From positions 1 through 64,000 of the forward strand of contig NZ_ACIS01000005.1 in the NCBI RefSeq assembly GCF_000174355.1: a stretch of DNA of 64,000 nt, given 5' to 3'. The notes below the pieces were generated by a model. It made no database searches. It had not been told where the DNA came from and saw nothing but the letters and a program-made list of their open reading frames with translations. The position numbers and the translations under genes were made by a program. This DNA comes from Pseudogulbenkiania ferrooxidans 2002 (lineage in GTDB: Bacteria > Pseudomonadota > Gammaproteobacteria > Burkholderiales > Chromobacteriaceae). Shown piece after piece: positions 1-64,000 of this stretch. The number at the start of each line of letters is the position of its first letter. Positions within the stretch are counted from its first letter, which is position 1.

Positions 1-641
1 CCGACGCTGCACCGCATGCTGCAGCAACTGGAAAGCGCCGGGATGCTGCAACGCGACGGCGACGGGCGGCACTACAGCACCGGGGTGCGGCTGCGGCGCA
101 TGGCCGAGAACCTGCTGCTCAACAACACCGTGCACGGCGCGCGCCACGCGGTGCTGCGCCAGCTGGTGGAAGAAGTGGGGGAAAGCTGCAACATCACCGC
201 GCTGTCGGGCAGCGAAGTGCTGTACCTGGACCGGGTGGAAACCCCGGCGCCGCTGCGCTTCTACCTGCACCCCGGCTCGCGGGTGCCGGCGCACTGCTCG
301 GCGAGCGGCAAGCTGTTTCTGGCACAGATGAGCCCGAGCCAGCGGCGCCGGCTGCTGGAACACGTGCCGCTGGAACGCTACACCGCGAAGACGCTGACCG
401 ACCTGGCGGCGCTGGAGCGGGAGATCGAGCGGGTGAAGCGGGACGGCTACGCCTGCGACGACGAGGAATTCCTGCCGGGGCTGTTCTGCCTGGCAGTGCT
501 GGTGCCGACGCCGGGGGGCAAGTCCAACACCGGGATAGCGATTCAGGCGCCGGTGCTGCGGGTGACGCCGGACAAGGCGCTGCAGCTGTTGCCGGCGTTG
601 CAGCGGGCGGCGGCGGCCCTGGCCAAGATCGAGGCCGAGGC
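1..641 (+). repeat. 641-bp exact direct repeat, copy 1
   Basis: Bases 1-641 match bases 10918-11558 at every position I compared line by line. Identity stops at base 642. The repeat probably extends to the left beyond the window. Identity at wobble positions points to recent duplication or gene conversion between two regulator genes. Confidence 0.95.
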
Positions 642-669
642 CATGCCCGAGGCACGGGAGGGCGAATGA
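1..669 (+). CDS. IclR-family transcriptional regulator, 5' end outside window
   Basis: The reading frame is open from base 1, which encodes P-T-L-H-R-M within the helix-turn-helix, so the start lies upstream of the window and the Met at 16 is internal. What remains is the end of the N-terminal winged helix and the whole C-terminal IclR effector-binding domain, ending in TGA at 667-669. The first 641 bases are identical, synonymous sites included, to bases 10918-11558 of the complete IclR gene downstream. Only the last residues differ (MPEAREGE here). IclR proteins are usually local regulators of catabolic operons. This copy lies 160 bp before the cobS-like gene and may control it; that is inference. 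Confidence 0.9.
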   Translation, partial: PTLHRMLQQLESAGMLQRDGDGRHYSTGVRLRRMAENLLLNNTVHGARHAVLRQLVEEVGESCNITALSGSEVLYLDRVETPAPLRFYLHPGSRVPAHCSASGKLFLAQMSPSQRRRLLEHVPLERYTAKTLTDLAALEREIERVKRDGYACDDEEFLPGLFCLAVLVPTPGGKSNTGIAIQAPVLRVTPDKALQLLPALQRAAAALAKIEAEAMPEAREGE

Positions 670-829
670 TGCTGCATCTTCCGGCCGGCCGGGGGTGTCC
701 CGGCGCGAATGCTCTGGCCCCGCCGCAGGGCGAGACCGGCTGAAGCCGGACCTGCACGGGAGCGCCAGAGGTTGACGATTATTTGACCCACGCCGCGCAG
801 CACGCCGCGGCAACCACTGGAGAGCTTCC
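670..829. other. Intergenic region between iclR copy 1 and cobS-like gene
   Basis: This 160-bp GC-rich spacer contains no credible reading frame. A short inverted repeat CCGGCT-GA-AGCCGG lies at 736-749. The ribosome binding site GGAGAG at 819-824 serves the GTG at 830. I see no convincing sigma-70 promoter, so cotranscription with the upstream regulator is possible. Confidence 0.5.
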
Positions 830-1810
830 GTGACAGACATCAACCAGATTCAGCCCGACCGCAAGGTCTCGGTGCGCGAGGTGTTCGGCATCGATTCCGA
901 CCTGAAAGTGCCCGCCTTCAGCGAGCGCGACGACCACGTGCCCGAGGTCGACGAGGCCTATCGTTTCAACCCGGACGTGACGCTGGCGATTCTCGCCGGC
1001 TTTACCCGCGACCGCCGCGTGATGGTGCAGGGGCTGCACGGTACCGGCAAGTCCACGCATATCGAGCAGGTTGCGGCGCGCCTCAACTGGCCGTGCGTGC
1101 GCGTCAACCTGGACGGCCACATCAGCCGCCTTGACCTGGTCGGGCGCGACACCATCGTGCTGCGCGACGGCCTGCAGGTGACCGAATTCCAGGAAGGCAT
1201 CGTGCCGTGGGCGCTGCAGCGCCCGGTGGCGCTGATCTTTGACGAGTATGATGCCGGCCGCCCCGACGTGATGTTCGTGATCCAGCGCATTCTCGAGCGC
1301 GACGGCAAGTTCACCCTGCTCGATCAGAGCCGGGTGATCCGGCCGCACCCGTATTTCCGCCTGTTCGCCACCTCCAACACGGTGGGGCTCGGCAACCTGT
1401 CCGGGCTGTACCACGGCACCCAGGTGCTGAACCACGCCCAGATCGACCGCTGGAACATCGTCGCCACGCTCAACTACCTGTCGCGCGAGGAAGAGATGGC
1501 TATCGTGCTGGCGCGCGTGCCAGCCAAGGACCACGAGCAAGGGCGCAAGCTGGTGGCGTCGATGGTGGCGGTGGCGGAGTTGACGCGAAAAGGCTTTGCC
1601 GCCGGCGACCTGTCGACGCTGATGTCGCCGCGTACCATCATCAGCTGGGCGGAAAACTGCGAAATTTTCCGCAACCCGGCACTGGCCTTCCGCCTGTCCT
1701 TCCTCAACAAGTGCGACGAGGCCGAGCGCCCCATCGTCGCCGAGTACTACCAGCGCTGTTTCGGCGTCGAACTGGACGAATCCTGGATGCTCACGGCGGG
1801 AGCGCAGTAA
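830..1810 (+). CDS. cobS: CobS-like AAA+ ATPase (cobaltochelatase small subunit family)
   Basis: This 326-residue protein closely follows aerobic cobaltochelatase CobS over its whole length. The N-terminal VREVFGID...VPAFSE block is followed by a Walker A motif GLHGTGKST at about 68-76, a Walker B region ending LIFDEYDAGRPD near 135-146, and the HPYFRLFATSNTVGLG segment. In the known enzyme, CobS and CobT form an ATP-driven ring that loads cobalt into hydrogenobyrinate diamide held by CobN. No cobN or other corrin-ring gene is in this window, so this may be an ATPase ring reused for another metal-dependent target (inference). The start is GTG at 830 with GGAGAG upstream. Its TAA stop overlaps the ATG of the next gene. 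Confidence 0.85.
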   Translation: MTDINQIQPDRKVSVREVFGIDSDLKVPAFSERDDHVPEVDEAYRFNPDVTLAILAGFTRDRRVMVQGLHGTGKSTHIEQVAARLNWPCVRVNLDGHISRLDLVGRDTIVLRDGLQVTEFQEGIVPWALQRPVALIFDEYDAGRPDVMFVIQRILERDGKFTLLDQSRVIRPHPYFRLFATSNTVGLGNLSGLYHGTQVLNHAQIDRWNIVATLNYLSREEEMAIVLARVPAKDHEQGRKLVASMVAVAELTRKGFAAGDLSTLMSPRTIISWAENCEIFRNPALAFRLSFLNKCDEAERPIVAEYYQRCFGVELDESWMLTAGAQ

Positions 1811-3537
1811 TGGCCAGCCAGCAGCAGAACGCCCAGCGGCAGCAGCAGGTCGAGGAGCTGTGCGCGGCGGCGCTCCGCGCGCTGACCGGCGATGCGGCGC
1901 TGCACTACCGCGGCGGCCGGCTGCATCGCGCGACGCGGGCGCTGCCGGTGCACGCGCCCCACCTGCGCGTCGACCCCGGCGCCGACGACTTCGTGGCCTG
2001 CCGGGCAGCGGCCGACGGCATGGCGCTGCGCCTACAGTATTCCGATGCCGCGCTGCACCGCAGCCTGTGCCCGGAGGAGCCGATCGATCGTCTGGTCTTC
2101 GAGCTGCTGGAACAGCTGCGTGTCGAGACCCTGGCGCCGACCGACATGCCGGGCATGGCCGGCAACCTGCGCCGGCGCTTCGAGGACTGGTCGCGCGCGT
2201 TTTATCGTTCCGGGCTGACCGAGGGTGAGGCCGGCATCCTGCTCTACACCGTGGCGCAGATGTGCTGGTCGCGCCTCAACGCGCTGCCGGTGCTGCACGA
2301 AACCGAGGATTACATCGAGAGCACCCGCTGGTCCCTGGTGTCGGCGCTGGGCAGCGCGCTGGCAGGCATCCGCCGCCAGCGCCACGACCAGGCCGCGTTC
2401 GCCCCGCACGCGCTGGAGATCGCCCGCATCGTCGGCGACAAGGTGCGCGCCAAGCGCGCTCAGCCGGGGGAGGGCGAGGCCGGCGAGGAGGCCGAGGGCG
2501 ACGCCCGTGCCGCTTTCGCGCTGCTGCTCGACTTTGACCAGGACGAGGGGGGCGACGGCATCGCCGCCGCCGTCAGTGGCGCCAGCAAGGTGTTTGTCGA
2601 GGCGGAGCAGGCCTACCGCGTCTATACCACCCGCTACGATGTCGAGCTGGCCGCCGGCGCGCAGGTGCGCAAGGCGCTGCTGGAGGAGTACCGCGAGCGC
2701 CTCGACCGGCGCGTCGCCGCCCAGGGCGTCAATGTTCCGCGTCTGGCGCGCCTGCTCGGGGCCGTGCTCGCCGAGCCGCGCCGCGACGGCTGGCGCTTCG
2801 GCGAGGAGGAAGGTCAGGTGGATGGCCGCCGCCTGTCCCAGCTGATCACCTCGCCGGGCGAGCGCCGCCTGTTCCGCCGCGAGCAGTTCAAGCCGGCGGC
2901 GGACTGCCAGGTGAGCGTGCTGGTGGATTGCTCGGGCTCGATGAAGACGCACGTCGAATCGGTGGCGACCCTGGTGGACATCCTGTTGCGCGCGCTCGAG
3001 ATGGCCGGCGTCAGCACCGAGCTGCTCGGTTTCACCACCGCCGCCTGGAATGGCGGCCGTCCCTACCGCGAGTGGATGAGCCGCGGGCGGCCACGCCATC
3101 CGGGGCGGCTCAACGAAGTTTGCCACCTGGTATTCAAGGACGCTGAGCGCAGCTGGCGGCGCGCGCGCCGTGACATCGCGGCGTTGCTCAAGGCCGACCT
3201 GTTCCGCGAGGGAATCGACGGCGAGGCGGTCGACTGGGCCTGCAACCGCCTGCTGGCGCGCAGCGCGCAGCGGCGCCTCCTGATCGTGATTTCCGACGGC
3301 AGTCCCGCCGACAGCGCCACCGGGCTCGCCAACGATGCCTTCTATCTCGACAACCATCTCAAGGACGTCGTCGCCCGGCGCGAACAGCAGGGGCAGGTGG
3401 AGATACTCGGCCTTGGCGTTGGCCTAGACCTGAGCCCGTTCTACCGTCGCTGCCTGGCGACTGACATGAGCCAGGCGCTCGACAACGCACTGTTCTTCGA
3501 GATCGTGCAGCTCATCGGCGGGCGACACCGGCGCTGA
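1810..3537 (+). CDS. cobT: CobT-like protein with C-terminal VWA domain
   Basis: The product is 575 residues. The start is ATG 1810, sharing one base with the upstream stop (TAATG), which suggests translational coupling. The N-terminal half resembles CobT. An acidic Gly/Glu-rich linker follows at about 215-245. The C-terminal third is a von Willebrand A domain whose MIDAS motif DCSGS lies near residue 373 and which has a downstream VISDGSP strand. CobT is the partner of CobS in the aerobic cobalt chelatase and in MoxR/VWA-type chaperone pairs. With CobS next to it but no CobN, the client is unknown. The CobS/CobT pairing is secure; involvement in B12 synthesis is not. Confidence 0.82.
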   Translation: MASQQQNAQRQQQVEELCAAALRALTGDAALHYRGGRLHRATRALPVHAPHLRVDPGADDFVACRAAADGMALRLQYSDAALHRSLCPEEPIDRLVFELLEQLRVETLAPTDMPGMAGNLRRRFEDWSRAFYRSGLTEGEAGILLYTVAQMCWSRLNALPVLHETEDYIESTRWSLVSALGSALAGIRRQRHDQAAFAPHALEIARIVGDKVRAKRAQPGEGEAGEEAEGDARAAFALLLDFDQDEGGDGIAAAVSGASKVFVEAEQAYRVYTTRYDVELAAGAQVRKALLEEYRERLDRRVAAQGVNVPRLARLLGAVLAEPRRDGWRFGEEEGQVDGRRLSQLITSPGERRLFRREQFKPAADCQVSVLVDCSGSMKTHVESVATLVDILLRALEMAGVSTELLGFTTAAWNGGRPYREWMSRGRPRHPGRLNEVCHLVFKDAERSWRRARRDIAALLKADLFREGIDGEAVDWACNRLLARSAQRRLLIVISDGSPADSATGLANDAFYLDNHLKDVVARREQQGQVEILGLGVGLDLSPFYRRCLATDMSQALDNALFFEIVQLIGGRHRR

Positions 3538-3578
3538 GTGGTCTTTCCCCGATTCTTCAACCTGACCAGACACTGACC

Positions 3579-3947
3579 ATGACTATCAAGGTAATCGATT
3601 TTGACAAGGACGCAGGCCAGCGCTCCGAGCAGCGCCTGGCGAATCTTCCCGACCGCGTGGTCGAGGGCGACCCGCATCATCAGACCGTGTTGCAGTTCGA
3701 GAGCGCGAACGGCGAGGTGATCGCCGGCACCTGGCGCAGCACTCCCGGCAAATGGCACGCGTTCACCGACCGCGACGAGTTCTGCTACATCATATCCGGG
3801 CACGTGCGCCTGATCGCGGCGGACGGCAGCGCCCAGGCGTTCAAGACCGGCGATGCGTTCCTGATCCCGAACGGCTTTCGCGGCTACTGGGAAGTGCTCG
3901 AGCCGACTACCAAACATTTCATGATCCGCCGTTATGCGGCGCAGTGA
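3579..3947 (+). CDS. Small cupin-domain protein
   Basis: This 122-residue single-domain protein has a cupin barrel core: GTWRSTPGKWHAF, then DEFCYIISGHVRL, then GDAFLIPNGFRGYWEV. The fold resembles the Cupin_3 type (ureidoglycine aminohydrolase-like). Candidate metal ligands are the His in KWHAF, the Glu in DEFCY and the His in SGHVR. No enzymatic activity can be assigned. It sits 41 bp after the cobT-like gene and 22 bp before the first Lin0512 gene, in the same direction, so it is probably in the same transcript. A metal-binding cupin beside a chelatase-like ATPase fits a metal-dependent pathway (inference). Confidence 0.8.
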   Translation: MTIKVIDFDKDAGQRSEQRLANLPDRVVEGDPHHQTVLQFESANGEVIAGTWRSTPGKWHAFTDRDEFCYIISGHVRLIAADGSAQAFKTGDAFLIPNGFRGYWEVLEPTTKHFMIRRYAAQ

Positions 3948-3969
3948 GCAGAAACGGAACAGGTGAACC

Positions 3970-4323
3970 ATGGCAAAAACCAGAATGGTGGTGGAGTTCG
4001 GCATGGGGACGTCAATCCGCAGCCGCAATTACACCGAGGCCGCGGCGCGCGCGATCCGCGATGCGCTGTGGCGCAATTCGCTGAACGTGGCCGAGTTTTT
4101 CGGCTTTCCCAAGACGGCGATGATCATCGACGTCGAGATCGGCATCCAGCGGCCGGAGGAGGTCGACTGCGAGGCGCTGGTCGGGCTGTTCCCCTACGGC
4201 ACGCCGTCGATCACCGTGGTGAGGGGCGGCCTGGACGTGCCCAAGCACGGCAGCGATGGCCTGAGCGTGATCGCTCACGCCGCGATCATCGTGTCCTTTG
4301 ATATGGAGCCGGCACATGGCTGA
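3970..4323 (+). CDS. Lin0512-family protein, first paralogue
   Basis: This 117-residue protein belongs to the small uncharacterised Lin0512 family by length, the N-terminal Gly-x-Gly segment, the YT-x-AA-x-RA-(I/V)-(R/Q)-DAL helix, and the GI-x-x-P-(E/D)-x-V-D strand. As I recall it, the family's conserved motif is GxGxDxHG. Here the corresponding stretch is GMGTSIRS, so the Asp, His and last Gly are missing. The next gene encodes a paralogue, and the two coding regions overlap by 8 bp, so a heteromer is plausible. Function unknown. It follows the cupin gene in the CobS/CobT cluster. Confidence 0.78.
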   Translation: MAKTRMVVEFGMGTSIRSRNYTEAAARAIRDALWRNSLNVAEFFGFPKTAMIIDVEIGIQRPEEVDCEALVGLFPYGTPSITVVRGGLDVPKHGSDGLSVIAHAAIIVSFDMEPAHG

Positions 4324-4684
4324 GAAGCGCATCATCCTGGAAATGGGGTCCGGTAACGACCTCTATGGCGGCGACTACACCAAGGCCGCCTGCCGCGCGG
4401 TGCAGGACGCGCTGCATCATTCGTCGATCATTCTGTTCCGCTCGCTGGGCTATGACCACCGCACCATGCGGGTGCAGGTCACCATCGGCGTGCAGGAGCC
4501 GGACCAGGTCGACACCGCCGCTGTCGCCGCCACCTTGCCGCGTGGACGGGCCGAGGTGACGGCGGTGTTCGGCGGCCTCAACGTGCATGACCCGGAGCAG
4601 GGCACCACCCATATCATCGCCACCGCTGCGGTGGAAGCGTTTCTGCCTGCCGACAACGACTGGCGTCTGAGCGAGCCGGCCTGA
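4316..4684 (+). CDS. Lin0512-family protein, second paralogue
   Basis: The product is 122 residues, starting at ATG 4316 inside the end of the upstream gene. It aligns with that gene along its length (DYTKAACRAVQDAL against NYTEAAARAIRDAL; IGVQEPDQVD against IGIQRPEEVD). The motif region reads GSGNDLYG, keeping the Asp and last Gly of the family motif GxGxDxHG but with Tyr in place of His. Different degeneration in the two copies suggests subunit specialisation. Function unknown. A strong hairpin follows the stop, making this the last gene of the CobS/CobT transcript. Confidence 0.78.
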   Translation: MAEKRIILEMGSGNDLYGGDYTKAACRAVQDALHHSSIILFRSLGYDHRTMRVQVTIGVQEPDQVDTAAVAATLPRGRAEVTAVFGGLNVHDPEQGTTHIIATAAVEAFLPADNDWRLSEPA

Positions 4685-4690
4685 ACAGTC

Positions 4691-4715
4691 GCCCGGTTGC
4701 CGTCGGCAACCGGGC
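4691..4715 (+). terminator. Terminator after the cobST-Lin0512 cluster
   Basis: A perfect 11-bp stem GCCCGGTTGCC/GGCAACCGGGC with a 3-base loop starts 7 bases after the stop of the second Lin0512 gene. The tail (TCACTTCCCC) is pyrimidine-rich but has no long U tract. Confidence 0.7.
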
Positions 4716-4808
4716 TCACTTCCCCTGCATGCCTGCTGCAAGACAGGGGGGCCGGATCACGAGCCTGACGTCAGGCTGCACCCGGCTCCCGGCCTCTTCG
4801 CGGCAACA

Positions 4809-4846
4809 CCCCCGTCGCCGGCTCTCGGCTATTACGGCGGCGGGGG
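4809..4846 (-). terminator. Terminator of the chemoreceptor gene
   Basis: An 11-bp GC-rich inverted repeat (CCCCCGTCGCC against GGCGGCGGGGG, one G-T wobble) lies directly after the minus-strand stop codon at 4848. Confidence 0.5.
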
Positions 4847-4847
4847 A

Positions 4848-6725
4848 TCAGACCTTGAAACGCTCCAGCAACGCATCCTGCTGCCCCACCTGCTCGACCA
4901 TCACCTGGCAGTGATCCAGCTGCGTCGCCGCCCCCTGTGCCACGGCGTGGCTGATGTCGCGGATGCCGTCGGTGCGCCGGCTCAGTTCGCGCGTGGCCAT
5001 GCTTTGCTCCTTGGCGACTTTGGCGATGTGCAGGTTCATGTCGTTGATGCGCGTGATCGCGTCACGGATGCGCCCCAGGATGTCGTTGGCGCTGGCGGCG
5101 TCGTCGACGGTCTGCTTGGCGGTGTGGCTGCATTGCAGCATGCTGCTCTCGGCGCGTTTCACGCCGTTTTGCAACTGCTCGATGATGTCGCGGATCTCGG
5201 CGGTCGAACTCTGGGTCAGCGAGGCGAGGGTGCGCACCTCGTCGGCGACCACGGCAAAGCCGCGTCCGGCCTCGCCCGCCCGTGCCGCCTCGATGGCCGC
5301 ATTGAGCGCCAGCAGATTGGTCTGGTCGGCGATGCCGGCGATCTTGGTCAGGATCGACTCGATGTGGCGGCTGAGCAGCACCAGCTGGTTGATGGAGAGT
5401 CCAGTCTCGCCCAGCTTGTCGGCCAGCAGCTGGATCGTGCTGGTGGTGCGCGATACCACCGCTACGCCGTGCTCGGTTTCAACGTTGGCGGTTTCGACGG
5501 CGCGGGCCGCCACCTCGGCGTGCTCCGCCACGGCCTCGGCGGCGCCGTTCATGTCGTTCATGGTATGGGCCAGTTGATCGAGCTCCTGCAGTTGCAGGTA
5601 CAGCCGCTCGGAGGCGGATTGCGCCTGACTGGAGGTGGCCGTGCTGGTCTGGCGCACCTGCGCGGCGCTGTTCATCACGTTGCCGATCAGGGTTTGCAGG
5701 TGCTGCACGAAGCCGTTGAATTCGGCCGAGAGCAGCGCGACTTCGTCCTTGCCCGTGGCCGGCAGGCGGCGCGTCAGGTCGCCCTCGCCACGGTTGATGT
5801 CCTGCAGGGCGTGATGCAGCCGCTGCAAGGGCGACAGCAGCCGTCCCATCAGGACGCCCAGCACCAGCAGGCTGAGCGCCACGCCAATGATCGCGCCCAC
5901 CAGCGCACGCTGGCTGGCGGCGTCGGCCTCGCGCATCAGCGCGGCTTCGTCGAGCACCACACCCAGGTACCAGTGCATGCCGTGCAGGCCGCTGAGCGGC
6001 ACGAAGGAGACCAGTTGCCGTCGCGCGCCGTTGACCGCGGTCAGTGCCGGCGTCAGTGCGGGGCGTTGTCCGTCGAACAGCCGGCTGTAGGGCTGGCCGT
6101 TCAGCTTGGCGTCGGGGTGCGAGATGATCTTGCCGTCCCCTGCCAATAGGAAGGCGTAGCCGGCGTCGTTGAAGTCGAGCGCGTTGACGGCGGCGGCGAT
6201 GCCTTGCAGGCTCAAGTCGCCGCCGAACGCCCCCATGAAGCGGCCATGGTCGCTGAGTTTCGCCACCGCGGAGATCAGGATCTCGCCGGTGGCGGCGTCG
6301 GCGTAGGGTTCGGTGAGCACCGCCCGCTGCGCCTGGCGTGCCACGGCATACCACGGCCGCTGGCGCGCGTCCCAGCCGGGCGGGTTCCATTTCGGGTCGT
6401 TGGTGAGGCGCTTTCCGTCGCTGTCCAAGCCGCCGAAGACCAGCAGGAACTGTTCTTTCAGCAAAGGTCGGTCGAAGACCTGCTGAATCTGCTCGGGGCG
6501 GAAGTCGGCGTCGATGCTCTGGGCCATCAGGTCGATCAGCTGCAGCTTGGCGTTGAGGCCGTTTTCAATCTGGCGCGCCAGCGCGTTGCCAGCCTGGGCG
6601 ATGCTGGATTCGGCCTGCGAACGCAGGCTGGTGCGCAGCTGGCTCACTTGCACCAGCGACAGCAGGCTGACGGTGAGAAACAGAACGGCGGCGCCAGCGA
6701 GGCCGGCCTTGTGTGAGATCTTCAT
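4848..6725 (-). CDS. Methyl-accepting chemotaxis protein with periplasmic dCache-type sensor
   Basis: This 625-residue chemoreceptor begins with a cytoplasmic tip and a first membrane helix (about 8-28). A periplasmic double-Cache type ligand-binding domain follows, with typical [14 protein letters not shown] and GGDLSL elements. A second membrane helix lies near 278-298, then HAMP ([14 protein letters not shown]) and a long signalling domain containing the conserved hairpin tip [21 protein letters not shown]. It would feed CheA/CheW. Being encoded between the CobS/CobT cluster and the sulfoacetaldehyde genes, it may sense a substrate of that region. Double-Cache domains commonly bind amino acids or amines, and taurine is a reasonable guess but untested. 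Confidence 0.9.
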
Positions 6726-6762
6726 ATCGAGAGCTTCTTGTTGGTTTGGTTGGGGGATGAGG

Positions 6763-7560
6763 TCACGGCCGGCCGGGTAGGGCAGTTCCGGCGCCTCCTG
6801 ACCCGAGCAGCGCGGGCAGGGCGCTGAGCATCAGGCTGACCCCGATCAGCAGCAGGATGCAGAAGGCGATGCGGCGCATCGTCGCCGGGGCGACCGGCGG
6901 CGGGTAGCGGCGCCCAAGCAGGGTGACGAAGGCAGCCAACAGCATCGATAAGCCGGTCAGCAGCCAGACCGGCGCCGACAGTTCGCCCTGGCTCGCCACG
7001 AACAGGGTGCGGGTGCCCGAGGTGAAGGCAAACACCAGGAGCAGCATGCTGCGCACCGCCGCCAACTCCATCGGCTGGCGGTAGAAGTGAAAGATCACCG
7101 GCGGCCCGGCCATGCCGAACAGCCCGCCGAACAGCCCGGAAAACAGCCCGCTGACGAAGAAGCTGCGATCGGGCGAGCGCTGTGCCAGCTGCGTGGGACG
7201 CAGAGCGAACACGATGCCGCTGTAGGTGATGGCGCCGCCCAGCAGGAATTCCAGCAGGAGTGAGGCGGAACTGCTGAGGTAGTTGAGCAGCACGACCCCG
7301 GCCAGGATCGACGGCAGCACCCCCAGCAGCACCGCGCGCGCGGCGCGCCAATCGATCAGGTGCCACTTGCCGCGCAGCGCTACCGCGCTGTTGACCAGCG
7401 TCACCATGCTGACCACTGCCGCCGCGACCGGCACCGGGGCCAAGGCGAAGCCGCTGGTGGCGCCCATCACGATCATGCCCAGTCCGAAGCCGGTGACGGT
7501 CTGGAAATAGGTGCCGGCGGCGATGGTGGCCAGCAGGGCGAGGAGGGTGTCGAGGTGCAT
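6763..7560 (-). CDS. tauE: TauE/TSUP-family sulfite or sulfonate exporter
   Basis: This 265-residue integral membrane protein has about eight hydrophobic helices and the two repeated glycine-rich half-motifs of the TauE/SafE (TSUP) family ([18 protein letters not shown] near 16-33; [20 protein letters not shown] in the second half). The ATG at 7560 is chosen because in-frame sequence further upstream runs into pta in a different frame. TauE-type proteins beside xsc export the sulfite released by sulfoacetaldehyde acetyltransferase, relieving its toxicity. The gene is 32 bp downstream of pta in the same direction, consistent with an xsc-pta-tauE unit. Confidence 0.85.
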
Positions 7561-7592
7561 GGGCGTGTCCTGGCGGCGGGTCGACGGGCGGT

Positions 7593-8612
7593 CTAGCCCG
7601 CTGTGGCCGTCTCGCGGGCGGCGTGCGCCTGCACCACCGTCACCGCGATGACGTGGAACACGTCGTCGGCGCTGCAGCCGCGCGACAGGTCGTTGGCCGG
7701 TTTGGCCAGGCCTTGCAGCAGCGGCCCGATGGCCACCGCGCCGCCCACTCTTTCGGCCAACTTGTAGCCGATGTTGCCCGCTTCCAGATTGGGGAAGATC
7801 AGCACGTTGGCCTTGCCCTTGACCTGCGAGTCCGGCAGCTTGCGGTTGGCGATCTCCGCCACGATGGCCGCATCGAGCTGTACGTCGCCGTCGATGGCGA
7901 GCTCGGGGCGCTGCGCCTTGACCTGGGCGGCGGCCTGCGCCACCTTGTCCACCGCCGCATGCTTGGCGCTGCCGTTGGTGGAGAACGACAGCATGGCCAC
8001 GCGTGGCTCTTCCATCAGCAGCTGGCGCGCGCTGTCGGCTGCGGCCAAGGCGATGTCGGCCAGTTCGCTGGCGCTCGGGTCCACCACCAGGCCGCAATCG
8101 GAAAAAATCAGCCCGCCCTTGAGCGAGTGGAACGGCTCGCACAGCATCATCAGGAAAAAGCTGGAAACCAGCTTGAAGGAAGGCTGCACGCCAATGACCT
8201 GGATCGCGGTGCGAACTACGTCGGCGGTGGTGCGTACCGCGCCGGAGACCGTGCCGTCGGCCCGCCCGGTTTTCACCAGCAGGTTGGCGCAGACCAGCGG
8301 GTCGCGCGCGGCGCTGTCGGCCTGTTCGCGCGTCATGCCCTTGTGCTGGCGCAGCTCGAACAGAGTCTGTGCCAGCTCCGCCTGCAACGGGGCGTCGGCG
8401 GGGTCGTGAAAATCGATGCCGCTCAGGTCGAGACCGCGTTGTTGAGCCAGCGCCGCGATGGCGGCGCGGTCGCCGACCAGCACGATACGGGCGATGCCCT
8501 CGCGCGTGGCCCGTACCGCGGCATCGAGGACACGAGGGTCCTCACCTTCGGAAAGGGCGATCCGGGCGGGGGCGTGGCGGGCCTGCTCAATGATGCGGGT
8601 GAGTGCTCTCAT
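7593..8612 (-). CDS. pta: Phosphate acetyltransferase
   Basis: This 339-residue protein is the short, single-domain form of phosphate acetyl/butyryl transferase: N-terminal RIALSEGEDPRVLDAA, central GRADGTVSGAVRTTADVVR, and C-terminal GPLLQGLAKPANDLSRGC. It interconverts acetyl phosphate and acetyl-CoA. Beside xsc its role is to move the acetyl phosphate made from sulfoacetaldehyde into central metabolism. ATG 8612 is chosen because AGGAG precedes it at the right distance; a longer frame to 8699 lacks such a site. The 176-bp gap from xsc holds no gene. Confidence 0.93.
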   Translation of the reverse strand: MRALTRIIEQARHAPARIALSEGEDPRVLDAAVRATREGIARIVLVGDRAAIAALAQQRGLDLSGIDFHDPADAPLQAELAQTLFELRQHKGMTREQADSAARDPLVCANLLVKTGRADGTVSGAVRTTADVVRTAIQVIGVQPSFKLVSSFFLMMLCEPFHSLKGGLIFSDCGLVVDPSASELADIALAAADSARQLLMEEPRVAMLSFSTNGSAKHAAVDKVAQAAAQVKAQRPELAIDGDVQLDAAIVAEIANRKLPDSQVKGKANVLIFPNLEAGNIGYKLAERVGGAVAIGPLLQGLAKPANDLSRGCSADDVFHVIAVTVVQAHAARETATAG

Positions 8613-8788
8613 GGTGGGGACTCCTGATAAAACCATTCCCGGCAAGGGAAAAAAGGGCCGGAACCCAGGCGCGAGGGACGCCAGAGCCCCGGCTAACACT
8701 CAACATGGATTGAGTAGGAGGATGAAAGGGTCGAAGTCATTGCCATGGGAGGCGCCCCGGCGGTCAGACCAGAGCGCGTCCCGTTTGC

Positions 8789-10600
8789 TCATACATAATC
8801 CTTGTACTTATCGAGGAAGCGGACCGGCTTGGACAGCGCATCGCGACGGAACGGGTCACCCAGCTCGCGGGTGCACATGATCTCGATGATGCAGGTCTTG
8901 CCGTGGTTCATCTGCAGGTCGATGGCCTTCTTCAGGGCCGGGCCGACGTCCTCGAGGCGGTCCACGGTGATGCCTTCGGCGCCCATGGCGCGGGCGATCT
9001 CGGCGAAGCTCTGGTTGTCGAGTTCGCCGGCAACGAAGCGGCGGTTGTAGAAGTCGACCTGGTTCTTCTTCTCGGCACCCCACTGGCGGTTGTGGAACAC
9101 CACGGCGGTCACCGGGATGTTGTGACGCACGCAGGTCATCGTCTCCATCAGGCTCATGCCCCAGGCACCGTCACCGGCGTAGGACACCGCCGGGCGATGC
9201 GGTGCCGCCACCTTGGCGCCGATGATGGTCGGGAAGGCGTAGCCGCAATTGCCGAAACTCATCGCGGCGAAGAAACTGCGCGGCTTCTCGAAGCGCAGGT
9301 AACTGTTGGCCACCGAATTGATGTTGCCGATATCGGTCGATACCATCACATCCTCCGGCATCGCCTTCTCCAGCTCGCGCAACACCTGGCGCGGATGCAG
9401 GTAGTGGCCGCCGTTGAAGGTGCGCTCCTGGGCGTTCTGGTCGATCATGTCGAGGCTGAAGGCATCGCGCTCGTGCGTCCACTCGTCCAACTCCTTCTCC
9501 CAGGCCGCCTTCTCGGTGGCGATCTTGTCGCCCCGCTCGGCACGGGTCGCATCGCAGGCCAGGGTGCGGTTGGCCAGACGCTGCGTCAGCGCCACCGCCG
9601 CCGCCTTGGCATCGCCGCAAATGCCCACCGAAATCTTCTTCACCAGGCCCAGCATCTTGTTGTCGGCGTCGATCTGGATGATCTTCGCGTTCTTCGGCCA
9701 GTAATCCATGCCATGCTGCGGCAGCGTGCCGAACGGCCCCAGGCGCGACCCCAGCGCCACCACCACGTCGGCCTGCGCCATCAGCTTCATCGCCGCCTTC
9801 GAGCCCTGATAGCCCAGCGGACCGCACCACAGCGGATGGCTGGCCGGGAACGAATCGTTGTGCAGGTAGCTGTTCACCACCGGCGCCCCCAGGCGCTCCG
9901 CCAAGGCCTTACACTCCTCGACGGCATCGCCCATCACCACGCCGCCGCCGGAAATGATCACCGGAAACTTGGCCTGCGCCAGCAACTCCGCCGCCTCGTT
10001 CAGGCTCTGCTCGCCACCGGCACCGCGATCCAGACGCGCCGGCTGCGGAATCTCGGCGGTGATCTCGCCGTAGAAATAATCGCGCGGGATATTGAGCTGG
10101 GTCGGGCCCATCTCGCTCATGGCGCGGTCGAAGCAACGGCCGGTGTACTCGGCCATGCGGGCCGGGTGCGTGACATGTCCCTGGTACTTGGTGAATTCCT
10201 GGAACATCGGCAACTGGTTACACTCCTGGAATCCGCCCAGACCCATGGTCATGGTGCCGGTCTCCGGGGTCACGATCACCACCGGGCTGTGTGCCCAGTA
10301 CGCGGCGGCGATGGCGGTGACGCAGTTGCTGATGCCCGGGCCGTTCTGGCCGATCACCACGCCGTGGCGGCCGGACACGCGGGAAAAGCCATCCGCCATG
10401 TGGGCGGCGCCCTGCTCGTGGACCACCGGGATCAAACGGATGCCGGCGGGGGCGAAGATATCCATGGCATCCATGAAGGCCGACCCCATGATGCCGAACA
10501 TATCGGTCACGCCATTGGCCACCATGGTTTCGACGAAGGCTTCGGAAGGGGTCATCTTGGTGGGGCCGACGGGCACCGTACGGTTGGCTTGCTCGCTCAT
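8789..10600 (-). CDS. xsc: Sulfoacetaldehyde acetyltransferase
   Basis: This 603-residue thiamine-diphosphate enzyme has the N-terminal pyrimidine-binding domain (VVHEQGAAHMADGFSRVSG, with the activating Glu), a central domain, and a C-terminal diphosphate-binding domain (GDGAWGMSLMETMTCVRHNIPV). The GGFQECNQLPMFQEFTKYQ segment is typical of Xsc and distinguishes it from acetolactate synthase. It converts sulfoacetaldehyde plus phosphate into acetyl phosphate and sulfite, the key step in taurine, isethionate and sulfoacetate breakdown. The start at 10600 has AGGAG upstream. A candidate promoter is at 10671-10699. It diverges from an IclR regulator. The enzyme that makes sulfoacetaldehyde and the uptake genes are not in the window. 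Confidence 0.95.
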   Translation of the reverse strand: MSEQANRTVPVGPTKMTPSEAFVETMVANGVTDMFGIMGSAFMDAMDIFAPAGIRLIPVVHEQGAAHMADGFSRVSGRHGVVIGQNGPGISNCVTAIAAAYWAHSPVVIVTPETGTMTMGLGGFQECNQLPMFQEFTKYQGHVTHPARMAEYTGRCFDRAMSEMGPTQLNIPRDYFYGEITAEIPQPARLDRGAGGEQSLNEAAELLAQAKFPVIISGGGVVMGDAVEECKALAERLGAPVVNSYLHNDSFPASHPLWCGPLGYQGSKAAMKLMAQADVVVALGSRLGPFGTLPQHGMDYWPKNAKIIQIDADNKMLGLVKKISVGICGDAKAAAVALTQRLANRTLACDATRAERGDKIATEKAAWEKELDEWTHERDAFSLDMIDQNAQERTFNGGHYLHPRQVLRELEKAMPEDVMVSTDIGNINSVANSYLRFEKPRSFFAAMSFGNCGYAFPTIIGAKVAAPHRPAVSYAGDGAWGMSLMETMTCVRHNIPVTAVVFHNRQWGAEKKNQVDFYNRRFVAGELDNQSFAEIARAMGAEGITVDRLEDVGPALKKAIDLQMNHGKTCIIEIMCTRELGDPFRRDALSKPVRFLDKYKDYV

Positions 10601-10670
10601 GCTGACTAGTCTCCTGTGGGTATTATCTCAAAACCGGTACGAAAGATTCCGATATGTGAGACACGACTCA

Positions 10671-10699
10671 ACTCTAGGAGGCTGCTCGCGGCAAGTCAA
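10671..10699 (-). promoter_or_regulatory. Candidate sigma-70 promoter for xsc
   Basis: Read on the minus strand, TTGACT (10699-10694) and TAGAGT (10676-10671) are separated by exactly 17 bases and lie about 70 bp before the xsc start codon. The -35 match is good and the -10 match moderate, as expected for a promoter needing an activator. Confidence 0.5.
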
Positions 10700-10717
10700 C
10701 AAGAAATTACGTAAAAC

Positions 10718-10732
10718 GATACTTGTTGTATC
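10718..10732. promoter_or_regulatory. Candidate IclR operator palindrome between xsc and iclR
   Basis: The perfect inverted repeat GATAC-N5-GTATC spans 15 bp, the usual length of an IclR-family site. It lies about 20 bp upstream of the predicted xsc -35 box and overlaps the predicted -35 box of iclR (TTGTAT 10727-10732; TATGAT 10750-10755). That position would allow activation of xsc and repression of iclR by one protein. An 8-bp palindrome TTACGTAA lies next to it at 10707-10714. Confidence 0.45.
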
Positions 10733-10764
10733 AAAAACAGAAACTGAACTATGATGGAAACGCC

Positions 10765-11610
10765 ATGAACGACACAGCACAGACCCCGAAGAGCGAACCG
10801 GGCCGGCTCGACGGCGACACGCCGACGCTGCGGCTGTTCGCGCTGTTGGAAGTGATCGCCGAAAAGGACCAGTTCTTCAGCCTGCAAGGACTGGTGGAAG
10901 AAACCGGGCTGCCCAAGCCGACGCTGCACCGCATGCTGCAGCAACTGGAAAGCGCCGGGATGCTGCAACGCGACGGCGACGGGCGGCACTACAGCACCGG
11001 GGTGCGGCTGCGGCGCATGGCCGAGAACCTGCTGCTCAACAACACCGTGCACGGCGCGCGCCACGCGGTGCTGCGCCAGCTGGTGGAAGAAGTGGGGGAA
11101 AGCTGCAACATCACCGCGCTGTCGGGCAGCGAAGTGCTGTACCTGGACCGGGTGGAAACCCCGGCGCCGCTGCGCTTCTACCTGCACCCCGGCTCGCGGG
11201 TGCCGGCGCACTGCTCGGCGAGCGGCAAGCTGTTTCTGGCACAGATGAGCCCGAGCCAGCGGCGCCGGCTGCTGGAACACGTGCCGCTGGAACGCTACAC
11301 CGCGAAGACGCTGACCGACCTGGCGGCGCTGGAGCGGGAGATCGAGCGGGTGAAGCGGGACGGCTACGCCTGCGACGACGAGGAATTCCTGCCGGGGCTG
11401 TTCTGCCTGGCAGTGCTGGTGCCGACGCCGGGGGGCAAGTCCAACACCGGGATAGCGATTCAGGCGCCGGTGCTGCGGGTGACGCCGGACAAGGCGCTGC
11501 AGCTGTTGCCGGCGTTGCAGCGGGCGGCGGCGGCCCTGGCCAAGATCGAGGCCGAGGCGCAGGCCGGGGTCGGACGCGCGGAGGGGCCGGCACTGTCGGA
11601 CCCGGATTGA
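10765..11610 (+). CDS. IclR-family transcriptional regulator of the xsc region
   Basis: This 281-residue regulator has an N-terminal winged helix (about 20-85, including the recognition-helix region TGLPKPTLHRMLQQLE) and a C-terminal IclR effector domain with the FCLAVLVPTPGG strand. It diverges from xsc, the usual place for a pathway-specific regulator, so the ligand is probably sulfoacetaldehyde, a precursor sulfonate or a related metabolite (inference). ATG 10765 is chosen over an upstream TTG because GATGGAAA precedes it. Bases 10918-11558 duplicate the IclR gene at the window start exactly, after which the C-terminal tails differ. The gene ends 15 bp before dadA. Confidence 0.92.
   Translation: MNDTAQTPKSEPGRLDGDTPTLRLFALLEVIAEKDQFFSLQGLVEETGLPKPTLHRMLQQLESAGMLQRDGDGRHYSTGVRLRRMAENLLLNNTVHGARHAVLRQLVEEVGESCNITALSGSEVLYLDRVETPAPLRFYLHPGSRVPAHCSASGKLFLAQMSPSQRRRLLEHVPLERYTAKTLTDLAALEREIERVKRDGYACDDEEFLPGLFCLAVLVPTPGGKSNTGIAIQAPVLRVTPDKALQLLPALQRAAAALAKIEAEAQAGVGRAEGPALSDPD
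10918..11558 (+). repeat. 641-bp exact direct repeat, copy 2
   Basis: This is the partner of bases 1-641, offset by 10917 bases and in the same orientation. It lies wholly inside the complete IclR gene. Homologous recombination between the copies would delete or amplify the intervening 10.9 kb, which carries the CobS/CobT cluster, chemoreceptor and xsc-pta-tauE genes. Confidence 0.95.
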
Positions 11611-11625
11611 TATAAGGAGCGGGTC

Positions 11626-12870
11626 ATGAAAATTATCGTCCTGGGGGCCGGTGTCGTCGGGGTCACGTCCGCCTGGTACCTGTCCCGGCAGGGCCATGAC
11701 GTCACCGTGATCGAGCGCCAGCCCGAGCCGGCACTGGAAACCAGTTTTGCCAACGGCGGCCAGATATCGGTCTCGCACGCCGAACCATGGGCCAATCCCC
11801 ATGCCCCGCTGAAAGCGCTGCGCTGGCTGGGAAAAGAGGATGCGCCGCTGCTGTTCCGTTTGCGCGCCGACCCGGCCTTGCTGGGCTGGACGCTGCGCTT
11901 CCTGCGCGAGTGCCGTGCCGACCGCTACAAGCAGAATATGCGGCACGTCGTCGCGCTGGCGCTCTACAGTCGGCAATGCCTGAAACAGCTGGGCAGCGAG
12001 CTGGCCGGACTCCAGTACGACCGGCTGGAGCGGGGCATCCTGCACGTCTACACCGACCACGCCGAATACGCCAAAGGGATCCAGGCCGCCCGGCTGCTCG
12101 GCGAGTTCGGCTGCGAACGGCGCCCGGTCTCCGCCGAACAATGCCTCGAGCTCGAGCCAGCGCTGGCGCCCCTTGGCGAGCGGCTGGTCGGGGGCGATTT
12201 CGCCGCCGACGATGAGTCGGGCGACGCCCGCCAGTTTACTCGGCAACTGGCCGAGCACTGCCGGCGCGCCGGGGTGCAGTTTGCCTTCGGCCAACCTTTG
12301 GTTCGCCTCGAAGCGGAGCCGGGGAGGATCGCGGCGGCGGTGACCGCTGACGGGCAGCGCCACGTCGCCGACGCCTACGTCGTGGCGCTGGGGAGCTACG
12401 GCCCGGCGCTGCTGCGCCCGCTGGGCATTTCCCTGCCGGTTTACCCGGTCAAGGGCTACTCGGCCACCTTTGCCCTGTCGGAATCGAGTGTCGCCCCCAC
12501 GGTCAGCCTGATCGACGACGAATACAAGATCGTCTTCTCCCGGCTGGGAAACCGCCTGCGTGTGGCCGGTACCGCCGAGATCGCCGGTTTCAATCACGAC
12601 CCGAACCCCATCCGTTGTGACCTGCTGGTGCGCCGCACCCGGGAGCTGTTCCCGGAACTCAACGATCAGGGCGAACCCGAATTCTGGAGCGGCCTGCGCC
12701 CCGTCACGCCATCCGCGGTCCCCTTCATCGGCCGCTTGCGCTACCCCAACCTCTGGGTCAACACCGGTCACGGCACCCTGGGCTGGACTATGGCGTGCGG
12801 CTCGGCCGCCGCACTCAGCAGTCTCGTGGGCGGGCGGCAGCCGCCAGTCGATTTTCCGTTTATGGGGTGA
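11626..12870 (+). CDS. dadA: D-amino acid dehydrogenase, FAD-dependent
   Basis: This 414-residue protein matches DadA in length and sequence. It has an N-terminal Rossmann motif IIVLGAGVVGVTSAWYL (about 2-18) with the following acidic residue in VIERQPEPA, an ANGGQISVSHAEPWANP block, and a C-terminal GLRPVTPSAVPFIG...NTGHGTLGWTMACGSA FAD-binding segment. The family oxidises D-alanine and other D-amino acids to 2-oxo acids and passes electrons to the quinone pool at the membrane. The usual partner alanine racemase gene is absent. It follows iclR by 15 bp with a good ribosome binding site (AAGGAG), so it may be cotranscribed, perhaps to recycle alanine formed by taurine:pyruvate transamination (inference). 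Confidence 0.9.
   Translation: MKIIVLGAGVVGVTSAWYLSRQGHDVTVIERQPEPALETSFANGGQISVSHAEPWANPHAPLKALRWLGKEDAPLLFRLRADPALLGWTLRFLRECRADRYKQNMRHVVALALYSRQCLKQLGSELAGLQYDRLERGILHVYTDHAEYAKGIQAARLLGEFGCERRPVSAEQCLELEPALAPLGERLVGGDFAADDESGDARQFTRQLAEHCRRAGVQFAFGQPLVRLEAEPGRIAAAVTADGQRHVADAYVVALGSYGPALLRPLGISLPVYPVKGYSATFALSESSVAPTVSLIDDEYKIVFSRLGNRLRVAGTAEIAGFNHDPNPIRCDLLVRRTRELFPELNDQGEPEFWSGLRPVTPSAVPFIGRLRYPNLWVNTGHGTLGWTMACGSAAALSSLVGGRQPPVDFPFMG
12286..12297 (-). repeat. Uptake-signal-like 12-mer AGGTTGGCCGAA
   Basis: Exact copy inside dadA, encoding F-G-Q-P in that frame. It is the only exact copy in the first 17 kb. Confidence 0.8.
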
Positions 12871-12906
12871 GCGGGTGGCCCAGTGCAGGGCAAGGCCGTT
12901 CTCGGG

Positions 12907-13692
12907 CTAAAACCCGTAGCGGGCGAGAATGCGGTCGACTTCGCCTTCCTGCTGCAACGCCTGCAAGGTGGCATCGAGGCGCTTGATGAAATCGGCCTTG
13001 AACGACGGGGAGGCGCGGCGGCTGAAGCCCACGTAGGCTTCTTCCCCCGACAGTTCCGCCACCTCGTGCAGCGTGAGTGCATCCAGCTCCGGAAAGTGGG
13101 GGGTATCGTTCTTCATGCGCCTCAGCGTGTAACGGATCGACAGGCTGTCGTTGGCGTAGCAGCCGATACGGTTCAGAGCGAGCTTGCGCAGGTTTACTAT
13201 GTTGCCGTTCGCCTCGTCAATCCGCACCGTGTGGTTCTGACGGGCGGCCACCAGCACGCCGGAGAGGGCGAAGCCGGCGTTGACGCCGATGGTGACGTCG
13301 CCGAAGTCGCGCGGGAAGCGCTGGCGAGGCTTGCTCATGGTCCTGTCGTTGCACACCACCACCACGCGTTCGCGGTAGAGCGGGATCGAGTAGGCGTCGA
13401 TAAACGTACGCTCCGCCCGACGGTATGGCGGAAACAGCGCGAACGCCTCGCCGCTCTCCAGCATCGACAGTCCTCGCCGCCACGGCGTCGGCACCAGTTC
13501 CAGCTGGTAGCGCTCCGCCATCCTGCTGGCGGCCGCCTGCAGCAGCTCGACATAGACGCCTCTGAACTGGCCATCCTCGAGGTAGGCATACGGAGGGTAG
13601 GAGTCGTCCCCGTACAGCACCACCTTCTCGCCTGCATCGCAGGACAGTGCAACCAGAAGGGCCGCCAAGGCGGGGCAGGCGCAAGGCTTCAC
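12907..13692 (-). CDS. Periplasmic solute-binding protein, SBP_bac_3 type
   Basis: This 261-residue secreted protein has an N-terminal hydrophobic signal (CACPALAALLVALSC), then KVVLYGDDSYPPYAYLEDGQFRGVYVELLQAAASRM, the characteristic start of polar amino-acid type family 3 solute-binding proteins. The C-terminal VDRILARYGF is typical too. GTG 13692 is preferred because GGGAGG precedes it; the open frame to 13767 lacks a signal peptide. No permease or ATPase gene is adjacent, so it may serve a distant transporter or act as a sensor-like orphan. It converges on dadA with a 36-bp gap. Confidence 0.82.
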   Translation of the reverse strand: MKPCACPALAALLVALSCDAGEKVVLYGDDSYPPYAYLEDGQFRGVYVELLQAAASRMAERYQLELVPTPWRRGLSMLESGEAFALFPPYRRAERTFIDAYSIPLYRERVVVVCNDRTMSKPRQRFPRDFGDVTIGVNAGFALSGVLVAARQNHTVRIDEANGNIVNLRKLALNRIGCYANDSLSIRYTLRRMKNDTPHFPELDALTLHEVAELSGEEAYVGFSRRASPSFKADFIKRLDATLQALQQEGEVDRILARYGF

Positions 13693-13993
13693 GATGGTCC
13701 TCCCTGAACCGATTCGTTGACGCGTTGAGTATAGGTGCGGTGGTCCGTCACGGCCGGACAAGAGCAAGCCGGCAACCTGGCGGAAATCCGTCCCGGCGCC
13801 GGCGCTGCCCGTAATGGAGGTGGCCGGTCACGGCTATGCCAGTAGAAATGCCCGTCAATGGGGGATGTTTCTTCGGGCGGATGCGCGCAGGGCAGACCCG
13901 CCTGCCATTTCATGGGCATCGAAAACCGGATTGATGGCGGGAGTCCATCGTGGATAACGGGACGGTGGCGTCAGCGGTCATCCATTGCCCACC
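13693..13993. other. Gene-poor stretch
   Basis: About 300 bp between the solute-binding protein start and a small hypothetical gene. Short frames are present on both strands but none has a good ribosome binding site or recognisable product. No strong hairpin was found. Confidence 0.4.
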
Positions 13994-14203
13994 TTATAGC
14001 CGGGCCTTCGGAATCTTGAATACCCTCTCGACGGGGTATCCGGGGCGGTCGTAATGGATCACCGCCATTTTGTGATGTTCGCACTCGGTGGGGTCGTGCA
14101 GGTAGATGAACGCTTTTAACCCCCCATGTTTACCGCGCTGGACGGCCCAGGCGCGAATGAAATCATCACTGTCAAATACGGTCGGCAGGTTGTTTGCAGG
14201 CAT
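13994..14203 (-). CDS. Small hypothetical protein
   Basis: This 69-residue frame begins MPANNLPTVFDSDDFIRAW and contains mixed charged and aromatic residues, with a KIPKARL tail. There is no signal peptide, membrane helix or known motif. Amino-acid composition looks protein-like rather than the Arg/Ala/Pro-rich pattern of shadow frames here. No clear Shine-Dalgarno sequence precedes ATG 14203, which lowers confidence. It stands alone, between a solute-binding protein and a lipoprotein gene in the same orientation. Confidence 0.45.
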   Translation of the reverse strand: MPANNLPTVFDSDDFIRAWAVQRGKHGGLKAFIYLHDPTECEHHKMAVIHYDRPGYPVERVFKIPKARL

Positions 14204-14450
14204 GGTGGCATATCCACGGTCTTGTTGATTGTTTTTTAACTATAGGTAACAGCGATTGATACCGAATCGGCCGGGCTTGATGTAACTCAAACTCGCGACA
14301 ATTAGGTGGATTGCCGCTCGGCGGCCACCGCCCGGACAAGGGCGGTGTCGGCCGGCATACGTGATGTGGCAGGCGTACTGGCACAGGGCCATAGCGATGG
14401 GATGAGCCGGGATGAACTGGGCGGGCGGGGCCGGGCGGATGGCAGCACGG

Positions 14451-14909
14451 TTAAACGTTGAGCGATAAGCCGCATCCGGCCTGTTCCAGCATCACCAGAT
14501 TGATTCTCTGGGTTTGTGAGTCATCCGCTTCGGTAGGCAGGATCAGCCGTCCTTCCGGCGAGCCTTTCAAGGGTTTGGCGGTCACGGCGAAGGGATGGAA
14601 GCCCACGTACCAGCCCAAGCTATTTTTGGCATTGACCCAGCCGCATAGCGAATCTCCATACTGCTCATGGTCAATGGACCATTGCAAATCCCTGAACTGG
14701 GCTGAGTCGGGGTCTTTTAGCGAGTCTCGTACAACCTGCAAGTAGGCGGCCTGCTTTTGCTCTCTCTTTTTGTCTTGTTCAGCCTTCTGCCGGGCCAGTT
14801 CGGCAACTTTCTGCTCTTGGAATTGTGAGGACGCATCGGGTGGAGAGTCGCCACAGGCGACAAGCGAGATCAAGGTCAGGATAACGAGAAATGACGGTGG
14901 GGTCTTCAC
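14451..14909 (-). CDS. Putative lipoprotein
   Basis: The product is 152 residues. GTG 14909 is chosen because AAGGAA lies 7 bases upstream and the resulting N-terminus, VKTPPSFLVILTLISLVACG, is a lipoprotein signal with the lipobox LVAC (Cys about 19). A Lys/Gln/Glu-rich helix follows at about 30-55, then a globular part beginning VRDSLKDPDSAQFRDL, which resembles small exported proteins of unknown function that share the DP-x-SA-x-F pattern. Two Cys in the mature domain (CGWVN; AGCGL) could form a disulfide. Function unknown. No operon partner is evident. Confidence 0.72.
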   Translation of the reverse strand: MKTPPSFLVILTLISLVACGDSPPDASSQFQEQKVAELARQKAEQDKKREQKQAAYLQVVRDSLKDPDSAQFRDLQWSIDHEQYGDSLCGWVNAKNSLGWYVGFHPFAVTAKPLKGSPEGRLILPTEADDSQTQRINLVMLEQAGCGLSLNV

Positions 14910-15410
14910 GTCGAATTCCTTATTACATGCGGTGGGCAAGAGCGGCACCGCCTGGACTTGTTCAGGCCGGTCATGACTGCCTGAGCTCTGCTGTATAACC
15001 TCACGATAGCTAAAAAAATCCTGCTCTCAAGCAGGCAAATGGCAGAACCTGGCCCATCTTCCCCGTCAACTCGGGCAGGAGGCTGCTACACGATGATGTC
15101 ATGGCCATGGGCCATTTCAGAACGACCTCCGGGTCACGTCCGAACTGTCAGGTGCAGTCTCGCTGTCCGGCGGGGACTGCTTGCCAATCCGTCGCGGTTG
15201 GCCACCTTTTATCCAGTGAGCAATAACGTCACCCACTACAACACCACGGTCACGGGTATTGCCAGCGCCGCCATCACGGCGACAGCAAGGAGTGGACCAG
15301 AGTCCAAGGTGGGACCTGCGCAACCGAGCTTATGGTGGTCGTGATGGCAGCGGCCGGAACCTCGTCCACGCTGGATGACTGATTTATGCCGTCTCTTCCA
15401 GAAACAACAA
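14910..15410. other. Non-coding stretch bounded by minus-strand terminators
   Basis: About 500 bp with no convincing protein gene. Frames such as 15117-15323 (minus) and 15039-15344 (plus) lack ribosome binding sites and look like noise. The presence of a minus-strand terminator at 15012-15035 with no obvious gene feeding it leaves room for a small RNA. Confidence 0.35.
15012..15035 (-). terminator. Intrinsic terminator without an obvious upstream gene
   Basis: On the minus strand CCTGCT-TGAG-AGCAGG is followed by A and seven T residues, a textbook rho-independent terminator. The nearest credible minus-strand gene (15455-15667) has its own hairpin at 15411-15432, so this one may end a short RNA or act as a second stop. 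Confidence 0.65.
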
Positions 15411-15432
15411 CGGCCCACTGTGTAGTGGGCCG
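15411..15432 (-). terminator. Terminator after the 70-residue hypothetical gene
   Basis: A perfect 9-bp stem CGGCCCACT/AGTGGGCCG with a GTGT loop lies 23 bp after the minus-strand stop at 15455. The minus-strand tail (TTGTTGTTTC) is T-rich. Confidence 0.65.
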
Positions 15433-15454
15433 TTTGTTCACATACGAAAATGTC

Positions 15455-15667
15455 TTAGTGGATGACCGACAGGAGGTGCTTCGGCAGCCAGTCGGCACCG
15501 CCGCGCGGCCAGGCAACCAGCACGCCGCGGGCATGGTCACATGCGACGACCGTGCCATCACACTTCTCAACATGGCCATACGGCGCATAATTCACACGCA
15601 AACCAGGCTGTGGTTGAACATCGTTACTTTGGAAAAGGGACAGAAGGCTAGAGATGATGTATTTCAT
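15455..15667 (-). CDS. Small hypothetical protein with putative N-terminal hydrophobic segment
   Basis: The product is 70 residues: MKYIISSLLSLFQ, then a compact mixed region (GLRVNYAPYGHVEKCDGTVVACDHARGV) and WLPKHLLSVIH. Met 15667 is preferred to the longer frame to 15739 because it gives a plausible N-terminus. The terminator at 15411-15432 directly after it supports a real transcript. There are two Cys and several His but no recognised domain. Upstream DNA is AT-rich relative to the window. Confidence 0.5.
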   Translation of the reverse strand: MKYIISSLLSLFQSNDVQPQPGLRVNYAPYGHVEKCDGTVVACDHARGVLVAWPRGGADWLPKHLLSVIH

Positions 15668-16131
15668 ATTCGAGATTGGACTTGCTGTGGTTTCTAAATT
15701 ACTAAGCAAATTATAGGTGCCAATTGTGCGGTGCACCATAAGAATTGCGACAAATATGTTCGTAATTGAGTTTTTGTGTGTAACATTTCGAACATTCTAC
15801 GTTTGCGGAGAGGTTGGTTGGATGGTGGTCATGGGGTGGTTGTGGTGTGGTGGGCGTGCCTCTCGATTACAGCCGGCGGTCAGCATGGGGGTAATCACAA
15901 CGACGGTTCCCATCCTGGGGCTGTAGGCTCGGAGGATGGTGCCATTTGGTAAGGAGGCTCACGCGGCCGGTGAGTGACCTCGCAGAACGTGTGTCGGGAG
16001 TGTCATTTAGCGCGCTAATTGGCACAAACCGGTGAGACGACGCTGTGACAAAACCGCGCAAAAGAGTGCCAAAACTCGCGCAACGTTACAATAGCTTTGT
16101 CGGTCATGTGTGTAGCACCCACAGGTAACAG
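15668..16131. other. Gene-poor stretch before ssrA terminator
   Basis: About 460 bp, including a lower-GC part around 15700-15800. No frame with a credible start site or recognisable product was seen on either strand. Confidence 0.4.
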
Positions 16132-16135
16132 GCAA

Positions 16136-16180
16136 AGAAAAAAGCCATTGAGAACCAGTAACTTACTGATTTTCAATGGC
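16136..16180 (-). terminator. Terminator of ssrA
   Basis: On the minus strand an interrupted 17-18 bp hairpin (GCCATTGA...TCAATGGC, 16144-16180) is followed by TTTTTTCTTT. It lies 12 bases beyond the tmRNA 3' end. Confidence 0.85.
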
Positions 16181-16192
16181 TTCGGTATCCGG

Positions 16193-16556
16193 TGGTGGAG
16201 GCGGCGGGAATCGAACCCGCGTCCGGAAATCCTCTACAGTGAGTTCTACATACTTAGCCGTGTCATTTGGATTTAACTCCGGGTCACGCCGACGGGCAGG
16301 CTGGACTGGAGCGAGTCACCTATTGTTTCGCGCTGGATCAAGTGACCCGGTACAGCGCTAGCTGATGTAGAGTGACACTGCAGCGGTTTGACCCACCCGA
16401 CCCATCAGCGAATCGTTGCAGTGTCTAGCGCGATTAAGCGGCTAGAGCGTAAGTTTCGTCGTTTGCGACTAAATAAATTCAGTGTTTTACGGGGTGACTG
16501 AAATCCCGGTATGCCCTCATCTGCTTCGCAACCCCCGTCGAAACCAGGTCGCCCCC
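16193..16556 (-). ncRNA. ssrA: Transfer-messenger RNA (tmRNA)
   Basis: The 364-nt minus-strand RNA begins GGGGGCGACC...TTTCGACGGGGGTTG and ends in a T-arm (GGTTCGATTCCCGCC) and acceptor CGCCTCCACCA; its 5' GGGGGCG pairs with CGCCTCC. The tag frame at 16466-16434 encodes ANDETYALAA and stops at TAA, with resume codon GCA. tmRNA rescues stalled ribosomes together with SmpB and marks the incomplete proteins for proteolysis. The tag agrees with the form I recall for Neisseriales and is one of the best taxonomic clues in the window. CCA is encoded. No smpB is present here. Confidence 0.97.
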
Positions 16557-16613
16557 AGATAAAGTGTTGTGATTGTACAGACAAAGGGGGGGGTCTGCTA
16601 GTTCCGCGGTCGA

Positions 16614-17261
16614 TTAAAGATAATTCAACAACTGGAGCGGATGGTCGATGGCGAGGTCGGCACCCCAGTCGTGCGGGGTGTCGAGATCCGAGATGTAACC
16701 CCAATTGGCCAGCACCGTTTTCATGCCTACGGCGTGGCCGGCCTGGATGTCGCGCTCGGCGTCACCGACGTAGATGCAGCAGCTTGGGTCGGCGCCGATC
16801 AGTTCGGCTGCATGCAGCATCGGTTTGGGGTCGGGCTTGGCGACGCCGACGGTGTCGCCGCTGACGACCACCGCCGGGGGCGTGGCGAAAGGGAGGGCGG
16901 GTACCAGGCGGTCGGTGAAGCGCATCGGCTTATTGGTGACGATGCCCCAGCGCAGATCGCGTGCGGCAAGTTGCAGGATCAGCTCGTTGATGCCGTCGAA
17001 CAGGCAGGTCTGGTCGGCGAAACTGGCCTCGTAATGATCGAGGAAGCGAGTGCGCAGCGTATTGAAGTCGGGATGGCCCAGGTCGATGCCGAACCCCAGG
17101 CGGATCAGGCCGCGGGCGCCGTGCGAGGCGATGGGGCGGATGGCGTCAAAAGGCTGCGCTGGCAGGCCTTCTTCCGCCAGCAGCCGGTTCAGCGCGGCGC
17201 CGAGGTCGCGTGCGGTATCGGCCAGGGTTCCGTCAAGGTCGAACAGTACGGCTTTGATCAT
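16614..17261 (-). CDS. gph: Phosphoglycolate phosphatase, HAD family
   Basis: This 215-residue cytoplasmic HAD hydrolase has motif I FDLDGTLADT (Asp8 nucleophile, Asp10), a helical cap, motif II at VTNKP, the Lys of KPDPKP, and motif III VGDAERDIQAG. The GDTVGVAKPDPKPMLHA block is typical of Gph. It removes phosphate from 2-phosphoglycolate formed during repair of oxidative DNA ends. The gene lies upstream of ssrA on the same strand. Assignment within the HAD superfamily is by motif and length, so a related sugar-phosphate phosphatase is possible. Confidence 0.82.
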   Translation of the reverse strand: MIKAVLFDLDGTLADTARDLGAALNRLLAEEGLPAQPFDAIRPIASHGARGLIRLGFGIDLGHPDFNTLRTRFLDHYEASFADQTCLFDGINELILQLAARDLRWGIVTNKPMRFTDRLVPALPFATPPAVVVSGDTVGVAKPDPKPMLHAAELIGADPSCCIYVGDAERDIQAGHAVGMKTVLANWGYISDLDTPHDWGADLAIDHPLQLLNYL

Positions 17262-17282
17262 GGTGTGTGATGCGGGTCAGGC

Positions 17283-17294
17283 TTCGGCCAACCT
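17283..17294 (-). repeat. Uptake-signal-like 12-mer AGGTTGGCCGAA
   Basis: Exact copy forming the left arm of the hairpin at 17285-17318. The right arm (17309-17320) is an 11/12 match. Confidence 0.8.
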
Positions 17295-17318
17295 TTTGCA
17301 CGGGCGCTAGGTTGGCCG
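17285..17318. terminator. Inverted-repeat terminator built from the 12-mer word, after ilvA
   Basis: CGGCCAACCT and AGGTTGGCCG form a perfect 10-bp stem with a 14-base loop, directly after the ilvA stop. There is no long T tract. The arms are inverted copies of the repeated word AGGTTGGCCGAA. Confidence 0.6.
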
Positions 17319-17324
17319 CAGGGG

Positions 17325-18854
17325 TTACAGGGCGGTCTTGCCCAGGAATAGCTTGTACGCCGGGTTGTCGGTCTCTTCGACGTAAGGGTAGCCCAGGCTG
17401 TCGAGGAAGGTCTGGAAAGCCTCGTTGTCGCAGCCGGGCACCTGGATGCCGACCAGCACCCGGCCGTAGTCGGCGCCGTGGTTGCGGTAGTGGAACAGGC
17501 TGATGTTCCAGTCGGTACGCATGGCGTCGAGGAAGCGCATCAGTGCGCCCGGACGTTCCGGGAACTCGAAGCGCAGGATGCGTTCGTCGCGCAGTGCCGG
17601 GGCGTGGCCGCCGACCAGGTGGCGAATGTGCAGCTTGGCCAGCTCGTTGTCGGTCAGGTCGAGGCCGTCCAGCTCGTTGCTCTTGAGGTCGTCGATGATG
17701 CGGGTGACGTCGTCCTTGCTGCTGATCTGCACCCCGACGAAGACGTGGGCGGTCTTGTCGTCGGCGTAGCGGTAGTTGAATTCGGTGATGTTGCGGTTGC
17801 CGACCACGCTGCAGAACTTCTTGAAGCTGCCCGGTTTTTCCGGAATGGTGACCGCGATCACCGCCTCGCGCCGCTCGCCCAGCTCAGAGCGCTCCGACAC
17901 GTGGCGCAGGCGGTCGAAGTTCATGTTGGCGCCACAGTTGATGGCGACGAAGGTCTTGCCCTGGCAGCCTTCCCGTTCGACATAGGCCTTGACCGCGGCC
18001 ACCGCCAGTGCGCCGGCCGGCTCGGTGATCGAGCGAGTGTCTTCAAAAATGTCCTTGATGGCGGCGCAGATGGCGTCGGTGTCGACCAGGATGATCTCAT
18101 CAAGCAACTCCCGGCAGATACGGAAGGTCTCTTCGCCCACCAGTTTCACCGCCACGCCATCGGCGAACAAGCCCACGTCCTTCAGCTCGACGCGCTCGCC
18201 CTTGTCGATGGACTGCTTCATGGCATCGGAATCGACCGGCTGCACGCCGATGACCTTGATTTCCGGCTTCAGGCGCTTGATGTAGGAAGCCACCCCCGCC
18301 GCCAAGCCGCCGCCGCCGATGGCGACGAACACGGCGTCGATCGGTCCAGGATGCTGGCGCAGGATTTCCATCCCGATAGTGCCCTGGCCGGCGATGACGT
18401 CAGGGTCGTCAAACGGCGGGATGTAGGTCTTGCCGGTTTCCGCCACCAGCTTCATGGCGTGCTGGTAGGCATCGCTGAACGACTCGCCGGACAGCACGAC
18501 CTTGCCGCCGCGACGGGTGACGCCGTCGATCTTTACCTGAGGGGTGGTCACCGGCATCACGATGATGGCTTCACAGCCGATTTTCTGGGCGGACAGCGCC
18601 ACGCCCTGGGCATGGTTGCCGGCGGAGGCGGTAATCACGCCTTTTTCCAGCTGCTCGGCGGTGAGCTTGGCCATCTTGTTGTAGGCGCCGCGCAGCTTGA
18701 AGGAAAAGACCGGCTGCAGGTCTTCTCGCTTCAGCAAAATGGTGTTGTTGAAACGGCGGGACAAGTTGGGGGCCGGTTCCAGCGGCGTCTCGATTGCCAC
18801 GTCATAAACGCGCGAGGTCAGAATACGTTCCAGATAATCTTGAGGGTGGTGCAT
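17325..18854 (-). CDS. ilvA: Threonine ammonia-lyase, biosynthetic
   Basis: This 509-residue PLP enzyme deaminates threonine to 2-oxobutanoate, the first step of isoleucine synthesis. The PLP lysine is Lys53 in SFKLRGAYNK. SAGNHAQGVA lies near 77-86 and the phosphate-binding glycine loop is GGGGLAAG. Two C-terminal ACT-like regulatory domains (from about 330) mark the long, isoleucine-inhibited biosynthetic form. Met 18854 (MHHPQDYLERI) gives the family's usual length; the open frame continues upstream without a good start. A hairpin of two inverted 12-mer words follows the stop. Confidence 0.95.
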   Translation of the reverse strand: MHHPQDYLERILTSRVYDVAIETPLEPAPNLSRRFNNTILLKREDLQPVFSFKLRGAYNKMAKLTAEQLEKGVITASAGNHAQGVALSAQKIGCEAIIVMPVTTPQVKIDGVTRRGGKVVLSGESFSDAYQHAMKLVAETGKTYIPPFDDPDVIAGQGTIGMEILRQHPGPIDAVFVAIGGGGLAAGVASYIKRLKPEIKVIGVQPVDSDAMKQSIDKGERVELKDVGLFADGVAVKLVGEETFRICRELLDEIILVDTDAICAAIKDIFEDTRSITEPAGALAVAAVKAYVEREGCQGKTFVAINCGANMNFDRLRHVSERSELGERREAVIAVTIPEKPGSFKKFCSVVGNRNITEFNYRYADDKTAHVFVGVQISSKDDVTRIIDDLKSNELDGLDLTDNELAKLHIRHLVGGHAPALRDERILRFEFPERPGALMRFLDAMRTDWNISLFHYRNHGADYGRVLVGIQVPGCDNEAFQTFLDSLGYPYVEETDNPAYKLFLGKTAL

Positions 18855-19085
18855 GGTGATGCCGATTGTCCTGATGTTTTCTTTGTGAACTGTCAGAGTA
18901 TCAGGAACTCCAAGCTCTCGGGAAGCCGGCAGCTCCTGCATCGGACGCCACGATGGATCGCCAGGGTAATTTTTGGCGGAAGAGGGCGGATTCGGGTGTG
19001 TTTTTGGCCGCATCGGTCCGAAGCAGGGGTATAATTGCTGGCCATATCGTTCACACCCATCATCGTGAAGTGCCGTTCCACGCTA

Positions 19086-20228
19086 ATGAAAAAACTGACT
19101 AGCCTGCTTGTGGCAGCCGCTGTTGCTCTGCCGTCCGTTTCCTTCGCCAATGCCCCGTTCGTTCCTCCCGTTCCGGAAATCGCCGGCAAGGCTTATTACC
19201 TGGTCGATTTTTATAGTGGCCAGGTCGTTGCCTCGAGCGATCCGGATAAGCGGATCGCCCCGGCTTCGCTGACCAAACTGATGACCGGTTACCTGACCTA
19301 CAAGGCCATCAAGGAAAAGCGCCTGACCCTCGATCAGAAACTGACCGTGTCCCATAAGGGCTGGACCACGGGCGGTTCGCGCATGTTCCTCGATCCCAAG
19401 ATTCCGGTCAGTGTCGACGACCTGATCAAGGGCATGGACGTGCAGTCGGGTAACGACGCCTGCGTGACCCTGGCAGAAGCCATCGCCGGCAGTGAAGAGG
19501 CTTTCGGCCAGATGATGACGGCCGAAGCGCGCCGGCTGGGGATGAACAACACCCAGTTCCGCAACGCCACCGGTCTGCCAAACCCGGAACACTACACCAC
19601 GGTACACGATCTCGGCATCCTGGCCAGCGCGATCATTCGTGAGTACCCTGAGTTCTACAAGACCTACTCGCTCAAGTCGTTTACCTATAACGGCATCTCC
19701 CAGCCCAACCGCAACCTGCTGCTGTACCGCGACCCCAACGTTGACGGTATGAAGACCGGCTTCACTGACGATGCCGGCTACAACATGGTGGCGTCCAGCC
19801 GTCGTGATGGTCGTCGGGTGATTTCCGTGGTGGTGGGTACCGCCAGTCCGGAAGCCCGCGCTGTGGAAAGTTCCAAGCTGCTGAACTATGGCTTGCAATT
19901 CTTCGATACGCCCAAACTCTATGCGGCGAGCAAGCCGGTTTCGGAAATTCCGGTGTACAAGGGCGATGCCAAGAAACTGCCGATCGGTTTCGCTAGCGAT
20001 GTCTACACCACGGTGCTGAAGGGGCAGTCTGCCCAGCTCAAAGCCGACCTGACCACCAGTCAGCCGGTCATCGCGCCGATCAAGGCTGGCCAGGTCGTGG
20101 GCAAGCTGGTCGTCAGCCTGGATGGCAAGAAGGTGCTGGAGCGCCCTGTGGTGGCGCTGAAGGCGATCGAACAGGGTAATTTCTTCAGCCGCTTGTGGGA
20201 CAGCATCAAGCTGATGCTGGGCTGGTAA
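19086..20228 (+). CDS. dacA: D-alanyl-D-alanine carboxypeptidase (PBP5/6 type)
   Basis: This 380-residue periplasmic penicillin-binding protein trims the terminal D-Ala from peptidoglycan stem pentapeptides. It has a signal peptide (MKKLTSLLVAAAVALPSVSFA), the catalytic SLTK motif (Ser61, Lys64), SGN at 121-123 and KTG at 223-225. A C-terminal beta domain follows, then an amphipathic membrane anchor (FFSRLWDSIKLMLGW). ATG 19086 is chosen because it gives the signal peptide directly. A strong terminator follows. The next genes, the ybeD-like gene and lipB, keep the dacA-ybeD-lipB-lipA order common in proteobacteria. Confidence 0.95.
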   Translation: MKKLTSLLVAAAVALPSVSFANAPFVPPVPEIAGKAYYLVDFYSGQVVASSDPDKRIAPASLTKLMTGYLTYKAIKEKRLTLDQKLTVSHKGWTTGGSRMFLDPKIPVSVDDLIKGMDVQSGNDACVTLAEAIAGSEEAFGQMMTAEARRLGMNNTQFRNATGLPNPEHYTTVHDLGILASAIIREYPEFYKTYSLKSFTYNGISQPNRNLLLYRDPNVDGMKTGFTDDAGYNMVASSRRDGRRVISVVVGTASPEARAVESSKLLNYGLQFFDTPKLYAASKPVSEIPVYKGDAKKLPIGFASDVYTTVLKGQSAQLKADLTTSQPVIAPIKAGQVVGKLVVSLDGKKVLERPVVALKAIEQGNFFSRLWDSIKLMLGW

Positions 20229-20234
20229 GTGCGG

Positions 20235-20278
20235 GAGGTTGGCCGGGGCTGTCGTCTTCGGCCAACCTTCATGTTTTT
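20235..20278 (+). terminator. Terminator of dacA built from inverted 12-mer words
   Basis: AGGTTGGCCG (20236-20245) pairs with CGGCCAACCT (20259-20268). A T-rich tail follows within a few bases (ATGTTTTTTC). The arms are a 10/12 and an exact copy of the repeated word. Confidence 0.75.
20257..20268 (-). repeat. Uptake-signal-like 12-mer AGGTTGGCCGAA
   Basis: Exact copy in the right arm of the dacA terminator hairpin. Confidence 0.8.
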
Positions 20279-20294
20279 TCAGGATTAAAGAGTG

Positions 20295-20564
20295 ATGAGT
20301 AACGATCTCAAGGATTTGCTGGATTTCCCCTGTCGCTTCCCGATCAAGGTGATGGGCGAGCAGCACCCCGATTTCCAGACCACCATCTATGAGGTGGTGC
20401 GCGTGCACGCGCCGGATCTCGAGATGGTGGACATCGTGGCGCGCGACAGCTCCAGCGGCAAGTACATCTCGCTGACGGTCAACGTCATGGCCGTGTCGCG
20501 CGAGCAGCTGGACAGCATTTACATGGCGCTGACCGCACATGCCATGGTCAAGGTGGCGCTGTAA
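20295..20564 (+). CDS. ybeD: YbeD-like DUF493 protein
   Basis: This 89-residue cytoplasmic protein matches the YbeD/DUF493 family: LLDFPCRFPIKVMG near the start and an ACT-like fold suggested by the YISLTVNVMAVSREQLDSIYMAL segment. The molecular role is unknown. The gene is regularly found before lipB, as here (2 bp before it). ATG 20295 is used; a GTG three bases earlier is also possible. Confidence 0.85.
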   Translation: MSNDLKDLLDFPCRFPIKVMGEQHPDFQTTIYEVVRVHAPDLEMVDIVARDSSSGKYISLTVNVMAVSREQLDSIYMALTAHAMVKVAL

Positions 20565-20566
20565 CC

Positions 20567-21190
20567 ATGGGTCGTATCGTCAAGCATCTCGGGCTGGTCG
20601 ACTACTCTCCCACCTGGCGGGCCATGCAGGCCTTTACCGATAATCGCACCGCCGATACGCCGGACGAGCTGTGGTGCCTCGAGCATCCGCCGGTGTACAC
20701 GCTGGGTCTGGCCGGCAAGCCCGAGCACCTGATCATGCCGAGCCAGATCGAGGTCGTGAAGTGCGACCGTGGCGGCCAGGTGACCTACCACGGCCCCGGT
20801 CAGCTGGTGGTGTATTTGCTGATCGACTTCAAGCGCATGGGCATCGGCGTGCGCGAACTGGTGCGGCGCATCGAACAATCGGTCATCGATCTCTTGGCCG
20901 AACTGGGTATCGAAGCCAACGGCGACGTCAATGCGCCGGGGGTATACGTGCGGGGCGAGAAGATCGCCTCGCTGGGACTGCGCATCAAGAACGGCGCGGT
21001 GTATCACGGTCTGAGCCTGAACGTGGACATGGACCTGACACCGTTCAGCTGGATCAACCCTTGCGGCTACGCCGGCCTCAAGGTCACGCAGATCAAAGAC
21101 CAAGGCGCTTCGCTGACGGTGGCTGAAACGGCTGAACGCCTGCTGCCGCACTTGGAGCGACACCTGACGGTGAAGAAGGAGACCGCATGA
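20567..21190 (+). CDS. lipB: Octanoyl-[acyl-carrier-protein]:protein octanoyltransferase
   Basis: This 207-residue enzyme moves the octanoyl group from acyl carrier protein to lipoyl domains of 2-oxoacid dehydrogenases and GcvH. The family's [14 protein letters not shown] motif is at about 68-81. The catalytic pair is Cys166 (INPCGYAG) and Lys172 (LKVTQ). Length is normal. It overlaps lipA by 4 bp (ATGA), so the two are translationally coupled, and together they make protein-bound lipoate. Confidence 0.96.
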
Positions 21191-22134
21191 AACTGGACAA
21201 CCAGACTGGCGTGAAGCACAAGGGCGCCGAAAAGACCGCACGCATCCCGATCAAGATCGTGCCGCTCGACGAAAAACTGAAGAAGCCCGAGTGGATTCGC
21301 GCCAAGCTGCCCAACGGCCAGCGTTTCAACGAGATCAAGCAGATTCTGCGCGAGCAGAAACTGCATACCGTCTGTGAAGAAGCCACTTGCCCGAACATCG
21401 GTGAGTGTTTCAGCAACGGCACCGCCACCTTCATGATCATGGGCGACATCTGCACCCGGCGCTGCCCATTCTGCGACGTCGGCCATGGTCGTCCCAACCC
21501 GCTCGATCCGAACGAGCCCAAGCACCTGGCCGAAACCGTGGCCGCGCTCCGGCTCAAGTACGTGGTGATCACCTCGGTCGACCGCGACGACCTGCGTGAC
21601 GGCGGCGCCCAGCACTTTGCCGACTGCATCAGCGAAATCCGCAAGCTGTCGCCGAGCACCCAGATTGAAGTGCTGGTGCCGGACTTCCGCGGTCGTCTCG
21701 ACATTGCGCTGGACATCCTGACGCAAACGCCTCCGGACGTGATGAACCACAACCTGGAGACCGCGCCGCGTCTCTACAAGCAGGCCCGTCCGGGTGCCGA
21801 TTACCAGCACTCGCTCACCCTGCTCAAGGAATTCAAGGCACGCAACCCGAATGTATCGACCAAGTCCGGCATCATGGTCGGCCTCGGTGAGACCGACGAG
21901 GAAGTGTACGAAGTGATGGCCGACATGCGCGCCCACGACATCGACATGATCACCATCGGCCAGTATCTGCAGCCGACCGACGGCCACCTGCCGGTGCTTC
22001 GCTACGTCCATCCGACCGTGTTCAAGCAATTCGAGGACAAGGCTTACGAAGCCGGCTTCAAGCATGCGGCGGTTGGCGCCATGGTGCGTTCCAGCTACCA
22101 CGCCGACCAGCAGGCGCATGGCGCCGGGGTGTAA
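21187..22134 (+). CDS. lipA: Lipoyl synthase
   Basis: This 315-residue radical SAM enzyme inserts two sulfur atoms into octanoyl chains on lipoyl domains. The auxiliary iron-sulfur cluster motif is Cys63-x4-Cys68-x5-Cys74. The radical SAM cluster is Cys89-x3-Cys93-x2-Cys96 (CTRRCPFC). The C-terminal [10 protein letters not shown] carries the conserved Arg-Ser-Ser-Tyr that serves the auxiliary cluster. It starts inside the end of lipB. The downstream cytochrome b561 gene begins 4 bp after its stop. Confidence 0.97.
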
Positions 22135-22138
22135 TGGC

Positions 22139-22792
22139 GTGACGCAGCGGGTGCTGGTGTGGGATCTGCCGCTTCGCCTGTTTCACTGGGGTATGGCCGG
22201 GCTGTTTGGCGCCATGTGGTTTACCGGCAAACAGGGCGGTGACTGGCTGCATTACCATCAGTTGGCGGGTTTTACGCTGGCCACGCTCTTGCTGTTTCGC
22301 CTGGTCTGGGGCGTGTTCGGCAGCGAGACGGCGCGCTTTGGCCGTTTCGTGGCTGGGCCGCGCACGGTGGTCCGCTACCTGCGCGGCGAATTGAGCGAGG
22401 CGGAGCAGCCGGGGCATAACCCACTGGGGGGCTGGATGGTGCTGGCCCTGCTTTGCACCTTGTCGCTGCAGGTGCTCTCCGGGCTGTTTGCCGCCGACGT
22501 CGACAGCTATCTGTACGATGGCCCGCTGGCGGCCCGTGTCGCCGGCGAAGTGGCCGAGCGCATCACGGCCTGGCACAAGGCCTCGTTCGATGCGTTGCTG
22601 GTGTTGGTGTCGCTGCACCTGCTGGCCATTCTGGTGTATCGCGTGGTCAAGCGCAAAAACCTGGTGCTGCCGATGATTACCGGTTACAAGGCGATCGATG
22701 GGCAGGTCCGCTCGCTGCATTTTGCTCCGGCGGGCTTGGCACTGCTCGCGCTGGGCGGTTCGGCGGGGGTGTTCTACGCGCTATTGCATTAG
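22139..22792 (+). CDS. Cytochrome b561-type membrane protein
   Basis: This 217-residue integral membrane protein has four or five helices typical of prokaryotic cytochrome b561. Likely haem ligands are the His in LFHWGMAG and others in WLHYHQLAG, WHKASFDALL and LLVLVSLHLLAIL. It would transfer electrons between quinol and a periplasmic acceptor. GTG 22139 is chosen, as it begins VTQRVLVWDLPLRLFHW, the usual family N-terminus; the open frame upstream lies inside lipA. A convergent cytochrome c'-like gene follows across a shared terminator, and a redox partnership is plausible but inferred. Confidence 0.85.
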   Translation: MTQRVLVWDLPLRLFHWGMAGLFGAMWFTGKQGGDWLHYHQLAGFTLATLLLFRLVWGVFGSETARFGRFVAGPRTVVRYLRGELSEAEQPGHNPLGGWMVLALLCTLSLQVLSGLFAADVDSYLYDGPLAARVAGEVAERITAWHKASFDALLVLVSLHLLAILVYRVVKRKNLVLPMITGYKAIDGQVRSLHFAPAGLALLALGGSAGVFYALLH

Positions 22793-22803
22793 CCTCCAGA
22801 TAC

Positions 22804-22849
22804 ACAGTCATAAAAAAAGCTGGCCTATGCCAGCTTTTTTTATGACTGT
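22804..22849. terminator. Bidirectional terminator with 21-bp perfect stem
   Basis: Two 21-bp arms pair perfectly around the loop CTAT. The core GCTGGC/GCCAGC is flanked by seven A and seven T, so it terminates transcripts from both sides, the b561 gene (plus) and the cytochrome c' gene (minus). Confidence 0.9.
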
Positions 22850-22857
22850 CGTGCAGC

Positions 22858-23298
22858 TCACTTTTCCGGGCCGCGGAAACTGTCGTGACAGGATTTGCAG
22901 CTTTGTGCCACCACGCCATAACTGCGCTTGATGTTGGCGATGTCGCCCGTTTTGGCCGCGGCATCGAGGTCGTTCACCGCCGTCAGGAACTTCTGCTGTG
23001 CGGCCTTGAATTTTTCCGGCTGGCTCCAGATTTCGGGCTTGGCTCGGCTTTTCGCGTCGATGCTGTTCGGCGTGAACAAGGTGAAGGGGGTCGCGGCGAT
23101 CTGCTTCAGTGTATCCGCCTGCTTGATGAATTCATCCTTGCGGTACGGTGCGCGATCGCGTGCCACCAGCCCCATCGGCTCGAACGTTCGCAGGATTTTC
23201 TTGAAGGACTGCTGGCGCTCTTCCCCGGACGAGGCCAAGACCGGGAGCGACAGAACTAACAGGGCGAGGGCGGGGGCAAGGTTTTTCGGGAGTGTCAT
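22858..23298 (-). CDS. Cytochrome c'-like periplasmic protein
   Basis: This 146-residue exported protein has a signal peptide (LAPALALLVLSLPVLAS) and a C-terminal haem-binding CKSCH in QSCKSCHDSFRGPEK, the arrangement of four-helix-bundle cytochromes c'. The IWSQPEKFKAAQQKFLTAVNDL helix agrees with the family. Cytochromes c' bind nitric oxide and other gases or act in periplasmic electron transfer. Met 23298 is chosen because the signal peptide follows directly. It converges with the cytochrome b561 gene. Confidence 0.85.
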   Translation of the reverse strand: MTLPKNLAPALALLVLSLPVLASSGEERQQSFKKILRTFEPMGLVARDRAPYRKDEFIKQADTLKQIAATPFTLFTPNSIDAKSRAKPEIWSQPEKFKAAQQKFLTAVNDLDAAAKTGDIANIKRSYGVVAQSCKSCHDSFRGPEK

Positions 23299-23334
23299 TG
23301 GCGTCGAACTCGGGTTGAACAAGCCGATAAGAGT

Positions 23335-23367
23335 GAGCGCTTCAGCTTAAGTTAAGCTGAAGCGCTC
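23335..23367. repeat. 33-bp near-perfect palindrome
   Basis: GAGCGCTTCAGCTTAA and its exact reverse complement flank a single central G. It lies between the small exported protein gene and the cytochrome c' gene, both minus strand. There is no T tract on either side, so it is either a terminator of rho-dependent type, a processing hairpin or a protein-binding site. Confidence 0.6.
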
Positions 23368-23404
23368 GGGTAAAACGCGAGGGAGCGGTGACGGACGGTT
23401 GGCC

Positions 23405-23695
23405 TCAACTCAGCTCGCCGGCCTGCTTCGAGCGACGTGCCGTGTAATGACTGGCTTTACCAGCCTGGCTAGGGGTGTCGAGTTGCAGGGTTTGCTCGGC
23501 GAGCATGTCCAGATGAGCGGCCAGTTTGGCCTGTTCGTCGCGCGTCAGATTGTTTTTGCCCGGCGCTGGTTGCGCGGTCCGCTGCGCCGCTTGCTGGCAC
23601 TGCGCGAAAGCGTCGGAACGGGGGGTGATCAGGCCTGCGGCAAGCGCGCTGGTTACCAAGAGGCAGCCAGCCAGACACGATAGCATCCGCTTCAT
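23405..23695 (-). CDS. Small exported protein of unknown function
   Basis: The product is 96 residues with a clear signal peptide (MKRMLSCLAGCLLVTSALAAG) and a Gln/Ala/Lys-rich helical mature part containing one Cys (FAQCQQAAQ). The ribosome binding site GGAGAAG precedes ATG 23695 at good distance. No known domain was recognised. It lies upstream of the cytochrome c' gene and diverges from zur, sharing the intergenic region with the Zur box, so zinc control in both directions is possible. Confidence 0.7.
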   Translation of the reverse strand: MKRMLSCLAGCLLVTSALAAGLITPRSDAFAQCQQAAQRTAQPAPGKNNLTRDEQAKLAAHLDMLAEQTLQLDTPSQAGKASHYTARRSKQAGELS

Positions 23696-23790
23696 ATGTT
23701 CTTCTCCGGTCGTTGATTGGCGTGAAGCCAGTCTAACACCATGAGAAATCCATCATACATGCCAAGAGTGTTAATAGTTGTGAAGGGAAG

Positions 23791-23805
23791 TGTTATATAA
23801 TAACA
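23791..23805. promoter_or_regulatory. Zur box overlapping the zur promoter
   Basis: TGTTAT-ATA-ATAACA is a perfect palindrome that matches the core of the enterobacterial Zur operator. A TATAAT -10 element (23796-23801) lies inside it, so zinc-loaded Zur would block polymerase. It is 38 bp before the zur start codon. Confidence 0.8.
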
Positions 23806-23842
23806 TAATGACTTCACTCCAAAATCGTTGACCTTTCCCGTG

Positions 23843-24277
23843 ATGAACAAGCAAAGCTATTTGGCCGCTGCCGAGCAGCATTGCCTGCACCGAGGCTGCA
23901 AGCTCACTGCCTTGCGCCGGCATATCCTCGAGCTGGTGCTCGAATATGATGGCGTGGTCAAGGCTTACCAGGTGTTGGCCGATCTGCAGCGCGAGCGCGG
24001 TGTGGCCGCGCCGCCAACCGTCTACCGGGCACTCGACTTTCTGGTCGAGCAGGGGTTATTGCATAAGGTGGATGCCTTGAACGGCTTCGTCGTATGCAGT
24101 CATTTCGAATGCAATCACCATGGTTTGATCCTGGTGTGCGAGCAATGCGGGCGGGTCGAGGAAATCGATGCCAGCCAGTTTTTGGGGGCGCTGAAGGAAG
24201 TGACCGAGGCGGTGGGTTTTGAAAGTCGTGAGCAGAACTTGCTGCTCACCGGGTTATGCAAGGCATGTCACGCATGA
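23843..24277 (+). CDS. zur: Zinc uptake regulator, Fur family
   Basis: This 144-residue Fur-family repressor has an N-terminal winged helix (LTALRRHILELVLEY...PTVYRALDFLVEQGLLHK) and a dimerisation domain with His/Cys metal ligands (CSHFECNHHGLILVCEQCGRVEEID; final CKACHA). The CxxC pairs form the structural zinc site. Zur, not Fur, is indicated by the downstream znuCBA and zinc GTPase genes and by the Zur box in its own promoter. ATG 23843 is used; GTG 23840 is an alternative. Its stop overlaps the next start (ATGA). Confidence 0.92.
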   Translation: MNKQSYLAAAEQHCLHRGCKLTALRRHILELVLEYDGVVKAYQVLADLQRERGVAAPPTVYRALDFLVEQGLLHKVDALNGFVVCSHFECNHHGLILVCEQCGRVEEIDASQFLGALKEVTEAVGFESREQNLLLTGLCKACHA

Positions 24278-25197
24278 AAAAAACGATTGTCAATCTGTTC
24301 ACGGGGTTTCTCGGGGTGGGCAAAACCACGGCTTTGCGCCATCTGATCGCCAACCGGCCGGCACATGAGCGCTGGGCTGTTATCGTCAATGAATTTGGCG
24401 AGGTCGGTATCGACGGCGCGGCTCTGAGCAGCGACGAACTGCCGGTGGCTGAAATCGCCGGTGGCTGCATGTGCTGCGTGGCCGGCCCGCAAATGACGGT
24501 CACCGTGGCCAACCTGCTGCGCCGCGAGCGGCCTGACCGGCTTCTGATCGAAGCCAGCGGGCTGGCCCATGCTGCGGGCGTGATCGACGAATTGCGCGAA
24601 CCGCCGCTGGGCGATGCGCTGACGCTGGGGGCGGTACTGACCGTGGTCGACCCACGCCAGTTCACCAATCCCGATTACTTCCGCCAGCCGCTTTATCGCG
24701 ACCAGGTATCGCTGGCCGACGTGTTAATCGCCAACAAGGTCGACCTGGCCGACGTCGACATGCTGGACGCCTTCCGGCGCCAAGCGGCCAGTCTGTTTCC
24801 GCCAAAATCGCTGGTGTCTGAGGTACGGCAGGGGGCGCTGGATCCGGCCTGGCTCGACCTCGCGGTGGTGCCCAAATCGCGTTATCGCCCGGCAGTGCCG
24901 TCCCAGACCGCCATGGACTGGCGCTCGCAGGGCTGGCTCTTCTCCCCGGATACGGATTTCAACGGCGAGGCGTTGACGGATTTCTTCGACACCCTGCCGC
25001 AACGCGTGCCGGGGCTGGTGCGTGCCAAGGGGGTATTCCGGGTGCTGGGTTCGTGGGTCTGGCTCAACTGGGCGGAAGGGCAGTGGGGGGCGAGCCAGGT
25101 TGCCTGGCGTCGTGACAGCCGCTTCGAATTGATCGCCCCCGAGTTGGATGCGGAAGAGATCGAGGCCGCCTTGCGCGCCTGTATCGAACAACAGTGA
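24274..25197 (+). CDS. COG0523 family G3E GTPase, putative zinc metallochaperone
   Basis: This 307-residue P-loop GTPase has Walker A GFLGVGKTT (about 11-19), the metal-binding motif GGCMCC (CxCC) near 66-71, an ASGLAHA switch region and the guanine-specificity motif NKVD. A C-terminal CobW_C domain follows. Members in Zur-controlled operons are thought to deliver zinc to essential enzymes under zinc limitation. It is coupled to zur by ATGA overlap. ATG 24274 is chosen for that coupling and its N-terminal MKKTIVNLFTGFLGVGKTT. Confidence 0.9.
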   Translation: MKKTIVNLFTGFLGVGKTTALRHLIANRPAHERWAVIVNEFGEVGIDGAALSSDELPVAEIAGGCMCCVAGPQMTVTVANLLRRERPDRLLIEASGLAHAAGVIDELREPPLGDALTLGAVLTVVDPRQFTNPDYFRQPLYRDQVSLADVLIANKVDLADVDMLDAFRRQAASLFPPKSLVSEVRQGALDPAWLDLAVVPKSRYRPAVPSQTAMDWRSQGWLFSPDTDFNGEALTDFFDTLPQRVPGLVRAKGVFRVLGSWVWLNWAEGQWGASQVAWRRDSRFELIAPELDAEEIEAALRACIEQQ

Positions 25198-25208
25198 ATG
25201 GCATCATC

Positions 25209-25360
25209 ATGAACAATGATCATCATCACCATCATCAGGAACCCACTCCGCAGCTTGGCGTCAGCCTGATGGGAATGTCGGTGGCCGAGCGGCTGGGCGG
25301 CGTGCTGGTCCTGCTGGCCCTGTTGTGGAGTATCGTCGGCTGGGCAATGGGGGGCGGAGA

Positions 25361-25364
<4 letters not shown>
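25209..25364 (+). CDS. 51-residue His-rich single-helix membrane microprotein
   Basis: The frame encodes MNNDHHHHHQEPTPQ, a linker, then one predicted membrane helix (about 30-47, GGVLVLLALLWSIVGWAMGG) and stops at TGA 25362, overlapping the znuC start by ATGA. Five consecutive His at 5-9 suggest metal binding. It lies between the zinc GTPase and znuC, with 11 bp and -4 bp junctions, so it is almost certainly cotranscribed. There is no strong ribosome binding site, so translation may be coupled. I recognise no family. It could feed or modulate ZnuB at the inner membrane (inference). Confidence 0.65.
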
Positions 25365-26103
<739 letters not shown>

Positions 26104-26104
<1 letters not shown>

Positions 26105-26979
26105 TGACGCACTTGTACGACCTGCTCATCTCGCCCTTCGTCGAATTCGCCTTCATGCGCCGTGCCTTGGCGGGCTGCCTGGCGCTGGCGCTGGGTAGCG
26201 GCCCGGTCGGCCTGTTCTTGGTGATGCGCCGCATGAGTCTGATGGGCGATGCGATGAGCCATGCCGTGCTACCCGGGGCGGCGGTCGGTTTCATGGTGGC
26301 CGGATTGAGCTTGCCGGCGATGAGCCTGGGTGGCTTTGTCGCCGGGGTGCTGGTGGCGTTGCTGGCCGGCCTCGCCACCCGTTTCACCACCGTCAAGGAA
26401 GACGCCAGCTTCGCTGCCTTCTACCTGCTGTCGCTGGCCGTAGGGGTGTTGCTGGTGTCGCGCAACGGCAGCAACGTCGACCTGATCCACATCCTGTTCG
26501 GCTCGGTGCTGGCGGTGGACGATGCCGCCTTGCTGCTGGTGTCCGGCGTGGCGTCGTTCAGCCTGGTGGTGCTGGCGATCATCTATCGCCCGCTGGTGCT
26601 GGAGAGCCTCGACCCCGTGTTCCTGCGCGCGGTCGGCGGCAAAGGCGGTATCTGGCATCTGGCATTCCTGATGCTGGTCGTGCTGAATCTGGTGGCCGGC
26701 TTCCAGGCGCTGGGCACGCTGATGGCGGTGGGTTTGATGATGCTGCCTGCCATCACGGCCCGGCTGTGGGTGCCGAGCATCGGCCGCATGCTGGCCTTCT
26801 CGGTCGGGTTGGCGTTTGTCTGCGGCATCGGCGGGCTGCTGCTGTCCTATCATTTTGAACTTCCATCCGGGCCGGCGATCATCCTGCTGGCCGGGCTGTT
26901 CTATCTGCTGTCCCTGTTCGTGGCGCCGCTGGGTGGGGCCTTGCCCCGCTATATCCGTGCCCGCCATTTCGAGTCGTAA
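26104..26979 (+). CDS. znuB: Zinc ABC transporter permease
   Basis: This 291-residue membrane protein of the ABC-3 permease family has about eight or nine hydrophobic helices. The VMRRMSLMGDAMSHAVLPGAAVGF segment is the conserved cytoplasmic coupling region of ZnuB/MntB permeases. It forms the inner-membrane channel with ZnuC. ATG 26104 overlaps the znuC stop. The stop lies 9 bp before znuA. Confidence 0.93.
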
Positions 26980-26988
26980 GGTAAAGAA

Positions 26989-27879
26989 ATGAAGAAAACC
27001 TTGTTGGGTGTTGCCCTCTTGAGCCTGCCTTTGTGGGCATGGGCCAAGCTGCCGGTTGTAGCCAGTTTCAGTATCGTGGCGGACATGACCCGTGAAATCG
27101 GTGGCGACCGCGTCGAAGTGGTGTCGCTGGTCGGGCCTAACCAGGATGCCCACGTGTTCCAGCCGGCGCCGGCGGACGTGAAACGCCTAGCCGCGGCCAA
27201 GGTGTTCGTCGTCAACGGCCTGGGCTTCGAGGGGTGGATGGGGCGTCTTACCCGTTCCGCTGGGTTCAAGGGAACGCTGATCGAAGCCAGCAAGGGTATC
27301 CAGCCGTTGATGGTGGAGGAGCATGGGGTGGAAGAGCACGGCCACCAGCGTGGTGGTGTCGACCCGCACGCCTGGCAAGACCCCGAGCGGGTGCGGACTT
27401 ACATCAAGAACATTGCGGAAGGGTTGAGCAAGGCGGATCCAGAGGGACAAGCCGTCTACCGGCAGCGTGCGGCCGACTACGGGCGCAGGGTGAGCGAGAT
27501 GGATCAATGGGCGGCCAAGGCCTTTGCCGCCGTGCCGGCCGTGCAGCGCAAGGTACTGACCTCGCACGACGCTTTTGCTTACCTGGGTAAGCGCTATGGC
27601 ATCCAGCTGCTGTCACCGCAGGGGGTGAGCACCGATACCGAGGCGTCAGCCAAGGCTGTGGCGATGCTGGTACGACAGGTAAAAAAGGAAAAGGTCAAGG
27701 CCATCTTCTTTGAGAACATGAGCGACAAGCGCCTGCTCGAGCAACTGGCAAGGGAGGCCAATGTGAAGGCTGGCGCGGCACTGTACGCCGATGCCCTGTC
27801 GGCGCCCAACGGCCCGGCCAATAGCTACCTGGCGCTGTTCCGTTACAACGTGGATACCATTCTCAAATCGTTCCGTTGA
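26989..27879 (+). CDS. znuA: Zinc ABC transporter substrate-binding protein
   Basis: This 296-residue periplasmic cluster A-I binding protein has a signal peptide (MKKTLLGVALLSLPLWAWA). Metal-ligand His residues lie in NQDAHVFQPAP (His54) and GVDPHAW, with another in TSHDAFAYLG. The usual acidic/His loop is present but short (VEEHGVEEHGHQRGG, about 104-118), so it binds fewer extra zinc ions than long-loop ZnuA. Zur, the GTPase and the Zur box argue for zinc over manganese. Its stop directly abuts the convergent TSUP gene. Confidence 0.9.
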   Translation: MKKTLLGVALLSLPLWAWAKLPVVASFSIVADMTREIGGDRVEVVSLVGPNQDAHVFQPAPADVKRLAAAKVFVVNGLGFEGWMGRLTRSAGFKGTLIEASKGIQPLMVEEHGVEEHGHQRGGVDPHAWQDPERVRTYIKNIAEGLSKADPEGQAVYRQRAADYGRRVSEMDQWAAKAFAAVPAVQRKVLTSHDAFAYLGKRYGIQLLSPQGVSTDTEASAKAVAMLVRQVKKEKVKAIFFENMSDKRLLEQLAREANVKAGAALYADALSAPNGPANSYLALFRYNVDTILKSFR

Positions 27880-28560
27880 TCAAAAGTGGGGGTGTTGCGG
27901 CAGCAGATGGCTGAGTAATTGATACACACCCATTCCCACCACGGCCAGTCCGGCAATCAGCCGCACTGGCCGTTTTTGCAGCCAGCGTTTCAAGGTGTTG
28001 GCGAACAAACCCATGGCGAGCAGATTGGGCAGCGTTCCCAGAGCAAACGCCAGCATGACCAGCGCGCCACGAGCGGCCGACCCCGAGGCCAGGGCGGTGA
28101 GGCTGGCACTATAGACCAATCCGCACGGCAACCATCCCCACAGCGCGCCTGCCAGCAGCGCCTGACCTGGATGGCGTATCGGCAGCAGGGGAGCCAACAG
28201 CGGCTGCAAGCGCCGCCACACGGGCTTCCCGATTGTTTCGATGCGGGTGATGGCGGGCGATAACCCTGCCAGGTATAACCCCATGCCGATGATCATCACG
28301 TTGGCCAGCAGGTAGAGGCCAATCTGCAGCGGGCGTACTTGCAGCAAGGAGAGCCCTGCCTGCGCCAGACCGCCGAGTAAGGCGCCAATCAGTACGTAGC
28401 TGGCCATGCGCCCGATATTGTAGGAGAGCAGGATGAAACCGCGTCGTTGCTCTGGCAGATTCAGGGACAGCGCCGTGACTATGCCGCCACACATGCCGAT
28501 ACAGTGCCCACCGCCGAGGAGCCCGGCCAGGAACAAAACAAGAAAACTGGTTTCAATCAT
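27880..28560 (-). CDS. Sulfite exporter TauE/SafE-like membrane protein (UreH/CcoH-type)
   Basis: This 226-residue integral membrane protein has six or so helices and two conserved motifs, GGGHCIGMCGG near the start and WGWLPCGLVYSA in the middle. Both place it in the COG2836-type branch of TSUP-like proteins, often found near cytochrome oxidase assembly genes and proposed to move copper or other metals. It differs clearly from the TauE exporter at 6763-7560. It converges on znuA with no gap. No cytochrome oxidase genes are nearby, so its substrate is open. Confidence 0.75.
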   Translation of the reverse strand: MIETSFLVLFLAGLLGGGHCIGMCGGIVTALSLNLPEQRRGFILLSYNIGRMASYVLIGALLGGLAQAGLSLLQVRPLQIGLYLLANVMIIGMGLYLAGLSPAITRIETIGKPVWRRLQPLLAPLLPIRHPGQALLAGALWGWLPCGLVYSASLTALASGSAARGALVMLAFALGTLPNLLAMGLFANTLKRWLQKRPVRLIAGLAVVGMGVYQLLSHLLPQHPHF

Positions 28561-28843
28561 CGACGGCACCGTCACGGAAAGCCTGATTTTACCAAAGAGG
28601 CAGTGGCTCTACCTGCATGTCGCTTTTCTTGCCTTTGGAATAATTGAAAAGGCACCGATTTTATTTTGGCATTCACCAAGCAAAGAGCTAAAAATCAATA
28701 AGTAAGAAACAGTTGTTGTACTGGTAAATATCTGTGTCAACAATGGCTGGGCGCACCCTGCGCTGCCCTGAGAGGCTGCTGTGAGGTGCCTGCCGCCATG
28801 AACGTTCACAACCATAACAAACGAGAGCGTAGTGAGGAGCATC

Positions 28844-29623
28844 ATGGCGAATAGTGTGACTGTCGAGAAACTCGGGCAATCGGCCATTCTGACCATCAAC
28901 AACCCTCCGGCCAACCTGTGGACGTTGGCGAGTCTGCGTGAATTGGGGGCGGTGATGGAGGAAATCGAACAAGACGATTTGATCCGTTCCGTGGTGCTAA
29001 CTGGAGAAGGCGATGCCTTCTTCTCGGCCGGTGCCGACCTTAATCAGTTTGCCGGCGGAGACCGGCAGTTGGCTGCCGAGGTCATCGATGCCTTTGCGCT
29101 GGCATTCGGTGCGATCCGCGGTTTCCATGGAGTAACTGTGGCCGCGATCAATGGCTATGCCTTGGGGGGAGGGCTGGAGTGCGCCTTGGCTTGCGATTAC
29201 ATGGTGGCAGAAGTCGGCGCGCAGCTTGGTCTCCCGGAGACCAAGGTAGGGCTGCTGCCTTGCGCTGGTGGCACCAAGGCGTTGACTGACAAGGTCGGTG
29301 TGTCCTGGGCGAAGCGGATCATTCTTGGCGGTGAGATTCTCACGGCGGCCAAGGCCTTGTCCATTGGCCTGGTAGAAGAGGTGGTTGACCCCGGCCTGTC
29401 CAAGATTGTTGCCGTCAGTCTGGCGAATAAAGTCGCGCGCCAGGCTCCGCGAGCCATCCAGGAGGTACGCAAGCTGATCGTGGGCAGTGCATACCATGAC
29501 ATGGAGGAACATCTGGCTTTGGAGAAGCAAGCCATGCTGCGGCTGGTCGGGGGGGAAGAGCAGCTGGAGGGGGTAGCCGCCTTCATGGGCAAGCGAACCC
29601 CGAAGTGGTGCGACGACGAGTGA
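28844..29623 (+). CDS. Enoyl-CoA hydratase/isomerase family protein
   Basis: This 259-residue crotonase-fold protein has the oxyanion-hole segments SAGADLNQF and ALGGGLECALACDY. Both catalytic Glu positions of enoyl-CoA hydratase are filled (GGLEC; LPETKVGLL), supporting hydratase activity on trans-2-enoyl-CoA. GAGGAG precedes ATG 28844. It stands alone before a bidirectional terminator, so the pathway (fatty acid or aromatic acid beta-oxidation) cannot be assigned. Confidence 0.85.
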   Translation: MANSVTVEKLGQSAILTINNPPANLWTLASLRELGAVMEEIEQDDLIRSVVLTGEGDAFFSAGADLNQFAGGDRQLAAEVIDAFALAFGAIRGFHGVTVAAINGYALGGGLECALACDYMVAEVGAQLGLPETKVGLLPCAGGTKALTDKVGVSWAKRIILGGEILTAAKALSIGLVEEVVDPGLSKIVAVSLANKVARQAPRAIQEVRKLIVGSAYHDMEEHLALEKQAMLRLVGGEEQLEGVAAFMGKRTPKWCDDE

Positions 29624-29640
29624 GTGCGGGTGCGGCAATG

Positions 29641-29671
29641 AAAAACGGGGCGGTTATCCGCCCCGTTTTTT
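29641..29671. terminator. Bidirectional intrinsic terminator
   Basis: AAAAACGGGGCGG/CCGCCCCGTTTTT pair around TTAT, serving both the enoyl-CoA hydratase gene (plus) and the parvulin pair (minus). Confidence 0.9.
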
Positions 29672-29688
29672 GATGACTAGCATTCCGA

Positions 29689-30465
29689 TTACTGGATACT
29701 GGCCTTGGCCTTCAGATCACTGATGAACTTCTCGATGCGGCCGGACATGATGCGCTGTTCTAGCTGCGGGCGGATCTGTTCCACCGGCGGAGCCGCTTCG
29801 GTGCGCACGTCGTCAAGCTTGATCACGTGCCAGCCGAATTCGGTCTTGACCGGTTCCGAGGTGACCTGGCCCTTGGCCAGCTTGGTCATGGCTTCGGAGA
29901 ACGGAGCTACAAAGTTGCTGGCTTCGCTCCAGCCGAGATCACCGCCGTTGTTCTTGCTGCCCGGATCGATCGACTTTTCCTTGGCCAGCTGGTCGAACGC
30001 CTTGCCTTTGCGCAGCGCGTCGATCACGGCCTTGGCTTCCGCTTCGGTCGGAACCAGGATGTGGCGAGCATGGTAGCTCTTCTTCTCCGGGAACTGCGAC
30101 TTGATCTTGTCGTATTCGGCGCGCAGCTGTGCATCGCTCACCGGGTTGCTGCGCTGGAAGTCCTTGATCAGACGGCTGGCCAGTGCCATGGTCTGCATGT
30201 TCTCCAGCTCGGCGCGGTATTCGGGCGACTTGTCGAGACCTTTCTTCACCGCTGCCTGACGCAGGATTTCGGCGGTGATCAGTTGGTCACGCGCCGCGGC
30301 CTGCAGGTCCGGCGACGACTGCTGGCCTTGGGCTTCCATCATGCGGACGACAGCGTCGATACGGGACTGGGAAATGGCGGTCCCGTTGACGACCGGAGGC
30401 GCCGCCAAGACGGCGGTCGACAGCACGGCGGCGGTCAGGGTGCTAAGCAGCAGAGTTTTGCGCAT
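29689..30465 (-). CDS. Periplasmic parvulin-type peptidyl-prolyl isomerase, second of tandem pair
   Basis: This 258-residue exported protein has a signal peptide (MRKTLLLSTLTAAVLSTAVLA), an N-terminal SurA-like chaperone helix bundle, and a parvulin (PpiC) domain at about 130-225 with the YHARHILVPTEAEAKAVI and FGWHVIKLDDVRTE segments. It would aid folding of outer-membrane or periplasmic proteins. It is 30 bp downstream of a close paralogue, evidence of tandem duplication. The two differ enough to have distinct clients. Confidence 0.87.
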   Translation of the reverse strand: MRKTLLLSTLTAAVLSTAVLAAPPVVNGTAISQSRIDAVVRMMEAQGQQSSPDLQAAARDQLITAEILRQAAVKKGLDKSPEYRAELENMQTMALASRLIKDFQRSNPVSDAQLRAEYDKIKSQFPEKKSYHARHILVPTEAEAKAVIDALRKGKAFDQLAKEKSIDPGSKNNGGDLGWSEASNFVAPFSEAMTKLAKGQVTSEPVKTEFGWHVIKLDDVRTEAAPPVEQIRPQLEQRIMSGRIEKFISDLKAKASIQ

Positions 30466-30494
30466 GTTAGATAGTATCCTTTGTCGTTCTTGAT

Positions 30495-31289
30495 TTACTG
30501 GATTTTGGCCTTGGAGCGAAGTTCACCGACGGCCTTGGCTACGTCTTCTTGCTGAATCTGGCGAGCGATCTGGGCTTTCACTTCGTTCAGCGGCGGCAAC
30601 TTGGCGTCGCGGATGTCTTCAATCTTGAATACGTGCCAGCCCAGCCCGGATTTGAACGGCTGGCTGCTGCTCTGGCCCTTGCCCAGACCTTTCAGCGCTT
30701 CAGCCAGCTTGGGTTCCATCTGGCTCAGGTTGCCCCAGCCCATATCGCCGCCAGATTGTTTGGCGGCCGGGTCTTTGGAAAGCGTCTTGGCCAGGTCTTC
30801 GAATTTCTTGCCCTTCTTCAGGTCGGCGATCACCTTAGAGGCTTCCGCCTCGCTGGCCACCATGATCTGGCGGGCGTGCACTTCCTTGCTGCCGGCCTGC
30901 TGGGAGGCGAGCTGGTCATAGCGGGCCTTGATCTTGGCGTCGGTAACCGGGCTCTGTTTCACGATCTCGGCAAACAGCGCATCGCGCAGCATCTCTTCTC
31001 GAACGTTCTGCAGGCGCTCGACGAAATCCGGCTGTTTTTCCAGGCCACGGCGCGTGGCTTCCTGCAGGATCAGCTGCTTGTTGATCAGGTTTTCCTTGAT
31101 CTGCTCGCGCAGTGCCGGGCTGTCCTGGACTTTGCCATTGCTATTCTTACTCAGCATGGTGACGGCTTCGTCGACGTCTTTTTTGTCGATGGCGACACCG
31201 TTGACGGTGGCAACGGCTTGCGCAGCAGCGAGGCCGGGGATGCCGATGGCGGCAACGAACAGCAGAGCGGCGAGACGGGAATGTCGCAT
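30495..31289 (-). CDS. Periplasmic parvulin-type peptidyl-prolyl isomerase, first of tandem pair
   Basis: This 264-residue paralogue of the downstream gene has the same layout: signal peptide (LAALLFVAAIGIPGLAAA), N-terminal helices, and a parvulin domain (VHARQIMVASEAEASKVI ... GLGWHVFKIEDIRDAKLPP). Met 31289 is chosen because the signal peptide follows at once; the frame to 31352 begins in the bolA intergenic region. Pairs of this kind lie beside bolA and yciB-type genes in several betaproteobacteria. Confidence 0.87.
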   Translation of the reverse strand: MRHSRLAALLFVAAIGIPGLAAAQAVATVNGVAIDKKDVDEAVTMLSKNSNGKVQDSPALREQIKENLINKQLILQEATRRGLEKQPDFVERLQNVREEMLRDALFAEIVKQSPVTDAKIKARYDQLASQQAGSKEVHARQIMVASEAEASKVIADLKKGKKFEDLAKTLSKDPAAKQSGGDMGWGNLSQMEPKLAEALKGLGKGQSSSQPFKSGLGWHVFKIEDIRDAKLPPLNEVKAQIARQIQQEDVAKAVGELRSKAKIQ

Positions 31290-31311
31290 GAGGGAATCCT
31301 TATTGGTGATA

Positions 31312-31581
31312 TCAGATTTCGTTCGGGGCGAAAGCCTTGATGGCCAGGGCATGGATGCCGGTTTTCATGAGATCGCCCAGCGCCTCGTATACCATTTGGT
31401 GGCGCTTGACACGACTCAGACCCGCGAAGCAGGGGCTGACAATGGTCAGGTTATAGTGTCCACCACCCGATCGGGCGCCGGCGTGGCCGGCATGGGCGGC
31501 GCTATCGTCCTCGATGTCGAGGTGTTCGGGTTGCAGGCTGGACGACAGGCGTTCTTGCATCCGTTGCAGGATGTCGCTCAT
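31312..31581 (-). CDS. bolA: BolA family protein
   Basis: This 89-residue BolA-fold protein has a conserved [34 protein letters not shown] core carrying the invariant His/Arg-His residues. BolA proteins bind monothiol glutaredoxins and iron-sulfur clusters and affect cell shape and stress response. Its start overlaps the yciI stop by 4 bp. The transcript runs yciB, yciI, bolA, then the two parvulins. Confidence 0.9.
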
Positions 31582-31880
31582 GCCGGGAAAACCTTGCGGA
31601 ACGGTTTGATCTCGACCTGCACGTAAACGCCGGCAGCGACGTAGGGGTCGGCATCGGCCCAGTCGCGCGCCTCGTCGAGTGAAGCGAATTCGGCCACGAT
31701 CAGGCTGCCGCTGAATCCGGCTGGACCCGGATCAGGCGAGTCAATGACCGGAAACGGCCCGGCGACGAGCAAGCGGCCCTGCTCTTGCAAAGCCTGCAAG
31801 CGCGCCAGGTGAGCCGGGCGGGCGGCCAGACGGTTTTCCAGAGAGCCTGGCTGGTCCTGGCCGATAATGGCGTACAGCAT
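31578..31880 (-). CDS. yciI: YciI-like protein
   Basis: This 100-residue ferredoxin-fold protein has the YciI pattern: [28 protein letters not shown] with the conserved His, a LLVAGPFP strand and a DPYVAAGVY end. The enzyme activity of the family is mostly unknown. It overlaps yciB by one base upstream and bolA downstream, the arrangement usual in betaproteobacteria. Confidence 0.9.
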
Positions 31881-32413
31881 TACTTTTTTTCCTCTAGATA
31901 CTTGGAGAGAAACAGGCTTTGGGCGATGACGAAGGCGAACATCAGGCCCAGTCCACCAAACAGCTTGAAATTGACCCAGATGTCTTCACTGAAGCGGTAG
32001 GCAACGAACAGGTTAAGCGCACCCATCAGGGCAAAGAACGCCACCCATGCGTAATTGAGCTTGCGCCATACGGCAGCGGGGAGTTCCATTTGCTGTCCAA
32101 CCAAGGCTCTGATGCCGTTCTTGCCGGCAAGTTCCCCGATCAGCAGCCCAGCGCCCATGATCCAGTACAGTACGGTCGGCTTCCACATGATGAAATGCTT
32201 GTCATGCAGCAGCAAGGTGGCACCGCCCAGCACCACGATCAGCCCGAGGCTGACCCATTGCATGGTTTCGACCTTGCGGTGGCGCAGCCAAGCACTGGCC
32301 ACTTGCAATGTGGTGGCGGCAATGGCGACAGCGGTGGCGATAAACATGTCTCTGCTGAACCAGTAGGCACCGAAGAACAGCAGGACGGGAAAGAGGTCGG
32401 ACAGGAATTTCAT
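31880..32413 (-). CDS. yciB: Inner-membrane spanning protein YciB (septation protein A)
   Basis: This 177-residue membrane protein has five hydrophobic helices and the family start [18 protein letters not shown]. It is needed for normal septation and envelope integrity in related bacteria. Met 32413 gives the standard N-terminus; the longer frame is spurious. It is the first gene of the yciB-yciI-bolA run. Confidence 0.92.
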
Positions 32414-32468
32414 GCAAACGATTATGGGGGCAGGCCGGCCGCAATACAAGCTGCGGCCGTAGGCTGTC

Positions 32469-33410
32469 TTAACGTTGAACCTGCTTGACGATGCTCATGG
32501 CGCTGGCAACCAGGCCGCCGATATCGGCGACGTTGCCGGGCAGGATCAGGGTATTGTTCTCTTTGGCGAGCTTGCCGAACGCGTCGACATATTGTTCGGC
32601 CACCCTGAGATTTACCGCTTCGATGCCGCCCTCGGTCTTGATCGCCCCGGCCACGCGCTGGATGGCTTCGGCCGTGGCGGTGGCAACCAGGCGCAGGGCT
32701 TCCGCTTCGCCAAGGGCCTTGTTGATGGCAGCCTGCTTTGCCCCTTCCGACTGGTTGATGGTGGCCTGCATTTCGCCCTGCGACTGCTGGATGGCCGCTT
32801 CGCGCGTGCCGGAGGCGATGTTGATCTGTTCCATCTTGCGGCCTTCCGACGAGGCGATCAGGGCGCGCTTTTCCCTCTCGGCCGTGATCTGTGCCTGCAT
32901 GGCGTGCAGGATGTCCTGCGGAGGCACCAGGTCCTTGATCTCATAGCGCAGCACCTTGACCCCCCAGGAGAAGGCGGCTTCGTCAAGTGCCGCCACGACC
33001 GCGCGATTGATCTCGTCACGCTCCTCGAAAGTCTTGTCGAGTTCCATCTTGCCGATAACCGAACGCAGCGTGGTCTGGGCCAGTTGGGTGATGGCCAGTA
33101 TGTAGTCGCTGGAGCCATAGGAGGCGCGCTGCGGGTCGGTGACCTGGAAGTACAGGATACCGTCGACCTTGAGCTGGGTGTTGTCGCGCGTGATACAAAT
33201 CTGGCTGGGAACGTCGAGCGGAATCTCCTTGAGGATGTGCTTGTAGGCGACGCGATCGACGAAAGGTACGACGATGCTGAGTCCGGGCTGCAGCGTGCCG
33301 TGGTAGCGTCCGAGCCGCTCGATCACGTAGGCATGCTGTTGCGGTACGACTTTGATCGACTTGAGGACGAAGATCACTACGGCCAGAAAGAGGATGAGCG
33401 CCAGTTCCAT
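32469..33410 (-). CDS. qmcA: SPFH/band 7 (stomatin-like) membrane protease-complex protein
   Basis: This 313-residue protein has one N-terminal membrane helix ([17 protein letters not shown]), an SPFH domain (about 20-200), and a coiled coil rich in Ala/Glu/Gln ([19 protein letters not shown]). It fits the QmcA/stomatin family that scaffolds membrane microdomains and partners NfeD proteins. Its ATG shares a base with the NfeD stop (TAATG on the minus strand), so the two are coupled. Confidence 0.9.
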
Positions 33411-33841
33411 TAGTGTTGTCCTGGTGGTGTTGAGGAAATCTTGAGCCGGCCGCCATCGCTGCCGGTGATGTAACCGGTCTGGCCGCGAGAGAGGGTGGGG
33501 TCGAGCAGTTCGGCATCCCATTCGGTGCCACGGTAATGAACGCGGGCTTGACCATTGCCGCCAATGCTGACGATGCGTACGGGTTGGCCGAAGTCAGGTT
33601 CGCGGCGAGGCTGGCGCGGGTTGGCGTGGCGCTGTTTCCAGCGGGTGACGAGCCACAGTCCGATCACGCCGGTCAGGCTGGCAGCGGTCAGCTCGGCGGC
33701 GGTTCCAAAGCCGCTTAGTGCCGCCAGCCCACCCCCGGCCAGGGCTAGCGCTACCACCAAAAGGTAGAAGGTGCCGGTGACGAACTCGGCGATTAGGGCA
33801 ACCACGGCGCAGGCGAACCATAGGGTAGGGGTGATCGGCAT
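33410..33841 (-). CDS. NfeD-like membrane protein
   Basis: This 143-residue protein has two or three membrane helices followed by a C-terminal OB-fold NfeD domain (GQPVRIVSIGGNGQARVHYRGTEWDAEL). The short NfeD type commonly pairs with stomatin genes, as here. ATG 33841 has AAAGG upstream and gives the usual N-terminus. A one-mismatch copy of the repeated 12-mer is at 33581-33592. Confidence 0.87.
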   Translation of the reverse strand: MPITPTLWFACAVVALIAEFVTGTFYLLVVALALAGGGLAALSGFGTAAELTAASLTGVIGLWLVTRWKQRHANPRQPRREPDFGQPVRIVSIGGNGQARVHYRGTEWDAELLDPTLSRGQTGYITGSDGGRLKISSTPPGQH

Positions 33842-34101
33842 TGTTACCTTTCCGGCCATGATGAATGGGTTATTGTCCGTCCCGGCTGGGTTGGTGACAA
33901 GCATGAGAGACGTGTTGGCCTGGCCGGGCTCATCGGCAATTGCTTTGCTTCATCTCAGTCTAGGTGGGGCTTCGGGTAAGATGGGGGCTTTGCGTGTGCT
34001 AACAAAACTCGGGTAGCAGGGTGTGCTGCCGCGCGCCCGCGAATCGATCCAGGTAGGCACAGTGTGATTTATTCATGGCTTCAGTTTGAGGGAAGGCAGC
34101 A

Positions 34102-34722
34102 ATGTTGCAACTGGCGGCACCGGTAACGGCCGAGATCGAGATCAAGAAAAGCCGCTTTATCGCCGTACTCTATCCGGTGACCAGCCGGGCCGAGGCCATG
34201 GACCGCTTGGCCGAGGTGCGTCAGCGCTGGAAGGATGCCCGGCATTACTGCTCGGTCCTGCTGACGGAAGGGGATTCGGGACTCGACGACGATGGTGAGC
34301 CTTCCGGCACGGCGGCCAAGCCGATGTATGCGGTGCTGACGCACAAGGACGTGGGCAACGTGCTGGCGGTAGTGGTGCGCTATTTCGGGGGGATCAAACT
34401 GGGAGCAGGCGGCTTGGTGCGAGCCTATGCCCAGGCAGTGAGTACCGCGTTGCAGCAGGCCCAGCTACTGCCGACCGTCAAGCTGGCTCGCTACAGGGTC
34501 AGTACCGGCTTTGCCGAGGAGTCGCGATTGCGGCGCTTTTGTTCGGATCATGGGGTGGTCGTACTGGAGGCCGCTTACGGCGATCGGGTGCAGCTGACTC
34601 TGGAAGCGCCGGCGGAGCAGGGCGGGCAGTTGCTGGCCCAGCTGACCGATTATCTGTACGGGGCGTTGACGGTTCTTGAAGACCAGGCCAAGGCGCCAAC
34701 TGACGGAAAGGCCCGGGGATAG
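34102..34722 (+). CDS. yigZ: IMPACT family protein YigZ
   Basis: This 206-residue protein has an N-terminal IMPACT domain with KKSRFIAVLYPV, CSVLLTEGDSGLDDDGEPSGTAAKPMYAVL and VVRYFGGIKLGAGGLVRAY, and a small C-terminal DUF1949 ferredoxin-like domain. It is linked to translation control under stress, though its biochemical action in bacteria is not settled. It converges with the HAD gene across a hairpin. Confidence 0.92.
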   Translation: MLQLAAPVTAEIEIKKSRFIAVLYPVTSRAEAMDRLAEVRQRWKDARHYCSVLLTEGDSGLDDDGEPSGTAAKPMYAVLTHKDVGNVLAVVVRYFGGIKLGAGGLVRAYAQAVSTALQQAQLLPTVKLARYRVSTGFAEESRLRRFCSDHGVVVLEAAYGDRVQLTLEAPAEQGGQLLAQLTDYLYGALTVLEDQAKAPTDGKARG

Positions 34723-34747
34723 GTTAGCCGAGGTGTTCGGCCAACCT
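34721..34747. terminator. Hairpin of inverted 12-mer words between yigZ and HAD gene
   Basis: AGGTTAGCCG and CGGCCAACCT form a 10-bp stem with one mismatch and a 7-base loop, placed between convergent genes. The right arm is an exact copy of the repeated word and the left arm a 10/12 copy. Confidence 0.6.
34736..34747 (-). repeat. Uptake-signal-like 12-mer AGGTTGGCCGAA
   Basis: Exact copy in the right arm of the hairpin between yigZ and the HAD phosphatase gene. Confidence 0.8.
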
Positions 34748-34754
34748 GTCGATG

Positions 34755-35414
34755 TCACAGTGACTTGAGGAGGTTCAGGGCGTCGTGCAGGGTGTCGCAC
34801 GTGGCGAGGGCCTTGGCGTTGTCTTCCGGGCTCGGCTTGATCAGGTCTGGCACCAGGATGACACGCATGCCTGCGGTGTGTCCCGCCAGGAGCCCGTACG
34901 GAGAGTCCTCAAGCACAATGCAGCGCTCAGGTGCGATGTCGAGCCTGGCGGCGGCGGCCAGGTAAACATCGGGGGCCGGTTTGGTATGCGGGACCTCGTC
35001 ACCGGCAACGCTGATGTCGAAATAACGCGCCAAACCGGTGCGTTGCAGTTTGAGGTCGCACATCAGCCGCTGTGTCGACGTCGCCACGGCGCGCGGAATG
35101 TCCTGTTCGCTCAGCCAATCCAGCACCGCCTCGATACCACTCTTGAGGGGAATATCATCCTCGGCGAGCTGGCGCCGGTAGTGATGACGGCAGGCTTCGC
35201 TCAAGGCTTGGCCGAGGGTGCGGTCGCCGTAGTGCTCGATGACCCGTTCCAGGCTCCGGCTGACCGACAGGCCGACCATGCTGTGAATCAGTTCCTCGGG
35301 GATCTGGATGTCGAGCGATTCGCCCGCCAGGCGCCAGCTCGAAGCACTCACCGATTCGGTATCTATCATCAAGCCGTCCATATCGAACAAGACGGCGTCA
35401 AAGCTGCGTATCAT
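34755..35414 (-). CDS. HAD-superfamily hydrolase, beta-phosphoglucomutase-like
   Basis: This 219-residue HAD protein has motif I FDMDGLMIDTES (Asp nucleophile and +2 Asp), a helical cap, motif II ATST, the Lys of HTKPAPDVYL, and motif III VLEDSPYGLLAG. The DGLMIDTE signature and the ED of motif III put it in the sugar-phosphatase/mutase subgroup. The exact substrate is unknown. Met 35414 gives the canonical N-terminus. Confidence 0.85.
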   Translation of the reverse strand: MIRSFDAVLFDMDGLMIDTESVSASSWRLAGESLDIQIPEELIHSMVGLSVSRSLERVIEHYGDRTLGQALSEACRHHYRRQLAEDDIPLKSGIEAVLDWLSEQDIPRAVATSTQRLMCDLKLQRTGLARYFDISVAGDEVPHTKPAPDVYLAAAARLDIAPERCIVLEDSPYGLLAGHTAGMRVILVPDLIKPSPEDNAKALATCDTLHDALNLLKSL

Positions 35415-35518
35415 GGTTGTTTCCCTGTATCCAGCGGCAAGCTGAACAGAATTTCCTAAAACAGGCAAGGTCGATGGCTTTGGTAGAGTCATCGCGCCGT
35501 GATGCAATGGAGACGAGC

Positions 35519-36172
35519 ATGGTGCTTTCGGTGCTGGTTGCCAACCCCAAGGGTGGGAGTGGCAAATCGACCCTGGCGACAAATCTGGCCGGATATTTTG
35601 CCAACAGCGGTGACAAGGTCATGCTCGGCGATGTCGATCGGCAGCAGTCTTCCCTTCGCTGGCTGGCACAACGCCCGCCGGCACTGCCGAGCATTCACGG
35701 CTGGCAGGTCGAGCCCGGCGAGCCGGCAAAGCCGCCGAAGGGCACCAGCGTCGTGGTGCTGGATAGTCCTGCCGGGCTGCATGGCAAGCGACTCAACAGC
35801 CTGATCTCCCGAGTCGACCGTATCCTGATCCCGATTCAGCCTTCCCCGTTCGACATGTGGGCGAGTGAGGAATTCTTCCATCGGCTGTTGGAAGAAAAGG
35901 CGATCAGGAAAAACAAGGTATTCATGGCCGTGGTCGGCATGCGTGTCGACCCGCGCACCCGCTCGGCGCGTGAACTGGAGTCTTTTCTGCTGCAACACGA
36001 CGTGGCAGTGCTGAGCTGGCTGCGGGATACCCAGTTGTATGTGCAGGCCGCGGCGCAAGGCCTGACCTTGTTCGATCTGCCTGCCAGCAAGGTGGCCAGG
36101 GATCGTGCCGCGTGGCAGACCATTGTCGAGTGGTTGCGTCCCCCGGCCGGGGAGGGCTGGTGCGATAAGTAG
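35519..36172 (+). CDS. ParA/MinD-like ATPase, orphan
   Basis: This 217-residue deviant Walker-A ATPase has KGGSGKSTLATNLAG near 10-24, the DVDRQQSS switch I segment, and VVLDSPAG as Walker B. It is short and lacks the N-terminal DNA-binding domain of plasmid type Ia ParA. No parB-like gene or parS repeat is nearby, so it more likely positions a protein cluster than a plasmid. ATG 35519 is preferred because GGAG lies 6 bases upstream. Its stop is 334 bp before the Aer-like receptor, which it might help position (inference). Confidence 0.85.
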   Translation: MVLSVLVANPKGGSGKSTLATNLAGYFANSGDKVMLGDVDRQQSSLRWLAQRPPALPSIHGWQVEPGEPAKPPKGTSVVVLDSPAGLHGKRLNSLISRVDRILIPIQPSPFDMWASEEFFHRLLEEKAIRKNKVFMAVVGMRVDPRTRSARELESFLLQHDVAVLSWLRDTQLYVQAAAQGLTLFDLPASKVARDRAAWQTIVEWLRPPAGEGWCDK

Positions 36173-36506
36173 AATAGAGCGGGGATGCGAGCCCTGCCGT
36201 GGTGGCCGGGATACGCGATTTGCCCGCAGAACCCCGCTTTCCACGCTTTTTGCCTCTCCTTGGCCAGATTCAACGACGTGACCTGAACCCGGTTAGCGCT
36301 AGCGACCACCATGGGTGGTTTCCCGGTCAACCGCCTGCCCCATTCTTCCGCCGATCCCCACCATGGACCACCCGGTCGTCTCGCGCCGGTTTTGATCGGC
36401 TTGATGTCGCTCAAGGCAAAGTGAGCGACGATTGCTTTGCTTTGTTCCCGGCAATTATTTATTATAAATAATAATTATAAAATATCGTTATTTCTGAGAT
36501 CGTTTC
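36173..36506. other. Intergenic region before Aer-like receptor
   Basis: About 330 bp without a credible gene. The last 60 bp is strikingly AT-rich for this genome and carries a 17-bp palindrome TTATTTAT-T-ATAAATAA (36455-36471), with several possible -10 elements around 36460-36485. It is likely the promoter of the downstream receptor gene. Confidence 0.5.
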
Positions 36507-38108
36507 GTGAAAATCAACCTGCCGGTTACCGATCAGGAACATCTGGTCGACCCATTCAACCCTATCGTCAGCAAGACTGATGCCAAGGGCAGCATCACCT
36601 ATGTGAACCGTGCCTTTGTCGATATCAGTGGCTTCAGCGAAGCGGAATTGGTCGGCCGCAATCACAACATCGTGCGCCATCCGGATATGCCGCCCGAGGC
36701 CTTTGCCGACCTGTGGGAGACTATCAAGACGGGGCGGCCGTGGCGGGGTTTGGTCAAGAATCGCTGCAAGAATGGAGATTTTTACTGGGTGGAGGCGTAT
36801 GTCACGCCGATTACCGAGCATGGCAAGATTACCGGTTACATGTCGGTGCGATCGGCGCCTCGGCGCGAGGAAATTGCGGCGGCCACGGCGTTGTACCAGG
36901 CTGTCCGCAACAAGCAGGCGGTGGTGCCGTCCACCCTCAAGGCCTTGCGGCGTTGCATCGACGTGCTGCGCTGGGCCCCTTTGCTGGCGGGGAGCGGGGT
37001 CGTGTTGTTGTTGGCCGGCAGTCTAGTGCCGCCAGGAGCGGGCGGGGCAGCGCTTGCCACGGCCGGCGCTGTGCTGGCGGTGAGTGGCGGGGCTTGGGGA
37101 TGGTGGCGAGTCAACAAGGTGTTGGGCCTGTTGCGGCAGGGATTCGGTGAACTCGCGGAGGGGCGGCTCGGCCGCAACCTCCAGGTCCGTGATGGCGGGC
37201 TGCTGGGCGAGGTGATCGGCGGTCTGGAGTCGTTGCGCATCCATTATCGCGCCGTGGTGGCGGATGTGATCGGTGCGGGTTCGCGGACCTCCGGCCAGGC
37301 TGACCAGTTGCGCGACGAGATGCATTCGCTGGCGGCGCGCTCGGTGCAGCAGGGCGAAGGCCTGATGCAGATCAGTCGCAATATGGAAACCATGAGCGCG
37401 GCGATCAAAGATGCGGCGGAACTGGCGGAGCAGAATCTGAACGGCGCCGAATCGACGAAATCGGTTGCCGAAGCCGGCAAGGACACGATGCAGGCGGCAA
37501 CGCGGGCTGCCGAGCGCACGGTGTCGGTGGTTGGAACCTCACGCGCAGCGATCTCCGAAATGGATCACTCGATGCAGCGTATCCGCACCATGACCGACAT
37601 GATCCACGAGATCGCCGAGCAGACCAACCTGCTGGCACTCAACGCAGCTATCGAGGCGGCGCGCGCCGGCGAAGCGGGACGCGGCTTTTCTGTGGTGGCG
37701 GATGAAGTGCGCAAACTTGCGGAACGGACCAGTTCGGCAACCGGTTCGATTACCGAAGTGGTCCAGCAAATCGGTGAGATCACGCGCCAGGCCGTCTCCA
37801 GCATGGATGCGACTGTCGAAGAGGTGGAAGAGGTCAGCGGGCATATCCGCCAATCTTCGGCCAACCTCGAGAGCCTGATGCAGGTGGCCGAGCAGGCGCG
37901 GCGTCAAGCCAACGATCTCGCCATGGGCATGGAGGAGAACTCGCAGTCGGTGCACGAGGTGGCGGCCTCGCTGGAGCAGCTCAACGCCATCGCCGAGCAG
38001 AATCTGCATACCACGCGTGCCATCGAGCAGAGCTCGAACCATCTGGCCGAAACGGCCGGCGACCTCTCCAAGCTGACAGCCGATTTCCACAAGTGGAATA
38101 CCCGCTGA
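36507..38108 (+). CDS. Aer-like PAS-domain chemoreceptor
   Basis: This 533-residue receptor has an N-terminal PAS domain ([41 protein letters not shown] and [24 protein letters not shown]) typical of the FAD-binding aerotaxis sensor Aer. Two close membrane helices (about 153-200) follow, then a signalling domain with the tip [21 protein letters not shown]. It lacks a periplasmic domain, so it senses inside the cell, probably redox state or energy. An exact AGGTTGGCCGAA word falls at 37856-37867. Confidence 0.9.
37856..37867 (-). repeat. Uptake-signal-like 12-mer AGGTTGGCCGAA
   Basis: Exact copy inside the Aer-like gene, encoding S-A-N-L, a different frame from the dadA copy. Confidence 0.8.
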
Positions 38109-38239
38109 AGACCTGCTCAGTGGGGCAGCCGTGCTGGTGCCCAGAGTCTGCTTTTTTCTGTTCGGGGTATGCCGCTGCTGTTGTGGCACGCCCTGCTTAA
38201 CCCTCAAACGATCATGTCGGGCGGGCCGGCTCTATCGGC

Positions 38240-38692
38240 TCAGTCCGCTTCACCGCGCGCCTGGACCCAGATGCGGTTTTCCAGCTGCATGGCGATTTCC
38301 TGCCGCTGATTGGTGGTGGTCCAGCGTACGGTGACGATGCCGAAGCCGGGCTGGCTGTTGGAGCGGCGATTTTCCAGCACCTCGACACACACGGTGAGAG
38401 TGTCCCCGGCGCGGGTGGGGCGTGGCCAGCGCATCGAAATGATATCCATGCCGACCAACCCGTTCGCCACCGTGCCCAGATCGGACAGGGCGACCAGACG
38501 CATGCTGAGGCTGCTGGTGTGCCAGCCGCTGGCGGCAAGGCCATCGAACACGCTGTTCTTGGCCGCTTCGTGGTCGGTATGGAAAAACTGCGGGTCGAAC
38601 TGGTGCGCGAAGGCTAGCAACTCTTCCTCGGTGAGGGTATGGCTACTGGTCTCGAAGCGTCGGCCGGGGGTCAGGTCTTCCAGGAACAGCAT
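38240..38692 (-). CDS. MaoC-like hot-dog fold dehydratase
   Basis: The product is 150 residues. TEEELLAFAHQFDPQFFHTDHEAAKNSVFDGLAASGWHTSSL contains the MaoC hydratase motif with the catalytic Asp and His (FDPQFFHTD). It would hydrate or dehydrate acyl-CoA thioesters. AAGGAG precedes ATG 38692. It follows glnD by 14 bp on the same strand and is possibly cotranscribed, without an obvious functional tie. Confidence 0.87.
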   Translation of the reverse strand: MLFLEDLTPGRRFETSSHTLTEEELLAFAHQFDPQFFHTDHEAAKNSVFDGLAASGWHTSSLSMRLVALSDLGTVANGLVGMDIISMRWPRPTRAGDTLTVCVEVLENRRSNSQPGFGIVTVRWTTTNQRQEIAMQLENRIWVQARGEAD

Positions 38693-38706
38693 GCTTTTCT
38701 CCTTCG

Positions 38707-41277
38707 TTACAGGCGCAGCGTTTCGAGCAGTTCTCCCTCCAGCGCCAGCACGCTCTTGCCGTCTTTCAACGCCGAGCCGGTGACCAGGAAGGAGTCCTCG
38801 ACGCGGCTGCCCAGCGTCATGATCTTGGCCGAGTGGACGTTGAGCCGGTAGCCGGTCAGCACCTTGGCGATCCGCGCCAGAAGGCCGGGCCGGTCGCCCG
38901 CAACGATCGTCAGCACGAAGAAGTTGTCGCGGTCGTCGGGGCGGATCATGACCTGGGGGCTGACCGGGAAGTGCTTGAGATGGCGGCTGATACGGCCCGC
39001 GGGAGGCAGAGCGATCGGTGCCGCTTTTTTCAGGCAGTCCGCCAGTTCGAATTCGATGAAGTTGATCATATCCCGGTAGTCGCCATCATGGTGCTCCGGG
39101 ATAAAGACGTGGAACGTGTCGAGCGCGTAGCCGTGCCGCGTGGTATGAATCTTGGCGTCGGCAATGCTGTAATTGCTGCGACCGAAGAAGGCGCAGATGC
39201 GGGCGAACAGCTCCGGCTGGTCCGGGGTATAGACCAGAACCTGGATGCCTTCGCGGTCGTCCGACAGTCGCGTCTTGACCATCGGTTCGGTGACGTGGGT
39301 GAAACGGTTCAGCACCCGGGTGTGCCAGGCGATCTCGCGTGCTTCGTGGCGCAGGAAATAGACCGTGTCCAGCTCATCCCAGAAACGCTGAATGGCGTCG
39401 TCGGGTACTGCGAACAGGCGTAATTGGGTGAGGGCCTCCTGCTTGCGGTCATTCAGCTCGGAGGCCACGTCCAGTGCGCCGCCGCTCATCAGCACCTTGA
39501 GGGTGGCGTGATAGAGGTCTTCCAGCAGCTTGGCTTTCCAGGCGTTCCACACCTTGGGACTGGTGCCGCGAATGTCGGCCACGGTGAGCATGTACAGTGC
39601 CGCGAGGCGGCGCGGGGTTTGCACCATGTCGGCAAAGCGCAGCACGGTATCCGGGTCGTAGATGTCCTGCTTTTGGGCGACGCTCGACATCGTCAGGTGT
39701 TCGCCGACCAGCCACACCACCAGCTCGGTATCTTCGGCCGACAGGCCGTGGCTTTCGCAGAACTGGCGCGCGTCGTCCTTACCGAGCACCGAGTGGTCGC
39801 CGCCCCGGCCCTTGGCGATGTCGTGGAACAGCCCGGCCGCGTACAGCGCTTCCGGCCGGACAAAATCGTTCATCAGCCTAGAGAGCAGTGGGTATTCGTG
39901 GCTGAAAGCACTGATGGCGAAGCGGCGCAGGTTGCGCACCACCATCAAAATGTGTTCGTCCACAGTGTAAACGTGGAACAGATCGTGTTGCATCTGACCG
40001 ACGATGCGGCCGAAGTTGGCCAGGTACTTGCCCAGTACGCCGTACAGATTCATGCGTCGCAGCGTTCGGGTCAGACCGGGTTCGCGCAGAATCTGCATGA
40101 ATAGCGCCCGATTGGTCGGGTCGCGGCGGAATTTCTCGTTGATGCGGCTGCGCGCGTGCCATAGGGCGCGCAGCATGCGCGGCGCAAAGCCGGTCAATTC
40201 CGGGTTTCTCTGCAGGATCAGGAAGGCTTCCAGAATCGCCGACGGCTCTTTCTCAAACACGTCCGGGCGACGAATCCCCAGCATGCCGTTGACGCTATAG
40301 AAGCGGGCGTTGAGATTCTGCGTGACGCGCGGCACCTGCGAATAAATCCGTGCCCGCAGGTTGGGGAGCAGAATGCCGTTCAGCTGGCCGACCGTCTTGG
40401 CGGCACGGTAATACAACTGCATTACCTGTTCACTGGCGCGCTTGGCCGGGGTGTCCTTGAGCCCCCAAGCCAGGCCCATTTGCTGTTGCAGGTCGAAGAT
40501 CAGACGATCTTCGCGCCGGCGCGCCAGCAGGTGCAGGTCGATGCGCAGTTTCTGCAGCTGGCTCTCGCTATGCTTGATCAGGCGGGCTTCGGCCAAGGTC
40601 AGGATGCCGCGCCGCACCAGCGCATCCCAGTTGTCGCCCAGATCGATGGCCTTGCTGATCCACAGGATGGTTTGCAGGTCTCGCAAGCCGCCCAGGCTTT
40701 CCTTGACGTTCGGCTCGAGGTTGTTGGTGACACCGAAGTAGCGGTTATGACGCTGCTGCTGTTCGAGAATCTTGCCTTCGAAAAAGGCCAATGGGTCGCG
40801 CTGCTGGGCGAGCGCGGTACAGACTTCCTGGTGTAGCTGGGCGTCTCCGGCAAGGAAACGATTTTCCAGCAGCGTGGTCTCGATCGTAATGTCGTTGGCG
40901 GCTTCTTCCAGGCACTCCGCGAGGGTGCGCACGCTGTGGCCGACCTCCAGTCCGCTATCCCACATCAGGCCGATCAGGCGGGTGATCGCATCGTTCAGCT
41001 CGGTTTCGGTGGCCGATGGCAGCAGGAACAGCAGGTCGATGTCGGAGTGCGGGAACAATTGCCCGCGCCCGTAGCCGCCGACCGCGACCAGCGCCGCCTG
41101 CTGGCCGAGCTCCAGTGCTCCCCACATGTCCTGCAGGATGCCATCGACGACCTGGCTGTATTGCTTGAGGAAGCGCTCCGGATCACGCTTCTTCAAGTAG
41201 GCCTCAGCCAGCCGCTGACGACCGTCGTTGAGTGTCCGGCGCCAGGCCTTGCAGCGTTCGAGCATCGGATCGGTCAT
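38707..41277 (-). CDS. glnD: Bifunctional PII uridylyltransferase/uridylyl-removing enzyme
   Basis: This 856-residue nitrogen sensor has an N-terminal nucleotidyltransferase domain (GGYGRGQLFPHSDIDLLFLL), a GlnD-type helical region, an HD domain (FHDIAKGRGGDHS) for UMP removal, and two C-terminal ACT domains that read glutamine. It adds or removes UMP on PII proteins. Met 41277 (MTDPMLERCKAWR) is preferred to the longer frame inside lptG. It follows lptG by one base. glnE is also in the window, so two arms of nitrogen control are near each other. Confidence 0.96.
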   Translation of the reverse strand: MTDPMLERCKAWRRTLNDGRQRLAEAYLKKRDPERFLKQYSQVVDGILQDMWGALELGQQAALVAVGGYGRGQLFPHSDIDLLFLLPSATETELNDAITRLIGLMWDSGLEVGHSVRTLAECLEEAANDITIETTLLENRFLAGDAQLHQEVCTALAQQRDPLAFFEGKILEQQQRHNRYFGVTNNLEPNVKESLGGLRDLQTILWISKAIDLGDNWDALVRRGILTLAEARLIKHSESQLQKLRIDLHLLARRREDRLIFDLQQQMGLAWGLKDTPAKRASEQVMQLYYRAAKTVGQLNGILLPNLRARIYSQVPRVTQNLNARFYSVNGMLGIRRPDVFEKEPSAILEAFLILQRNPELTGFAPRMLRALWHARSRINEKFRRDPTNRALFMQILREPGLTRTLRRMNLYGVLGKYLANFGRIVGQMQHDLFHVYTVDEHILMVVRNLRRFAISAFSHEYPLLSRLMNDFVRPEALYAAGLFHDIAKGRGGDHSVLGKDDARQFCESHGLSAEDTELVVWLVGEHLTMSSVAQKQDIYDPDTVLRFADMVQTPRRLAALYMLTVADIRGTSPKVWNAWKAKLLEDLYHATLKVLMSGGALDVASELNDRKQEALTQLRLFAVPDDAIQRFWDELDTVYFLRHEAREIAWHTRVLNRFTHVTEPMVKTRLSDDREGIQVLVYTPDQPELFARICAFFGRSNYSIADAKIHTTRHGYALDTFHVFIPEHHDGDYRDMINFIEFELADCLKKAAPIALPPAGRISRHLKHFPVSPQVMIRPDDRDNFFVLTIVAGDRPGLLARIAKVLTGYRLNVHSAKIMTLGSRVEDSFLVTGSALKDGKSVLALEGELLETLRL

Positions 41278-41278
41278 G

Positions 41279-42355
41279 TCAGCGCCTTTCTTGTCGCACG
41301 GTGATGGTAATGCCCGCCAGCAGGAACAACAGGGTGGGGAGCGTGGCCGCAAACATGGCATTCCAGTCGTAGAGCAGGCCCAGGTGCGCAAACAGCCGGT
41401 TGACGAAGTGGAAGGCGACCCCCAGGCAGATGCCGACGAACAGCCTTATCCCCAGTTGGGCATGACGGCGTTGGCGCGGCGTGAAGGCGAGAGCCACCAG
41501 GGCCATGGAGATGCAGGCCAGCGGATAGAAAAATTTGCTCCACAAGGCAATTTCGTAGCGTTGGGTTTTCTGCTCATTGCTGCGCAAGTGTTCGATGTAG
41601 GTCGTCAGGTCCATGGCCGACATCTGCTCGGGGACTACCAGCAGCACGTCGAGGATCGACGGTTCGATCACCGAATGCCAATCCAGGGTGTTGAGTTGGC
41701 GTGTTGTTGTCGCCTTGTCGCCCAGCGTGGTTTCCTTGACCTTTTCGAGTCGCCACACGTGCTGTGGCCGCTGATAGGTGCCGCGCTCGGCAAAGCGGGT
41801 TTGCACTAAGCGGTAGTCCTTGTCGTAGGTGTAGATACGAACCCCGAGCAGGGTGTTGTCCGGCAGCATTTCGCCCACGTTGATGAAATTCTGGTCATCC
41901 TTGACCCAGATGCCCGAGTGGAACTCCTGGGTGACCATCGACTTGGTCGCCGATAGTTTCATGCGCTCCGCCTGCTTTTCAGAGAACGGGGCGCCGAATT
42001 CGCCCAGCAGGCCGGTGATCACGGCAAAGCCGATGCCGAAACGCAACAGCACGCCCGCGACCTGGGCGAGGGTGACGCCACTGGTGCGGATGATGGTGTA
42101 TTCGCTGCTGGTGGCGAGCTGGGTCATGGCGACCATGCCGCCGATCAGAACCACGAGGGGCATCAGTTCGTAGGCGTGACCCGGCATCAGGAGCGCAATG
42201 TAGAGCAGCATCTGCGGCACGCCGTAGCTGCCGTGTCCCAAGTCGGGGACTTCTTTGATGATGTCGAAGAAAGCGTACAGTGCGAGCAGGGCTGCTAGCG
42301 CATACAGCGTGGCCACGGTCAGCTGGGTGGTGATGTAGCGGTAAATCAGTTTCAT
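41279..42355 (-). CDS. lptG: LPS export ABC transporter permease LptG
   Basis: This 358-residue YjgP/YjgQ family protein has three N-terminal and three C-terminal membrane helices around a large periplasmic beta-jellyroll. The start MKLIYRYITTQLTVATLYALAALLALYAFFD is typical. With LptF and the LptB ATPase it extracts lipopolysaccharide from the inner membrane. It follows lptF by 3 bp. Confidence 0.93.
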   Translation of the reverse strand: MKLIYRYITTQLTVATLYALAALLALYAFFDIIKEVPDLGHGSYGVPQMLLYIALLMPGHAYELMPLVVLIGGMVAMTQLATSSEYTIIRTSGVTLAQVAGVLLRFGIGFAVITGLLGEFGAPFSEKQAERMKLSATKSMVTQEFHSGIWVKDDQNFINVGEMLPDNTLLGVRIYTYDKDYRLVQTRFAERGTYQRPQHVWRLEKVKETTLGDKATTTRQLNTLDWHSVIEPSILDVLLVVPEQMSAMDLTTYIEHLRSNEQKTQRYEIALWSKFFYPLACISMALVALAFTPRQRRHAQLGIRLFVGICLGVAFHFVNRLFAHLGLLYDWNAMFAATLPTLLFLLAGITITVRQERR

Positions 42356-42358
42356 GGA

Positions 42359-43459
42359 TCAGGATTTCCGGATGAGCTGGCCCAGGAAGCGACCCGGTGA
42401 ACTGGCCGGGCGGTTGCGGTACGCCAGCATGCCGAGTGCTACCAGCAACATCAGCATATGGGGAGCCAGCATCGCATAGGCGCTCAGGCGATCTTGCAGC
42501 ACCCAGTTACGGCATAGGGTTAGGGCATTTTGGTAAACGAAGTAAGCCAGCAGGGCCAGCAGAAGGTTGTAGGTGTGGCCGCTGCGCGGATTGAAATAAG
42601 ACAAGGGAATGGCGAGTAGCGCCAGGACGACCGTGCTGATGGGCATGGACACCCGCCAGCCGAGTTCGGCCTTGTCGCCGGCCTTGTCGCTCAGGGCCAG
42701 CGCGGCGGAGGTCATGGTCTGGCGCGAGTTGCCTGAGGGAATAAACTGGGGTTGGTCATTGATGACCACGCTGTAGCGGGCAAATTCGGCAACTTCATAG
42801 TCCGCCTCTCCCGGATTGCCGACATAGCGCCGGCCGTTTTCCAGCAGCAGAAGCCGCTCGCCCTGCTCGTTGGTCACGATTCGGCCGGATTTGGCGAAAA
42901 TACTGGCCACCTTACCCTTGCTCATGTCCTGCATGAAGATGTTGGCAGCCGAGCCGTTCTTTCCGGAGAAATTCTCGACGAAATAGACGCGACGGGAGGA
43001 GTGGGATTCCTTGAAAATGCCGGGGGATATGGCCGAAACATCCTCGTGCTGTTTGAGGATTTCGGCGTATTCGTGGCTGCGCTGCTCAGCCCAGGGTCCG
43101 ATCAGTAGCGATGAGATGCCGACCAGAATGGCCAAGGGGACGGCAAAACGCAGCACCGGCTTGACCCAGTCCTTGAGCGACACACCCGAGGCCAGCCAGA
43201 CGGCCATTTCATGATCCCGCCAGAGTCGGGTCAACACCACCAGGACGCTGATGAATACGGTGAGAATCAACAGCAGGGGAAACAAGCCGAGTGTCCAGAA
43301 ACCGATCAGGGCCGCTACCGCCTCATTGGCGATGCGCCCCTCGGCGGCACGGCCGAGCAGATTGATGGTCTGGGTAGTGACCAGAATGGCCAACAGGACC
43401 ACGAACACGCTGACCGCAGTAAAAGTCAATTCACGGGTCAGGCTTTTTTGAAAAACCAT
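42359..43459 (-). CDS. lptF: LPS export ABC transporter permease LptF
   Basis: This 366-residue protein has six membrane helices and a central periplasmic domain (about 100-260); the N-terminal VFQKSLTRELTFTAVSVFVVLLAI agrees with LptF. It is the first gene of the lptF-lptG-glnD run and diverges from pepA across about 190 bp, as in many gamma- and betaproteobacteria. Confidence 0.93.
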   Translation of the reverse strand: MVFQKSLTRELTFTAVSVFVVLLAILVTTQTINLLGRAAEGRIANEAVAALIGFWTLGLFPLLLILTVFISVLVVLTRLWRDHEMAVWLASGVSLKDWVKPVLRFAVPLAILVGISSLLIGPWAEQRSHEYAEILKQHEDVSAISPGIFKESHSSRRVYFVENFSGKNGSAANIFMQDMSKGKVASIFAKSGRIVTNEQGERLLLLENGRRYVGNPGEADYEVAEFARYSVVINDQPQFIPSGNSRQTMTSAALALSDKAGDKAELGWRVSMPISTVVLALLAIPLSYFNPRSGHTYNLLLALLAYFVYQNALTLCRNWVLQDRLSAYAMLAPHMLMLLVALGMLAYRNRPASSPGRFLGQLIRKS

Positions 43460-43650
43460 TGAGCAGGGCCTTTTTGACTTTTTATGTTAAGCGTAGAGAT
43501 AATTTGAATGAATTTTCAGAGGTGCCTGTTTGGCAAATTCTGGAGTGGGAGACTATCTGTTTGCGGTCAATGCCTCTATTCTTGGGCGTAACCGGCTGAC
43601 ACACGGTTGGAACAGGCATAATTGACGCACATAATCCATGAGAGTTCACG

Positions 43651-45213
43651 ATGGAATTTAACATAAAAAGCGGTAGCCCGGAAAAACAGCGCGTCGCCTG
43701 CGTTATCGTCGGCGTGTTCGAGTCGCGCAAGCTGACCTTCGCTGCGGACCTGCTCGATCGCATTTCCAACGGTTTCATCAGCGATGTGATCCGCCGCGGA
43801 GACATGGAGGGGAAGTTGGGCTCCACCCTCATCCTGCATGCGGTGCCGCACACACTGTGCGACCGGGTGATGCTGGTCGGCTTGGGCAAGGAGCGTGATT
43901 TCCGCGCCAAGGAGTATCGCGAGGCGATCCGCAGCTCGGTTCGGGCCCTGACGCAGACGTCGGCCAATGAGGCTGTGAGCTATCTGACCGAACTGGCGGT
44001 CAAGAAGCATGATGCGGAGTGGATGATCGAGCAGGCGACCGTGGTAACGCTCGACACCCTGTATCGTTTCGACCGCTTCAAGACCAAGTCCGAAGACGGT
44101 CCGCGCGAGCCGCGCAAGCTCACCCTCGCGGTGCCGCGTCGCAGCGACCTGGCCGACGGCGAAAAAGGCCTGCAGCGCGGCCTGGCCATCGGCAACGGGA
44201 TGAATTTCGCCAAGGACCTGGGCAACCTGCCGGGTAACGTATGCACGCCGGATTATCTCGCCCGGCAGGCGGAGGACATGGCCCGCCAGTTCTCGGTCAA
44301 GGCCGATATCTACGCTCCCGACGCCATCGAGGCGCTAGGCCTGACCTCCTTCCTGTCGGTGGCCAAGGGCAGCGAAGAAGAGGCTCGTCTGATCGTACTG
44401 TCCTACCAGGGCGGCAAGACGGACGATAAGCCGATTGTGCTGGTCGGCAAGGGCATTACATTCGATTCCGGCGGCATTTCGCTCAAGCAAAGCGAAGGCA
44501 TGGACGAGATGAAGTACGACATGTGCGGCGCGGCGACCGTGCTGGGCGCATTCCGCTCCGCTGTCGAAATGCAGCTGCCGCTGAACCTGATCGCCATCGT
44601 TCCCACCTGCGAAAACATGCCGTCGGGCAAGGCCAACAAACCGGGTGACATCGTGACGACCATGTCCGGTCAGACCGTCGAAATTCTCAATACCGACGCC
44701 GAAGGCCGACTGATCCTGTGCGATGCCCTGACTTTTGCCGAACGCTTCAATCCGGCACTGGTCATCGACGTCGCCACGCTGACCGGCGCCTGCATCATCG
44801 CCTTGGGCAACGTCGCCAGTGGCCTCTACAGCAACCAGGATTCCCTGGCGCGCGAATTGCTGGCGGCGGGCGAAGAAGTCGGCGATCGTGCCTGGCACTT
44901 GCCGCTGTGGGACGAGTATCAGGAGGCGATCAAGAGCCCGTTCGCCGACATGGTCAATACCGGTGGGCGCCCGGCCGGCAGCATTACCGCGGCATGTTTC
45001 CTGTCTCGTTTTGCCAAGTCCTTCGATTGGGCCCACATGGATATTGCCGGAACCGCATGGAAGAGCGGCAAGGACAAGGGGGCTACCGGCCGTCCCGTGC
45101 CGCTGTTGGTTCAGTTCCTGCAGGACCGAGCCGATATCGCCGTCGGTAACGTGGTGCGTCGCGGCCGGCCACGGCGTGAATCTCACGATTTGGTTGACGA
45201 TGCCGCGGATTGA
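43651..45213 (+). CDS. pepA: Leucyl aminopeptidase, M17 family
   Basis: This 520-residue cytosolic zinc/manganese aminopeptidase carries the family signature NTDAEGRLILCDAL near 350. Metal ligands lie in GKGITFDSGGISLK and in the MKYDMCGAA segment. It removes N-terminal residues from peptides, and E. coli PepA also binds DNA in site-specific recombination and regulation. Its end overlaps the holC start by 14 bp. Confidence 0.95.
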   Translation: MEFNIKSGSPEKQRVACVIVGVFESRKLTFAADLLDRISNGFISDVIRRGDMEGKLGSTLILHAVPHTLCDRVMLVGLGKERDFRAKEYREAIRSSVRALTQTSANEAVSYLTELAVKKHDAEWMIEQATVVTLDTLYRFDRFKTKSEDGPREPRKLTLAVPRRSDLADGEKGLQRGLAIGNGMNFAKDLGNLPGNVCTPDYLARQAEDMARQFSVKADIYAPDAIEALGLTSFLSVAKGSEEEARLIVLSYQGGKTDDKPIVLVGKGITFDSGGISLKQSEGMDEMKYDMCGAATVLGAFRSAVEMQLPLNLIAIVPTCENMPSGKANKPGDIVTTMSGQTVEILNTDAEGRLILCDALTFAERFNPALVIDVATLTGACIIALGNVASGLYSNQDSLARELLAAGEEVGDRAWHLPLWDEYQEAIKSPFADMVNTGGRPAGSITAACFLSRFAKSFDWAHMDIAGTAWKSGKDKGATGRPVPLLVQFLQDRADIAVGNVVRRGRPRRESHDLVDDAAD

Positions 45214-45622
45214 CTTTTACACCAACGTCGCCGACCCCCAGGCTTTTGCTTGCCGGCTTGCCCAAACGGTATTCCGCAAGGGCGAGCGTTTGCTGGTGTG
45301 GTTGGCCGACGAAGGGCAATTGGCCGGCTTCAGTGCCCGCTTGTGGAGCATCGCGGATATCCAGTTCGTGCCGCATTGTGAGCTGGAGGCTGGCGAAGCT
45401 CCGGAAACGCCGATCTGGCTCACGACGCGCTTGCCAGCCGAGTTGGAGCACCCGGTTCTGTTGAATCTGGGACCGGAGTTGCCAGCACATCCCGAGCACT
45501 TTGCCCGTATTCTGGAAATTGTCGGTTGCGACGAGGCGTCGTTGGCGACAGCGCGCGAGCGCTTTCGGTTCTACCGCGCGGCAGCCTACGAGATCGAACA
45601 TCACGATATGAGTCACCTCTGA
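45200..45622 (+). CDS. holC: DNA polymerase III chi subunit
   Basis: This 140-residue protein has the chi pattern: MPRIDFYTNVADPQAFACRLAQTVFRKGERLLVWLAD, an LPAELEHPVLLNLGPELP strand, and FRFYRAAAYEIEHHDM. Chi links the clamp loader to SSB on the lagging strand. The gene follows pepA, its common neighbour. ATG 45200 lies inside the end of pepA. Confidence 0.9.
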   Translation: MPRIDFYTNVADPQAFACRLAQTVFRKGERLLVWLADEGQLAGFSARLWSIADIQFVPHCELEAGEAPETPIWLTTRLPAELEHPVLLNLGPELPAHPEHFARILEIVGCDEASLATARERFRFYRAAAYEIEHHDMSHL

Positions 45623-45623
45623 G

Positions 45624-47441
45624 ATGAATCCCTCGCAAAACGCATCGCTTCCCGCTGGTCTGGAACTCCCGGTGTTGACCGACGTAGTCGAAGAAGCTGC
45701 GCCGCCCGTCCTGGCGGAAGAGCCTCCCTTCGAGCTGCCAGACTTCGACTTCTCCGGCGAACTGGATGCGATGGCGACGGCCATGCCGGATGCCGCCGCC
45801 ATCGAGCTGGAGATTCCTGAGTTACCCCTCGACGATGTGCTGGATGTGGGGCCGATGCCCGCGAGTAACGAGCCGGTAGTGGATTTTTCGAACCTGCCGT
45901 CGCTGGATCTCGACGTGGCTGCCTTGGACGAGCTGGCGCTGGGCGAGGTCCTGCCCGAGTTGCAGAAGGCTGTGCCGGTGCCGCCGGAGAATGAAGCAGC
46001 CCCGGCGGGCGATCTGGGTGCGGGCGTCTTTGATTTTGTGCTGACACCGGCGACGACGTCGGCCGAGCCTGCACCATTACCGGACAGTGCGTTGGATATC
46101 CCCGAGCTGACCATGGAATGGTCGGAGCCGGTGGCAGCTCCGGACGTGCAATCCGAGAGCGCTACCGTGGCCTCCGTGCCGGATTCGGTCGGTTTGGCGC
46201 GCCCGGTTTCGATTCCGTGGCCGACAGACGACGTCCCGGAAGCCGCTGTCGCCATCGTGCCAACGGCAGATCAAGACCAGGGCAGGGTGCCAGATGGCGT
46301 GTCTGGTGACGGGCAAGTTGAACCGGACGTTGCCGCCGCCGAGCCGGTGGTGGATCGGTTCGCGTCCTGGGCTGAAAATGTCGAGGTGGATCCGACCCCT
46401 CTCATGGATGTGGCTACCGAGCCGGTTTTGGCTCAGCAGCGTATCGATATCGACAGCTTGCCGTCTGGCGTGCTGGGTGGTGGGGTCGGTCCCGAGCCGT
46501 CTTCTTCGTGGGCTGTGACGTACGCTCCGTCCGGGGAGGGAGACGAATTGGCCAGCGTTCCGGCCTTGCCGGAGCTGGATGTCTCGTTCGTGGAAACCAC
46601 CGAGGTGCACAACCTCCCGGCAGAAGAGCCTCCCTCGCCGTCGGCCGGCGTTGCCGAGTCGCCTACGGAAGTTGATGGCAATGCGTGGCTCGAGCAATTC
46701 GTCAACGGCGAATTGACCGAGCTTTCGGCGGCGGCAAACGAGACCGAGGAAGTTCAGCCTTCGGTTCACGAGGAAGTCGCGCTGGATCTACCGCATGGGA
46801 TTGGTTTGGCGGAAGCGGCGGCCGGGCTGGACAGTGTGGCTGTTGATCTGCCTGTGTTGGAAGAGGAAGAACCACCAATCCTTGCGTCGGAGCTTGACGA
46901 ACTGCTGCCGGGAGCGAGCGGTTCGTCTGAGCTGGGGACCTCCGCCATGTCGCCCGACCGGGCCACCATGTTGGATCACGTTGTTCCTGTCGATGGGGAC
47001 TTGAAGGATGGTGCTGCCGGCGTCACGACGGTTGAGGTTGAAGCCTCCTTCATGCCTGAGAGCAGCGTGGCAGCCGTGTCGTCACCCGTGCCGCAGCCGG
47101 GTCCCGAGGCGATGCCTGACGCGGTGGCGCCGTTGCTGGAGCGGCCCGAACCGGTTGTCGGTGCGGATACAGTGGTGGAGAAGAGCCCTGAACCCTCCTG
47201 CGCCGTGGTAGATGAGCAGGCCTTGATCGATTCACTGACGCAGAAGATTCTGCCGCGGATGAAAGTCGAGCTGTCGCTGTGGTTGCAGGATGCACTGGAA
47301 ATGCAGGCGCGGCAGATGCTGGCCGGCGTCATGCACCAGTTGAAAGAGGACTACGAGATGCTGTTCAACGAAACGCTGCGTGAGAGCCTGCGTCAGGCCA
47401 TCAGCGAAATTGGCCGAGACGAACGGGACGGTAAGTCGTGA
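45624..47441 (+). CDS. Large acidic, low-complexity protein of unknown function
   Basis: The 605-residue product is rich in Glu, Asp, Pro, Ala and Val for about 530 residues (repeated ELP, EEEPP, PEP patterns), which suggests an extended disordered chain. The last 75 residues form amphipathic helices (SLTQKILPRMKVELSLWLQDALEMQARQMLAGVMHQLKEDYEMLFNETL), the likely folded part. I see no signal peptide, membrane helix or known domain. It starts one base after the holC stop and overlaps the adenosyltransferase (TGATG), so it is locked into this operon. The C-terminal helices have distant DNA polymerase tau-like or FimV-like flavour, but neither is secure. Confidence 0.75.
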   Translation: MNPSQNASLPAGLELPVLTDVVEEAAPPVLAEEPPFELPDFDFSGELDAMATAMPDAAAIELEIPELPLDDVLDVGPMPASNEPVVDFSNLPSLDLDVAALDELALGEVLPELQKAVPVPPENEAAPAGDLGAGVFDFVLTPATTSAEPAPLPDSALDIPELTMEWSEPVAAPDVQSESATVASVPDSVGLARPVSIPWPTDDVPEAAVAIVPTADQDQGRVPDGVSGDGQVEPDVAAAEPVVDRFASWAENVEVDPTPLMDVATEPVLAQQRIDIDSLPSGVLGGGVGPEPSSSWAVTYAPSGEGDELASVPALPELDVSFVETTEVHNLPAEEPPSPSAGVAESPTEVDGNAWLEQFVNGELTELSAAANETEEVQPSVHEEVALDLPHGIGLAEAAAGLDSVAVDLPVLEEEEPPILASELDELLPGASGSSELGTSAMSPDRATMLDHVVPVDGDLKDGAAGVTTVEVEASFMPESSVAAVSSPVPQPGPEAMPDAVAPLLERPEPVVGADTVVEKSPEPSCAVVDEQALIDSLTQKILPRMKVELSLWLQDALEMQARQMLAGVMHQLKEDYEMLFNETLRESLRQAISEIGRDERDGKS

Positions 47442-48001
47442 TGGGGCATCGGCTGTCACGTATCGTCACCCGCACCGGTGACGATGGAACGACCGGTCTG
47501 GGTGACGGTAGCCGGGTTGACAAGGATGCCACTCGCATCTCCGCCATGGGCGATGTCGACGAGTTGAACAGTGTGATCGGCGTACTGTTGGCCGAAGCGC
47601 TGCCGTCTGAGGTGGCGCTCTGGCTAAGCGAGGTGCAGCACGTGCTGTTCGACCTCGGTTCGGAATTGGCCGTACCCGGCTACAAGGCGCTGCAGCCGGC
47701 CCAGGTACTGGCGCTGGAGGGCAAGGTGACAGAGATGAACGCCGAGTTGTCGATGCTCAAGGAGTTCATCCTTCCTGGCGGTTCGCGTTCTGCCGCGCTG
47801 GCTCACCAGGCCCGTTCAGTCTGCCGTCGCGCGGAACGGACAGTGGTGGCGCTGGCTCGTGAGGAGGAGGTCTCGAAAACGGCCCGGCAGTATCTCAATC
47901 GCTTGTCTGACGCCCTGTTCGTGCTGGCGCGGCATCTCAACCGTGTGGAGGGCCGCCCTGACGTGTTGTGGCAGCCTCGCCGGCATGAGAGCGATCGCTG
48001 A
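47441..48001 (+). CDS. Cob(I)alamin adenosyltransferase, PduO type
   Basis: This 186-residue protein matches PduO-type ATP:corrinoid adenosyltransferases. The N-terminal nucleotide-binding TRTGDDGTTGLGDGSRVDKD is present, along with GDVDELNSVIG, the FILPGGS segment with its key residues, and VCRRAERTVV. It makes adenosylcobalamin from cobalamin and ATP. It shows that the cell uses B12, although the CobS/CobT genes 45 kb away lack companions. ATG 47441 overlaps the upstream stop; GTG 47438 is an alternative. A terminator follows. Confidence 0.92.
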   Translation: MGHRLSRIVTRTGDDGTTGLGDGSRVDKDATRISAMGDVDELNSVIGVLLAEALPSEVALWLSEVQHVLFDLGSELAVPGYKALQPAQVLALEGKVTEMNAELSMLKEFILPGGSRSAALAHQARSVCRRAERTVVALAREEEVSKTARQYLNRLSDALFVLARHLNRVEGRPDVLWQPRRHESDR

Positions 48002-48018
48002 TTGTCGATATACAGTGG

Positions 48019-48044
48019 AACGGCCGCAAGGCCGTTTTTGTTTT
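48019..48044 (+). terminator. Intrinsic terminator after adenosyltransferase gene
   Basis: AACGGCC-GCAA-GGCCGTT is followed by TTTTGTTTT. The stable GCAA tetraloop and T-rich tail make a strong terminator of the pepA-holC-acidic-adenosyltransferase run. Confidence 0.85.
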
Positions 48045-48063
48045 GTGAAGGGTGCATGTGCAG

Positions 48064-48630
48064 ATGAAAGTGAATCAGCGGCAACTCGGTGCCGTCATGA
48101 CGCTGTTTTCCGGGGCCTCCACGGCTAAAAAGCTGATCGCAGGCGTCACGCTGCTCTTAGCGGTTGGTGCCTATTTCGCCCAGGTGGATAACGGAGAAAT
48201 CAGCGGAGTTGTCGTTGGGGTGGCCGATGGCGACACCATCACCGTGCTGGATGCGGCGCAACAGCAGCACAAGATCCGGTTTGCCTTCATCGATGCACCC
48301 GAGAAGGCTCAGCCGTATGGGCAGCGTGCCAAGCAGGTACTGGCTGCCCGCGTTTATCGCCAGGTGGTGAAGGTGGACGTGGTGGAAAAAGACCGTTATG
48401 GCCGGATCGTGGGGCGTGTCTGGCAAGGAGCGACGGACGTCAATCTGGCTCAGCTCAAAGAGGGTTACGCCTGGCATTATCGCTTTTATGCCAGCAAGAA
48501 TCAGTCTGCTAAGGATTTCTCCCGCTACGAGGCGGCCGAACAGCAGGCGCGCGGCCAACGCCTGGGGCTGTGGGAAGGGAGCGCCCCACAAGCGCCATGG
48601 GAGTTCCGGCGCAGTAAACGCGGCAACTGA
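48064..48630 (+). CDS. Thermonuclease (SNase) family protein
   Basis: The product is 188 residues with a hydrophobic N-terminal anchor or signal (KKLIAGVTLLLAVGAYFA). The staphylococcal-nuclease fold segments include GDTITVLDAAQQQHKIRFAFIDAPEKAQPYG with active-site Arg and Asp, and EKDRYGRIVGRVW with the second Arg. It would cut DNA or RNA at the membrane or outside the cytoplasm. GTG 48058 fits the GAAGGG ribosome site better and is a real alternative start. A 12-mer word follows its stop. Confidence 0.82.
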   Translation: MKVNQRQLGAVMTLFSGASTAKKLIAGVTLLLAVGAYFAQVDNGEISGVVVGVADGDTITVLDAAQQQHKIRFAFIDAPEKAQPYGQRAKQVLAARVYRQVVKVDVVEKDRYGRIVGRVWQGATDVNLAQLKEGYAWHYRFYASKNQSAKDFSRYEAAEQQARGQRLGLWEGSAPQAPWEFRRSKRGN

Positions 48631-48636
48631 GGCCGC

Positions 48637-48648
48637 TTCGGCCAACCT
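48637..48648 (-). repeat. Uptake-signal-like 12-mer AGGTTGGCCGAA
   Basis: Exact copy 7 bp after the nuclease stop, in the short gap before a convergent gene. An imperfect partner (AGGTTTAGGC) lies at 48666-48675, so it may be half of a weak terminator. Confidence 0.75.
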
Positions 48649-48669
48649 TGGGGTCAATTGGGGGCAGGT

Positions 48670-49482
48670 TTAGGCTTCAGGTTGTGGCCAGTGCTGGTCG
48701 AGCCATTCCAGTATGCGATTGGCAACCTGGGGCCAGTGGGCGTCCAGCATCATCATGTGGCCGATGCTTGGCAGAATCTCGGCGGTGCAGTTGAGCCGGG
48801 AGGCGGTGGCGACCACGTCGGCAGCCGAGATCAGCCTGTCGTCGGCGGCACCCAGCACCAGCGCCGGCACCGGCGGCAACGGGCGAATGAACAGCGGGTT
48901 GACCAGGGTCATGTCCATGATGGCGCGCTGGCTTTCCTGCTGGGCTTGTCTGGCCATCAGGGCGATGACCTCGTTGCTGGCGGCAGGAGAAAACAACATG
49001 TCCCGCAACTCGCGCCAGTCCGGTTGGTTCATGCCGTTCTGATACAGATTCAACGCAAGGAACTGCGATGGCGCTTGGCTCAGCAAACGGAGGCTGGAGC
49101 CGGCGAGCCCGTGCGGCGGCACCGAGGCCAGGAAGACGGCGCCCGGCAGGCTGTGCAGGGCAAGGTATTGCTGCAGTACGAAGCCCCCCATCGAGTGGCC
49201 GATGACGATCGGGGTGTGGCCGATCTGGCGAATCATGGCCGACAGATTGCGCACATAGTCGTCGATGCTGATGCCGGACAGGTAGTTGCGTCCGCTGCTG
49301 CCGCCGTGTCCCTCCAGGCTGGGTGCCCAGCAATCGTAGCCTTGCTCGGCGAACCAGGGCAGGAAATGCGCCTGCCAGCACCAGGCGGCGGAGAACGCCC
49401 CATGCAGGAACAAAAGGGGCGGCGCGTTTCGCGCCACCCCTTTTGCCGCCTCGTGAATGACCTCGAGACGGGGGTGCGTCAT
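48670..49482 (-). CDS. Alpha/beta hydrolase
   Basis: This 270-residue alpha/beta hydrolase has the HGAFSAAWCWQAHF oxyanion region, nucleophile elbow GHSMGG (Ser near 110), acid candidate in LGAADDRLI and His in SIGHMMMLDAHW. The substrate is unknown; lipase/esterase or haloperoxidase-like activities are typical. Met 49482 overlaps the PhoH stop by 4 bp, so it is cotranscribed with the PhoH gene. Confidence 0.85.
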   Translation of the reverse strand: MTHPRLEVIHEAAKGVARNAPPLLFLHGAFSAAWCWQAHFLPWFAEQGYDCWAPSLEGHGGSSGRNYLSGISIDDYVRNLSAMIRQIGHTPIVIGHSMGGFVLQQYLALHSLPGAVFLASVPPHGLAGSSLRLLSQAPSQFLALNLYQNGMNQPDWRELRDMLFSPAASNEVIALMARQAQQESQRAIMDMTLVNPLFIRPLPPVPALVLGAADDRLISAADVVATASRLNCTAEILPSIGHMMMLDAHWPQVANRILEWLDQHWPQPEA

Positions 49483-50882
49483 AGCACTTCGGCAGCGAAA
49501 TCGGCCAGTCTCGAGCGCTCGCCACGCTGCAGCGTGATATGGCCCGAGTGCACCCACCCCTTGAAGCGGTCGACGACGTAGGTCAGCCCGGAACTGCCTT
49601 CGGTCAGGTAGGGTGTATCGATCTGCGAGATATTGCCGAGGCAGACCACCTTGGTGCCGGGGCCGGCGCGGGTGATCAGCGTTTTCATCTGCTTGGGCGT
49701 GAGGTTCTGCGCCTCGTCGATGATCAGGTACTTGTTGAGGAAGGTGCGGCCGCGCATGAAATTGAGGCTCTTCACCTTGATGCGCGAGCGGATCAGGTCG
49801 CGGGTGGCGGCACGGCCCCAGTCTCCGCCGTCGTCGTCGCTCTTGTTGAGGACGTCGAGGTTGTCTTCCAGCGCCCCCATCCAGGGCGTCATCTTTTCTT
49901 CCTCGGTGCCGGGCAGAAAGCCGATGTCCTCGCCAACCGGCACCGTCACCCGGGTCATGATGATTTCCGAGTAGAGTTTCTGTTCCAGTGTCATGGCGAG
50001 TCCCGCCGCCAGCGTCAACAGGGTCTTGCCGGTGCCCGCCTGGCCCAGCAGGGTGATGAAGTCGATATCCGGGTTCATTAGCAGGTTGAGAGCAAAGTTT
50101 TGCTCACGGTTGCGCGCCACGATGCCCCAGACGTTGTTCTTCTGATGACTGAAGTCCTTGAGCGTCTCGAGGAAGGCGGTCTTGCCCTCGATCTTGGTGA
50201 CCATGGCCAGCAACGGCTGCTCGCCGGATTGCCAGAGCAACTGGTTGACGTGCATGTCGGGCACGTCCGGCCCCTTGATCTGGTAGTAGCGTCGGTCATG
50301 CTCCTGCCACGAGCGCAGGTCTTCGCTGTTGCGATCCCAGAAACTGGCATCGATCTCGCGCGATCCGGTGTACAGCAGGTCGGTGTCTTCCAGCACCTTG
50401 TCATTGAAGTAGTCTTCCGCGTCCAGTGCCAGCGCACGTGCCTTGATGCGCATGTTGATGTCTTTGGACACCAGGATGACGGGGCGTTCAGGATGCAGTT
50501 CCTTGAGCGCCATGACGATGCCGAGGATCTGGTTGTCGGCTTTGCCGACCGGCAGCGAGGTGGGCAACACGCTGTAAATGGCCTGGGTCTGCAGGATCAG
50601 CTTGCCGGAGGCGGCATCCTTGCTGGGCCCGGCCAGCGAGATACCGGCGTCGATGCGGGCGTCGGTGCTGCTGACGATCTCGTTCAGGAAGCGGCTGGCC
50701 TGGCGGGCGTTGCGCGCCACTTCGGACATGCCGGTCTTGTGATTGTCGAGCTCTTCGAGGGTGATGATGGGGATGAAAATATCATGCTCTTCGAAGCGGA
50801 AGAGGCAGGTCGGGTCGTGCAGCAGTACATTCGTGTCCAGCACAAACAGCTTGGCGATTCTGCTTTTCCTGTGGCTTGTCAT
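49479..50882 (-). CDS. PIN-PhoH fusion ATPase (PhoH2-like)
   Basis: This 467-residue protein has an N-terminal PIN ribonuclease domain (FVLDTNVLLHDP with acidic residues) and a C-terminal PhoH ATPase (LGQAGTGKTLLTLAAGLA Walker A; YLIIDEAQNLTPKQ Walker B). Proteins with both domains, such as PhoH2/YlaK, are sequence-specific RNA-unwinding nucleases. It heads a two-gene unit with an alpha/beta hydrolase. Confidence 0.9.
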   Translation of the reverse strand: MTSHRKSRIAKLFVLDTNVLLHDPTCLFRFEEHDIFIPIITLEELDNHKTGMSEVARNARQASRFLNEIVSSTDARIDAGISLAGPSKDAASGKLILQTQAIYSVLPTSLPVGKADNQILGIVMALKELHPERPVILVSKDINMRIKARALALDAEDYFNDKVLEDTDLLYTGSREIDASFWDRNSEDLRSWQEHDRRYYQIKGPDVPDMHVNQLLWQSGEQPLLAMVTKIEGKTAFLETLKDFSHQKNNVWGIVARNREQNFALNLLMNPDIDFITLLGQAGTGKTLLTLAAGLAMTLEQKLYSEIIMTRVTVPVGEDIGFLPGTEEEKMTPWMGALEDNLDVLNKSDDDGGDWGRAATRDLIRSRIKVKSLNFMRGRTFLNKYLIIDEAQNLTPKQMKTLITRAGPGTKVVCLGNISQIDTPYLTEGSSGLTYVVDRFKGWVHSGHITLQRGERSRLADFAAEVL

Positions 50883-50937
50883 GATGAGTCCCCTTGTCTG
50901 CGCAGTGCCCGGCCGGGGATGCCGGGCAGGGCTGCGC

Positions 50938-51390
50938 TCAAAGCGTCTTGACGAACGCCAGCACTTCTTCGGCGTGGCCTGGCACCTTCACGCCACGCCA
51001 TTCCCGCGCCACGTTACCCTGCGCGTCGACGACGAAAGTGCTGCGCTCGATCCCCCTTACTTGTTTGCCATACATGTTCTTCATCTTGATGGCAGCGAAA
51101 CGGTTGCAGACGACTTCTTCCTGGTCGGCCAGCAATTCGAAGGGTAGTTCGAGTTTGGTCTTGAAGTTTTCGTGGGACTTCAGGCTGTCACGCGAGATGC
51201 CGACCACCTCGGCACCGGCTGCGCTGAATTCCGTGTAGAGGTCGCGGAAGGCCATCGATTCGTTGGTGCAGCCAGGGGTGTTGTCCTTGGGGTAGAAATA
51301 GATGACCAGCGGTTTGCCGGCTTCGGCCAACGTGAACGTTTTGCCGGAAGTGGCCGGCAGGGTGAAGTCGGGGCAGCGTTCGCCTTGCAT
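50938..51390 (-). CDS. bcp: Thioredoxin-dependent peroxiredoxin, Bcp type
   Basis: This 150-residue AhpC/TSA-fold enzyme has peroxidatic Cys41 in YPKDNTPGCTNESMAF. The resolving Cys five residues later in E. coli Bcp is absent here, so this copy is probably of the one-Cys or alternative-resolving type. It reduces hydroperoxides using thioredoxin. trxB lies about 0.7 kb upstream on the same strand. An 11/12 copy of the repeated word occurs at 51322. Confidence 0.9.
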   Translation of the reverse strand: MQGERCPDFTLPATSGKTFTLAEAGKPLVIYFYPKDNTPGCTNESMAFRDLYTEFSAAGAEVVGISRDSLKSHENFKTKLELPFELLADQEEVVCNRFAAIKMKNMYGKQVRGIERSTFVVDAQGNVAREWRGVKVPGHAEEVLAFVKTL

Positions 51391-51475
51391 GCGTAGCTCC
51401 TGGGTAGGGTGGTAATGACATGGGCCTGCCCTTTTCTTGAAGACTAGCGGAAACCCATGACGCTGGGAAGAGGGG

Positions 51476-52096
51476 TTATTTGTTCGGTGAGGAAGGGCGG
51501 CGCAACAGCACCATCAAGGCGCCGCTGCCACCCTGGCGTTCGTCCGCCTCGCAGAAGGCCAGTACCTCGGGGTGGTGTTTGAGCCAGTTGCGTACCATGC
51601 GCTTGAGCACCGGTTCGCCTTGCGAGCCGAAGCCCTTGCCGTGGATGATGCGCACGCACTGCCCTCGCAAGCCAGCACGGTGCAGGAATAGCGTCAGGGT
51701 GTCCTGGGCCTGGTAGCGGTCGAGTCCGTGCAGGTCGAGCTCGGCGACAACGGGCCAGTGTCCCGCGCGCAGGCGTTTGAGCGTGGCCGCGGGCATGCCG
51801 TTTCGGGCAAAGTTGCGCTCGAGTTCGGCCGGCTCGAACCAGCCGACGGCATGCGCCAGCAGCGCCGCTTCCAACTCCAGGGGGAGCTGGCCATATCGAT
51901 CCGACTGACGCGGGCGCGGGCTGGGTTTGGGGCTGTACGGCGGGACACGGTTGCCGTCCTTCACCGGGCGGACGTCACTGAACAGCGCGCGAAAGTCCGG
52001 CTCCGGCTCGGGAGGCTTGACCGGAGTCAAAACAGGCAAGGCGGCTTGCCTTGCCTGTTTGCGAAACCCCTTCAGCTGTTCCTTGAAGGGCTTCAA
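51476..52096 (-). CDS. Smr-domain protein
   Basis: This 206-residue protein has a basic N-terminal tail and a C-terminal Smr domain (AELDLHGLDRYQAQDTLTLFLHRA ... CVRIIHGKGFGSQGEPVLKRMVRNWL) with the LDLHG and HGKG motifs. Smr proteins bind or nick nucleic acid; short forms without MutS act in ribosome rescue or DNA repair. The start is TTG 52096, four bases after the trxB stop, there being no in-frame ATG, which implies translational coupling with trxB. Confidence 0.85.
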   Translation of the reverse strand: MKPFKEQLKGFRKQARQAALPVLTPVKPPEPEPDFRALFSDVRPVKDGNRVPPYSPKPSPRPRQSDRYGQLPLELEAALLAHAVGWFEPAELERNFARNGMPAATLKRLRAGHWPVVAELDLHGLDRYQAQDTLTLFLHRAGLRGQCVRIIHGKGFGSQGEPVLKRMVRNWLKHHPEVLAFCEADERQGGSGALMVLLRRPSSPNK

Positions 52097-52099
52097 GGC

Positions 52100-53089
<990 letters not shown>

Positions 53090-53166
53090 TTAACAAGTTA
53101 TGACTGACAGAACCGCTGCCGGAGGTTACAGTCAAAATAGTAGCAAGCAATGTGGGAGATGTGGGC

Positions 53167-53355
53167 ATGGACCCGATTAGTCAAGCCGGTTCGGTGGATG
53201 TTGCCACGACGCTGCAAGTGTACTCCTTGAACAAGGCCAGAGAGGTGGTGTCGGATACCGTGCTCTCCTTGGTCGAGGGCGCGGTGACCGCTTCCGAGCA
53301 GGTGGCATCGGTCAATCCTCCTCATCTGGGTCAGAATGTCGATGTCACCGCCTGA
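53167..53355 (+). CDS. YjfB-family putative motility protein
   Basis: This 62-residue protein has the YjfB form: an MDPISQAGSVDVATTLQVYSLNKAREVVSDTVLSLVEG helix, then a short tail ending LGQNVDVTA, matching the LG-x-N-(I/V)-D-V end of the family. YjfB-like proteins are linked to motility, but a molecular role is not established. GGAG precedes ATG 53167. There are no flagellar genes nearby. Confidence 0.72.
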   Translation: MDPISQAGSVDVATTLQVYSLNKAREVVSDTVLSLVEGAVTASEQVASVNPPHLGQNVDVTA

Positions 53356-53399
53356 GCGGCCAGCGGCGGCTGTAACTTCTTCCGATGAAGGAGGATGCC

Positions 53400-54032
53400 G
53401 TGCGTTACCTGATGCTGACGTGTTTGTTCGGCCTGAGTCTCTTCGTGCTGGCAGAAGAAAAGCCGGCGATACCGGGTTGGTCCTCCTATCAGGGGGGGGA
53501 TTATTCTACCGCCCGGAAGCTGTTCGAGGAGGGGGCTCGCGCAGGTGAGCCGGTGGCTGAGTTCAATCTCGCCATGATGTACTGGCACGGGCAGGGGGTT
53601 TCGGCCAACCGTGACAAGTCGCTTGAGCTGCTGCGTAAATCTGCCGGCCATGGTTTGTCGCGAGCGCAGTACGCGATGGGGCTGTTGTACGAGAACGGCG
53701 ATGGTGTGCCGCGCTCCCAGCCGGAAGCAACCCGCTGGTTCGACCTGGCGGCGCGACAAGGCTACCGTGATGCCCAGGTCAGCCTGGGCACCCAGTATTA
53801 CCTGGGGCGCGGCGTGATGCAGGATTACCTGCAGGCGGCCAAGTGGTACAAGGCGGCCGCCGAGCAAGGCGATGTCGGCGCGCAGTATCTGCTGGCCAGC
53901 CTGTACGAGCACGGCGACGGGGTGGCGCAGAACTTGCGCGAGGCGATTCGCTGGTATGTGGCGGCGGCGCGGCAGGGGGATGTGGCCGCCTCGCTCAAGG
54001 CGCGTGAACTGGCGCGGCGCTTGGCAGAGTGA
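53400..54032 (+). CDS. Sel1-repeat (TPR-like) exported protein
   Basis: This 210-residue protein has a signal peptide (VRYLMLTCLFGLSLFVLA) and four to five Sel1 repeats of 36 residues (AEFNLAMMYWHGQGV; AQYAMGLLYENGDGV; AQVSLGTQYYLGRGV; AQYLLASLYEHGDGV). Sel1 solenoids act as periplasmic scaffolds. GTG 53400 is preferred to ATG 53385 because AAGGAGG lies just before it. A near copy of the 12-mer (11/12) is at 53601. Confidence 0.85.
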   Translation: MRYLMLTCLFGLSLFVLAEEKPAIPGWSSYQGGDYSTARKLFEEGARAGEPVAEFNLAMMYWHGQGVSANRDKSLELLRKSAGHGLSRAQYAMGLLYENGDGVPRSQPEATRWFDLAARQGYRDAQVSLGTQYYLGRGVMQDYLQAAKWYKAAAEQGDVGAQYLLASLYEHGDGVAQNLREAIRWYVAAARQGDVAASLKARELARRLAE

Positions 54033-54060
54033 ATAGCGCGGTGTGGGAACGAATACGACG

Positions 54061-54099
54061 AAGGCCCGGCACGGAGGATGTGCCGGGCCTTCTCCTTTT
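54061..54099 (+). terminator. Intrinsic terminator of the Sel1 gene
   Basis: AAGGCCCGGCAC and GTGCCGGGCCTT form a perfect 12-bp stem around a 7-base loop, followed by CTCCTTTT. Confidence 0.85.
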
Positions 54100-54116
54100 G
54101 TGGAGTTGCCGCGCGG

Positions 54117-54584
54117 TCAGGCGGAAAGGGAAATCCGGCGCGGGCTGGAATCATTGCCCGTGTCAAGTAGCGCCTGGTGCGCCTGATATTGGGTGACGGC
54201 TAGTTGAGCCGTGGCGTTCAATTGTCCGGCAGTGTCCGTCTGGGTTGGCCGGGAAGGTGGTGCCGACTCGGGGTTGTCGGCGTAGGCTGTTGCTGCGGCC
54301 GATGCCTTTCTGGTACTCGTCGCCGTGGCGTCGGGCGCGGCGCTGTCGGCCTCGGTGCCGGTGGTCTGGCTCACCGTCAGCTGGCGGCTGAGCTCGCTCT
54401 CGACCTGGGCGATGCTCTCGCTGCGGCGCGGCACGGTGATGCCGGCCGCCGCCGACGCGAGGGGGCTGGAGTCGACCGAGGTGTCGGGTGTCGACTCGGG
54501 AAGCGGGTCGCGATCAGTGCGGTAAGCCGCGCTTGGCGCAACGGTGGTGTAGCCAATGCTGGCTGTGCTACCTGCGATGTTCAT
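54117..54584 (-). CDS. Disordered low-complexity protein of unknown function
   Basis: This 155-residue product is rich in Ser, Thr, Ala, Pro and Asp with no Cys or Trp (MNIAGSTASIGYTTVAPSAAYRTD...). There is no signal peptide or membrane helix. Helical patches occur near ESIAQVESELSRQLTVSQ and QLNATAQLAVTQYQAHQALL. The composition is unlike shadow frames, which here are Arg-rich. It may be a surface or flagellar accessory protein, but nothing specific can be claimed. Confidence 0.5.
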   Translation of the reverse strand: MNIAGSTASIGYTTVAPSAAYRTDRDPLPESTPDTSVDSSPLASAAAGITVPRRSESIAQVESELSRQLTVSQTTGTEADSAAPDATATSTRKASAAATAYADNPESAPPSRPTQTDTAGQLNATAQLAVTQYQAHQALLDTGNDSSPRRISLSA

Positions 54585-54698
54585 GTGCGGACCTGCTGCC
54601 GAAAGGCGTGATGCTGATATTCTAGCCCAGCTTGCGAATCATGCTGCAGTAATGATCGCCTGCCTGGGTGGAAAAACGACATGGCCCGTGTAATCCGG

Positions 54699-55298
54699 TT
54701 ATTTCGATTGTTCGATCAAGACCAGATCCAGCATACGGTCAGCAAGCTTGTCCACGGACAGTTCGCCATCCTTGCGGTACCACTGGACGGACCAGTGCAG
54801 GCTGCCTAGCAGGGTGCGGCGCAGCAGGCGCGTATCCGGCTTGATCAGTCCTGCCGCCGCTGCCTCGTCCAGCACGGCTTGCCACAGCGCCTCGTAACGG
54901 TCGCGCAGCAGGATCAACCCCGGCTTGGCGGCCTCGGAGACGCTGCGCCACTCGTACAGCATGACTTCCAGCGCCGCCTGATTGTCGCCGAGCAGCGAGT
55001 TCAGGTGAACGTGGAACAGCGCGGACAATTTCTCGCGCGTCGATCCGGCCTTGGCGATGGCCCGCTCCAGTTGCTCGGTGGTGCTGCTGATGCCCAGTGC
55101 CATTACGGCAACCAGGATTTCTTCCTTGGTGCGAAAGTGGTAGAACAAGCTGCCCGATTGCAAGCCAACCGCGTTGCCGAGGTCGCGCACCGTGGTGCGC
55201 TCGTAACCCTGGTCGCGGAACAATTTGGCGGCGGCCCGTACCAGTTCCATCCGGCGGCTGTTTTCTTCCAGTGGCGTATTCTTTTCCAGCGTGGTCAT
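54699..55298 (-). CDS. TetR-family transcriptional regulator
   Basis: This 199-residue regulator has an N-terminal helix-turn-helix (AAAKLFRDQGYERTTVRDLGNAVGLQSGSLFYHFRTKEEIL, about 22-62) and a helical ligand-binding domain. The C-terminal form with LLGDNQAALEVMLYEWRSV resembles TetR_C_33-like regulators of fatty-acid breakdown. Targets are not visible here. waaF lies upstream on the same strand with an 18-bp gap. Confidence 0.88.
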   Translation of the reverse strand: MTTLEKNTPLEENSRRMELVRAAAKLFRDQGYERTTVRDLGNAVGLQSGSLFYHFRTKEEILVAVMALGISSTTEQLERAIAKAGSTREKLSALFHVHLNSLLGDNQAALEVMLYEWRSVSEAAKPGLILLRDRYEALWQAVLDEAAAAGLIKPDTRLLRRTLLGSLHWSVQWYRKDGELSVDKLADRMLDLVLIEQSK

Positions 55299-55316
55299 GT
55301 TTTGGTCAGTGTCCGG

Positions 55317-56354
55317 TTACGTTTCATCGGCCTTGTCCGTCAGCGGCGGCACAAACTGGACGACGGCTTTCCAGGGAATGTCGGGGACGAGTTTCTCGAG
55401 GCAGTCGGTATGCCCGTAGGGGCATTGGCGCTCGAAACAGGGGCTGCATTCCAGATTCAGCGTGGCGATGGCCGAGCGTGATGTCAACGGCGGCGTGAAA
55501 TCCGGGCTGGAGGAGCCATACAGGGCGACCAGCGGTACGTCCAGCGCGGCCGCAACGTGCATCAGGCCGGAGTCGTTGCAGACGGCGACACTGGCCAGGC
55601 TGAGCAGGTCGATCGCCTCGTCGAGGCCCGTCTTGCCGCAGAGGTTGATGGCCGTATGTCCCGACAGGGCGGCAATCTCGTCGCCGATCTCCTTGTCCTT
55701 GGGGGAGCCGAACAGCCACACCTGGTAGCCGGCCCGGGTGAAGCGCTGGGCTAGTTCGGCAAAGTGCCGGCTCGGCCAGCGCTTGGCCGGGCCATATTCC
55801 GCCCCGGGGCAGAAGGCGGCAACCGGTTTTTGGGTATCGAGTTGCAGGCGGGCGAGGGCGGTTTGTCTGCCGGTTGCGCTGCTGGCGAGTCGTGGGTGCG
55901 GGATCGGGCGCACCACCGGCTGGTCTTTGTCCTCGGCCAGGGCGCAAAAGCGCTCGACCATCATCGGCAGCGCCGTTTCGTCCAGCTCGCGCGCGTCGTT
56001 GAGTAGCCAGTAGCGCGACTCGCCGAGGAAGCCGGTGCGGCGCGGAATGCCGGCAAACATCGGCACCAGTGCCGATTTGATCGAATTGGGCAGGACGATG
56101 GCCTGGTCGAAACGCTCGCGGGCGAGCATGCGGCCCACTTGCCAGCGGTCGCGCAGGCGCAGCTGGCCATGGCCGAACGGATTGAGGTGGGCCTTGTGGA
56201 CTTCGGGCATGCGCGCCAGCAAGGGGAGTGTCCAGCTGGGGGCGAAGACGTGCAGTTCCAGGTCCGGATGGCGTTCGTGCAGGCGCCGGTACAGTGGCTG
56301 GGCCATGACGCCGTCACCCACCCAGGACGGGGCGATCACCAGGATTTTTTTCAT
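55317..56354 (-). CDS. waaF: Lipopolysaccharide heptosyltransferase II
   Basis: This 345-residue GT9-family enzyme begins MKKILVIAPSWVGDGVMAQPLYRRLHERHPDLELHVF, typical of WaaF, with FCPGAEYGPAKRWPSRHFAELAQ as the donor-site block and CNDSGLMHVAAALDVPLVALYGSSSPDFTPP near the C-terminus. It adds the second heptose to the LPS inner core. Two adjacent ATG codons (56357, 56354) are possible starts. A terminator separates it from the ilvE unit. Confidence 0.92.
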   Translation of the reverse strand: MKKILVIAPSWVGDGVMAQPLYRRLHERHPDLELHVFAPSWTLPLLARMPEVHKAHLNPFGHGQLRLRDRWQVGRMLARERFDQAIVLPNSIKSALVPMFAGIPRRTGFLGESRYWLLNDARELDETALPMMVERFCALAEDKDQPVVRPIPHPRLASSATGRQTALARLQLDTQKPVAAFCPGAEYGPAKRWPSRHFAELAQRFTRAGYQVWLFGSPKDKEIGDEIAALSGHTAINLCGKTGLDEAIDLLSLASVAVCNDSGLMHVAAALDVPLVALYGSSSPDFTPPLTSRSAIATLNLECSPCFERQCPYGHTDCLEKLVPDIPWKAVVQFVPPLTDKADET

Positions 56355-56366
56355 CATCGATACAAA

Positions 56367-56396
56367 GCAAAAAGGTGCGGCAGCGAGCCGCACCTT
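56367..56396 (-). terminator. Terminator of ilvE and zinc-ribbon unit
   Basis: On the minus strand AAGGTGCGGC and GCCGCACCTT pair around a 5-base loop and are followed by TTTGCTTTG after further T residues. It lies between the zinc-ribbon gene stop and waaF. Confidence 0.8.
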
Positions 56397-56417
56397 CTGT
56401 CGTGTCCTCGCGGCGGA

Positions 56418-56621
56418 TTAGTGGTGGTGCCCGCTCACCGGGCCAACCAGCTTGTAGCGGGTGCCGCAATACGGGCACAGCGCTTCACCGGTCTTGTGCA
56501 CCGGCAGGAAGACACGCGGGTGGGCATTCCACTTCACCATGTCCGGCATCGGGCAGTGCAGCGGCAGGTCCTTCTCGGTGACTTCGATCACGCGTTGGGT
56601 ATTTTCTTTCAGTGCGGTCAT
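56418..56621 (-). CDS. Zinc-finger domain protein (zf-CHCC type)
   Basis: This 67-residue protein has the CHCC pattern: Cys in HCPMPD, His in WNAHPRVF, and CPYCGTRYKL. The family includes the mitochondrial complex I zinc subunit and small bacterial relatives, mostly uncharacterised. AAGGAAG precedes ATG 56621. It follows ilvE by about 46 bp on the same strand. The C-terminal GHHH adds possible metal ligands. Confidence 0.85.
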   Translation of the reverse strand: MTALKENTQRVIEVTEKDLPLHCPMPDMVKWNAHPRVFLPVHKTGEALCPYCGTRYKLVGPVSGHHH

Positions 56622-56667
56622 GCTTGCTTCCTTGCAGGCCGGCCACGGCAAGGGCCGGCCGGGACGT

Positions 56668-57594
56668 TCATTGTTCGATGTAGGTCAGCCATTCTTCGTG
56701 CGCCGGGTCGAGGCCCTTGACGCAGTCGAAGTAGCGCTTCTGGATTTCCGTGGTGATCGGGCCGCGCGTGCCGCTGCCGATGGCGCGGTTGTCCAGCTCG
56801 CGGATCGGCGTCACTTCGGCGGCGGTGCCGGTAAAGAAGGCTTCGTCGGCGCTGTAGACTTCGTCGCGGGTGATGCGCTTCTCGACCAGTTCCAGGCCCA
56901 TCTCGCCGGCGATCTGCACCACGGTATCGCGGGTGATGCCTTCCAGCGCCGAGGTCAGGTCCGGGGTGTACAGCTTGCCCTTGCGCACGATGAAGATGTT
57001 TTCACCGGAGCCCTCGGCTACGTAGCCTTCGACGTCGAGCAGCAGCGCCTCGTCGTAGCCGTCGCGGGTGGCTTCGGTGTTGGCGAGGATGGAGTTCATG
57101 TAGTTGCCGTTGGCCTTGGCCTTGCACATCGTGATGTTGACGTGGTGGCGAGTGAAGGACGAGGTCTTAACGCGAATGCCGCGCTCCAGACCTTCTTCGC
57201 CGAGGTAGGCGCCCCACGGCCAGGCGGCCACGATCACGTGCACGTCGCCTACCGGCGGCGCCACGCCCAGCTTGCCCGAGCCGTAGAAGGCCATCGGGCG
57301 GAAGTAGCAGGATTTGAGACGGTTGGCGCGCACCACTTCGACGTGGGCGGCGTTGATCTCTTCCTTGGTGAACGGCAGCTTGATGTCGAGGATGTGGGCC
57401 GAGCGGAACAGACGGTCGGTGTGGTCCTGCAGACGGAAGATGGCCGGGCCTTTCGGGGTTTCATAGGCACGCACGCCTTCGAACACGCCCATGCCGTAGT
57501 GCAGGGTGTGAGTCAGTACGTGGGTGGTGGCATCACGCCAGTCGACCAGTTTGCCGTCGTACCAGATGAAGCCGTCGCGGTCAGCCATGGACAT
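56668..57594 (-). CDS. ilvE: Branched-chain amino acid aminotransferase
   Basis: This 308-residue fold-type IV PLP enzyme makes Ile, Leu and Val from their 2-oxo acids. [25 protein letters not shown] is the characteristic block. The PLP Lys is in [15 protein letters not shown], and the substrate-shaping [14 protein letters not shown] is present. ATG 57594 (MSMADRDG) has GGAG seven bases upstream. The frame extending to 59106 overlaps glnE and is spurious. Confidence 0.95.
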
Positions 57595-57695
57595 CGTGTT
57601 TCTCCGTCTGAAAAGTATTGTGCGGCAGATTATACCGTCGTCGCCCCGCTTGTGAACCGGCCGGGACGAAAAACAGCCCCGGGCCGGTTTCCGGG

Positions 57696-60368
57696 CTAGC
57701 CGCCCAGCACGGCTTGCCACAAGGCTTGGGCCTGGTGGTAGAAATGCCGCAACTTGTCGTTTACCTCGATCCTGTTGCCGTCGTTGAGGCGGGCGGCGTG
57801 CTGCAGGCGACGATAGTGGCGGTAGGCTTCGCGCGCGGCGGCGGCCAGTCCGGCATCGATCAGGCCGGCATCGGCCGCCACGCCCAGGAGCGCGATGTTG
57901 CCGGCGTTGCGGGTCAGGGTCGGCAGTTCGTGGGCATGGGCCAGGATCAGGTATTGCACCAGGAATTCGATGTCGATGATGCCGCCGCGGGCGTGCTTGA
58001 CGTCGTCTTCCCGTGCCGGGTGCGATTCGAGCATGCGCTGGCGCATGGCCAGCACTTCCTCGCGCAGCACGGCAGGATCGCGGTGCAGGGTGAGGACGTC
58101 GTGGCGGATGGCCTCGAAGCGTTCGCCGATGGCGGCATCGCCGGCGACGAAGCGGGCCCGGGTCATGGCCTGGTGCTCCCACACCCAGGCGTCGTGGTGC
58201 TGGTATTTCTCGAAGGCTTCCAGCGAACTGACCAAGAGGCCGCTGGAGCCGTTCGGGCGCAGGCGCAGGTCGATGTCGTACAGGAGGCCAGCCGAGGTGA
58301 CGCTGGTGAGCCAGGTCGACATCTTGCGCGTCAGGCGCGAATAGAGGTCGGCGGCGTCGGGGTGGGGGTCGTCGTGCAGGAAGATGATGTCGAGGTCCGA
58401 GGCATAGCCCAGCTCTTTGCCGCCCAGTTTGCCGTAGCCGATGATGGCAAAGCGTGGGACGTCGCGGTGTCGTGTCGGCATTTCCAGCCAGGCATGGCGC
58501 AGGGTGGCCTCGAGCACGGTATCGGCCAGCCGGGAGAGCTCGTCGGACAGGGCCTCGACCGTCCACATGCCGGCCAGATCCTGTGCCACCAGGCGGAAGG
58601 TCTGGGTGTGCTTGAAGTGGCGCAGCGCGTCCATCTTGCCCTCGGTGTCGCCAGGGTTGGCCGAAAGCTGCTCTTCCAGTTGCGCGGCCAGTTGCGGCCA
58701 GTCCGGGGTGGCGTAGAGCACGCGGGCGTCCAGTAGTTCGTCGAGCAGGATGGGATGGCGGGTCAGGTAGTTCGACACCCAGGAGCTGCTGGCGTAGAGC
58801 GAGGCCAGGCGCTGCAGCGTCTGCGGGTATTCGGTCAGGAGCGCCAGATAGGAGGCACGGCGGCTGATTGTTTCCAGCAGGGTGATGATGCGGGCGAGCG
58901 TGACGTCGGGGTGCGGCAGTGCTGCCGCGACCTCGATCAGCGGCGGGATCAGCGCGTCGAATTTCTTGCGGTTGGCGAGCGGCATCTGCTGGTAGCGTTG
59001 GCTCGCTGCCAGGCTCTTCAGCTGCTGGGCGACGCTGTTGCCGTCCTGGTACCCCAGGCGGGCGAGTTGTTCCGGGATGCTGTCGTCGTCGCCGATGTCG
59101 CACCACAGCGGCGTCAACGGGTGGGCGACGGCGTTTTCGGTCGGCAGGAAGAAGACCTGTTCGAAGTGGCGGGTGATGTGGCGGCGATGGATGTTGAGGG
59201 CGTCCATGAACGCCTGCCAGTCGGCAAAGCCCATGCTGCCGGCGATCTTGGCGCGATTTTCCGCCGAGGAGGGCAGCGTCTGGGTCTGCTGGTCGTCCAG
59301 GTATTGCAGGCGGTGTTCGAGGTTGCGCAGGAACACGTAGCCTTCCATGATCTCGTGCACCGCGTCGGGTTCGAGCAGGCGCATCTCGGCCAGGCGGGCG
59401 AGGGTTTCACGGGTGCTCTTGAGCTGTAGGCTCTTCTCCCGGCCGCCCCGGATCAGTTGGAACACCTGGGCGATGAACTCGGCTTCGCGGATGCCGCCCG
59501 GCCCGAGCTTGATGTTGTCGGCCATGTCGCGCCGTGCCACTTCACGACGGATTTGCACGTGCAGTTCGCGCATCGCGCCGTAGGCGTTGTAGTCGAGGTA
59601 CTTGCGGTAGACGAAGGGGCGCACCAGTTCGGCCAGGCCGTCGGTATCACCGGTGAGCGCCTTGGCCTTGATCCACGCGTAGCGTTCCCATTCGCGCCCT
59701 TGCGACAGCAGGTAGTTTTCCAGGGCGGCAAAGCTCATCGCCAGCGGGCCGGAGTCGCCGTAGGGGCGCAGGCGCATGTCGACGCGGAACACCTGGCCAT
59801 CGGGGGTCTGGTCGTTGATGAAGCGGATGATCTGTTTGCCGAGCTGGGTGAAGTACTCGATGTTGCTGATGCGGCGCCCGCCGTTGGTCTCGCCGTTTTC
59901 CGGATAGATGAAGATCAGGTCGATGTCCGAGGAGACATTGAGCTCGCCGCCGCCCAGCTTGCCCATGCCAATGACGATCAGCTCCTGGACCTGGCCGCTT
60001 TCCTCGCCGATCGGTTGGCCATAATGGGAGAGCGCGGCGTGGGCGACGACCAGCGAGCGTTGCACGGCGAATTCGGCTAACTCGCTGATGGTGCCGACCA
60101 CTTCGTCGAGCCCTGTCAGCCCACCCAGGTCGCGGCTGATCAGGCGCGCCATGACAGCCTGGCGCAGCTGCCGCAGCCGCGACATGAAGAGCTCGGGAGC
60201 CAGGGATGTGGCCCAGTCGGTAAACTCCTCCATTTCCTGCCGGTCAAACGGCCTATGCAGCCGGGCGGTGAGGCGCTCGCGCTGCTCGGGGTGCGCATCG
60301 AGCAGGCGACGCAGGTAAAGCGAAAAGTTGCAGCTGCTGTCGATGGTAGGGACGGGGTTTGCTGGCAT
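57696..60368 (-). CDS. glnE: Bifunctional glutamine synthetase adenylyltransferase/deadenylase
   Basis: This 890-residue enzyme has two nucleotidyltransferase domains, each with GMGKLGG-ELN or [11 protein letters not shown] signatures followed by DIDLIFIY and DLDIIFLH acidic motifs. The deadenylase and adenylyltransferase halves flank a regulatory helix region. It sets glutamine synthetase activity in response to PII and glutamine. Length is slightly below the E. coli enzyme (946). A one-mismatch copy of the 12-mer is at 58654. Confidence 0.94.
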
Positions 60369-60430
60369 AATGGCTCCGCTTCTGATCGTTCGGTCCGGTC
60401 ATTTTTCTCATTGTGTAATGGTTCTCTTTC

Positions 60431-63400
60431 TTGGAAAAGCGTCGATTGTCTTTTCGCCGGCTTCCGGTGGTCGCGTCCCTCAAATTTGTGCTGCGCTGGG
60501 GCGGGGTGCTGCTGGCCGGCGGTAGCGTAGTGCTGGCGGCAGCCTTCGCTGCGTTCACTTTCTGGTTTTTGCCTAACCTCGAGCAATATCGCGCCGAACT
60601 GGCTTCGTTGCTGTCCCGCCAGACCGGGCGGGTAGTGACGATCCGGCAACTGCAAGGGCAGTGGGTCGGCGTGGCCCCGCAGCTCGATCTCTACGGCGTC
60701 ACCATGGCCAATCCGCGCGATGGCGCGGCGCTCAGCTTCGAACGCGTCAGCCTGACGCCGGCATGGCGTAGCCTGCTGGTGTGGTCTCCCCGCTTTGCGC
60801 ATATCGTGGTCGACGGACCCGTGGTCGACCTGTCGCGCGGGCATGACGGCGTGATCTACCTGAACGGTTTCGATATCTCTTCCGGTGGCGCGGGGCGGAC
60901 CGGCGACGGCAGCGCCGCCAACTGGTGGCTCAACCAGCCTTCGCTGGTGATCAACAACGCGCGGCTGTCGTGGCAGGACGATTTGCTTGGCCTGCCGCGC
61001 TTCCGGCTCGACAAGGGGCAGGCCGAATTCAGCAGCGACTTGTTCGGCCACGGCTTGAAAATCACCGGCCAGCCTTCGGCCGCGCTCGGGCGAGCCATCG
61101 CGCTGTCGGCACAGTGGCGCGGTGACGACGTGCGCACATGGAAAGAATGGCAGGGCGAGCTGAGGGTCGACTGGCAGGGGGTCAAGGTGAGCCCCTGGTC
61201 GCGCTACCTGAAGCAGTGGGGCGGGGTGCGTTCCGGCGAGGGCGACGGCGTGTTCCAGGTGGCGTTCAGCCAGGGCCGCATCGATCGGCTCAAGGCCAAT
61301 GTCGCCCTCAAGAACGCGGCCTACGCGCCGACCGATGCCGGCGAGCTCAACGTTCCCAAGCTGGGTGGCCAGCTGGAGGTGGTGCGGGATGGCGGCAAGT
61401 ACCAGATCGAGGCACGTGATCTGACCCTGGCCAGCGCGACGGGGCTGGCCTTCGATCACTCGCGCGTCTCGGGGTTCTGGGCCGAGGATGGCGGCGACTT
61501 GAAACTGGACAACGCGTCGCTGACGCATCTGACGCCGCTGATCCACGCCGTGGGTGCGGACAAGTCGCCCTTGTTTGGCAAATTCACGCCCTCCGGCCAG
61601 TTGCACGATGTCAGCGTCAGCTGGCAGGGCCGGCTCGAGGCGCCGGTCAAGTACAGCGTGGCGAGCGGATTCCAGCAGCTGGCCTGGGCCGAGACCGGGA
61701 CCGTTCCCGGCGTGGCCGGGGTGACCGGCCAGATTCGCTTCGATCAGGCCGGCGGCCGCCTGCAACTGGATGCCGGGGCGTCGTCACTGCAGCTGTCGCG
61801 GGTGTTTCCGCAGCCGATCGGTTTCGAGCATCTGAAAGCCGATGTGGAATGGGCACGGGTGGCCGGCGGTGTCGACGTCACCTTCCGGCAGCTGAATTTC
61901 GGCAATCGCGACCTGCAGGGTTGGCTGTCCGGGCTGTACCGCTATACCGGCCACGGGGCGGGGCAGGTCGATCTCAAGGCCGGTATCGACCGGGTGCGGG
62001 CCGTGCGTGTGCCCGACTACCTGCCGTATGCCGCCGGGGCCGACACCATCCGCTGGCTGCGTGCTGCGCTCAAGGACGGCGAGGCGCGCAAGGTGACGCT
62101 GCAACTCAAGGGCAATCTGGACGATTTCCCCTTCAAGGGCGGGCGCAACGGCGAGTTCCTGGTGGAAGCCCAGGTCGAGCATGGCCAGCTCGAGTACCAG
62201 CCAGGTTGGCCGAAGCTCGACGACATCGAGGCCTTGCTGCGCTTCCACAACGAAAAGATGGAGATCGTGTCGCCGCGCGCCACGACGCTGGGCGTGCCGC
62301 TGCGCGACGTGAGGGTCGGCATCGCCGATCTTGGCGCCGCCGCACCGGTGCTCGACATCAAGGGCCGGGCGCAGGGCGAGCTCGCCAAGCTGCTGGCGTT
62401 CACCACGCACAGCCCGGTCGACGGCTGGCTGGGTGGTTTTACCGGGCAGATCCAGGCGGCCGGGCCGGCACGGCTCGACCTCACCATTGCGGTGCCCCTG
62501 TCTGCCGCGCAGACGAGCCGGGTGACCGGGGACCTGTCGTTCGTCGACAACCGGCTGGCCTTCACGCACTGGCCGATTCCCGTCGCCGACGGCGTGCGCG
62601 GCGTGCTGCGCTTTACCGAGAAGGGCGTGTCGAGTAACGGCCTCAGGATGACCGCGCTGGGCGGCCCGTTCACCCTGCGGGCGATGACCGACCCCGGCGG
62701 CCGGATGACGTTCCGCATGGACGGGGAGGCCGATTCGGGGCAGGTGTTGCAGGGGTACGTGCCGTTCCTGGCACCGTACGCCGCCGGTCGTTCCCGCTAC
62801 AGCGTCAATTTCCAGGTGGGCAAGGGGCTGGAAGGCCTGAACGTGCGCTCGGACCTGGCCGGCACCGCCATCACTGCGCCGGCCCCGGCCAGCAAGGCGG
62901 CGGGCGAGGCGTGGCCGCTGGCGGTGGAGGTGCTGCCTGCCAAGGCGCCGGCGAGCGGCTGGCAGGTTGGGTTCAGCGTTGACAGCAAACGTGCTGGCGG
63001 TCGGCTGCGGCTGACCGAGGATGGCGCCCTCAGCGCGGCGCTGGTGGCGGTGGGGCGCCCGGTGACCGACCCGCCGGCCCCGGGGCTGACGCTGCGCGTG
63101 GCGCAGCCGGTGATCGCGCTGAAACCATGGCAAACCCTGCTCAAGAGCCGGGGCGTCGGCTCGGGTGGCGGGGCGGTCGACTGGCCGTGGCGGATCGAGC
63201 TCGATACCGGGCGGCTCGAGGTGGGTGCACGCCAGTTCTCCGGGGTCTCGGCGCGGCTCGCGCGCCAGCCGGGGCAGGCCTTCTGGCACATGAATTTCGG
63301 CTCGGACCAGTTGGTTACCGAGGCCGATTACTACCCGCAGGGACAGGGCCGGCTCAAGGCCAAAATCGCCCGTCTGGCCTTGCCGCTGCCGGCCAGCGCC

Positions 63401-64000
63401 TCGCAGGTGCTGGCGCCGGCGGCTCAGGGCGAAGACGAGAGCTTGCCGGAGCTGGACGTCGAGGTGGGCAATCTGCTCTATAGTGGCAGAAGCGTCGGCA
63501 AGCTCGAGCTGCATGCGGTGCAGTCCGGCAAGGATTGGCTCCTCGACCGCTTCGTGCTGCGTTCCGACAGCGGTCTGCTGCAGGGGGCGGCGCGTGCCAG
63601 CGACGGTGCAACGCCACGGGTGGACGTCGACTTCAAGCTGGAATCCGCCAACCTGGGCGAATTGCTGGGGCGCTTCGGTTACGGCGACACCTTTCGCAAG
63701 GGCGAGGGGACGCTGGGCGGCAAGCTGCATTGGCCTGGCGGGCTGACCGATTACGAATTGCCGCGTGTGTCCGGCGAGATGACGGTCGACTTCCGCAACG
63801 GGCGCTTTGCCAAGGTGAATCCGGGGGCGGCGCGTCTGCTCGGTGTGATCAGCCTGCAATCGTTGCCGCGCCGCATCCGCCTCGATTTCACCGACATGTT
63901 CAGCGACGGCTTTGCCTTTGATTCGCTGACCGGGCGGGCCGCCATCAGCAACGGCGTGTTCACGTCCGACAACGTGGCGATGAGTGGCCCGTCCGCCGCC
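60431..64000 (+). CDS. yhdP: YhdP-family AsmA-like envelope protein, 3' end outside window
   Basis: The frame is open to the window end (1190 codons). It starts with a basic tip and a membrane helix (WGGVLLAGGSVVLAAAFAAFTFWFLP, about 23-48). A long periplasmic beta-rich bridge of AsmA/DUF3971 type follows (VTIRQLQGQWVGVAPQLDLYGV; VPDYLPYAAGADTIRWLRAALKDGEARKV; ALGGPFTLRA; VNPGAARLLGVISLQSLPRRI). YhdP and relatives carry phospholipids to the outer membrane. The TTG at 60431 is the first in-frame start candidate; TTG 60446 after GGAAAAG or GTG 60467 are alternatives. An exact 12-mer word is at 62213. It diverges from glnE. Confidence 0.85.
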   Translation, partial: MEKRRLSFRRLPVVASLKFVLRWGGVLLAGGSVVLAAAFAAFTFWFLPNLEQYRAELASLLSRQTGRVVTIRQLQGQWVGVAPQLDLYGVTMANPRDGAALSFERVSLTPAWRSLLVWSPRFAHIVVDGPVVDLSRGHDGVIYLNGFDISSGGAGRTGDGSAANWWLNQPSLVINNARLSWQDDLLGLPRFRLDKGQAEFSSDLFGHGLKITGQPSAALGRAIALSAQWRGDDVRTWKEWQGELRVDWQGVKVSPWSRYLKQWGGVRSGEGDGVFQVAFSQGRIDRLKANVALKNAAYAPTDAGELNVPKLGGQLEVVRDGGKYQIEARDLTLASATGLAFDHSRVSGFWAEDGGDLKLDNASLTHLTPLIHAVGADKSPLFGKFTPSGQLHDVSVSWQGRLEAPVKYSVASGFQQLAWAETGTVPGVAGVTGQIRFDQAGGRLQLDAGASSLQLSRVFPQPIGFEHLKADVEWARVAGGVDVTFRQLNFGNRDLQGWLSGLYRYTGHGAGQVDLKAGIDRVRAVRVPDYLPYAAGADTIRWLRAALKDGEARKVTLQLKGNLDDFPFKGGRNGEFLVEAQVEHGQLEYQPGWPKLDDIEALLRFHNEKMEIVSPRATTLGVPLRDVRVGIADLGAAAPVLDIKGRAQGELAKLLAFTTHSPVDGWLGGFTGQIQAAGPARLDLTIAVPLSAAQTSRVTGDLSFVDNRLAFTHWPIPVADGVRGVLRFTEKGVSSNGLRMTALGGPFTLRAMTDPGGRMTFRMDGEADSGQVLQGYVPFLAPYAAGRSRYSVNFQVGKGLEGLNVRSDLAGTAITAPAPASKAAGEAWPLAVEVLPAKAPASGWQVGFSVDSKRAGGRLRLTEDGALSAALVAVGRPVTDPPAPGLTLRVAQPVIALKPWQTLLKSRGVGSGGGAVDWPWRIELDTGRLEVGARQFSGVSARLARQPGQAFWHMNFGSDQLVTEADYYPQGQGRLKAKIARLALPLPASASQVLAPAAQGEDESLPELDVEVGNLLYSGRSVGKLELHAVQSGKDWLLDRFVLRSDSGLLQGAARASDGATPRVDVDFKLESANLGELLGRFGYGDTFRKGEGTLGGKLHWPGGLTDYELPRVSGEMTVDFRNGRFAKVNPGAARLLGVISLQSLPRRIRLDFTDMFSDGFAFDSLTGRAAISNGVFTSDNVAMSGPSAA
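62213..62224 (+). repeat. Uptake-signal-like 12-mer AGGTTGGCCGAA
   Basis: Exact copy inside the yhdP-like gene, spanning the codons for G-W-P-K, a different frame from other coding copies. Confidence 0.8.

Follow-up and report, generated by a model that had tools for sequence, protein, structure and literature searches.

A CobS-like ATPase and its CobT-like partner, encoded in the window (the whole stretch of 64,000 nucleotides of Pseudogulbenkiania ferrooxidans 2002 DNA that we analysed), recur beside the gene for the sulfoacetaldehyde acetyltransferase Xsc, and they have been co-inherited with one Xsc clade across beta- and gammaproteobacteria and actinomycetes. We give about an even chance to the proposal that the pair is a dedicated remodelling motor of the MoxR-AAA+/VWA type belonging to the sulfoacetaldehyde pathway, with Xsc as its most likely client. 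An enzyme-activation module with a client other than the cobalt chelatase subunit CobN, as suggested in the preliminary description of this DNA, is the best reading of our data: CobN is an unlikely client, and Xsc is the one that we propose.

The locus and its motor pair

The five same-strand genes that had been described from the sequence were all found in their places on the + strand, and Pfam confirms their families. The first (830-1810, GTG start, 326 aa) encodes a CobS-like MoxR-type AAA+ ATPase with Walker A (GLHGTGKST) and Walker B (LIFDEYD) motifs. Its stop codon overlaps the ATG start of the CobT-like gene (TAATG; 1810-3537, 575 aa), whose product has a diverged N-terminal part and a C-terminal VWA domain with a MIDAS (DCSGSM, GFTT, SDG). 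A EutQ-like cupin (3579-3947, PF05899) and two Lin0512 paralogues follow, A (3970-4323, of the A clade) and B (4316-4684, ATG start), whose open reading frames share 8 bases. The strong hairpin said to end the cluster is real: a GC-rich hairpin lies 3' of Lin0512 B at 4691-4715 on the + strand, in an 86-nt stretch that folds at -49.6 kcal/mol (z -4.0). It lacks a T tract and was not among the terminators found by a terminator scan, which rules it out as a canonical terminator.

On the 5' side lies an IclR-family regulator (1-669, + strand) that is truncated by the contig start. On the other side the - strand carries a TauE/SafE-type exporter, probably for sulfite (6766-7596, PF01925), the phosphate acetyltransferase Pta (7593-8699; TIGR00651 355.9 bits, cut-off 311.2) and the proposed client, Xsc (8789-10600; TIGR03457 1086.7 bits, cut-off 676.4); a second IclR-family regulator (10723-11610, + strand, 408 bits to an IclR profile built for this analysis) is divergent from xsc.

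Good conservation had been claimed for both CobS and CobT, and it holds for the former. The CobS-like protein narrowly misses the TIGR01650 cut-off (543 bits against 558.55), passes Pfam CobS_N (70.4 bits against 22.2) and scores 484 bits to the solved CobS 9ujv. The CobT-like protein passes Pfam CobT and CobT_C and falls far below the TIGR01651 cut-off (293.3 bits against 759.05); its identity to four alphaproteobacterial CobT proteins is 22% in the N-terminal part and 40% in the VWA part. We compared 98 loci that were picked by CobT similarity, are taxonomically uneven and include the window and a same-genus relative. Their CobT-like proteins form a single clade separate from true CobT (FastTree local support 99). 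Walker A is intact in 96 of the 97 CobS-like proteins and the Walker B pattern is present in 92, two of the five misses being short, cut open reading frames; in the CobT-like proteins D-x-SGSM and SDG are found in 98/98 and GF[ST]T in 95/98. Walker motifs and a VWA domain with its MIDAS both place the pair among the MoxR AAA+/VWA pairs. As in CobNST (TIGR01650, TIGR01651; PDB 9ujv, 9uka, 21vu), AAA+ and VWA subunits with these motifs stand in tandem, and the CobS-like protein shares 67-71% identity with CobS-like proteins from beyond its own clade (L107, L106). Unlike CobNST, the locus has no CobN, its CobT-like protein is in a separate clade, and the pair is linked to xsc and pta rather than to cob genes.

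Association with Xsc

Xsc, a TPP enzyme that desulfonates sulfoacetaldehyde, is one of the main enzymes by which taurine and sulfonates are broken down aerobically. That the cluster stands next to sulfonate catabolism had been mentioned as a matter of setting; it proved to be the main signal, and the recurring enzyme neighbour that a search of genome neighbourhoods was expected to yield is Xsc itself, present in 56 of the 63 wide loci (those with 8 kb on each side). The loci represent different sulfonate entry routes with Xsc as their common exit: a GMC dehydrogenase occurs in 26 of the 98, a SauT-like AMP-binding ligase in 13 and an aldehyde dehydrogenase in 11, and Xsc recurs in taurine-like, isethionate-like and sulfoacetate-like gene settings alike. 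TauX, TauY, IseJ and SauS/SauT are names that we take to apply from context, the Caballeronia sp. NK8 annotation and Pfam domains; NCBIfam returned no TauY name for the TauY-like proteins. Two gene families were reassigned, F7 from aldehyde dehydrogenase to MocR-type regulator and F13 from ThiO to YeiH-family exporter. Of the 72 loci in which Xsc is present, 13 have no more than 400 bp between it and the pair, and the high Xsc identity across the 98 loci is partly due to their having been picked by CobT similarity. A single wide locus, L223, had no sulfonate gene among those tested.

Sampling by genome gave the same association. All 12 genomes with a full-length close CobT-like protein in a sample of the order (399 genomes) have Xsc, against 49 of the 399 overall (Fisher p 3e-12), and the pair is present in 12 of the 14 genomes whose Xsc is at least 81% identical to that of the window and in none of the 35 with an Xsc at or below 75% (p 1e-9). 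The order was drawn twice, 399 genomes each time, and we conclude from equal tallies and handles that the draws are the same; the phylum draws contained 398 genomes (Lin0512) and 396 (Xsc). Two more genomes from the class, with an Xsc at 90%, have the CobT-like gene about 1.3 kb from xsc. The 142 Xsc matches were reduced to 139 by length, and 18 duplicate rows were removed to give a tree of 121 sequences, on which possession of the pair changes twice, against a mean of 35.1 changes for shuffled labels. Two genomes (G579, G747) have an Xsc of the window's type and no pair, and other Xsc clades also exist without it; the pair is therefore not strictly required. Of the 21 residues that distinguish this Xsc clade (N423, A519, G520 and E387 among them), 18 also stand in all the rows from these two pair-less genomes, which rules out the set as a docking site.

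Co-inheritance of a cluster is not proof of contact: an IclR regulator, found in 58 of the 63 wide loci, matches Xsc in frequency, and Pta (51) comes close. The motor might serve another enzyme of the cluster, for example a TauXY-type taurine dehydrogenase, Pta or a sulfite exporter, with Xsc as a fellow traveller. The frequency of Pta and of TauY-like genes (42 of the 63) favours this, as do three wide loci (L155, L177, L195) with TauXY-like genes and no Xsc within the stretch examined. However, a TauY-like gene is missing from 18 of the 56 wide loci that contain Xsc, the two genomes that have Xsc and lack the pair still have one (L140, L141), and Pta falls into two distinct score groups while Xsc always belongs to one clade. 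We regard such a client as unlikely, if the strongest of the alternatives.

Lin0512, the cupin and CobN

The cupin had been counted as part of the module. A phmmer search (E<=1e-3) of related loci (L047-L233), the same-genus contig L047 included, found no homologue; its occurrence in the window's genome only rules out a five-gene module, and it probably lies outside the conserved one. The preliminary description would have given up its module had the cluster not been conserved in other genomes, and in this respect the cupin fails while the other four genes recur, as a CobS-CobT-Lin0512A-Lin0512B set in 16 of the 98 loci (window counted). Halomonas elongata and Aromatoleum carry this four-gene set, and Paraburkholderia phymatum STM815 has just the pair. 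In all 16 the A and B paralogues stand in tandem 3' of the CobT-like gene; at that frequency Lin0512 is ruled out as an obligatory part. No Lin0512 match was found in three genomes that have the pair (G182, G293, G352), G423 is absent from the 26 genomes with a match, and in G297 the second match is partial and was not counted as a pair. Two small genes 5' of CobS in L092, taken for a Lin0512 pair by their size, are DUF202.

Both proteins of the window pass PF09585 easily (A 112.9 and B 117.1 bits, cut-off 23.4); against TIGR02058 (cut-off 56.85) B is just over at 57.6 bits and A falls short at 49.7. A model of B alone (mean pLDDT 86.9) predicts a fold like that of 3c8l, with Z 16.4 and an rmsd of 1.9 across 112 residues. 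The window proteins have family sequence, and B the predicted fold, in common with 3c8l, whose record is titled 'of unknown function'; the window has A and B paralogues in tandem. The VIA-align rows after 3c8l are FtsZ C-terminal domains (Z at most 7.8, middling by the tool's scale). Weak PDB matches of B to designed SAKe proteins disappeared with a profile search and were dropped.

In the family f88, which at a guess is Rhodobacteraceae-like (f81 being, equally by guess, Bradyrhizobium-like), Xsc is present in 22 of 26 genomes with Lin0512 and 35 of 74 without (p 0.001), a suggestive partnership that is possibly due to genome size. Lin0512 A and B accompany true CobS/CobT and CobN there, so, to judge from gene content, they may go with the motor rather than with the client. 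This lends something to another view, in which the pair and Lin0512 A/B mature or repair a cofactor or metal centre that these clusters use, and the target is a small molecule or an enzyme encoded elsewhere, which would leave no client to be seen among the neighbouring genes. An outside client does not readily account for co-inheritance with one Xsc clade, and we hold this view to be less probable again than a different client within the cluster.

The absence of CobN had been reported, together with that of all corrin genes. The former is true of the locus only: a cobN lies on the same contig about 165 kb away (C16:169556-173248), which rules out its absence from the genome, and homologues of cobM, cobI, cbiD, cbiE, CbiX/methylmutase, cobD and cbiB surround it. 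It was anticipated that a cobN and corrin pathway with no other chelatase would undo the case for a different client; the genes are present, but so is another chelatase motor, since a fused ChlI-ChlD (ChlID-type) protein adjoins CobN (TIGR02442 826.6 bits, cut-off 779.45). The CobS/CobT-like pair, the only copy found in the genome, is probably an orphan motor and not that of CobN, because CobN has its own motor alongside; gene neighbourhood gives no sign that CobN depends on the window's motor. A client other than CobN, as first proposed, is probable. An ordinary CobS/CobT serving this CobN in cobalt insertion, and placed by xsc through chance, would suit the near-threshold CobS-like score, the presence of a CobN and the Lin0512 pairs near CobN in 7 of 12 f88 loci, but the fused motor beside CobN, the lack of CobN in all 98 CobT-like loci, the separate CobT-like clade and an association with Xsc far above chance make it very improbable.

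Proposed mechanism and related machines

In the mechanism that we propose for an Xsc-directed motor, the CobS-like protein would form an ATP-driven ring, and the diverged N-terminal part and VWA MIDAS of the CobT-like protein would dock on Xsc, on the general pattern by which CbbQO acts on Rubisco and NorQD on nitric oxide reductase. The Xsc active site would be opened by ATP hydrolysis, for the loading of Mg-TPP or the expulsion of a dead cofactor or inhibitor. More specifically, the expelled cofactor could be TPP damaged by sulfite, a product formed within the Xsc active site itself, and Lin0512 A/B could serve the motor optionally, as an adaptor or in handling the cofactor. We infer both Xsc as client and Mg-TPP as cargo. 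The full version, an 'Xsc activase' in which the AAA+/VWA machine expels the sulfite-ruined cofactor and reloads Mg-TPP with Lin0512 A/B handling the cofactor, is put forward as a speculative and rather doubtful elaboration. A thiG gene occurs in 8 of the 98 loci (in L098 it is preceded by ThiO- and ThiS-like genes) and in none of nine comparison loci with other Xsc. It agrees only loosely with an Mg-TPP cargo, because sulfite cleavage of thiamine should damage mainly the pyrimidine side and thiG is found in 8% of loci.

The CbbQO Rubisco activase, also a MoxR AAA+/VWA machine of two parts, is described in passages of PMC4660213 and PMC8718961 as freeing its enzyme from inhibited states. It differs from the window pair in AAA+ subfamily (CbbQ_C 15.8 bits, below the cut-off of 20.6), and here the client would be a TPP enzyme. 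NorQD is likewise a MoxR/VWA pair, and part of PMC9976466 reports that the client, but not the ring, requires the MIDAS of its VWA domain; that client, nitric oxide reductase, receives non-haem iron and differs from the one proposed here. Section 14 of PMC5320631 sets out the enzymes, exporters and regulators of Xsc/Pta sulfonate catabolism, and names neither a motor pair nor a Lin0512 pair among the members of the taurine regulon.

Our literature search found no description of this motor-Xsc system, and nothing like an AAA+/VWA machine for a TPP enzyme. We know of no such machine, and accounts of the pathway, to our knowledge, usually include no maturation factor. Should Xsc prove to be the client, an entire Xsc clade would have an ATP-driven helper, and a component would be lacking from pathway annotations and from heterologous work with Xsc. 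Genes annotated as cobalt chelatase, those of Caballeronia sp. NK8 for example, would then be misnamed. MoxR/VWA machines would gain a new kind of client, and Lin0512, an unstudied family, would be given a place that can be tested.

A CobS/CobT-like pair apart from the chelatase

The five closely spaced genes of the preliminary description are all present on the forward strand and were identified with Pfam and NCBIfam: a CobS-like gene (830-1810), a CobT-like gene (1810-3537) and a cupin gene (3579-3947), followed by Lin0512 A (3970-4323) and Lin0512 B (4316-4684), both over the Pfam cut-off. A hairpin without a T tract lies 3' of Lin0512 B at 4691-4715. With NCBIfam the CobS-like protein scores 543, slightly short of the curated CobS cut-off of 558.55, and the CobT-like protein, at 293, is far below the 759 set for CobT. 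The IclR gene is cut at the left edge because the window opens contig C16, being its first 64 kb in a genome of 4.2 Mb. A dCache chemoreceptor gene (4848-6725), possibly a sulfonate sensor, stands between the Lin0512 genes and tauE-pta-xsc, as it does in the same-genus contig L047. Genes for a CobW-type GTPase, ABC-3 and ZnuA (24256-27879) look like a zinc uptake cluster with no relation to the pair.

The chelatase catalytic subunit and the corrin genes, previously thought to be missing, are present on this contig at a distance of about 165 kb, where CobN occupies a 1432-aa open frame surrounded by homologues of cobM, cobI, cbiD, a CbiX/methylmutase fusion, cbiE, cobD and cbiB. A fused ChlI-ChlD-type cobaltochelatase subunit adjoins cobN (TIGR02442, 826.6 bits, cut-off 779.45), and searches with the two window proteins, CobS and CobT, gave no second copy of either in the genome, the sole match being an AAA+ protein at 25.8 bits. 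The genome's chelatase therefore seems to be driven by a motor of its own, and the window's pair appears to be an orphan.

Another orphan-looking pair lies directly 3' of ureG in a urease cluster, beside a nickel enzyme, on Pandoraea oxalativorans plasmid pPO70-1 (L261, 4861-7698), its CobT-like protein sharing 31% identity with that of the window. A third setting, alongside a molybdenum enzyme, is seen in genome G525 (L106, 7680-14320), where a CobS/CobT-like pair adjoins 4-hydroxybenzoyl-CoA reductase alpha and beta genes (TIGR03194, 1336.8 bits). Plasmids of Acinetobacter (145 records), Klebsiella (30 records) and Aeromonas (11 records) carry distant CobT/VWA matches, labelled 'hypothetical protein' where annotated.

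Association with one clade of Xsc

Genome contigs were scanned with A1, a 17-row CobT-like profile, and the best 80 of 299 confirmed loci were joined with the window, L047, five plasmid records and 11 genomes of the order into a set of 98 loci, to which all counts of loci with CobT-like genes below refer. The best 80 come from Azoarcus, Aromatoleum, Halomonas and relatives, Paraburkholderia, Caballeronia, Pandoraea, Variovorax, Oceanisphaera, Leucothrix, the actinomycetes Saccharopolyspora and Amycolatopsis, and others. No CobN turned up in the 98 (phmmer with the genome's own CobN, E<=1e-10); Xsc is present in 72, convergent with the pair in 31, divergent in 37 and on the same strand in four. 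Sixty-three loci reach 8 kb or more to either side of the CobT-like gene; the genes that they carry include IclR (58 loci), Xsc (56), Pta (51), a TauY-like oxidoreductase (42), TauE (25) and a GMC dehydrogenase (24). Xsc is the recurring enzyme neighbour. The Lin0512 A-B pair follows the CobT-like gene in 16 of 98 loci. The seven wide loci without Xsc include L096 and L099 (genomes G423 and G352), where Xsc lies farther off; L155, L177 and L195, with TauXY-like genes; L196, with a sulfoacetate-like set of AMP-binding ligase, aldehyde dehydrogenase, TctA, TctC and TauE; and L223, with no recognisable sulfonate gene among those tested.

We also searched 399 genomes of the order separately with the window's CobT-like protein and its Xsc. 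CobT-like matches were obtained in 16 (12 at 406-1275 bits, four weaker at 64-240) and Xsc matches in 49 (E<=1e-180). All 12 strong matches share a contig with Xsc, at about 6 kb or less in ten, about 21 kb in G423 and about 28 kb in G352. Xsc identity to the window's protein is bimodal: 14 genomes at 81-100%, 12 of them with the pair (absent from G579 and G747), and 35 at 64-75%, none with it. The 240-bit CobT of G525, a member of the latter group, is on a separate contig (L106) and outside the CobT-like clade, and A1 found nothing in the 23 of these 35 genomes searched again. Two further genomes of the class with 90% identical Xsc, G279 and G349, encode CobT-like proteins (618 and 615 bits) roughly 1.3 kb from it, bringing the pair to 14 of 16 genomes with window-type Xsc. 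The 75 long Xsc proteins from loci with CobT-like genes all share 80-100% identity with that of the window, while CobT-like identity drops to 39-64% within the A1 rows.

In FastTree phylogenies, a branch with local support of 99 separates 101 CobT-like rows from 31 true CobT and five others, the true-kind CobT being alphaproteobacterial and the tool warning of long branches. In the phylogeny of Xsc, with 121 rows of which 79 have the pair, its possession requires two changes against a shuffled mean of 35.1, most simply read as one gain and one loss. A second xsc in genome G000 (contig C1, L144, 3495-4973), 99% identical to the first, has one in-frame TGA, reaches the end of its 5-kb contig and adjoins genes for a permease-family protein and a YeiH-family exporter.

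The Lin0512 proteins

Loci bearing the A-B pair belong to the window, L047, Azoarcus, Aromatoleum, Halomonas relatives, Oceanisphaera and a betaproteobacterial MAG. In the Lin0512 tree, which has few columns and many unresolved forks, A and B form distinct clades, within each of which proteins from sulfonate clusters and from surveyed family f88 are close kin. Of 12 f88 loci, seven have CobN in the vicinity of the Lin0512 pair; CobO and a CobB/CobQ are found in L052. Across the phylum the full pair occurs in 15 genomes, 14 of them with Xsc (p 7e-18, kinship ignored); with one f88 genome per genus, Xsc accompanies Lin0512 in 22 of 26 genomes, compared with 35 of the 74 that lack Lin0512. Whether or not Lin0512 is present, each of the 19 f88 genomes searched with A1 has a single true-kind CobT (311-336 bits where listed). 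We read Lin0512 A/B as associated with CobS/CobT-type motors and Xsc, and as dispensable. The predicted model of Lin0512 B (mean pLDDT 86.9) matches the solved member 3c8l (Z 16.4) and, weakly, the FtsZ C-terminal domain (Z up to 7.8), a likeness that points to no function. Another setting in which Lin0512 neighbours a TPP enzyme is family f81, where single Lin0512 genes (L066-L069, L073, L074) lie near an acetolactate-synthase-type enzyme; the two tested score 826 (L066) and 819 bits (L073) with PRK08322.

A candidate client and cargo

All 98 CobT-like proteins have D-x-SGSM, and 96 of 97 CobS-like proteins retain Walker A, so the machine should be active. Identity between the CobT-like protein and four alphaproteobacterial CobT is 22% in the N-terminal part and 40% in the VWA part, and a diverged N-terminal part with a retained motor is the pattern that we would expect of a change of client. 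Because the entry routes, which we take to be taurine-, isethionate- and sulfoacetate-like, vary among loci while Xsc, the sulfite-release step, is common, Xsc is most likely the client, judging from gene content. The motor would act on Xsc with TPP as cargo; thiamine is cleaved by sulfite. This choice of cargo is suggested by three points: Xsc is a TPP enzyme by its Pfam domains; thiG occurs within the sulfonate clusters of eight of the 98 loci (L155 in Azoarcus; L156, L157 and L174 in Aromatoleum; L097, L098, L208 and L219), preceded in L098 by ThiO-like and ThiS-like genes, each below cut-off; and thiG belongs to actinobacterial taurine regulons, as section 14 of PMC5320631 describes. NorQD requires the VWA MIDAS for its client and not for ring binding (PMC9976466), and CbbQO removes inhibitors from Rubisco (PMC4660213, PMC8718961).

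In the open-licence literature we found no paper on lin0512, no description of an orphan CobS/CobT motor of the MoxR/VWA type and no joint mention of taurine dehydrogenase and cobaltochelatase; sulfoacetaldehyde acetyltransferase was absent from the CobS/CobT papers among the matches listed. The main text of PMC5320631 does not mention cobS, cobT, chelatase or ATPase, its taurine section names none of them, and 'chelatase' and 'AAA' are absent from PMC6829993. As far as searched, the link between motor and Xsc is undescribed, and an older subscription paper could exist. The association of the motor with the Xsc clade is strong: the link of a CobS/CobT-like motor to one clade of Xsc, at times accompanied by Lin0512 A/B, is real and conserved.
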